A DNA stretch of 37,196 nucleotides from Rhizobium sp. (GTDB lineage: Bacteria > Pseudomonadota > Gammaproteobacteria > Xanthomonadales > Xanthomonadaceae): positions 1 to 37,196 of the forward strand of contig JAIBEO010000039.1 in assembly GCA_019459185.1 (NCBI GenBank), in the 5' to 3' direction. Of this stretch, positions 1 to 37,196 are shown piece after piece (positions within the stretch are counted from its first letter, which is position 1; each line of letters starts with the position of its first letter). The notes under the pieces are model-generated. The model saw only the letters and a list, made by a program, of their open reading frames with translations, had not been told where the DNA came from and did not search any database. The translations under genes were made by a program, and so were the position numbers.

Positions 1-133
1 CCTGCCCCCCGGGCACCCCCCCGGGGCCGCCCCGGGCGCCCCGGGCGGGGCGCGGGCCCAGCAGCACCCGGCCGCGGGCGCCCCGGTGCCCGCCCGCGAC
101 CACGTGCACGGGTTTAGGTCGGTCGGCGGGCAT
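1..133 (-). CDS. mutT: MutT-like Nudix hydrolase, N-terminal 44 codons (partial at window edge)
   Basis: An open frame starts at an ATG (complement of 131-133), 18 nt after the secA stop, with a GAGGAA purine tract upstream. It runs off the left edge. The first residues (MPADRPKPVHVVAGG, then RGRVLLGPRP) match the first beta strands of MutT-type 8-oxo-dGTP diphosphatases, which hydrolyse oxidised dGTP to prevent A:T to C:G transversions. A mutT gene next to secA is common in gammaproteobacteria. Past residue 30 the expected Nudix lead-in (GLWEFPGGK-like) appears as a Gly/Pro/Arg-rich string ending PGGVPGGQ. The DNA there is almost pure G and C. Either the sequence is poor at a contig end or the gene is decayed. 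The identity rests on the first 25 residues only. Confidence 0.6.
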   Translation of the reverse strand, partial: MPADRPKPVHVVAGGHRGARGRVLLGPRPARGARGGPGGVPGGQ

Positions 134-151
134 CCGGCCGGGGTTCCTCGG

Positions 152-2896
<2,745 letters not shown>

Positions 2897-2938
2897 TGGA
2901 AAAGCCGGTTGGTGGCGGGACGCGCAGGGCGCGAAAGC

Positions 2939-2972
2939 AAAAAGGCCGCGGCTGCCCGGGGGCGTCGCGGCC
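2939..2972 (-). terminator. Rho-independent terminator after the M23 peptidase gene
   Basis: On the minus strand the arms GGCCGCG and CGCGGCC (2966-2972 and 2944-2950) pair around a 15-nt GC-rich loop and are followed directly by TTTTT (2939-2943). The position between the peptidase stop (3025) and the secA start (2896) fits termination or attenuation ahead of secA. Confidence 0.65.
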
Positions 2973-3024
2973 GTCTAGTCTAACTTGGGGACGGTGGCCG
3001 GGGTATCAAGCCCGGCCTGGGCGC

Positions 3025-3939
3025 TCAGCCGCGGGCCTTGTCCAGGTACTGCCGCGGGTTGACCTGGCGGCCTTCGAGCTTGACCTCGAAGTGCAGGTGC
3101 GAGCCCGTGGAACGACCGGTGGAGCCGACCTTGGCGATCTGCTGGCCGGCGCGGACGATGTCGCCCGAGCGCACCAGGTTGGCGGAATTGTGCGCGTACA
3201 GCGTCTTGTAACCATTGCCGTGGTCGATCTCGACGACGTTGCCGTAGCCGCTGCGCACGCCGGAGTAGCTGACCACGCCCTCGGCGGCGGCCGTCACCGG
3301 GTCGCCGGTATTGGCGTCGATGTCGATGCCCGCATGGTGGGCACGACCGCGGCCGAAGGGATCGTTGCGGCCGCCGTAGCGGGAGGAGATGTAACCCGGG
3401 GCGGGCATGCCGGCCGGGGTGCGCTTGTTCTCGAGCTTCTGGTTGAACAGCATCGACTCGAGCACCGACAGCTGGCGGCCGGAATGGGCGAACTGCGCTT
3501 CCAGCGCGTCCAGGCTCGACAGCAGGTCGCCGGCGGGAACATCTTCGGCGGTTTCGGCGCCGCCCTGGCCGGGCAGCTCGTTGAAGTTGAATTCGCCGTC
3601 CTTGAGCTTGCCAACCTGGGTCAGGCGGTCGCCGAGGGCGTTGAGGCGGTTGGCCTGGGCCTGCAGCTCGCCGACGCGGGCGGCGATGGCGTTGACTTCG
3701 AGCTGGGCTTCGTCGCGGGCGGCGGCGAGTTCACGCGCCTGCTGGTCGAATTCGGCCTGGAGCTTGGCGATCTCGGCGCGGGCCGCGCCATCGGCGCCGC
3801 GGGCCAGGAAGCCGGCGGTGAAGGCCAGGCCGAGGACCAGGGCGACGGCACCCAGGGCCGTGGCGGCCACCTTGGGCTGGTCGAACGCCAATTTCTTTGG
3901 CGAACGGAGGAAATTTGCTGCGATGATGACATTCATCAT
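3025..3939 (-). CDS. M23 family metallopeptidase (LytM domain), membrane-anchored
   Basis: A 304-aa inner-membrane protein predicted to cut peptidoglycan cross-links or act as an EnvC-like amidase activator. There is one transmembrane segment (about residues 24-45), a coiled coil (about 50-105), a linker, and a C-terminal LytM/M23 domain (about 180-298). The zinc and catalytic residues are present: H202 and D206 (HHAGID), H250 (YAH) and H283 (HLHFEV). An active enzyme is therefore likely, unlike degenerate EnvC or NlpD. The open frame extends further upstream, but that extension is antisense to dciA. The MMNVII start (complement of 3937-3939) has GGGTGG about 7 nt upstream. In Pseudomonas aeruginosa an M23 peptidase gene likewise sits between lpxC/dciA and secA. 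The specific substrate is not known. Confidence 0.9.
   Translation of the reverse strand: MMNVIIAANFLRSPKKLAFDQPKVAATALGAVALVLGLAFTAGFLARGADGAARAEIAKLQAEFDQQARELAAARDEAQLEVNAIAARVGELQAQANRLNALGDRLTQVGKLKDGEFNFNELPGQGGAETAEDVPAGDLLSSLDALEAQFAHSGRQLSVLESMLFNQKLENKRTPAGMPAPGYISSRYGGRNDPFGRGRAHHAGIDIDANTGDPVTAAAEGVVSYSGVRSGYGNVVEIDHGNGYKTLYAHNSANLVRSGDIVRAGQQIAKVGSTGRSTGSHLHFEVKLEGRQVNPRQYLDKARG
3923..3939. repeat. Small palindrome holding both divergent start codons
   Basis: ATGATGA (3923-3929) and TCATCAT (3933-3939) form an inverted repeat with a 3-nt centre. The minus-strand peptidase gene starts in the right arm. The plus-strand dciA ATG candidates are at 3923, 3926 and 3938, so the two genes have overlapping start regions with no intergenic space. 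Confidence 0.7.
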
Positions 3940-4429
3940 GTCTAAGCCACCCAAACCTTTCGTCCGCGGCGCCGCGCCACCGGCCAACCTTCCCCCGCGC
4001 GCCTTGGAGGCGCTGTCCGGGACCGGGTTGGCCAGCGTGGTCGAACGCGCCCGTTGGCTGGGCGAACTCGACCCCGTGCTGCGCCAGAGTCTCCCCGCCA
4101 CCTTGGCCGACCACTGCAGGCTGGCCAACGTGGATGAAAAGAACGTGGTGTTCCTGGTCAGCGCACCGGTCTGGAAGGCCAAGCTGCGGCTGCATGCCGA
4201 CGCCCTGCTGGGCGCGGCGGCCGCGGCCGGGCTCAAGGCCAGGACGCTGGTGGTGAAAGTGGTGCCGCCCGAACCTGCCATCCCCGCAGGAACCGGCTCT
4301 TCGAAACCACTTTCCGAGGAAGTCCGCGATTCACTGCGGGCTACCGCCCAGTCGGTTTCGGACCCGGGGCTGAAGGCCCAGCTTCTGCGGCTGGCTGCCT
4401 CGACCCGGCCAAAGGCCGACGGGGCATGA
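3938..4429 (+). CDS. dciA: DUF721/DciA-family protein (probable replicative helicase loader)
   Basis: A 163-aa protein of the DUF721 family. DciA is the ancestral bacterial loader of the DnaB helicase, used where DnaC or DnaI is absent. The core fold is visible at about residues 20-105: RWLGELDPVLRQSLP, then LADHCRLANVDEKNVVFLV and APVWKAKLRLHADALL. The tail (about 110-163) is polar and probably disordered. In P. aeruginosa dciA lies beside lpxC, an M23 peptidase gene and secA, exactly as here, which supports the call. The start is uncertain. ATG at 3938 gives MSKPPKPF, typical of homologues. ATG at 3923 or 3926 has a GGAGG at 3906-3910 with 12-15 nt spacing. The gene converges on lpxC and diverges from the peptidase gene, overlapping its start codon. 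Confidence 0.8.
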   Translation: MSKPPKPFVRGAAPPANLPPRALEALSGTGLASVVERARWLGELDPVLRQSLPATLADHCRLANVDEKNVVFLVSAPVWKAKLRLHADALLGAAAAAGLKARTLVVKVVPPEPAIPAGTGSSKPLSEEVRDSLRATAQSVSDPGLKAQLLRLAASTRPKADGA

Positions 4430-4437
4430 TGCCCCGT
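4419..4437. terminator. Palindrome over the dciA stop codon, possible weak terminator
   Basis: ACGGGGCA and TGCCCCGT flank TGA, which is the dciA stop codon and forms the loop of an 8-bp GC-rich stem. No T-tract follows on either strand, so intrinsic termination is uncertain. An RNA 3'-end-stabilising hairpin is equally possible. Confidence 0.4.
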
Positions 4438-4469
4438 GGAACGTAGCGTGTCGTTAACCCGGCGTTAAA

Positions 4470-4487
4470 TCCGCGTTAAGACGCGGA
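4470..4487 (-). terminator. Possible terminator after lpxC
   Basis: TCCGCGT and ACGCGGA pair around a 4-nt loop, 11 nt past the lpxC stop. On the minus strand the stem is followed by a short TTTAA. The stem is good and the T-tract weak. It lies between the convergent lpxC and dciA genes. Confidence 0.45.
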
Positions 4488-4498
4488 CGAAGCGGTGC

Positions 4499-5410
4499 TC
4501 AGACCGCTTGGGCCGGGTGCGCGTAGGAGATCGGCGCCAGGGCCGGGTCCTCGAAGGTCACCTCTTCCCAGGCCGAAGTGTCGGCCAGGAGGGCGCGCAG
4601 CAGCTGGTTGTTGAGCGCGTGGCCGGACTTGTAGCCGTAGAAGGCGCCGATCAGGCTGTGGCCCAGCAGGTACAGGTCGCCGATGGCGTCGAGGATCTTG
4701 TGCTTGACGAACTCGTCCTCGTAACGCAGGCCGTCGTCGTTGAGCACCCGGTAGTCGTCGAGCACGATGGCGTTGTCCATCGAGCCACCCAGCGCCAGGT
4801 TGCGCTCGCGCAGGAACTCGATGTCCTTCATGAAGCCGAAGGTGCGGGCCCGGCTGACTTCCTTCACGAACGAGGTCGTGGAGAAGTCGATCTCGGTGCT
4901 CGAGGTCGCCTTGTTGAAGATCGGGTGCTGGAAGTCGATGGTGAAACCGACCTTGAAGCCCTCGAACGGCTCGAAGCGGGCCCACTTGTCCCCGTCCTCG
5001 ACCTTGATTGGCTTCTTGATGCGGATGAAGCGCTTGGCCTTGTTCTGCTCCTCGATGCCCGCCGACTGCAGCAGGAACACGAAGGGGCCGGCCGAGCCAT
5101 CCATGATGGGCACTTCGGCCGTGGACAGGTCGACATAGGCGTTGTCGATGCCCAGGCCGGCCATGGCCGAGAGCAGGTGCTCGATCGTCATGACCCGGAC
5201 GTTGCCCTCGACCAGCGCGGTGCAAAGGCTGGTGTCGCCCACGCGCTCGGCCTTGGCGTGGATTTCGACCGGCTGGTCGAAGTCGACGCGGCGGAACACG
5301 ATGCCGGTGTCGGGCGCAGCCGGGCGCAGGGTCATGTAGACCTTTTCGCCGCTATGCAGGCCGACGCCGGTGGCGCGGATGACGTTTTTGAGGGTTCGCT
5401 GTCTGATCAT
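4499..5410 (-). CDS. lpxC: UDP-3-O-acyl-N-acetylglucosamine deacetylase LpxC
   Basis: LpxC is the committed step of lipid A synthesis: zinc-dependent removal of acetate from UDP-3-O-acyl-GlcNAc in the cytosol. The product is 303 aa, the family length. The start MIRQRTLKN is canonical; the longer open frame upstream is not conserved. Zinc and catalytic residues are visible: E77-H78 in [10 protein letters not shown], the HKILDAIGD motif with the second His and the Asp, and the later GHALNNQL histidine. The gene closes the dcw region as in other gammaproteobacteria, but a strong terminator after ftsZ and a 321-nt gap suggest its own promoter. GGAGA lies about 11 nt before the ATG. Confidence 0.98.
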
Positions 5411-5572
5411 TTTTGTGGCGGTCTCCGGGGCGGGAGCGCGCAAAACCGTCGAGGACGATAACACACCGGCCAACAAACGAAAACCTAACATTCAAACGCT
5501 TGTCTCGATTCTGCAACGATATTGGCATTTCCGGCCAGTCGTTGCACATCGGGATCCTACCCTCCGGCCCGG

Positions 5573-5601
5573 AAAAGGGCCCGCCGGCGGACCGGCGGGC
5601 C
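5573..5601 (-). terminator. Rho-independent terminator of the dcw operon after ftsZ
   Basis: On the minus strand a perfect 10-bp stem (GGCCCGCCGG and CCGGCGGGCC) with a 4-nt loop is followed by C and TTTT (5573-5576). It is the strongest intrinsic terminator in the window and lies 131 nt past the ftsZ stop. Confidence 0.8.
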
Positions 5602-5629
5602 AAGGTTTCCTGACCCCTGGGGACACTGC

Positions 5630-5650
5630 CCGCGGGCCCGGGGCCCGCGG
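5630..5650. repeat. GC-only palindrome between ftsZ and its terminator
   Basis: CCGCGGGCCC and GGGCCCGCGG are separated by a single G. No T-tract follows on either strand. It may aid folding of the ftsZ 3' end or pausing. Function unknown. Confidence 0.5.
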
Positions 5651-5731
5651 TTGTTGCCCGGCCACCCGTCCCGGGCGGCCGGTGGTGGCGGCCTGGCGCC
5701 TGGTCGGGCGCCGGCGGCCGCCGGGTACGGC

Positions 5732-6955
5732 TCAGTCGGCCTGGCGGCGCAGGAAAGCCGGGATGTCCAGGTAGCTGTGGTCGTTGCCCAGGCCCGACAG
5801 GGCGGTCTCGCTGCCCGAGACCGGCTCCGAACCCCGGCCCGCGCGCAGGCCCAGGTGGCCGCCGGCGGTTGGCGCGGCGTTCACGTTGGCCATGGCGCTG
5901 TCGTCGTACATGCCGGTGGTGGCATTGCGGACCAGCTTCACCGGCGCCCGGTAGGCTTCCTTCTCCGGGGTCCGGACCGGCTGGCGCACCACGCCGCGGT
6001 TCAGGCCGGTGGCCACCACGGTCACGCGCACCTCGTCCTGCATCTCCGGGTCCAGCGAGGTGCCGATGACGACGGTGGCGTCCTCGGAGGCGAAGTCCTC
6101 GATGGTGCGGCCGATCTCGTCGAACTCGGCCATGGTGAAGTCCGGGCCGGCGGTGATGTTGACCAGCACGCCGTTGGCGCCCGACAGGTTCACCTCGTCC
6201 AGCAGCGGGTTGGAGATGGCGGCCTCGGCGGCGGCCTGGGCGCGGTCGTCGCCACGGGCGATGCCGGTACCCATCATGGCCAGGCCCATCTCGGACATGA
6301 CCGTGCGCACGTCGGCGAAGTCCACGTTGATCAGGCCCGGGCTAACGATCAGGTCGGCGATGCCCTTCACGGCGCCCAGCAGCACGTCGTTGGCGGCGCG
6401 GAAGGCCTGCACCATGGTGGCCTGGCGGCCGAGCACGGTGATCAGCTTCTCGTTCGGGATGGTGATCAGCGAGTCGCAGTGGTGGCTCAGCTCCTCGATG
6501 CCCTTGAGCGCCACCTGCATGCGGCGGCGGCCCTCGAACGGGAACGGCTTGGTGATGACCGCGACGGTCAGGATGCCCATCTCCTTGGCGAGCTGGGCCA
6601 CGACCGGGGCGGCGCCCGTGCCGGTGCCGCCGCCCATGCCGGCGGTGATGAACACCATGTCGGCGCCCTCCAGGGCCTCGACGATGCGCTCGCGGTCCTC
6701 GAGCGCGGCCTGGCGGCCGACCTCGGGGTTGGCGCCGGCGCCCAGGCCCTTGGTGACGTTGCTGCCCAGCTGCAGCTGCAGCTTGGCGCCGCACTGCTTG
6801 ATGGCCTGCGCGTCGGTGTTGGCGGTGATGAACTCCACGCCCTCAACGCCCGCGTTCACCATGTGCGCCACGGCGTTGCCGCCGCCGCCGCCCACGCCCA
6901 CCACCTTGATCACCGCATTGGGTGCCAGCTTCTCGATCAGTTCGAAATGTGCCAT
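5732..6955 (-). CDS. ftsZ: Cell division GTPase FtsZ
   Basis: FtsZ is the tubulin-like GTPase that polymerises into the Z ring. The product is 407 aa. The nucleotide-binding loop VGVGGGGGNAV (about 19-29), the tubulin signature GGGTGTGAA (108-116) and the T7 synergy loop NVDFADV (210-216) are intact. A variable linker leads to the C-terminal peptide YLDIPAFLRRQAD (395-407), which contacts FtsA and ZipA. The start MAHFELIEKL is canonical and preceded by GGAGGACGAGG. It is the last gene of the dcw operon, 82 nt downstream of ftsA. That gap breaks the pattern of overlaps and could hold an internal ftsZ promoter or a translation control site. Confidence 0.99.
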   Translation of the reverse strand: MAHFELIEKLAPNAVIKVVGVGGGGGNAVAHMVNAGVEGVEFITANTDAQAIKQCGAKLQLQLGSNVTKGLGAGANPEVGRQAALEDRERIVEALEGADMVFITAGMGGGTGTGAAPVVAQLAKEMGILTVAVITKPFPFEGRRRMQVALKGIEELSHHCDSLITIPNEKLITVLGRQATMVQAFRAANDVLLGAVKGIADLIVSPGLINVDFADVRTVMSEMGLAMMGTGIARGDDRAQAAAEAAISNPLLDEVNLSGANGVLVNITAGPDFTMAEFDEIGRTIEDFASEDATVVIGTSLDPEMQDEVRVTVVATGLNRGVVRQPVRTPEKEAYRAPVKLVRNATTGMYDDSAMANVNAAPTAGGHLGLRAGRGSEPVSGSETALSGLGNDHSYLDIPAFLRRQAD

Positions 6956-7037
6956 GTCCTCGTCCTCCGTGATTCGAATCCAGGGATTGCTATTGGTTGT
7001 TTTTCTTAGGGTGTCGCGGTTGTTGCAGTGACGCGGT

Positions 7038-8273
7038 TCAGAACTCACCTCGGTACCAGTTCTTGAACTTCGTCCAAATCGTCCCGGCCTTGCCCGCCGA
7101 CAGGGCCGGGCGGCGCGGGTTTTCAATCTGGCTGCCCCAGAGCAGCAGGCCGACGCCGGTGGCATGCACCGGGTTGCCGACTACTTCGCCCAGGCCGGAG
7201 ACGTGCTGGGGAATGCCCACCCGCACCGGCATGTGCAGCATTTCCTCGGCCAGCTCGACCACGCCTTCCATGCGCGAAGCGCCGCCGGTGAGCACCAGGC
7301 CGGCGCGCACCAGCTCCTCGAAGCCGGAGCGGCGCAGTTCGGCCTGCACCATTTCGAAGATTTCCTCGTAGCGGTTCTGCACCGCCTCGGCCAGCGCCTG
7401 GCGGGCCAGGCGGCGCGGCGGGCGGTCGCCCACGCTGGGCACCTGGATCGATTCCTCGGCGGTGGCCAGCTGGGCCAGGGCGCAGGCGTAGCGCACCTTG
7501 ATCTGCTCGGCTTCCGGCGTGGGCGTACGCAGCAGGTGGGCGATGTCGTTGGTGACCTGGTCGCCGGCGATCGGCAGCGAGGCGGAATGGCGGATGGCGC
7601 CCTGGACGAACACCGCGATGTCGGTGGTGCCGGCGCCGATGTCCACCAGCACCACGCCCAGTTCCTTCTCGTCGCTGGTGAGCACGGCGGTGCTGGAGGC
7701 CAGCGAGCTCAGGATCAGGTCGTCCACCTGCAGGCCGCAGCGCTGCACGCACTTCATGACGTTGCTGGCGGCCGACTGCGCGCCGGTGACCAGGTGCGCC
7801 CGCACCTCGAGCCGTACCCCCGACATGCCCACCGGGTTGCGGATGCCTTCCTGCGAATTGTCGACGATGTACTCCTGCGGGATGGCGTGCAGGATCTTCT
7901 GGTCAGCCGGTACGGCCACGGCCTTGGCGGCCTCGAGCACGCGATCTAGGTCGGCGTAGGTCACCTCGCCGCCCGCCACCGGCACGATGCCGGGCGAATT
8001 GCGGCACTGGGTGTGGCTGCCGGAGATCGAGGCGTAGACCGAGCGGATCTCGCAGCCGGCCATCAGCTCGGCTTCTTCCACCGCGCGCTGGATCGACTGC
8101 ACGGTCGATTCGATGTCCACCACCACGCCGCGCTTCATGCCGCGCGATTCGTGCGAACCGATGCCGATCACCTCGATCTCGTGGCCGGGCGAGTATTCGC
8201 CCACCAGCGCGGTGACCTTCGAGGTGCCGATGTCGAGGCCGACGATCAGCGACTTGTCGCCCTTGCGATTCAT
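7038..8273 (-). CDS. ftsA: Cell division protein FtsA
   Basis: FtsA is an actin-like ATPase that tethers FtsZ to the membrane and recruits late division proteins. The product is 411 aa. It has the actin-family phosphate-1 motif VGLDIGTSKV (about 10-19), an SHTQCRNSPGIVPV segment in the 1C subdomain, DIGAGTTDIAV (phosphate-2) and LTGGASRMEGV (adenosine motif). The C-terminal helix, about the last 15 residues (ending WYRGEF), is the expected membrane-targeting amphipathic helix. The ATG overlaps the ftsQ stop (ATGA), giving translational coupling. Confidence 0.98.
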   Translation of the reverse strand: MNRKGDKSLIVGLDIGTSKVTALVGEYSPGHEIEVIGIGSHESRGMKRGVVVDIESTVQSIQRAVEEAELMAGCEIRSVYASISGSHTQCRNSPGIVPVAGGEVTYADLDRVLEAAKAVAVPADQKILHAIPQEYIVDNSQEGIRNPVGMSGVRLEVRAHLVTGAQSAASNVMKCVQRCGLQVDDLILSSLASSTAVLTSDEKELGVVLVDIGAGTTDIAVFVQGAIRHSASLPIAGDQVTNDIAHLLRTPTPEAEQIKVRYACALAQLATAEESIQVPSVGDRPPRRLARQALAEAVQNRYEEIFEMVQAELRRSGFEELVRAGLVLTGGASRMEGVVELAEEMLHMPVRVGIPQHVSGLGEVVGNPVHATGVGLLLWGSQIENPRRPALSAGKAGTIWTKFKNWYRGEF

Positions 8274-8995
8274 GTGTTTCCTTCCTGCGGGGGGGGCGCG
8301 GGAACGTCCTTCCAGACGATCGCGAAGCCATTGGTGTAGCGGAGGTCGGCGCGGACCACGCGCCGGGCCTGGTCGGCGCGAAGCTGCGGCAGCATCCGCG
8401 CGAAGCGGGCCAGGCGGGACTGCGGGTCGCCGCGCCCGGCCTCGATCTCGGTGCCGTCGTCGAGCAGCAGGGTCCAGCTGCCGCGGGCGCTCAGGCGCAC
8501 CACGTCGACCTTCAGGCCCAGCGGCAGGAACAGCGGCCGCGCCAGGCTGTGCAGCGACATCAGTTCGGACGCGCGGTCCTCCGGGCCTTCGAAGCGCGGC
8601 AGGCCGGCGCCGGCGCCTTCCGGCGCGGCGAACAGCTCGCCGTCTTCGGAAAGCATGCGGTCCTCGCCCCAGCGCGCCACCGGCGTGTGTTCGCTCAGGC
8701 TCACTTCCAGCCGGTCGGGCCAGCGCTTGCGCACCTCGACCTTCTCGACCCAGGGCAGCGCGGCCACGGCGGCGCGCACCTGGTCCAGGTCCACGGCGAA
8801 GAAGCCGTCGCGCACCATCGGCAGCACGGCCTCGCGCACGGCGGCCTCGTCCACCTGGCGGAATTCGCCGGTGACGGCGAGGCGGCGCATCGGCCAGCGG
8901 TCGCCGGCGATCCAGCCGTTGAGCACCGCCACCACGGGCAGGGCCACCAGGCCGATCGCCAGGATCCACGCGGCGATGCGCAGCAGGGCGTTCAT
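8270..8995 (-). CDS. ftsQ: Cell division protein FtsQ
   Basis: FtsQ is a bitopic inner-membrane protein of the divisome that forms the FtsQBL complex. The product is 241 aa with a short cytoplasmic N-terminus, one transmembrane helix (about residues 6-26), a POTRA domain (about 37-107, [21 protein letters not shown]) and a beta domain (about 108-230). [19 protein letters not shown] is a typical FtsQ signature. The start [10 protein letters not shown] overlaps the ddlB stop by 4 nt, and the stop overlaps the ftsA start. Confidence 0.96.
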
Positions 8996-9953
8996 GCGCC
9001 GGCGGCCTCCTTCGGCAGGCTGGTCTCGAGCACGCGCCAGCACAGTTCCTCGAAGCCGATGCCAAGCTGGCCCGCGGCCTTGGGCACCAGCGAGTGGCTG
9101 GTCATGCCCGGCGCGGTGTTCACCTCGAGCAGGTAGTTGTTGCCGGCGGCGTCGCGCATAACGTCCACCCGGCCCCAGCCGCTGCAGCCGGCGGCACGGA
9201 AGGCGGCCAGCGCCAGCGCGCGGATGCCGGCCTCGGCCTCGCTTTCCAGGCCCGGGCACAGGTACTGGGTGTCTTCGGCCTGGTACTTGGCGTGGTAGTC
9301 GTAGTACTCGCCGGCGGGCACGATGCGGATGCTCGGCAGCGCGAGGTCGCCCAGGATGCCGACGGTGTATTCGCCGCCCACCACCAGCTGCTCCATCAGC
9401 AGCTCGCCCGGGTAGGCCGCGGCCAGCGCCACGGCGGCCTCCAGGTCGGCCTCGTTGAACACGCGCGAGACACCCACGCTCGAGCCCTCGCAGGAAGGCT
9501 TCACGATCACCGGCAGGCCCAGCGAACGGGCGGCGGCGTGCACGTCGTCGCCCTTGGCCAGGCGCACGTAGCGCGGCGTCGGCAGGCCCAGCGACAGCCA
9601 CACCTGCTTGGTGCGGATCTTGTCCATGCCCAGCGCCGAACCCAGCACGCCCGAACCGGTGACGGGCACGCCCAGCGCCTCGCACAGGCCCTGCAGCACG
9701 CCGTCTTCGCCGCCGCCCTTGTTGCCGTGCAGGATGTTGAAGACGCGGTCGAAGCGCTTGGCCACCAGCGCCTGCACCAGCGCCGGGATGCCGTCCACGG
9801 CGTGCGCATCGACGCCGCGCGCCTGCAGCGCGGCCAGCACGTTGCGACCGGAATCGAGCGACACCTCGCGCTCGGCGCTGGTGCCGCCCATCAGCACGGC
9901 CACGCGGCCGAAGGCGCGGGCGTCGGTGCAGCGCAGGGCGGGAACGGTCGGCG

Positions 9954-9957
<4 letters not shown>
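8992..9957 (-). CDS. ddlB: D-alanine--D-alanine ligase
   Basis: An ATP-grasp ligase that makes the D-Ala-D-Ala dipeptide added by MurF. The product is 321 aa. The N-terminal motif [19 protein letters not shown] (about 19-37), the [10 protein letters not shown] substrate loop, the [16 protein letters not shown]-binding segment and the C-terminal [11 protein letters not shown] loop are all present. The [10 protein letters not shown] loop replaces the more common HGxxGEDG, a variant also seen in related genera. The gene overlaps murC and ftsQ by ATGA. Confidence 0.97.
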
Positions 9958-11383
<1,426 letters not shown>

Positions 11384-11387
<4 letters not shown>

Positions 11388-12469
11388 GCGCGGGCCTCCT
11401 CGAGCACGATGCGGGCGACGCGCTCCGCGGCGTCGGCGTGGGCGATGCCGCGGGCGGCGCTGGCCATGGCCAGGCGCGCGGCGGCGTCGGGAAGCAGTCG
11501 GGTGGCGGCGGCGGCCATGCGCTCGGCGAAGCCCTCGCCTTCCGGCACCAGCACGGCGGCGCCGGCTTCGACCAGGTACTCGGCGTTGCGGGTTTGGTGG
11601 TCGTCCACCGCGGCCGGGAACGGCACCAGCACCGAACCGACGCCGGCGGCGCACAGTTCCGCCAGGGTCAGCGCGCCGGCGCGGCAGACCACCAGGTCGG
11701 CCCAGGCGTAGGCGGCGGCCATGTCGGCAATGAAGGGCTCGACGCTGGCGGCGACGCCGGCTTCGGCATAGACCCTTCGGGTGACCTCGGCGTGGCGCTC
11801 ACCGCACTGGTGGCGCACTTCCGGGCGCTCGTTCGCGGGCACGCCCGCCAGCACCTGCGGCAACATCTTGTTGAGCGCATGCGCGCCCTGGCTGCCGCCC
11901 AGCACCAGCAGGCGCGCCGGGCCGGCGCGGCCAGCGAGGCGCACGGCCGGCGGCGGCACGGCGGCGATTTCGGGACGCACCGGGTTTCCCACCACCTCCG
12001 CGCGGCCCGCCGGGAACGCGCCGGGGAAGCCGCACAGCACGCGGCGCGCGAGGCGCGACAGCACGCGGTTGGTCAGACCCGGGGCGCGGTTCTGTTCGTG
12101 CACCAGCAGCGGGCGGCGCAGCAGCCAGGCGCACAGGCCGCCCGGGCCCGCAGCGTAACCGCCGAAGCTCAGCACCGCGCGCGGACGCAGCCGGCGCACG
12201 ATGGCCAGCGCCTGGCCGATCGAGCGCAGCAGCAGGAAGGGCGCCTTGAGCAAGGTGATCGCGCCCTTGCCGCGCAGGCCGGAGACGGAAATGGTTTCGA
12301 TGGCGATGCCGGCGGGCGGCACCAGCCGGGTTTCCATGCCGCCGGCCGAACCCAGCCACACCACCGGCACGGCGCGTTCGCGCAGCGCCGCGGCCACGGC
12401 CAGGCCGGGGAAGATGTGGCCGCCGGTGCCGCCGGCCAGGATGAGCACGGGTGCGTTCGCGGCCGTCAT
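11384..12469 (-). CDS. murG: UDP-N-acetylglucosamine--lipid I transferase MurG
   Basis: A peripheral membrane GT-B glycosyltransferase that converts lipid I to lipid II. The product is 361 aa. It has the N-terminal glycine loop GGTGGH (13-18), FGGYAAGPG and [11 protein letters not shown] in the acceptor domain, and [10 protein letters not shown] plus [11 protein letters not shown] in the donor domain. The start [14 protein letters not shown] overlaps the ftsW stop by 4 nt. Confidence 0.98.
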
Positions 12470-13779
12470 GCCACCGCTCCGATCTTGGGTTCGATGCGCT
12501 GGCGCGAGCCACGCGGGCCCGCGGCCACCGGCGCCACCGCGGCCGGCGACTGCGGCGGCAGCGGTTCGTCGCGGCCTTCCACGTCGGGCATCGCCGCGCC
12601 GGTGCCGCGCAGGCGCGCCACCTGGCGCTCGGCGCGGTCGAGCTCGTAGCTCACGCGCAGCAGCAGGCCGATGGCCACGCAGGTGCCCAGCACGCTCGAT
12701 CCGCCGGAAGACACCAGCGGCAGCGTCAGGCCCTTGGTCGGCAGCAGGCCCAGGTTCACGCCGATCGAGACGAAGGCCTGCAGGCTGATCCACAGGCCCA
12801 CCCCGAAGGCGCAGAAGCCGGCGAAGTAGCGACGCATCTCGACCGCGCGCAGGCCCAGGCGGAAGGTGCGCCAGGAAAACAGCGCGAACACCGCGATGAT
12901 GCCCACCGAACCCACGAAGCCCAGCTCCTCGGCCGTGACCGAGAAGATGAAGTCGGTGTGCGCCTCGGGCAGGTAGAACAGCTTCTGCACGCTGCCGCCC
13001 AGGCCCACGCCGAACCACTCGCCGCGGCCGATGGCGATCAGCGCCTGGGTCAGCTGGAAGCCGTCGTCGAAAGGATCGGCCCAGGGGTTGAGGAAGGACT
13101 TCAGGCGCGCCACCCGATAGGGCGCGGCCACCGCGATGGCGGCAAGCGCCGGCAGCGCCAGCGCGGCAATCGCCAGCAGGTGCTGGATGCGCGCGCCGCC
13201 CAGCCAGACCATGCCGCCGGTGATGGCCAGGATCAGCGCGGCCGAGCCGAAGTCGGGCTGCACCAGCAGGAAGGCCACGATCAGGCCGGCGATGCCCAGC
13301 GGCTTGAGCAGGGTGGACCACTTCTGGCCGATCTCGTCGCGGTAGCGCACGACGTAGCTGGCCATCCAGATGATCAGCAGCACCTTCACCGCCTCGACCG
13401 CCTGGAACTTCGACACGCCGAGGTTGATCCAGCGCTGGGCGCCGTTGACGCTGTGGCCGATGCCCGGCAGGAACACCGCCAGCAGCAGCAGGAAGCAGCC
13501 CAGCAGCAGCACGTGGTTGTATTTCTCGATCAGCTTGAGCTCGGTGCGCATCACCGCGAACGCCAGGCCCATGCCGAGCAGCAGGAACAGCACGTGGCGG
13601 GTGACGAAGTAGAACGGTCCGACCTCCAGACCCTCGGCGATCGCGATCGAGCTCGAGGCCACCATCACCACGCCGAAGGCCGCCAGCAGCAGCGACAGGC
13701 CCAGCAGCACCGGGTCGTAGCGGCCGCCGATGGCGTCGAGCTTGGTGGCCTGGTTGGCGCGGTCGTCGGAGAAGGCCAT
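12466..13779 (-). CDS. ftsW: SEDS-family peptidoglycan glycosyltransferase FtsW
   Basis: FtsW polymerises lipid II at the septum with FtsI. The 437-aa protein is polytopic with about ten transmembrane segments (from about residue 22 to 370). SEDS signatures include [17 protein letters not shown] and [11 protein letters not shown]. The C-terminal 55 residues form a cytoplasmic Pro/Ala-rich tail. The start lies one base after the mraY stop (TGA C ATG). In most gammaproteobacteria murD would lie between mraY and ftsW; here there is no room for it. Confidence 0.97.
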
Positions 13780-13780
13780 G

Positions 13781-14863
13781 TCAGCGCACCTTCAGGGTCG
13801 CGAGACCGACGAGCACGAGCATCACCGAGATGATCCAGAACCGCACGATCACGCGCGGCTCCGGCCAGCCCTTGAGCTCGAAGTGGTGGTGGATGGGCGC
13901 CATGCGGAACACGCGCTTGCCGGTGAGCTTGAAGCTGGCGACCTGGATCATCACCGACAGGGTTTCGATGACGAAGATGCCGCCCATCAGCACCAGGATG
14001 GCTTCCTGGCGAACGATCACCGCGATGGTGCCCAGTACGGCGCCCAGCGCCAGCGCGCCGATGTCGCCCATGAACACCATGGCCGGGTAGGTGTTGAACC
14101 ACAGGAAGCCCAGGCCGGCGCCGGCGATGGCCGCGCAGAAGATGGTGATCTCGCCCGCGCCCGGGATGGCCGGGATCTGCAGGTACTGCGAGAAAACGGC
14201 GTTGCCCGAGGCGTAGGCGAAGATGCCCAGCGCCGCCGCCACCAGCACCGTCGGCATGATCGCCAGGCCGTCCAGGCCGTCGGTCAGGTTCACCGCGTTC
14301 GAGAAGCCGACGATCCAGAAGTAGGCGATCACCACGAACATCGCACCCAGCGGGATGGCGAAGTCCTTGAGCAGCGGCAGGAACAGCGTGGTGTTGTTGG
14401 CGTTGTCGGCGGTGAAATACAGCACCAGCGCCGCCGCCAGGCCGAACAGCGACTGCAGCGCGTACTTGTGCCGCGACTTCAGGCCGTTCGGGTCGCGGCG
14501 CACGATCTTGATCCAGTCGTCGAGCCAGCCGATGGCGCCGAAGGCCACCATCACCGCCAGCAGCACCCAGACGTAGCGGTTGCGCAGGTCGGCCCAGAGC
14601 AGGGTCGAGAGCGTGATGGTGAGCAGGATCAGCGCGCCGCCCATGGTCGGGGTACCGGCCTTGGAGAAGTGCGACTGCGGGCCGTCGGTGCGGATCGGCT
14701 GGCCGCCCTTGAGCTTCGCCAGCCGCGCGATGACGCGCGGGCCCAGCCACAGCGACAGCAGCAGCGCGGTCAGCGCACCCAGGATGGCCCGGAAGGTGAT
14801 GTAGCCGAACAGCGGCGGCATCCATCCCATCTCGTTGAGCCAGCGGGCCAGTTCAAGCAGCAT
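13781..14863 (-). CDS. mraY: Phospho-N-acetylmuramoyl-pentapeptide-transferase MraY
   Basis: An integral membrane enzyme that transfers phospho-MurNAc-pentapeptide to undecaprenyl phosphate, giving lipid I. The product is 360 aa with about ten transmembrane helices. Conserved motifs are TPTMGG near the N-terminus, [10 protein letters not shown] with its catalytic Asp residues, [11 protein letters not shown], and the cytoplasmic loop [13 protein letters not shown]. It overlaps the murF 3' end by 11 nt. Confidence 0.98.
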
Positions 14864-16235
14864 CGGTGGCGCCTCCTTGCCGGTCGGCGGCCAGCAACGC
14901 GGCCACCACCTTGTCCATCGCGCTCGAGCGCGAACCCTTCACCAGGCAGCGCAGCCCGGCCGGGGCGGCGCGTAGCGCCGGCCCCAGCGTGGCCAGCAGG
15001 CCGGCCTGGTCCTTGAAATGCATGGCGCCGTCGCCGAAGGCGCGGCTGGCGGCGGCGCTGAGTTCGCCCACCGCCCACAGGCGCTTGAGCCCGGCGCGGC
15101 GCGCGCGCTCGCCGACTTCGGCGTGCAGCAGGCTGGCTCCCTCGCCCAGCTCCATCATGTCGCCCAGCACCAGCCAGGCTTCGCCACCCGCCTCGGCCAG
15201 CGTGGCGATGGCCGCGGCCACCGAACCCGGGTTGGCGTTGTAACTGTCGTCCACCAGCACCACGCCGTTCGACAGGCGGTGCGGCACCTGCCGGCCCGGC
15301 ACCGCGGGCGCCGACTGCAGGCCGTCGACCACGTGCTGCAGCGTCGCGCCGGCGCCCAGCGCCAGGCCGGCGGCGGCCAGCGCGTTCATCACGCTGTGGC
15401 GGCCCGGCAGCGGCAGCACCACGTCGGCGTCGCCGGCCGGGGTGTGCAGGCGGAAGGACGCGGATTCGGGCGAAAGCCGGATGGCGCTGGCACGCAGCTC
15501 GGCGTCGTTCTCCAGGCCGAAGCGCAGCACGCGGCGGCTGCCGATTCGCTGCAGGAACCACGGGGCGAAGGCGTCGTCGGCGTTCACGACCGCCACGCCA
15601 TCGTCAGGCAGCGCCTCGTAGATGGCGCCCTTGGTCTCGGCGATGCCCAGCAGGCTGCCCATGCGCTCCATGTGCGCCGGCATGATGTTGTTCACCAGCG
15701 CCACCTGCGGCGGCGCGATGGAGGCCAGGTAGGCGATGTCGCCCGGCTGGCCGGCTCCCATTTCGTAGATGGCGAAACGCGCGTCTTCCGGCGCGTCCAG
15801 CACCGCCAGCGGCAGGCCGATCTCGTTGTTGCGGTTGCCGGGGTTGGCATAGGCCAGGCCGGCGTGCGAAAGGATGGACAGCACCAGCGTCTTGACCGAG
15901 GTCTTGCCGTTGCTGCCGGTGAGCGCCACCACCACGGCCGGGCGGCCCTGCTGCACGCCAGCGGCGAGTTCGCCCAGCGCGTCCTGGGTGTCGGCGCACA
16001 GCACCTGCGGCAGCGGGCAGTCCACTTCGCGGTGCACCAGCAGCGCCGCGGCGCCGTTGGCCAGCGCCTGCCCGGCGTGGGCATGGCCGTCGTGGCGCTC
16101 GCCGCGCAGGGCGACGAACAGGCTACCGGGGCCCAGGGTGCGGGTGTCGGTGCTGACCGAGCGGATTTCCACGTCGGCACCCAGGTGCCGGCCTTCGACC
16201 CAGCGCGCCACCTGTGACAGCATCAGCGGCCTCAC
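14853..16235 (-). CDS. murF: UDP-MurNAc-tripeptide--D-Ala-D-Ala ligase MurF
   Basis: MurF adds D-Ala-D-Ala to complete the pentapeptide. The product is 460 aa from a GTG at 16233-16235. This start overlaps the murE stop (GTGA), has GGAG 8 nt upstream, and yields (M)[11 protein letters not shown], which aligns with the E. coli N-terminus MISVTLSQL. A later ATG (complement of 16221-16223) would be four residues shorter. The P-loop TGSNGKTSV is at 106-114. [10 protein letters not shown] and [10 protein letters not shown] are MurF signatures. The 3' end overlaps mraY by 11 nt. Confidence 0.96.
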
Positions 16236-17710
16236 GGCGCACGCTCCAGCAGGGCGCGCGCCACCTGCAGGTCGTCGAACGGAAGCTTCACGCCGGCCAC
16301 TTCCTGGCAGGGCTCGTGGCCCTTGCCGGCCACCAGCACCACGTCGCCCGCTCCGGCGCCGGCCAGCGCTTCGGCGATGGCCTTGGCGCGGTCGCGCTGC
16401 ACGGTGACGGCCTCGCGGCGGCTGAAGCCGGCCAGGATGCCGGCGACGATGGCGTCGCCATCCTCGCCGCGCGGATTGTCGTCGGTGACCACCACGCGGT
16501 CGGCGCCGGCCTGGGCGATGGCCGCCATCAGCGGGCGCTTGCCGGCGTCGCGCTCGCCACCGCAGCCGAACACGCAGGTCAGGCGGCCCGGGGTGTGTTC
16601 GCGCAGCCCGGCCAGGGCCTGCTGCAGCGCGTCCGGGGTGTGGGCGTAGTCCACCACCACCAGCGGCCGGCCGCTTTCGCCGCCGACGCGGCTCATGCGG
16701 CCACCCACCGGCGACAGCCGCGGCAGCATCGCCGCCACGTCGGCCAGCGGCCAGCCCAGCGCGCGCAGCGTGCCGGCCACGGCCAGCAGGTTGTCCACGT
16801 TGAAGCGGCCCAGCAGCGGCGAGGCCACCGAGTGCCGCGCTCCCTCCTCGGCCAGCGTGAAACGCAGGCCTTCCGGCGCCAGCACCACGTCTTCGGCGCG
16901 CAGGCTGGCACCGGCGGCACCGCGCGCGCTCACGCCGATGCGGCGCACGCCGCGCGCGGGCGCCAGGCCAAGGCCGGCGCCGAACGGATCGTCCAGGTTG
17001 ACAACCATGGCCTGCAGCGTCGGCCAGTCGAACAGCCGGGCCTTGGCGGCGCCGTAGGCTTCCATGGTGCCGTGGAAGTCGAGGTGGTCGCGGGTGAGGT
17101 TGGTGAACACCGCGACCTGGAAGGCCACGGCGTCCACCCGGCCCTGCTCGAGCGCGTGCGACGAAACTTCCATCGCCACGTGGGTGGCGCCCTGGTCGCG
17201 CATCTCCGCCAGTAAGCGGTGCACGGCGATCACGTCGGGCGTGGTGCGTTCGCCCGGCACCACGCGGCCGTGCAGGCCGGCGCCGAGCGTGCCGATGCTG
17301 CCGGCGGTGGCGCCGGCCAGGCTCAGCGCCTGCGCCAGCAGCTGCACGGTGGAGGTCTTGCCGTTGGTGCCGGTGACGCCGACCACGTGCAGCGCGCGCG
17401 AGGGCGCATCGTAGAACCGATCCGCCAGTTCGCCCTGGTGGCCGCGCAGGCCCGCCACTTCGACGGCGTTGGCGGGCAGCGCCTGGCCGTCGGGCGCCGG
17501 GGCTTCGAACAGGATGACGCTGGCGCCGGCGGCTTCGGCCTGCGCGGCGTGGCGCAGGCCGTGCGTACTGGCGCCCGCCAGCGCGACAAAGGCGTCGCCG
17601 GCGCGCAGCGCGCGGCTGTCGGCGGACAGGCCGGTGACCACCGGGTCGAAACCCGGCGGCGGCGTGGCGATGCCGCGCAGCAGCGCGTGCAGGGGCATGG
17701 CGCGGGTCAC
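16232..17710 (-). CDS. murE: UDP-MurNAc-dipeptide--meso-diaminopimelate ligase MurE
   Basis: MurE adds the third stem-peptide residue. The product is 492 aa from a GTG (17708-17710) that overlaps the ftsI stop as GTGA. An ATG four codons later is an alternative, but related proteins start with an S/T-R-A-M sequence. The ATP loop is TGTNGKTS (113-120). The C-terminal domain has DDNPR, the motif that marks meso-diaminopimelate specificity, so the wall is of the Gram-negative DAP type. [11 protein letters not shown], with the residues after it, is another family signature. Confidence 0.97.
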
Positions 17711-19470
17711 GGCGCACCCCCGGCGGGGACTGCGGCGGGCGGGGCCGGCGCCACCGCCACCGGCGTCGCCGGCTTGGCCTTGGCCTGCGCGGCGAACCAC
17801 TGCTCGATGTTGTCCGGCGGCACGTCCATCAGGCGCAGCGCGCCGTCCATGACCCGGTGGAACACCGGCGCCGACACTGCGCCGCCGCCGTATTCCAGGC
17901 CCTGTGGCTCGTGGATGACCACGGCCATGGCGAAACGCGGCTGGCTGGCCGGCACCAGGCCCACGAATACCGCGGCGTAGCGCTTGGCGGCATAACCGCC
18001 TCCCGCGGCCTTTCGCGAGGTGCCGGTCTTGCCGGCCACGCGGTAACCCAGCACGGCCGCGCGGCGCGCGGTGCCCTCCGGGCCCACCACCGTCTCGAGC
18101 ATGCCCATCAGCTGCCTGGAGATGGTCGGGTCGATGATCTGAGTACCCTCGCCCGCGCCGCCCTTCACGAAGGTGGGCTCCATCACCCGACCGACGTTGC
18201 CGATCGCCGCGTAGGCGCGCGCCAGTTGCAACGGCGTCACCGACAGGCCGTAACCATAGGAGATAGTGGCCTTCTCGGCCGGCCCCCAGCGGTTCGGCGC
18301 CGGCAGCACGCCGGTCAGCTCGCCCGGGAAGCCGCTGCCGCTGCGCTGGCCAAGGCCGAAGCGGGTGTACATGTCGTACTGGTGCTCGGCGGTGAGCTCG
18401 TTGGACACCTTGATGGCGCCCACGTTCGAGCTCTTGGTCAGGATGCCGGTGAGGGTGAGCGTGCCGTAGTTGCGGAAATCGCGGATCAGGTAGCCGCCCG
18501 GCAGCCCGATGTAGCCAGGCGACGTTTCGATCAGCGACTCGGGGGTGAACTTGCCGGCTTCCAGCGCCGCGGCGATGGTGAACGCCTTCATCACCGAACC
18601 CGGTTCGACCACGTCGGTGACCGCGCGGTTGCGGCGCGACTCGGCGTCAGCGCCCACGCGCGAGTTCGGGTTGTAGGACGGCAGGTTCACCATGGCCAGC
18701 ACTTCGCCGGTCGGCACGTCCAGCACCACCACCGAGCCGCTGGTGGCGCCGGTTTCCACCAGCGCCGCCTTGAGCTCGCGGTAGGCCAGGTACTGGATCC
18801 GGCGGTCGATCGACAGCGCCAGGTCCTTGCCCGGCTCGGCGGCCTCGACCAGGTCCACGTTCTCGACGATGCGGCCGCGGCGGTCGCGGATGACGCGCTG
18901 GCTGCCCTCCTTGCCGGTCAGCCAGTCGTTGAAGGCCAGCTCCAGGCCTTCCTGGCCGATGTCGTCGATGTTGGTGAAGCCCAACACGTGCGCCATCACC
19001 TCGCCGTGCGGGTAGAAGCGGCGGAACTCGCGCTGCGCGTACACGCCGGGGATTCCCAGCTCGGTGATGCCGGCGGCGATATCCGGGTTGAGGTGGCGCT
19101 TGAGGTAGACGAATTCCTTGTCGGCGCGCTCGGACACGCGGCGGGTGAGCAGGTCGAGCGGGATGTTGAGCGCGGAGGCCAGGGCCGGCAGGCGGTCCGG
19201 GTGCTGCAGCAGCTCCTTCGGGTTCGCCCAGATCGACTCCACCGGCGACGACACCGCCAGCGGCTCGCCGTTGCGGTCGGTGATCATGCCGCGCGAAGTG
19301 GCGATGGGGATCTCGCGCAGGAAACGCGCGTCGCCCTGCTGCTGGTAGAACTCCTCGCTGATCACCTGCAGGTGCGCGGCGCGCGCCACCAGCACGATGA
19401 AGCAGGCGCCGAGGATGCCGCCGACCACCAGCAGGCGGTTGCGCGGGCTGTAGCTGCTGCGCGCGCTCAT
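17707..19470 (-). CDS. ftsI: Septal peptidoglycan transpeptidase FtsI (PBP3)
   Basis: A monofunctional class B penicillin-binding protein that cross-links septal peptidoglycan with FtsW. The product is 587 aa with one N-terminal transmembrane helix (about 13-32), a PBP dimerisation domain (about 55-205) and a transpeptidase domain (about 245-550). The catalytic motifs are S292-V-M-K, SSN (347-349) and KTGT (481-484). A Pro/Ala-rich tail ends the protein. The ATG overlaps the ftsL stop (ATGA). Confidence 0.98.
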
Positions 19471-19736
19471 GGCTGCAGCACCACGATGTCGGCGTCGGTC
19501 GGGAACTTCATGCCGATGCGCGCGCCGGCCACCTGCTCGATGCGGTTGGCTTCCGACCAGGTGGCCTGCTCGAGCTGCAGCCGGCCGAACTCGATGTTGA
19601 GCTCGTCTCGCTCGTTTTCCAGCGTGCTCAGCGCGATGTAGGCCTGGCGATGCTGGTGCCGCGACCAGACCACGCCGATGGCGCTGGCGATGACGGCAAC
19701 CGACAGCACCAGCAGCAGGAAGTGGCGCAGGCTCAT
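19467..19736 (-). CDS. ftsL: Cell division protein FtsL
   Basis: FtsL is a small bitopic protein of the FtsQBL complex that activates FtsWI. The product is 89 aa: a short N-terminus, one transmembrane helix (about 4-22, [19 protein letters not shown]) and a periplasmic coiled coil (about 30-65) with [21 protein letters not shown]. The position between rsmH and ftsI is invariant in this cluster type. Both ends overlap neighbours by ATGA. Confidence 0.95.
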
Positions 19737-20677
19737 GCCTTGCCTCCCGGCGCCAGTTTCTCGGCCACGCGCAGCACGGCGCTGCGGGCCCGCGGGTTGC
19801 TGGCGGTTTCTTCCGGCGTGGCGCGCATGGCGCCGCCGAGGTCGAGCAGGTCGGGCGTGAACGCCACTTCCACCGGCATGCGGCGGTTGCCCGGGGGCGC
19901 CTTTGCGTGGCGGTGGATGAACTGCTTGACGATGCGGTCTTCCAGCGAATGGAAGCTGATCACCGCGAGCCGGCCGCCGGGCTTGAGCCGCGCCAGCGCG
20001 GCGTCGAGCCCGCGCTCGAGGTCCTCGAGCTCGCGATTGATGTAGATGCGGATGGCCTGGAAGCTGCGGGTGGCCGGGTGGATCTTGCTGTCGCCACGGC
20101 CGACCACCGAGGCGATCAGCTCGGCCAGCTGGGCGGTGCGCAGCAGCGGCGTTTCGTCGCGGCGCGCAACAATCGTGCGGGCGATCTTGCGGCTGAGCTT
20201 TTCCTCGCCGTAGGTCCACAGCACCTCGGCGATCTCGCGCTCGTCGGCGCGGGCCAGCCAGTTCGCGGCGCTTTCGCCCGAGTCCGGGTCCATGCGCATA
20301 TCCAGCGGGCCGTCCTTGCCGAAGCTGAAGCCGCGCTCGGCGACGTCGAGCTGGGGCGAGGACACGCCGAGGTCGAACAGCACGCCATCGAGGCCCGGGG
20401 CGGTTTCTTCCCAGTTGGCGAGGTCGGCGAAGGAGCCACGGTAGACGGCGACGCGCGCGTCCGCGCCGAAAAGCGCGTGGGCGGTGGCGATCGCTTCCGG
20501 GTCCTTGTCCATCACCAACAGCCGTCCATCCGGCCCCAGCCGGTCGAGCACCCCGCGCGCATGCCCGCCGCGTCCGAAGGTGCCATCGAGGTACCTGCCA
20601 TTCCCCTGCACGCGCAGGCCTTCCAGCACCTGGGCGTACATCACCGGGAGATGGCTGGGCTGCGACTGTTCCCGCAT
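19733..20677 (-). CDS. rsmH: 16S rRNA m4C1402 methyltransferase RsmH (MraW)
   Basis: RsmH methylates N4 of C1402 in 16S rRNA using S-adenosylmethionine. The product is 314 aa from the ATG at 20675-20677. [15 protein letters not shown] (about 30-44) is the SAM motif; [26 protein letters not shown] and [12 protein letters not shown] are family signatures. A GTG at 20693-20695 would overlap the mraZ stop as GTGA and add six residues. The ATG is preferred because homologues begin close to it, but neither start has a strong Shine-Dalgarno sequence. Confidence 0.96.
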
Positions 20678-20691
20678 CCCGGCCACGCCCG

Positions 20692-21135
20692 TCACAGCCT
20701 GAGGTCGAGCATGTCCTCGCTGATCTCGTCTTCCCCGATGGTCTGACGGATCTGCGCGAGGTGCGCCTGCTCGCTCCACAATTCGAACTTGCCGCCCATG
20801 CCGAGCAGCACGGCTTTCTTCTCGAGGCCCGCGGCGTGGCGGTGGCTGGCCGGCAGCGTCACGCGGCCGTTGCCGTCGGGCTCGACGATCGTGGCGGAAC
20901 CCACCAGCTTCAGCTGCAGGTTGCGCACGACCTTCTTGACGTTGGGCATGGCCATCACCTGGTCGCGCACGGTTTCCCACGCCGCTTCCGGGTACAGCCA
21001 CAGGCAGCCGGTTTCATAGGGGTTGTAGGTCACGACCAGGCGGTTGCCGGCGCGCGCCACGACGTCGCGGACGGCGGTTGGGATCGCCAGCCGGCCCTTG
21101 TCGTCGATCGTGATCGCGGTTTCGCCCTGGAACAT
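20692..21135 (-). CDS. mraZ: Transcriptional regulator MraZ
   Basis: MraZ is a double AbrB-fold DNA-binding protein that represses its own dcw operon and is the first gene of the cluster. The product is 147 aa with two MraZ repeats: [19 protein letters not shown] (1-19) and [17 protein letters not shown] (about 83-99). In E. coli and Mycoplasma it binds repeated TGGG-type boxes upstream of mraZ. Three such motifs lie directly upstream here (21158-21179), so autoregulation is likely. Confidence 0.97.
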
Positions 21136-21157
21136 CGCTACGGATCAGTCCTTGTCC

Positions 21158-21179
21158 ACCCAAACCCACAAAAAACCCA
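21158..21179 (-). promoter_or_regulatory. Candidate MraZ operator (three TGGGT boxes)
   Basis: On the minus strand TGGGT occurs three times, at 21175-21179, 21164-21168 and 21158-21162, in the mraZ 5' leader. The spacing is 11 and then 6 nt between box starts rather than the even 10 nt known in E. coli, so only two boxes may lie on the same helix face. Confidence 0.55.
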
Positions 21180-21197
21180 AATTTCCCTCTGATGTCC

Positions 21198-21226
21198 ACG
21201 TTAGTCCTGCCCCCATGGGGTGTCAA
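21198..21226 (-). promoter_or_regulatory. Sigma70-type promoter of the dcw operon
   Basis: On the minus strand a perfect -35 TTGACA (21221-21226) and a -10-like TAACGT (21198-21203) are separated by 17 nt. Transcription would start near 21190, about 55 nt before the mraZ ATG. The predicted MraZ boxes then lie in the early leader. Confidence 0.65.
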
Positions 21227-21311
21227 GGACAAAATCAGGGGAAATTCGCTAGGTGGATCAATACCTTGCGCGATACTTGAGAGTCTTGTTTAAGAACCAT
21301 TCGGCAAGGCT

Positions 21312-21346
21312 TGTTTCACATGGATTTGATCCGGAAGCGTGAAACA
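21312..21346. repeat. Inverted repeat TGTTTCAC / GTGAAACA upstream of mraZ
   Basis: Perfect 8-bp arms at 21312-21319 and 21339-21346 are separated by 19 nt, about 120-155 nt upstream of the proposed dcw transcription start. The form suits a dimeric regulator site, but I do not recognise it. Confidence 0.5.
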
Positions 21347-21448
21347 CATCGCAAAGCCCGGGGGCACCGGCGGGCAAACGCGCGGCACGACGCGGCCGGG
21401 CCCCGGGGCGGGGCCGACTGCGCGAAAGGAGGAGGAGGAGGAAGTGGC

Positions 21449-21798
21449 GGAGCCGGCCGCTAAGCCGGGTTCTGTCGTGGACAGTCATTCCTCTAGCCCC
21501 AGCGTCACCGCTGGGATCAAGCAACCAACCCGGGTGCGACACGAGCCATGCCATAGCACCCCTATTTGGTCTTGCTCCGGGTGGGGTTTGCCGTGCCCCG
21601 GGGCGTTGTCCCCCCGGGCGGTGGGCTCTTACCCCACCGTTTCGCCCTTACCACGCACCCTTGCGGGCCGTTCGGCGGTTTGTTTTCTGTTGCACTTTCC
21701 GTCGGCTCACGCCGCCCAGGCGTTACCTGGCACCCTGCTCTGTGGAGCCCGGACTTTCCTCGGCGCATTGCTGCGACGCGACTGTCTTGGCCGGCTCC
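21449..21798 (-). ncRNA. rnpB: RNase P RNA (bacterial class A)
   Basis: This is the catalytic RNA of RNase P, which matures tRNA 5' ends with the RnpA protein. On the minus strand the 5' part reads GGAGCCGGCCAAGACAGTCGC followed by the universal GAGGAAAGTCCGGGCTCC. Next come GGTAAGGGCGAAACGGTG and GTAAGAGCCCACCG. The 3' part has AGAGGAATGACTGTCC and ends GCTTAGCGGCCGGCTCC. The first and last ten bases are complementary (helix P1), which sets the ends near 21798 and 21449. The length of 350 nt fits proteobacterial class A. It is transcribed toward mraZ, 38 nt after the lipoprotein gene. Confidence 0.97.
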
Positions 21799-21808
21799 GC
21801 CGCCGGGG

Positions 21809-21840
21809 ATTGTCTCACAGCCCGGCCCTGGCGCCGTTCA
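21809..21840 (-). promoter_or_regulatory. Possible rnpB promoter
   Basis: On the minus strand GACAAT (21809-21814) lies at the right distance to start rnpB near 21800. Only a poor -35 (TGAACG, 21835-21840, 20-nt spacing) is visible, partly inside the upstream gene's stop region. Confidence 0.35.
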
Positions 21841-22362
21841 GCGGCCGGAAGTGCCCGTGAACCGGCCCCGGCGCTCGCTGCGGCTGAAGTCGAAGACGAA
21901 GGCCATGCGCAGCGGCACAGCCTTTTCCACCACGCCCTCGCCGGCGCACTCGTCGTTCTTCTCGACGCCCTGCGGGAAGGTGCACACGGCCGCGGCGGTG
22001 AACTGCCAGCGGCGCACCGCCTGATCCACCGCGCGCTCGAACGGCGCCAGCGCTGGCAGCGCTTCGGGCGGGCACTGCGGGCCGCCGCGCAGCGGCGCCG
22101 TCCACGCGACCGCGCCGTTTTCGTCCACCACCAGCTCCGCGCACACGGTGGCCTGTTCGGGACCGTTCGCAAGCAGTTCGGCGGGATAGTCCGGCAATAT
22201 GTCCGGGTTGAGGTGCGAGGCCATCAGGAACAATTCCTGCGACTGCATCTTCATCTGCGGCGCCTGCGGCGGCAGGATCATTTCCGCGCCGACGCGCGTG
22301 CTCCGGCTTCCGGCGCAGGCCGACAGCAGCAGGACCAGCAGCAGCGCGATTGCCTTCTTCAT
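21838..22362 (-). CDS. Lipoprotein with TonB C-terminal-like domain, function unknown
   Basis: A 174-aa predicted lipoprotein. It has a signal peptide (1-15) with lipobox LLSAC, so lipidation is expected at Cys15. The mature part has a segment at about 72-125 (CAELVVDENGAVAW, then FERAVDQAVRRWQFTAA) that resembles the TonB C-terminal fold found in many energy-transducer-like proteins of xanthomonads. There is no membrane anchor or Pro-rich linker of a true TonB. Several cysteines (near 73, 97, 126 and 138) could form periplasmic disulfides. The ATG overlaps the rsmI stop (ATGA), so the two are co-translated. The residue after Cys15 is Ala, not Asp, so transfer to the outer membrane is expected. 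I do not recognise a function. Confidence 0.8.
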   Translation of the reverse strand: MKKAIALLLVLLLSACAGSRSTRVGAEMILPPQAPQMKMQSQELFLMASHLNPDILPDYPAELLANGPEQATVCAELVVDENGAVAWTAPLRGGPQCPPEALPALAPFERAVDQAVRRWQFTAAAVCTFPQGVEKNDECAGEGVVEKAVPLRMAFVFDFSRSERRGRFTGTSGR

Positions 22363-23192
22363 TCACCGCCTCCGTAGAGCGCCTTGCGCGGCGCGCCGCT
22401 GATGTCGGCCGCCAGCTTCGCGGCCAGCGAGGGTTTCACGTGTTCGGCCAGCTTGGCGTACAGGCGCTGGCCCTCCAGCAGCTTCGCCTCGCCGTCGTCC
22501 TCGCAGCCGCGCACGATGAGCACGAACTCACCCTTGCGCTGGTTTTCGTCGGCGGCCACCTGTCCGGCGATGCCGCCCAGGGTGTCGCCCAGCACCGTTT
22601 CGAACAGCTTGGTGAGCTCGCGCGCCAGTACCGCCTCGCGGTCGGGTCCGAACATCGCCACCAGGTCCGCCAGGCTTTCCTCGATGCGGTGTGAGCTTTC
22701 GTAGAACACCAGGGTGCGAGGTTCGCGCGACAGCGCCGCCATGCGCTCGCGCCGGGCCGATGATTTCGCCGGCAGGAAGCCTTCGAAACAGAAGCGGTCG
22801 CTGGGGATGCCGGCCACGGACAGCGCCGCGATGGCGGCGCAGGCGCCGGGCACCGGAACCACCTTCAGGCCGGCCGCACGCACTTCGCGCACCAGGCGGT
22901 AGCCGGGATCGCTGACCAGCGGCGTGCCCGCGTCGGACACCAGCGCCAGGCGGTCGCCGGCCTTCAGGCGTTCCACCAGCTTCCAGGCCATCTCGGCCTC
23001 GTTGTGTTCGTGCAGCGCCAGCAGCGGCCTCTCGATGCCGAGCGCGCCCAGCAGCTGGCGCGTGTGCCGGGTGTCCTCGGCGCAGATCGCGTCCACGGCG
23101 CCCAGCACCTCGCGCGCGCGGGCCGTCAGGTCGCCCAGGTTGCCGATCGGCGTCGCCACCACGTAAAGCGCCCCTGCCTGTGTCGTCGCCAT
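22359..23192 (-). CDS. rsmI: 16S rRNA 2'-O-ribose C1402 methyltransferase RsmI
   Basis: RsmI methylates the 2'-OH of C1402, the same nucleotide whose base is methylated by RsmH in this window. The product is 277 aa of the tetrapyrrole-methylase fold: LYVVATPIGNLGDLTARA (about 9-26), CAEDTRHTRQLL, LVSDAGTPLVSDPG and the LPAKSSARRERM segment. The start MATTQAG has AAGGAGG 9 nt upstream, so the GTG seven codons earlier is rejected. It diverges from lpoA across 61 nt. Confidence 0.97.
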   Translation of the reverse strand: MATTQAGALYVVATPIGNLGDLTARAREVLGAVDAICAEDTRHTRQLLGALGIERPLLALHEHNEAEMAWKLVERLKAGDRLALVSDAGTPLVSDPGYRLVREVRAAGLKVVPVPGACAAIAALSVAGIPSDRFCFEGFLPAKSSARRERMAALSREPRTLVFYESSHRIEESLADLVAMFGPDREAVLARELTKLFETVLGDTLGGIAGQVAADENQRKGEFVLIVRGCEDDGEAKLLEGQRLYAKLAEHVKPSLAAKLAADISGAPRKALYGGGE

Positions 23193-23253
23193 GACCGCGC
23201 CCTCCTTGTGCACCGGGTATCATCTTACGCGGCATCCCACCCGGACCCCGACC
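23193..23253. promoter_or_regulatory. Compact divergent promoter between rsmI and lpoA
   Basis: On the plus strand TATCAT (23218-23223) is a good -10 for lpoA. On the minus strand TAAGAT (23222-23227) is a candidate -10 for rsmI. The two -10 elements overlap by two bases, so polymerases would compete. No good -35 is visible for either. Confidence 0.45.
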
Positions 23254-24990
23254 ATGCTGCGAACCGCCCCCCTGCTGCTCGCCCTCGCCCTGACCGCCGG
23301 CTGCGCCAGCGTGTCGGTGCAGAGCGAGCCCAGCGCGCCCCAGCGCTCCGCCGAACAATTGGCCGAAGCCGGCCAGCACGCGGAAGCCGCGCAGGCCTGG
23401 ACGCAGGTGGCCGAAGCCGGCCGCGGCAGCGCCCGCGACCGCGCCTGGCTGCAGGCCGCCGAACAGGCCCGCCTGGCCGGTGACCCCGAGAGCATGCGCG
23501 CGGCCTGGTCGCAGTCCAACCGCCGCCGGCTCGAGGGCAACGACACCTGGCGCCACGACCTCATCGGCGCGCAGCTGCAGGTCGAAGCCGGCCGCCCCGA
23601 GCAGGCCCTGGCCCTGCTTAGCCGGCCGGCTGAATCGGTGCCAGCCGCGCTGCGCGAGCGCTGGCATTCGCTGCGTGCCGCCGCGCTGCAGGCCGCGGGC
23701 CGCGGCTTCGAGGCCGCGGGCGAACTGGCCTTCCTCGACGCCCGGCTCGGCCGCACCGAGCGCGTGGACAACGCCCGCCGCATCGAGCGCCTGCTGTCCG
23801 CCGAATCCGACGCCAGCCTGGCCGCCAACAGCGCCGCGCTGCCGGTGGGCCACCCGCTCTACGCCTTCGCCGGCCGCGCGCTGGGCCAGCGTGGCCTGCC
23901 GCTGCCGCGTCCCTACGACCGCGGCGCGTCGGCGCCCGGGCTCGACACGCTGCCGCCGGCCGAAGCCGACGGCTATCGCCCGCCCGAGCGCCTGGCGGTG
24001 CTGCTGCCGCTGAGCGGCCCGCTCGCCGCCGCCGGCACGCCGGTGCGCGACGGCGTGCTGGCAGGGTATTACGCCGAACACCGCCGCCGCCCCGAGTTGC
24101 GCTTCTACGACACCGGCACCGCCGGCGGCGTGGCCGACGCGCTGGCCAAGGCCAGCGCCGACGGCGCGCAGATGATCCTTGGCCCGCTCAGCCGCGACGA
24201 AGTGAACGCGCTGTTCGGTTCGCCGCAGCTGGTGCTGCCGGCGATCGCGCTCAACCGCGGCACCGTGCCACCGCCGCCGGGCAGCGCCAGCTTCGCCATG
24301 GCGCCGGAAGACGAAGGTGTCGCTGCCGCCGACCGCCTGGTCGAGCGCGGCCTGCGCCGCGTGCTGGTGGTCACCCAGGCCGACGAAAACGCCCGTCGCG
24401 CGCTGGCCAGCTTCCGCGAGCGCCTGAAGGAACGCGGCGGCGAAATCACCGCCGAGGTCACGGTCGACGAAAACAACCCCGACTACGTCCCGGCGCTGCA
24501 GCAGGCCACGACCGGCGTGCGCCCCGAGGCGCTGTTCCTCCCCCTGAAGGCCGCGCAGGCGCGCCTGCTGTCGAGCCAGGTCGAACCCGCCGGCCTGCTC
24601 GGCGTGCCGCGTTTCGCCACCTCGCTGATCCTCTCGGGCGCGAACCTGCGCATGGACGTCGAGCTCGACGGCATCGAATACCCCGAGCTGCCCTGGCTGA
24701 TCGGCCTGCGCGGCGGCCTGCCCGACCCCGACACCATCGGCGACACCCTGCCCAGCGCGCAGGGCGGCGGCGCCCGCCTGTTCGCCTTCGGCGTGGACGC
24801 CTGGCGCCTGGCCGGTTACCTCGACCAGCTGGTGTCCGACCCGGGCGCGCAGGTGCGCGGCGCCACCGGCGAACTGCAGCTCGACCCGGTGGGCCAGGTG
24901 CTGCGCAAGCCGGCCTGGGCCGTGTTCAGCGGCGGCCGCCCGCGCCCGGCGCCGGACGGCGCGCTGCTGCCCGATGCCGGCACGCCCTGA
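23254..24990 (+). CDS. lpoA: LppC/LpoA-family lipoprotein, penicillin-binding protein activator
   Basis: LpoA is an outer-membrane lipoprotein that reaches through the wall to activate PBP1a. The product is 578 aa. The signal peptide has lipobox LTAGC (Cys16 lipidated). An Ala-rich helical N-domain (about 30-230, TPR-like) precedes a C-terminal periplasmic-binding-protein-like domain (about 245-560) beginning [16 protein letters not shown]. It is shorter than E. coli LpoA (678 aa), mainly in the N-domain. The start [17 protein letters not shown] is chosen because it opens the signal peptide. The 3' end overlaps yraN by 17 nt. The rsmI/lpoA/yraN order is common in gammaproteobacteria. Confidence 0.93.
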
Positions 24991-25342
24991 GAAGCGCGCC
25001 ACCGGCGATGCGGCCGAAGCGGCCGCGCGCGGCCTGCTCGAAGGCGAAGGCCTGCGGCTCATCGCCCGCAACGTCAACTACCGCTTCGGCGAACTCGACC
25101 TGGTGATGCGCGACGGCGACACGGTCGCCTTCGTGGAAGTGCGCTACCGCGCCGACGACCGCTACGGCGGCGGCCTGGCCTCGGTAGACCGCCGCAAATG
25201 CCGCCGCATCGCCCTCGCCGCCCGCGCCTGGCTGCAGCGCCACCCGGCCCTGGCCGACGCGCCCTGCCGCTTCGACATCGTCGCCGCCTCCCCCGCCGGC
25301 CTCGAATGGCACCGCGGGGCTTTCACGCTTGACGACCTGTGA
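24974..25342 (+). CDS. yraN: UPF0102 (YraN) family endonuclease-like protein
   Basis: A 122-aa protein with the restriction-endonuclease-like fold of YraN. Visible motifs are a [16 protein letters not shown] helix (about 11-26), [25 protein letters not shown] (about 35-59) with the Glu-Asp-Glu cluster, and [17 protein letters not shown]. The family is conserved near lpoA, but its role is unproven; a DNA repair or recombination nuclease is a common guess. It overlaps the lpoA 3' end by 17 nt. The palindromic element starts 22 nt after its stop. Confidence 0.92.
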
Positions 25343-25364
25343 GGCATCTCCTTGCAGCGCGTGC

Positions 25365-25537
25365 TGAACGCGGATCAGGGCGGATGGAAGCGGATATAGG
25401 CAGATAGAGCGAATGGGCAGTGGATCACCTTGAAATGGTTGGTCCACGCAGGAAACTGAAAGCCAACCCGTCACATTCCCCCTCTTCTTTCCGATCTATT
25501 CGCCTTTATCCGCTTCCATCCGCCCTGATCCGCGTTG
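25365..25537. repeat. Palindromic GCGGAT element, copy 1
   Basis: The perfect 30-bp inverted arms are 25367-25396 and 25507-25536. The left arm is built of 10-bp units: GCGGATCAGG, GCGGATGGAA, GCGGATATAG, then the degenerate GCAGATAGAG. Partial complementarity continues about 15 bp further inward (AGGC..ATAGA on the left against the reverse complement of TCTATTCGCCTT on the right). The core of about 80 bp is non-repetitive, with a small nested inverted repeat (GTGGA 25420-25424 and TCCAC 25443-25447). It lies between yraN and the FAD-linked oxidase gene and fills most of that 221-nt gap. No open reading frame is present. It could act as a terminator or mRNA-stabilising hairpin, or be a small non-autonomous mobile repeat. 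Confidence 0.9.
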
Positions 25538-25563
25538 AATCAAGAACCCCGTATCATCCCGCC

Positions 25564-26952
25564 ATGGTCAATCTGCCCGCGAACCTCGCTGCGGAACTCA
25601 GGGCCCTGCTGCCGCCGGGCGGCTTGCTGCTGGATGCGGCGGAGCGGCTGGCCTACGGGTATGACAACTCGCGGCGGCAGGGATTGCCGCTGGCGGTTGC
25701 GCTGCCGACGGATGCGGCGCAGGTGCAGGCCATTGTCCGGCTGTGCCGCGTACACCGGCTGCCGATCGTCGCGCGTGGCCGCGGCACCAATACCACCGGC
25801 GCCAGCGTGCCGGGCGAGGATGCGCTGGTGGTGTCGTTCGAACGCATGAACCGCGTGCTGGCCATCCGCCCCGGCGACCGTGTGGCCGTGGTCGAGCCCG
25901 GCCTGCTCAACGGCGAACTTCAGGCCGCGCTGGCGCCGCACGGCCTGTTCTGGCCACCCGACCCCACCAGCGCCGGCTTCTGCAGCATCGGCGGCAACCT
26001 GGCCTGCAACGCCGGCGGCCCGCGCGCGGTGAAGTACGGCGCCACCCGCAACAACGTGCTGGCGCTCAAGGCCGTCACCGGCAGCGGCGAACTGGTCGAG
26101 TTCGGCGCCGCCACCACCAAGGGCGCCAGCGGCTACGACTTATCGCGCCTGCTGATCGGTTCGGAAGGCACGCTGGCGCTGATCGTCGAGGCCACGCTGA
26201 AACTCACCCCGCTCGCGCCGAAGCGCCGCGCCCTGCGCGCGCTCTACGCCGACGTGGAAAGCGCGGCCGCCGCCGTGGCGCGCCTGATGGCGCAGCCGGT
26301 CACTCCCTCGATGCTCGAGTTCATGGACGGCGACTGCGTGCGCCTGGCGCGCGAAGTGGGCGGCGCCGACCTGCCCGCCGACGCCGGCGCCCTGCTGATG
26401 ATCGAAGCCGACGGCGACGAAGCCTTGCTCGACGCCGCCGAAGCCGCGCTGCGCCAGGCCGCGCAGGGCCCGGGCTGCCTCGGCGTCGGCGCCGCCACCG
26501 ACGAGGCCGCGCGCGAAAAGCTCTGGGCCGCGCGCAAGGCGCTGTCGCCGGCGCTGCGCACGCTGGCGCCGGGCAAGATCAACGAGGACGTGGTGGTGCC
26601 GGTCTCGCGCATTCCCGAACTCGTCGCCGCGGTGCGCACCGCATCGGCCGCGCAATCACTGCCCATCGTCTGCTTCGGCCACGCCGGCAATGGCAACCTG
26701 CACGTGAACATCCTCTACGACCCCGCCGACGCCGCCCAGGCCGCGCGCGCCGGCGCGGCGCTGGAATCGGTGTTCGACGCGGTGATCGCGCTCGGCGGCC
26801 TGGTCTCGGGCGAACACGGCATCGGCCTGGTGAAGCGCGAACTGCTGGCGCGTTCGCTGACCCCGCCGACGCTGGCGCTGATGCGCGCGATCAAGGCGCA
26901 ATTCGACCCCGACGGCATCCTCAATCCGGGCAAGGTGCTGCCGCCCGCATGA
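25564..26952 (+). CDS. FAD-linked oxidase of the GlcD/D-2-hydroxyacid dehydrogenase family
   Basis: A 462-aa flavoprotein of the vanillyl-alcohol-oxidase superfamily, cytosolic or membrane-associated. The FAD-binding PCMH domain (about 35-215) has IVARGRGTNTTGASVP, DPTSAGFCSIGGNLACNAGGPRAVKYG and LLIGSEGTLALI. The C-terminal FAD-oxidase domain has GHAGNGNLHVNI (the metal-binding His pair), GLVSGEHGIGLVKRE and FDPDGILNPGKV. These are marks of D-lactate, glycolate or D-2-hydroxyglutarate dehydrogenases; the substrate cannot be told from sequence. No GlcE or GlcF partner is nearby. The ATG is at 25564, right after palindromic element 1. The stop overlaps the glycosylase-like gene (ATGA), so the two form a pair. 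Confidence 0.9.
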   Translation: MVNLPANLAAELRALLPPGGLLLDAAERLAYGYDNSRRQGLPLAVALPTDAAQVQAIVRLCRVHRLPIVARGRGTNTTGASVPGEDALVVSFERMNRVLAIRPGDRVAVVEPGLLNGELQAALAPHGLFWPPDPTSAGFCSIGGNLACNAGGPRAVKYGATRNNVLALKAVTGSGELVEFGAATTKGASGYDLSRLLIGSEGTLALIVEATLKLTPLAPKRRALRALYADVESAAAAVARLMAQPVTPSMLEFMDGDCVRLAREVGGADLPADAGALLMIEADGDEALLDAAEAALRQAAQGPGCLGVGAATDEAAREKLWAARKALSPALRTLAPGKINEDVVVPVSRIPELVAAVRTASAAQSLPIVCFGHAGNGNLHVNILYDPADAAQAARAGAALESVFDAVIALGGLVSGEHGIGLVKRELLARSLTPPTLALMRAIKAQFDPDGILNPGKVLPPA

Positions 26953-27554
26953 ACCGCCGCGCGCCCACCGCACTCGACACGCTGCTCACCGACATCCGCG
27001 CCTGCCGCCTGTGCGAGGCGAAGCTGCCGCTGGGCCCGCGCCCGGTGCTGCGCGCCAGCGCCACGGCGCGCCTGCTGGTGGTGGGCCAGGCGCCGGGCAC
27101 GCTGGTGCACGGCAGCGGCATTCCCTGGGACGACGCCAGCGGCGTGCGCCTGCGCGGCTGGCTGGGCCTGGACAAGGCGGCGTTCTACGACGAATCGCGC
27201 ATCGCCATCGTGCCCATGGGTTTCTGCTACCCGGGCCGCGGCGCCTCGGGCGACCTGCCGCCGCGCCCGGAATGCGCGCAAACCTGGCACCCGCGCCTGC
27301 TGCCGCTGATGCCCGACGTCGGCCTGGTGCTGGCCATCGGCCAGTACGCGCAGGCCTACTTCCTGGGCGCCAACCGCAAGAAAACCCTCACCGACACCGT
27401 GCAGGCCTGGCGCGACTACGCCCCGCGCGTATTCCCCCTGCCCCACCCCAGCCCGCGCAACACCGGCTGGTTCCTGCACAACCCCTGGTTCGACGCGGAA
27501 GTGGTCCCGGCGCTGAGGGCCAGGATCTCTGCGGTGATGGAGAGTGGGGTCTGA
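26949..27554 (+). CDS. Uracil-DNA glycosylase family protein with probable 4Fe-4S site
   Basis: A 201-aa protein of the uracil-DNA glycosylase superfamily. Four cysteines in the spacing C19-X2-C22 and C93-X15-C109 match the 4Fe-4S ligands of family 4 and 5 enzymes. The active-site region reads VVGQAPGTLVHGSGIPWDDASG (split about 44-65), where family 4 has GEAPG, and the late motif is HPSPRNTGW. The Glu-to-Gln change and the diverged PFVG region mean uracil excision is not assured. Proteins of this close type are widespread in proteobacteria and mostly uncharacterised. The ATG overlaps the oxidase stop (ATGA). The TGA stop is the first three bases of palindromic element 2. Confidence 0.82.
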   Translation: MNRRAPTALDTLLTDIRACRLCEAKLPLGPRPVLRASATARLLVVGQAPGTLVHGSGIPWDDASGVRLRGWLGLDKAAFYDESRIAIVPMGFCYPGRGASGDLPPRPECAQTWHPRLLPLMPDVGLVLAIGQYAQAYFLGANRKKTLTDTVQAWRDYAPRVFPLPHPSPRNTGWFLHNPWFDAEVVPALRARISAVMESGV

Positions 27555-27722
27555 ACGCGGATCAGAGCGGATTGATGCGGATAAAGGCGAATAGAGCGAA
27601 CTATAGGTTGCTCCCTGCGCACTCGGATCTTCGCCCGGACGTTCAGATCTCGCCGCGACCTACTGTGATCTTTTGCGCTTGATCCGCTCTTATCCGCATC
27701 AATCCGCTCTGATCCGCGTTCA
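27552..27722. repeat. Palindromic GCGGAT element, copy 2
   Basis: The perfect 33-bp inverted arms are 27552-27584 and 27690-27722, around a core of about 105 bp. The left arm units are GCGGATCAGA, GCGGATTGAT, GCGGATAAAG, then the degenerate GCGAATAGAG. The outermost TGA is the stop of the glycosylase-family gene and the outermost TCA is the pgpA stop on the other strand, so the element exactly fills the gap between convergent genes. The core has a nested GATCT/AGATC pair (27626-27630 and 27645-27649). A role as bidirectional transcription end or mRNA 3' stabiliser is likely from position, not proven. Confidence 0.9.
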
Positions 27723-28208
27723 AAAAACCAGAGCCGCGATCTGCAGCACAGCCAGGGCGTACGCGCCGGCCAGAGCGTCGTCGAGCATGGCGCCGAAGCC
27801 GCCGTGCAGTTTGCGGTCGGCCCAGCCCACGGGCCAGGGCTTGGCGATGTCGAACAGGCGGAACAGCACGAAGGCCGCCAGCATCCACGGCCAGCCGGCC
27901 GGCGCCGCCAGCAGCGCGATCCACATGCCGATGAATTCGTCCCAGACCACCATCGAAGGGTCTTCGATCTTCGTTTCGCGGATCACCCAGTGCGCGGCCC
28001 AGCAGCCCAGCGCGAAGCCCGCCGCCAGCACCGCCAGGTAGACCGGCAGCGACAAGTCCCTGAGCAGGAACCACCAGGGCAGCAGCGCGAACGCCGTGCC
28101 CACCGTACCCGGCGCCCAGGGCGAGAGGCCGCTGCCGAAACCGGCGGCCAGCCAGCCCAGCGGGTGCTTCATCAGGCGGCGGCGGATGCCGATCGGGGCG
28201 ACCGTCAC
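27720..28208 (-). CDS. pgpA: Phosphatidylglycerophosphatase A
   Basis: PgpA dephosphorylates phosphatidylglycerol phosphate to phosphatidylglycerol in the inner membrane. The product is 162 aa with about four transmembrane segments. Signatures are GFGSGLSPWAPGTVGT (about 23-38) and VVWDEFIGMWIAL (about 87-99) with its acidic pair, then LFDIAKPWP. The GTG start (28206-28208) overlaps the thiL stop as GTGA and matches the longer N-terminus of E. coli PgpA; an ATG 12 codons later is an alternative. It is the last gene of the riboflavin/thiamine operon. Confidence 0.95.
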   Translation of the reverse strand: MTVAPIGIRRRLMKHPLGWLAAGFGSGLSPWAPGTVGTAFALLPWWFLLRDLSLPVYLAVLAAGFALGCWAAHWVIRETKIEDPSMVVWDEFIGMWIALLAAPAGWPWMLAAFVLFRLFDIAKPWPVGWADRKLHGGFGAMLDDALAGAYALAVLQIAALVF

Positions 28209-29167
28209 GCGTGGCCTCCCTCGAAATGCTGGTAGCCGGTGGCGGCCGGCGTGTACGTGTCGCCATCGGGCGTGCCGAAGCGCAGGCCGGGTTCGGCTTC
28301 AATCTGGCCCACCACGGTGGAGGGCAGGTCCAGCGCCGCCAGCGCCTGTTCGATCTCGAACGCGCGCGCGGCGGGCGCGGTGAAACACAGCTCGTAGTCG
28401 TCGCCACCGGAGAGCTGTAGCTCCCAGCGCCGCGGCTCGGCGAAGTGGTCGGCCAGCGTGCGCGAGGTGGGCAGCCGGCCCAGTTCGAGCCGCGCGCCGA
28501 CGCCGCTGGCGGCCAGCACGTGGCCCAGGTCGGCGGCCAGGCCGTCGCTCAGGTCGATGCCGGCGCTGGCCAGGCCGCGCAGCGCCAGGCCCGCTTCGAT
28601 TCGCGGCGTGGGGCGGTCGAGCCGCCAGCGCAGCTTGGCCGAGGCCGGGCCACGCGTGCGCCACTGCGCCAGCGCGCCCGCGGCGTCGCCGATCGTGCCG
28701 CTCACCCACACGTCGTCGCCCACCCGCGCGCCGTCGCGGCGCAGCGCCTGGCCGGTGGGCACCAGGCCGAAGGCGGTGACGGTGATGGAAAGCGGGCCGC
28801 GGGTGGTGTCGCCGCCGACCAGCGAAACCTCGTGCTGGTCGGCGAGTTCCAGGAAACCGTCGAGAAACGCATCGAGCCAGTCGGCGTCGGCGCCCGGCAG
28901 GGTCAGCGCCAGCGTGCACCAGGCCGGCGTGGCGGCCATGGCGGCCAGGTCGCTCAGGTTCACCGCCAGCGCCTTCCAGCCCAAATCAGCCGGGGCGGTT
29001 TCCTCGGGGAAATGCACGCCGACCACCAGGGTGTCGCTGGCGACCACCAGCTGCTGGCCGGGTGGCACCGCCAGCACGGCGGCGTCGTCGCCGATGCCCA
29101 GCACCACGTCGTCGCGGCGCCGGGCGCGGGCCCGGATGCGGTCGATCAGGGCGAATTCGCCCGGCAT
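28205..29167 (-). CDS. thiL: Thiamine-monophosphate kinase ThiL
   Basis: ThiL phosphorylates thiamine monophosphate to thiamine diphosphate with ATP. The product is 320 aa of the PurM/AIRS fold. N-terminal [21 protein letters not shown] (about 23-32), SDTLVVGVHF, LAVNLSDLAAMAATP (about 68-82) and LVGGDTTRGPLSITVTA are family hallmarks with Mg-binding aspartates. AGIDLSDGLAADLGH is in the C-domain. The ATG overlaps the nusB stop by one base (TGATG). Confidence 0.97.
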   Translation of the reverse strand: MPGEFALIDRIRARARRRDDVVLGIGDDAAVLAVPPGQQLVVASDTLVVGVHFPEETAPADLGWKALAVNLSDLAAMAATPAWCTLALTLPGADADWLDAFLDGFLELADQHEVSLVGGDTTRGPLSITVTAFGLVPTGQALRRDGARVGDDVWVSGTIGDAAGALAQWRTRGPASAKLRWRLDRPTPRIEAGLALRGLASAGIDLSDGLAADLGHVLAASGVGARLELGRLPTSRTLADHFAEPRRWELQLSGGDDYELCFTAPAARAFEIEQALAALDLPSTVVGQIEAEPGLRFGTPDGDTYTPAATGYQHFEGGHA

Positions 29168-29628
29168 CAGGACCGGCGGCTGGCCTGCGCCTCGGCCGCG
29201 CGCCAGGCGGCGGCGGCATGGTCGAGCACGCCGTTGACGAAGGTGTGGCCGTGCTCGGAGCCGAAACGCTTGGTGGTTTCGATGGCTTCGTTGATGACCA
29301 CGCGGTAGGGCACGTCCACGCGGTGGCGCAGCTCATAGGCGGCGATGCGCAGCACCGCGCGCTCGATCGGGTCGACCTGGGCGATGTCGCGGTCGAGGAA
29401 CTCCGACAGCGCCTCGTCCAGCGAACCGAGGTTGTGCTCGACGCCGCGCACCAGGTCCTCGAAGTACTCGAGGTCGGCCACTTCCATGTCCTGCTCGTTG
29501 CGGAACTGGTCGATGACCTTGTTGATGGCGGTGTTCGACAGCTGCCAGGCGTACACGGCCTGCAGGGCGCGGCGGCGGGCGCGCGAACGCGCGTGCGGGT
29601 CGATGCCGTCGGGGCGGGAATGCTTCAT
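29167..29628 (-). CDS. nusB: Transcription antitermination factor NusB
   Basis: NusB with NusE (S10) binds boxA RNA and supports antitermination of rRNA operons. The product is 153 aa, all-helical. [15 protein letters not shown] (about 18-32), [19 protein letters not shown] (about 89-107) and [25 protein letters not shown] (split about 112-136) are typical. The start MKHSRPDG overlaps the ribH stop (ATGA). ribH-nusB-thiL-pgpA is a conserved gammaproteobacterial order. Confidence 0.98.
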
Positions 29629-30092
29629 GCCAGTTTTCCAATCAGGTTGGCCATCTCGATCACCACCAGCGCGGCCTCTTCGCCCTTGTTGCCGTGTGTG
29701 CCGCCGGCGCGGGCCTCGGCGTGGGCGTAGTCGTCCACGGCCAGCACGCCGTTGGCCACGGGCACGCCGGTGTCGAGCGCCACGCGCATCAGGCCGCGGG
29801 CGCATTCGTCGGCCACCTGCTCGAAGTGGCGGGTGTCGCCGCGCACCACGCAGCCCAGCACGACCAGGCCGGCGTAGCCGATGCGGTCGAGCGCCTGGGC
29901 GGCGGCCACGGGCAGTTCCCAGGCGCCGGGCACGCGAATCACGTCCACGGCCTCGGCCGGGACGCCATTGCCGGCGAACGCACGCCGTGCACCTTCGACC
30001 AGCGCATCGGTGATGCGCGGGTTCCAGCGACTGGCGAGGATGGCATAGCGGGCCGAGCCGGGGCTCTGGACGTCGCCTTCGAAGTGGGCCAT
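29625..30092 (-). CDS. ribH: 6,7-dimethyl-8-ribityllumazine synthase RibH
   Basis: RibH condenses 3,4-dihydroxybutanone phosphate with 5-amino-6-ribitylaminouracil in riboflavin synthesis. The product is 155 aa. [18 protein letters not shown] (about 18-35), [12 protein letters not shown] (about 53-64), [16 protein letters not shown] (about 79-94, with the catalytic His) and PVANGVL are canonical. There is a 28-nt gap after ribBX. Confidence 0.98.
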
Positions 30093-30120
30093 GGGGTGGG
30101 ATCCTGCGGGGGGCGCCAGT

Positions 30121-31221
30121 TTACCCCGCGCCGCCCGGCGGCACGTACTCCACGACTTCCAGGCCGTAACCGGCCAGGCCCACCTGGCGCCTCGGCGTGC
30201 CCAGCACGCGCAGCTTGCCCAAGCCCAGGTCGGCCAGGATCTGGGCGCCGGCGCCGTTGCGGCGCCATTCCCGGGCCCGCGGTGACTCGGGCGGGCTGGT
30301 TTCGGTGATGCGGGCCAGCAGGTCGTCGGGTGTCATCGGTTCGGAAAGCACCACCACCGCGCCCTCGCCCGCCGCGGCCACTGCGGCCAGGGCCTCGCCG
30401 GCGCTGACGCCGAAATCGGCGCGTTGCCACTGCAGCACGTCCGACAGCGGGTTCTTGACGTGCACGCGCACCAGGGTGGGCGTCTCGGCCCTCGGCTGGC
30501 CATGCACCAGCGCGAAGTGCAGGTCGCGGCTCAGGCGGTCGCGGTAGCTGATGAGCCGGAAGGGGCCGTGCGCGGTGTCGATCATCCGCTCGTCCACGCG
30601 CTCGACGGTGTGTTCATTCTCCAGCCGGTAGCGGATGAGTTCTTCGATCGAGCCGATCTTCAGGCCGTGCTCGGCGGCGAACTTCTCAAGCTCCGGGCGA
30701 CGCGCCATCGAACCGTCGGGGTTCAGGATTTCCACCAGCACGCCAGCCGGTTCCAGGCCCGCCAGCAGGGCCAGGTCGCTGGCGGCCTCGGTGTGGCCGC
30801 TGCGCGTGAGCACGCCGCCGGGTTGGGCCATCAGCGGGAAGATGTGGCCCGGCTGGGTCAGGTCTTCGGCGCTGGCGTCAGGACGCACCGCGGTGCGGAT
30901 GGTGTGCGCGCGGTCGTAGGCGCTGATGCCGGTGGTCACGCCCTCGGCCGCTTCGATCGAGACGGTGAAGTTGGTGTGGTAGGGCGAGTTGTTGTCGCGC
31001 ACCATCGGGCCCAGGCCCAGCTGGCGGCAGCGCTCGCGGGTGAGCGACAGGCACACCAGGCCGCGCGCGTGCGTGACCATGAAGTTGATGTCGCTGGGCT
31101 TCACCAGCTCGGCGGCCATGATCAGGTCGCCTTCGTTCTCGCGGTCCTCGTCGTCCACCACGACGACCATGCGGCCCTGGCGGATTTCCTCGAGCAGTTC
31201 GGGGACGGTGGCGAAGCTCAT
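30121..31221 (-). CDS. ribB: 3,4-dihydroxy-2-butanone-4-phosphate synthase with degenerate RibA-like domain (RibBX type)
   Basis: The N-terminal RibB domain (about 1-200) makes 3,4-dihydroxybutanone phosphate from ribulose 5-phosphate. Its acidic active-site loop [17 protein letters not shown] (about 22-38), [17 protein letters not shown] and [16 protein letters not shown] are intact. The C-terminal domain (about 205-366) follows the GTP cyclohydrolase II fold at its end ([19 protein letters not shown], then [14 protein letters not shown]) but has no cysteine at all. The three-Cys zinc site of RibA is absent, so cyclohydrolase activity is not expected. This matches the RibBX architecture described in other proteobacteria, where a separate RibA exists. 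Start [10 protein letters not shown] overlaps the ribE stop (ATGA). Total 366 aa. Confidence 0.93.
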
Positions 31222-31823
31222 TTCGATTCCTCGCGAGCCGCCAGCAGGCGCTCGACGTAGCGGGCGACGGTGTCGACCTCGAGGTTGACGGCGGCGCCGA
31301 CGGCGGTTTCGCCGAAGGCGGTGTGGGCCACGGTGTGCGGCACCAGGTTCACCTCGAACCCGGCGCCGTCCACCGCGTTGACGGTGAGGCTGGTGCCGTC
31401 CACGGCAATCGAGCCCTTGGCGGCAACGTAACGCAGCACCGATGCCGGGGCCGTGAAGCGCCAGCGCTGGGAACGGCCGTCGTCCCAGACTTTTTCGACC
31501 GCGCCCAGCGCGTCCACGTGGCCCGAGACCAGGTGGCCGCCGAGGCGGTCGGTGGGCAGCAGCGAGCGCTCGAAGTTCACCGCGGCGCCCACCGGCAGCC
31601 GGCCCAGGGTGGTGAGCGCGAGGGTTTCGTTCGAAACATCGGCGTCCCAACCTTCGTCGTCCCAGGCCACCACCGTGAGGCAGCAGCCGCTGACGGCGAT
31701 CGATTCGCCCAGCGCGATGTCGTGGTGCGGCAGCGCGCCCCAGGCGAAGCGCAGGCGCTGGTCGCCGCCGCGGATTTCGCGCGCGGCCAGCCGGCCGACG
31801 GCCTGGATGAGTCCGGTGAACAT
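31218..31823 (-). CDS. ribE: Riboflavin synthase (alpha subunit)
   Basis: Dismutates two 6,7-dimethyl-8-ribityllumazine molecules to riboflavin. The product is 201 aa with two lumazine-binding repeats: MFTGLIQAVGRL (1-12) with SIAVSGCCLTVV, and GHLVSGHVDALGAV with SIAVDGTSLTVN. The start follows the ribD stop by one base, and the stop overlaps the ribBX start by ATGA. No FMN riboswitch-like leader is present because the gene lies inside the operon. Confidence 0.98.
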   Translation of the reverse strand: MFTGLIQAVGRLAAREIRGGDQRLRFAWGALPHHDIALGESIAVSGCCLTVVAWDDEGWDADVSNETLALTTLGRLPVGAAVNFERSLLPTDRLGGHLVSGHVDALGAVEKVWDDGRSQRWRFTAPASVLRYVAAKGSIAVDGTSLTVNAVDGAGFEVNLVPHTVAHTAFGETAVGAAVNLEVDTVARYVERLLAAREESK

Positions 31824-31824
31824 G

Positions 31825-32916
31825 TCAGGCGCGCTCCAGCAGCAGGCGCAGGTCGGGGCCGACCTGGCGGGTTTCGAGCAGCTTCAGGCCGATGCGTTCG
31901 GCCATGGTGGCGGGCGACAGGCCGGCCAGCAGCGGCCGGCCGCGGTCGCCGAGCAGCACGGGGGCGATGTAGACGAGCAGTTCGTCCACCAGCCCCGCGG
32001 CCATCAGCGCGCCGCTGAGCGTGGCGCCGGCTTCCACCTGCAGCTCATTGACGCCGCGCTGGCCCAGCTGCGAAAGCACCGCGGCGAGGTCGAGGCCGGG
32101 GCCGAGGCGGCGCACGGCGAAGGCGCTCACCTCGTCGCCGTAGTCGGGCACGATGTCGTCGCCGTGCACGGCCAGGGTGGGCGCGGCGCCATCGGTGAGC
32201 AGGGCGGAGGCGGCCGGCAGCCGGCCGCGTTCATCCAGCACCACGCGCAGCGGCGGCACGAACTCCTCGCCCTCCGGCAGCCGCACGGTGAGCCGCGGGT
32301 CGTCGGCGAGCACGGTGCCGATGCCGGTCATGATCGCGCCAGAACGGGCGCGCCAGCGCATCACGTCGGCGCGGGCGGCGTCGGAGGTGATCCACTTCGA
32401 TTCGCCGTTCTCCAGCGCGGTGCGGCCGTCCAGGCTCATCGCCAGCTTCACCCGCACCCAGGGCCGGCCGCGTTCGATGCGCGAAAAGAAGCCGCGGTTG
32501 ATGCGGCGCGCGGCGGTTTCCATCAGCCCGAATTCGACGTCGATGCCGGCGGCGGCGAGTTTGGCGAAACCCTGCCCCGCCACCTGGTCGAAGGGATCGC
32601 GGCAGGCGGCCACCACGCGCGTGACGCCCGCCGCCACCAGCGCGTCGGCGCAGGGCGGCGTGCGGCCGTGGTGGGCGCAGGGCTCGAGCGTGACGTAGGC
32701 GGTGGCGCCGCGGGCGCGCTCGCCGGCGGCGCGCAGCGCGTGCACTTCGGCATGCGGCTCGCCGGCGCGCTGGTGCCAGCCCTCGCCGAGCACGCGCGCG
32801 CCGTCGGCGACCACGCAGCCGACCATCGGGTTCGGGTGGGTCGTGAAGGCGCCACGCTCGGCCAGTTGCAGGGCGCGGGCCATGTGGGCGTGGTCGTGGG
32901 CGGAAAACGCGCTCAT
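31825..32916 (-). CDS. ribD: Bifunctional riboflavin deaminase/reductase RibD
   Basis: RibD catalyses deamination and then reduction of the pyrimidine intermediate in riboflavin synthesis. The product is 363 aa. The N-terminal cytidine-deaminase-like domain (about 5-145) has zinc ligands H55 (HAE, with E57 catalytic), C80 and C89 (PCAHHGRTPPC). The C-terminal reductase domain (about 147-360) has VRVKLAMSLDGRTAL, WITSDAARADVMRWRA, IGTVLADDPRLTVR and EAGATLSGALMAAGLVDEL. The start overlaps the GNAT stop (ATGA). Confidence 0.97.
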   Translation of the reverse strand: MSAFSAHDHAHMARALQLAERGAFTTHPNPMVGCVVADGARVLGEGWHQRAGEPHAEVHALRAAGERARGATAYVTLEPCAHHGRTPPCADALVAAGVTRVVAACRDPFDQVAGQGFAKLAAAGIDVEFGLMETAARRINRGFFSRIERGRPWVRVKLAMSLDGRTALENGESKWITSDAARADVMRWRARSGAIMTGIGTVLADDPRLTVRLPEGEEFVPPLRVVLDERGRLPAASALLTDGAAPTLAVHGDDIVPDYGDEVSAFAVRRLGPGLDLAAVLSQLGQRGVNELQVEAGATLSGALMAAGLVDELLVYIAPVLLGDRGRPLLAGLSPATMAERIGLKLLETRQVGPDLRLLLERA

Positions 32917-33392
32917 GCGGGAACGATGTCCATCAGCTGCACCGGGACGCCGCGCAGTGTCGCCGATCCGGCCGGGCGCCAGCCCAGGGCGGCGTAGAAC
33001 GATGCGTGTTCGGGCGTGAACAGCCACAGCCGGCGCACGCCTTCATGCGCCGCCAAGGCCACGCATTCGCGCACCAGGCGCTGGCCCAGGCCCCGGCCGC
33101 GCGCTTCGGGGCGCACGTACAGGCTGGCCAGCCAGGCGTCGCCGACGTCGTTGAGCTCGGGCGCGTCCTCGTCCACCAGGCTCACCGAGCCCAGCGGATG
33201 GTCGCCGTCGAGAGCCACCAGGGTGGTGGGGCGGCCGCGGCGGCTGGCGTGGTCGCGCAGTTCGGCGGTGGCGATGGCCAGGTTCCAGTCGGCGGGGTCG
33301 TAGAAATGGCCCCAGTGGTCGTGGTGCCAGCGCGCCAGCAGCGGCGCGTGGCCGGGGCAGTCGGCCAGCGGGCGGATGACCGCCGGCTTCAC
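32913..33392 (-). CDS. GNAT family N-acetyltransferase
   Basis: A 159-aa acetyltransferase of the GNAT fold. The acetyl-CoA loop is in [17 protein letters not shown] (about 91-107, R-G-R-G-L-G), followed by a C-terminal [19 protein letters not shown] segment. The substrate is unknown. The GTG start (33390-33392) overlaps the nrdR stop as GTGA, and the stop overlaps ribD, so it is co-translated in the operon. Its insertion between nrdR and ribD is not part of the usual gammaproteobacterial order (nrdR-ribD), so it may be a lineage-specific addition. Confidence 0.9.
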
Positions 33393-33904
33393 TTCCGGGC
33401 CTTGTCGGCCGCGGCGTCCAGCAGGGGCAGCTGCAGGCCCTCGAGGCCGGGCAGGTCGCGCTCAAGGCGCTCGATTTCCTCGCGGAAGGCCTGCACGTCC
33501 TCGAACTTGCGGTACACCGAGGCGAAGCGCACGTAGGCCACCTGGTCGAGCTTCTTGAGCTCGGCCATGACGAACTCGCCCACGCGCAGCGAAGGCAGCT
33601 CGCGCTCGCCGCTCAGCCGCAGGGCGTGGATGACCGCGCGCACAGCGCCGTCGATCTGCTCGGCCGAGACCGGACGCTTCTGCAGCGCGCGGTCGAAGCT
33701 TACCCGCAGCTTGCGCTCGTCGAACGCCTCGCGGCGGCCGTCGCTCTTGACGATGGCCGGCAGCTTGAGCTCGGCCACCTCGAAGGTGTTGAAGCGCTCG
33801 CCGCAGTGCTCGCACTCGCGGCGGCGGCGGATGGTGCTGCCGTCTTCGGACACGCGCGAATCGATCACGCGGGTGTCGGTGTGCTGGCAGAACGGGCAGT
33901 GCAT
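33389..33904 (-). CDS. nrdR: Transcriptional repressor NrdR
   Basis: NrdR represses ribonucleotide reductase genes when dATP/ATP is bound. The product is 171 aa: an N-terminal zinc ribbon (C3, C6, C31, C34) followed by an ATP-cone domain (about 49-139). [19 protein letters not shown] and [21 protein letters not shown] are canonical. About 10 nt separate it from glyA, so it is co-transcribed. No NrdR box was searched for reliably. Confidence 0.98.
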
Positions 33905-33914
33905 CGGGTCGGTG

Positions 33915-35165
33915 TCAGCCGTAGACCGGGAACTGGCGGCACTGTTTCTCGACGTTCTCGCGTACGCCGGCGATGACGTTTTCGTCGGTGGGCGCGTCGA
34001 GCACGTCGCAGATCCAGTTGGCCAGCGCCACGCAGTCGGGCTCCTTGTAGCCGCGGGTGGTGACGGCCGGGGTGCCGATGCGCAGGCCCGAGGTGACGAA
34101 GGGCGAACGCGGGTCGCCAGGCACCGAGTTCTTGTTCACGGTGATGTGGGCGGCGCCCAGCGCGGCCTCGGCGTCCTTGCCGGTGACGTCGCGGCCGATC
34201 AGGTCGATCAGCATCAGGTGGTTCTGCGTGCCGCCGGAGACCACCTTGTAGCCGCGCGCCATGATGGCCTTGGCCATGGCCTGGGCGTTCTTCACGACCT
34301 GCTGCTGGTAGTCCTTGAATTCCGGCTCCAGCGCTTCCTTGAACGCCACCGCCTTGGCCGCGATCACGTGCATCAGCGGGCCACCCTGGGTGCCCGGGAA
34401 CACCAGCGACTGGAACTTCTTCTCCAGTTCTTCGTTGGCGCGGGCCAGGATGATGCCGCCGCGCGGGCCGCGCAGGGTCTTGTGGGTGGTGGAGGTGACC
34501 ACGTCGGCATGCGGCACCGGGTTCGGGTAGAGACCCGTGGCCACCAGGCCGGCGACGTGCGCCATGTCCACGAAGAAATACGCGCCGACCGATCTGGCGA
34601 TTTCCGCCATGCGCGCCCAGTCCACCACCTGCGAGTAGGCGCTGAAGCCGGCAACCAGCATCTTCGGCTTGTGCTCGGTGGCCAGGCGCTGCACTTCGTC
34701 GTAGTCGATCAGGCCGTTTTCGTCCACGCCGTACTGCACGGCGTGGTAGATCTTGCCGCTGAAGTTCACCTTGGCGCCGTGGGTGAGATGGCCGCCGTGG
34801 GCCAGGCTCATGCCCAGCACGGTGTCGCCCGGCTGCAGCAGGGCCATGTACACGGCGATGTTGGCCGACGAACCCGAGTGCGGCTGCACGTTGGCGTAGT
34901 GGGCGCCGAAGAGCTGCTTGACGCGCTCGATGGCCAGCTTCTCGGCGATGTCCACGTATTCGCAGCCGCCGTAGTAGCGCTTGCCCGGGTAACCCTCGGC
35001 GTACTTGTTGGTCAGCACGCTGCCCTGGGCCTCGAGCACGCGCGGGCTGGCGTAGTTCTCCGAGGCGATCAGCTCGACGTGGTCCTCCTGGCGCTGGAGT
35101 TCCCGCGCCATGGCCTGGGCCAGGTCGGGGTCGTAGCCGGCGATCTTCATATCCTTGGCGAACAT
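33915..35165 (-). CDS. glyA: Serine hydroxymethyltransferase
   Basis: A PLP enzyme that interconverts serine and glycine with tetrahydrofolate and is the main one-carbon source. The product is 416 aa. [19 protein letters not shown] (31-49), [29 protein letters not shown] and the PLP lysine K229 in [14 protein letters not shown] are all present. The start [13 protein letters not shown] has GAGGAAGG upstream. It is the first gene of a transcript through nrdR and the riboflavin genes, and diverges from ettA across 242 nt. Confidence 0.99.
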
Positions 35166-35199
35166 CTGGGGGCCTTCCTCGGGGCGGTTGCAGGCCGAA

Positions 35200-35205
35200 A
35201 TTGTA
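35200..35205 (-). promoter_or_regulatory. Candidate -10 element for glyA
   Basis: On the minus strand TACAAT (35200-35205) is a good -10, with a start expected near 35193 and a leader of about 28 nt. A matching -35 is not clear because the 17-nt-upstream hexamer is GC-rich. A short CCCC-GA-CGGGG-type hairpin (35207-35217) lies in the spacer. Confidence 0.45.
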
Positions 35206-35299
35206 GCCCCGACGGGGGTTTGCGGCCAGAACGGCGACCCCTGCGGGCCCGGGGGCCGGGGCCGCGGGCCCCGGGATGCGCCCACCCCGCCGGGTGCGC

Positions 35300-35305
35300 G
35301 ATAAT
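35300..35305 (+). promoter_or_regulatory. Candidate -10 element for ettA
   Basis: GATAAT within CGCGATAATGGG is the only good -10 match between glyA and ettA on the plus strand. The -35 is poor. A leader of about 95 nt would precede the ATG. Confidence 0.4.
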
Positions 35306-35407
35306 GGGCGACCCTCCGAATCCCGGACCGGCTGCGCGGCCTCCCGCGCGGTCCCACACCGTCCCGGCCGCGCCCACCGCACGCGCGCCCCAAGAACGAG
35401 AGATCCC

Positions 35408-37072
<1,665 letters not shown>

Positions 37073-37100
37073 CGGCCCGCTTCCCGCGCCGCCCTTCGCG

Positions 37101-37129
37101 GAAAAATGGGGGTCGGAAAAATGGGGGTC
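37101..37129. repeat. Tandem 15-bp direct repeat
   Basis: GAAAAATGGGGGTC occurs at 37101-37114 and 37116-37129, one base apart. The second copy supplies the start of the large palindrome arm, so an extra half-unit seems to have been duplicated. Confidence 0.7.
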
Positions 37130-37175
37130 AGAGTACTAATCCGCCCAAGCGGATTAGTACTCTGACCCCCTTTCT
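37123..37175. repeat. Perfect 22-bp palindrome of the GGGGTCAGAGTAC class, possible terminator of ettA
   Basis: The 22-bp arms at 37123-37144 and 37149-37170 are perfectly complementary around a CCAA loop. The outer part is GGGGGTCAGAGTACTAAT and the inner part CCGC. The right arm is followed by TTTCTTTT, so on the plus strand it can act as the ettA terminator. Repeats with GGGGTCAGAGTAC ends are familiar next to REP-associated tyrosine transposase genes in gammaproteobacteria. None is visible before the window ends 21 nt later. Confidence 0.75.
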
Positions 37176-37196
37176 TTTGGTTCTTCTCCCAAGTCC

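Follow-up and report, generated by a model that had tools for sequence, protein, structure and literature searches.

Our analysis makes it probable that the two palindromic elements in the window, i.e. the whole 37,196-nucleotide stretch of DNA analysed here from a genome of the genus Arenimonas, belong to a dispersed palindrome family as its non-coding members, with a GxxExxY gene as the coding copy, in a partnership similar to that of REPINs and RAYTs with an unrelated nuclease. Each element is about 170 bp long and consists of inverted arms of 10-bp CGGATNNNNN units (25367-25536 and 27552-27722; Table 1). The arms of element 1 measure 45 nt each, are 91% complementary and lie 80 nt apart, those of element 2 measure 47 nt, are 89% complementary and lie 77 nt apart. 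The initial annotation had described these arms as perfect, which is true for the outer 25 nt counted from the first CGGAT, identical between both arms in each element, but not for the imperfect full-length arms. Its unit, GCGGAT repeated every 10 bp, was correct regarding the spacing but is better written as CGGAT plus 5, because G, A and T each precede CGGAT. With up to one mismatch allowed, GCGGATNNNNGCGGAT was found 13 times in the window, 12 times inside the two elements, compared to 0.66 matches expected from shuffles; the paired palindromic elements are therefore real. A six-frame search of the genome revealed no GxxExxY match in the two cores. The elements can also not be assigned to an Rfam family, since the only window match above the gathering score was the RNase P RNA at 21445-21798.

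Table 1. Positions of the two elements and their neighbouring genes in the window.
Feature	Position	Strand	Remark
Left-neighbour gene, outside element	24974..25342	+	presumably YraN-type
Element 1, left arm	25367..25411	+	subtype A, 10-bp units
Element 1, core	25412..25491	.	non-conserved
Element 1, right arm	25492..25536	-	inverted
Resident gene between elements, outside element	25564..26952	+	presumably FAD-linked oxidase
Resident gene between elements, outside element	26949..27554	+	presumably uracil-DNA-glycosylase-like (UDG-like)
Element 2, left arm	27552..27598	+	starts with TGA (27552-27554), which serves as stop codon for the UDG-like gene upstream
Element 2, core	27599..27675	.	non-conserved
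Element 2, right arm	27676..27722	-	ends with TCA (27720-27722), which serves the convergent PgpA-like gene (minus strand) as stop codon
Convergent right-neighbour gene, outside element	27720..28208	-	presumably PgpA-like

The genes enclosed by the elements were initially regarded as a two-gene cassette. This view is rejected, because the genes for the FAD oxidase and the UDG-like protein are syntenic residents that stand side by side in all 14 relatives fetched, including G019 and G016, which lack both elements. Many copies of the palindrome exist in the genome, where the pattern matched exactly 58 times (reversed control, 0) and 163 times with one mismatch allowed (control, 10); at least 24 paired copies were counted in the stretches fetched, so the family is not restricted to the two copies of the window. 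The arms are built from about 3 to 5 periodic units, while the cores look unrelated by inspection between most copies, with the short type B cores resembling each other. Hence, the initial proposal that the arms are conserved whereas the cores vary is borne out across the copies of this repeat family. Different palindromes (GGGGTCAGAG) sit inside the cores of loci L017 and L020. In agreement with the initial annotation, no name for the family was found in the open-licence literature, searches with the repeat strings yielded nothing relevant, and the strings are absent from PMC12306157 according to a string search. A primer in the accessible part of a Bacteroides paper contains a string similar to the repeat.

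One copy of the family, at locus L022, holds a GxxExxY gene between the same arms (ORF 2131-2574), the first and last codons of which sit in or beyond the arms. Its protein belongs to TIGR04256 (E 1.2e-37; 128.9 bits, curated cut-off 35) and PF13366, PDDEXK_3 (E 5.3e-39; 133.6 bits, curated cut-off 22), far over both cut-offs, a membership that concerns this coding copy and not the two copies of the window. Among 22 sequences the residues E33, D72, E82 and K84 are invariant and form a conserved E...D...ExK pattern, which likely represents the catalytic residues. In the AF2 model (pLDDT 87.7) the protein is predicted to be a Cas4/Hjc-like PD-(D/E)XK nuclease. The closest solved folds retrieved by Foldseek were SSO0001 (E 2.2e-4), which we take to be a Cas4, and the archaeal Hjc (E 6e-4). 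However, the likeness is one of fold only, with query TM-scores of 0.38 to 0.54 and Hjc rows of Z below 8, named "common" by the tool, and when solved structures were searched by sequence, no match fell below E 0.3. Weak Cas4 profile matches were obtained for locus L053 (E 0.0015 with PADLOC, 0.024 with Pfam).

All five genomes of the genus that have GxxExxY carry one such gene within the same arms at a single locus, just upstream of the same ILIANRGEIA gene, and this locus recurs in six further gammaproteobacterial records. Two plasmid searches gave 8 records with a match in each; one of these records, L217, looks like chromosomal DNA filed as plasmid, because it carries thrA, radA and asparaginase genes. 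One query against phages gave no GxxExxY match. Flanking repeats are unmentioned in the accessible portions of the literature retrieved for GxxExxY by name or accession.

As judged from genomic sequence, both the linkage between arms and GxxExxY and the inheritance of arm type together with protein clade extend over several phyla. Periodic inverted arms bracket the gene in 30 of 35 loci compared to 3 of 399 shifted intervals, and for the class loci in all at 55 of 70, with 15 falling under the arm threshold. In the set from several phyla they occur at 51 of 80 loci compared to 7 of 812 shifted intervals, with 29 loci under the threshold; the flanks of separate loci have repeats in common and reach 15.5 at the 95% level. 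By inspection, the units point outwards in 5 of 51 loci (L085, L106, L117, L119 and L139). From 153 loci examined, 108 passed the arm threshold, of which 92 were typed and 16 were untypable; over the typed loci the arm type follows the protein tree with 3 changes, compared to a mean of 35.6 and a minimum of 30 after shuffling. Units that end in T recur every 9 to 10 bp, those that end in G every 8 to 9 bp. Therefore, the initial idea that a 10-bp period places the units on one face of the helix is weakened and does not generalise to the related arms. Identical arms can also surround a decayed or shortened GxxExxY gene, as found at L231 and L239; among GxxExxY fragments tested elsewhere, only 3 of 10 had arms at the threshold. 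The cores of most copies show no resemblance to the GxxExxY gene.

Furthermore, dispersed copies are commoner, and tend to be abundant, in genomes that possess a GxxExxY gene flanked by arms of the matching type. Within the genus, GxxExxY was found in 5 of 27 genomes, which contain 7, 24, 41, 59 and 130 arm triplets, compared to 0 to 19 in the 22 others (Mann-Whitney p 2e-4); arms without a detected gene occur in G011 (19), G002 (9), G013 (8), G022 (5), G019 and G020 (3 each) and G003 (1). Arms of the CACAGAG type gave at most 2 matches per genome in 20 genomes without GxxExxY and up to 137 in genomes with it (p 4e-7), where the resident genomes were chosen by eye and L075 (G269, 119 matches) was counted as non-resident though CACAGAG arms sit just beyond the 160-nt limit. 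For CGCAAAT arms, 188, 112, 39 and 25 matches were found in the four genomes in which the GxxExxY locus that was read shows arms of this type (p 0.0009); the reversed control gave 18, 21, 10 and 10 matches in these residents, perhaps as the arms partly contain the control. Since this control is not silent, the case of G397 (25 compared to 10) is weak. G123 has 44 CGCAAAT matches without a recognised matching gene, while G026, with 0 matches for both arm types, was left out of the statistics. In another family, f173, the counts are 3 to 127 in 9 genomes with GxxExxY and 0 to 11 in 8 without (p 0.001), the 11 belonging to G440, where no GxxExxY was detected.

It appears unlikely that GxxExxY is mere cargo of palindromes that are spread by another enzyme such as a Y1/RAYT transposase, by recombination or by template switching. 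Such a passenger role would fit to the genomes with arms but without a detected GxxExxY gene, and also to the distribution of Y1_Tnp genes, which are present in 21 of 27 genus genomes in numbers that correlate with the arm count (rho 0.64). However, in the loci read, arms were found at none of the four Y1 genes of the genome, with one copy about 5 kb off on C241, and a different repeat, GGGGTCAGAG, flanks the Y1 gene of L011 on both sides and also stands alone as palindrome. Moreover, five genomes with 2 to 4 Y1 genes lack arm triplets (G004, G008, G009, G016 and G018), genomes with GxxExxY are richer in arms even among those with at least 3 Y1 genes (p 0.007), and cargo would hardly retain the same kind of arms across several phyla.

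In PMC2817692, RAYT genes are described as low-copy genes set between two inverted copies of an extragenic, dispersed palindrome, gene and repeat being co-inherited, and the tetranucleotide GT(A/G)G as a feature of REPs. GxxExxY is likewise a low-copy gene bracketed by and co-inherited with repeats of a dispersed kind, taking the place of the RAYT, but it encodes a PD-(D/E)XK protein instead of a Y1 transposase. The arms comprise several periodic units whereas a REP is one short palindrome, and they have no GT(A/G)G head: GTAG or GTGG occurs within 60 nt in 2 of 46 arms, with a chance of about 0.45 per arm under equal base use. A RAYT as partner of the arms, which the initial annotation had considered, is thus rejected in view of the Y1 genes without arms in the loci read, the repeat at L011 and the missing head, despite the correlation in numbers. 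Together with the cassette it is the part of the earlier reading that fell, while the repeat family, its conserved arms and variable cores and its placement at gene 3' ends stood. Classical MITEs are similarly short and non-coding with inverted ends, but the cores look unrelated between most copies here. At the two window loci neither an insertion event nor a clean empty site with a target-site duplication was seen, and the G019 sites may hold remnants.

The placement of the copies might alternatively indicate a service to the host, with the elements forming hairpins in RNA or structures in DNA at the ends of genes for mRNA 3' protection or nucleoid binding and GxxExxY as a processing nuclease domesticated with them, which we regard as about as improbable as the passenger role. 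The proposed mapping against gene 3' ends showed that, of 24 classed copies, 21 lie at most 30 nt from such an end, element 2 provides the stop codons of both neighbouring genes, and GxxExxY stayed at one locus in the genus like a useful gene. The classes were derived from a rough gene calling by GC position, which missed the UDG-like gene beside element 2, though its convergent class is still right. For type A (13 copies), the spacers of one arm resemble those of the partner arm in the same copy (0.77) more than those in other copies (0.61; 0 of 5000 permutations), with the units being 0.99 alike in both comparisons; this is expected if pairing is kept, but a shared recent source would do likewise, and no such effect was seen for type B (8 copies; 596 of 5000 permutations). 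The orientation of the flanking genes (9 convergent, 14 tandem and 1 divergent) is only modestly biased, because neighbouring gene pairs in general comprise 30 convergent, 108 tandem and 30 divergent ones. An intrinsic terminator is ruled out by a T run following the hairpin in 0 of 23 copies, 8 having an A run, and the presence of the elements at the two window sites varies among relatives. Finally, it is very improbable that GxxExxY genes or their carriers simply prefer existing palindromes as landing place, because, although the GGGGTCAGAG palindromes nested in L017 and L020 indicate that insertion into cores does occur, arm type is almost constant inside protein clades, the L022 gene reaches into or beyond its arms, and the gene keeps one locus in the genus and the six further records.

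Collectively, the pairing of a nuclease gene with matching palindromes in several phyla points to a system, undescribed until now, by which such repeats are spread or maintained, and we infer that the nuclease moves the palindromes. The GxxExxY protein would recognise the arms, probably when extruded as a hairpin or cruciform, via the 5- to 7-nt units repeated in them and cut at this place; during repair or replication of the cut intermediate, the palindrome could be copied elsewhere, preferentially next to gene 3' ends, as little harm arises there. By analogy with RAYTs and REPINs, a low-copy, mostly immobile helper gene would sustain a population of non-coding palindromes, although enzyme and repeat design are different. 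More tentatively, at somewhat less than even confidence, GxxExxY proteins might act as helper enzymes for a second class of bacterial mobile palindromes that is independent of RAYTs. Each nuclease lineage would then have a periodic arm unit of its own to recognise (ending in GAT/AAT, GAG/AAG or GAA/AAA), and by cutting the extruded hairpin it would seed non-coding palindrome families, including many anonymous periodic intergenic repeats.

If true, both the non-autonomous element and the enzyme mobilising it would be of a new kind. Linking repeats and nuclease provides a hypothesis on the function of a widespread, unnamed and uncharacterised nuclease family and an origin for the periodic palindromic repeats of several phyla. 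Moreover, an independent counterpart to REPINs and RAYTs is offered, hence the principle of one helper gene keeping a population of short palindromes could be tested in two unrelated systems.

The two palindromic elements that the initial annotation placed in the window are present and belong to the same subtype (see table below). In each of them the two arms agree fully over their outer 25 nt, counted from the first CGGAT, but the whole arms are not perfect inverted repeats, being complementary to 91% and 89%. The doublet GCGGATNNNNGCGGAT, searched with at most one mismatch, has 13 matches in the window, of which 12 fall within the elements, at an expectation of 0.66. Across the whole genome, 58 exact matches were obtained versus 0 for the reversed control, and 163 versus 10 with 1 mismatch. 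Elsewhere in the window, a class A bacterial RNase P RNA is encoded on the minus strand at 21445-21798.

Coordinates of the elements, the coding copy and further palindromes (G000, the window's own genome; C120, one of its contigs; L017 and L020, fetched loci)
Feature	Location	Arm length	Between arms	Remark
First window element	window 25367-25536	45 nt	80 nt	subtype A
Second window element	window 27552-27722	47 nt	77 nt	subtype A
Coding copy with GxxExxY gene	G000:C120:5117-5552			436 bp between outermost units
Palindrome GGGGTCAGAGTACTAATCCGC...GCGGATTAGTACTCTGACCCC	window about 37124-37170			close to the contig's end
Y1-type GGGGTCAGAGAACATA palindrome	L017 2363-2407			nested in the core of a subtype B element
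Y1-type GGGGTCAGAGAACATA palindrome	L020 13322-13366			nested in the core of a subtype B element

Scanning the window and 35 fetched stretches around listed match places and Y1 (tyrosine transposase) genes revealed, among the matches listed, at least 24 copies in the own genome in which a reverse array comes after a forward one. Twelve more single arrays were found, 7 at contig ends, 3 with a worn partner (L025, L029, L038) and 2 doublets (L014, L036) that seem to have arisen by chance; the ends of contigs C72, C103 and C241 share the same sequence, so that some contig-end copies may be double-counted. Two subtypes exist, A with the ends TTGAACGCGGATCA and B with the ends TTTTTGCCACGGATTTACGCGGATGAACGCGGATA, and the cores differ among most copies, in agreement with the variable cores described initially. 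In the draft genome, contigs C1, C70, C71, C72, C77, C103, C160 and C241 end within or beside these palindromes, as if they break the assembly. Spacer agreement in 13 type A copies was 0.77 within a copy versus 0.61 between copies, and 0 of 5000 permutations reached the observed whole-arm mean; the units agreed at 0.99 within and between copies alike. The 8 type B copies showed no within-copy excess of spacer agreement (596 of 5000 permutations). This comparison suggests that the units are kept for their sequence, and that the type A spacers match either through pairing or through a recent common origin.

The gene context was inspected for 25 copies with rough gene calling, one of them not being classable. 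The 24 classed copies are situated in 9 convergent, 14 tandem and 1 divergent gene pairs, the neighbouring gene pairs of the same stretches overall being 30 convergent, 108 tandem and 30 divergent. A gene 3' end is located at most 30 nt from the outermost CGGAT in 21 of these 24, and the two ends of the second window element provide the stop codons of both neighbour genes. A role as intrinsic terminators was rejected, because a T run after the hairpin occurs in 0 of 23 copies. The cores of L023, L025, L029 and L034 contain, by eye, strong GC-rich hairpins and then T runs, i.e. intrinsic-terminator-like structures enclosed by the arms.

The enclosed genes, presumably encoding a FAD oxidase and an UDG-like protein, had been regarded as a two-gene cassette bracketed by the paired elements. 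The UDG-like gene occurs in 16 of 27 Arenimonas genomes, the own genome counted, and synteny was compared in 14 fetched relatives having it. Both genes are adjacent in all 14; what we take to be a YraN gene precedes them in 12, and a presumed PgpA-like gene follows in 13, 7 of which have 0.7 to 1.6 kb of other DNA inserted before it. The elements vary among the relatives: neither site holds one in G019 and G016, G022 has a single element, located behind the UDG-like gene, and in G011 both sites are occupied by subtype B elements instead of the window's subtype A. The sites in G019 may hold remnants of lost elements. Hence, the cassette was abandoned. Because the relatives differ in elements yet share the gene order, the two sites were thus filled or rewritten independently and the enclosed genes are ordinary residents.

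One copy in the own genome (locus L022) is coding. Its protein of 147 residues starts inside the left arm and extends past the right one, and its matches to TIGR04256 (128.9 bits, cut-off 35) and PF13366 PDDEXK_3 (133.6 bits, cut-off 22) identify it by sequence as a GxxExxY protein, the sole one, with no further GxxExxY matches in this genome. The gene occurs in 5 of 27 genus genomes, once per genome, Arenimonas sp. SCN 70-307 and Arenimonas metalli CF5-1 among them. Arms of this kind clearly bracket it at 4 of the 5 loci, those at L052 being weak (score 12). The ILIANRGEIA gene, which we take to encode a biotin carboxylase, adjoins GxxExxY at all 5 loci, follows it in the gammaproteobacterial loci L086, L087, L088, L096, L097 and L142 (Thermomonas and Luteimonas included), and lies downstream in 3 Anaerolineae records (L104, L136, L159). 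In total it was found beside GxxExxY at 16 of the 85 loci examined, with L083 and L084 among these duplicating L049 and L048. The Anaerolineae pairing may go back to an ancient common block, to transfer or to a functional relationship.

The number of arm triplets is related to this gene, since the five GxxExxY genomes contain 7, 24, 41, 59 and 130 versus 0 to 19 in the 22 without it (p 2e-4), 7 of which have at least one; the related genome G033 outside the genus, kept apart from this comparison, has 11. In the family f173 of the same class, CGCRAATNNNCGCRAAT has 3 to 127 matches in 9 GxxExxY genomes versus 0 to 11 in 8 without (p 0.001). A RAYT partner had also been considered. Y1 genes are present in 21 of 27 genus genomes and their number correlates with the arm count (rho 0.64); among genomes with at least 3 Y1 genes, arms are more numerous where GxxExxY is present (p 0.007), and at the loci read in the own genome arms flank 0 of 4 Y1 genes, which speaks against such a partner. 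The Y1 gene at L011 is bracketed by GGGGTCAGAGAACATA, the one at L009 has a GGGGTCAGAGAACATA-like sequence on the one readable side, and such sequences also occur as stand-alone palindromes; a similar one lies at the contig start in L041. The palindrome near the end of the window shares its start with a sequence behind the L009 Y1 gene, and therefore probably belongs to another, Y1-linked (REP-like) repeat family.

The gene was found in 63 of 369 gammaproteobacterial genomes. Among 70 class loci (30 + 40) examined of 92 listed places outside the own genome, 55 showed inverted arms over the score threshold of 14. In the first 35 loci, genus included, arms occurred at 30 (at 26 of the 30 class loci) versus 3 of 399 shifted intervals; a harder control using flanks from different loci, which share repeats, gave a median of 8, a 95% level of 15.5 and a maximum of 28. 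L075 was scored as a miss, its arms lying just beyond the distance limit on reading, and some class loci have a whole palindrome on each side of the gene. Named genome contigs were also scanned with five related GxxExxY proteins, and among the best 80 of 587 relatives kept, arms were found at 51 versus 7 of 812 shifted intervals, the set including, by record title, Chloroflexota, Acidobacteriota, Bacteroidota, Ignavibacteria and Planctomycetota. By inspection, the units point outwards in 5 of these 51. An in-frame stop codon lies within the GxxExxY stretch of L124 and L135 (other phyla), either as decayed copies or assembly errors.

Units end in GAT/AAT (T) with periods of 9 to 10, GAG/AAG (G) with 8 to 9, or GAA/AAA (A) with mostly 9. 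Among 153 loci, 108 were over threshold, and an arm type was assignable to 92 of these (48 T, 35 G, 9 A), the T group being over-represented as the best-80 loci were collected by querying with a single protein clade. Along the protein tree, arm type changes 3 times, compared to a mean of 35.6 and a minimum of 30 over 200 shuffles of the labels, and in the class set alone the units are of type G at all 29 typed loci with GLLE proteins. These few changes show that the gene is inherited together with its arms as one unit; co-inheritance alone is no proof of recognition. Ten loci with GxxExxY fragments were tested, of which L231, L239 and L240 were over threshold, L236 reached 13.5, L232 reached 12 and five stayed below 10. 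Identical arms of 29 nt delimit the 297-bp element of L239, where the gene is recognisable at profile positions 48-111 only, and identical 31-nt arms the 406-bp copy of L231 (positions 75-114 only). Therefore, arms can remain intact where the gene between them has been lost, as would be seen if coding copies gave rise to the non-coding ones.

Two patterns were counted in 51 genomes with at most one mismatch. CACAGAGNNCACAGAG has up to 137 matches in 30 class genomes with GxxExxY versus at most 2 in each of 20 without (p 4e-7), and 4 to 137 in the nine genomes with CACAGAG/CACGGAG arms at the read locus versus 0 to 119 in the other 21 (p 0.001). CGCAAATNNNCGCAAAT has 188, 112, 39 and 25 matches in the four genomes with arms of this kind at the read locus, versus 0 to 44 in the other 26 GxxExxY genomes (p 0.0009); the 20 genomes lacking the gene have 0 to 4. 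Its reversed control gave 18, 21, 10 and 10 in these four residents, which leaves G397 (25 versus 10) a weak one. Exceptions are G123 (44 matches), where this arm type was seen at none of several GxxExxY genes, G183 (20) and G397, in which both patterns occur alongside more than one GxxExxY gene.

A structure model from 22 sequences (pLDDT 87.7, pTM 0.81) found SSO0001 (E 2.2e-4), presumably a Cas4, and archaeal Hjc Holliday junction resolvases (E 6e-4) as best solved structures in Foldseek; VIA gave Z 9.1 for SSO0001 (rmsd 5.5, 108 aligned) and at most 6.9 for Hjc, a level the tool calls common. The residues E33, D72, E82 and K84 are invariant in all 22 sequences. GxxExxY is most likely an active nuclease of a kind acting on branched or frayed DNA. 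Open-access literature contained nothing relevant when queried with the repeat sequences, and nothing relevant to these repeats under REP, RAYT and Arenimonas. Probably, GxxExxY would recognise the arm units and cut an extruded hairpin or cruciform, and repair would copy the palindrome into new places. RAYT genes are reported to be always flanked by two inverted REPs (PMC2817692), and this helper-gene design is common to RAYT-REPs and GxxExxY-arms. However, the window elements are not REPINs, because enzyme class and repeat of the GxxExxY system are other; by analogy, they probably work like REPINs.
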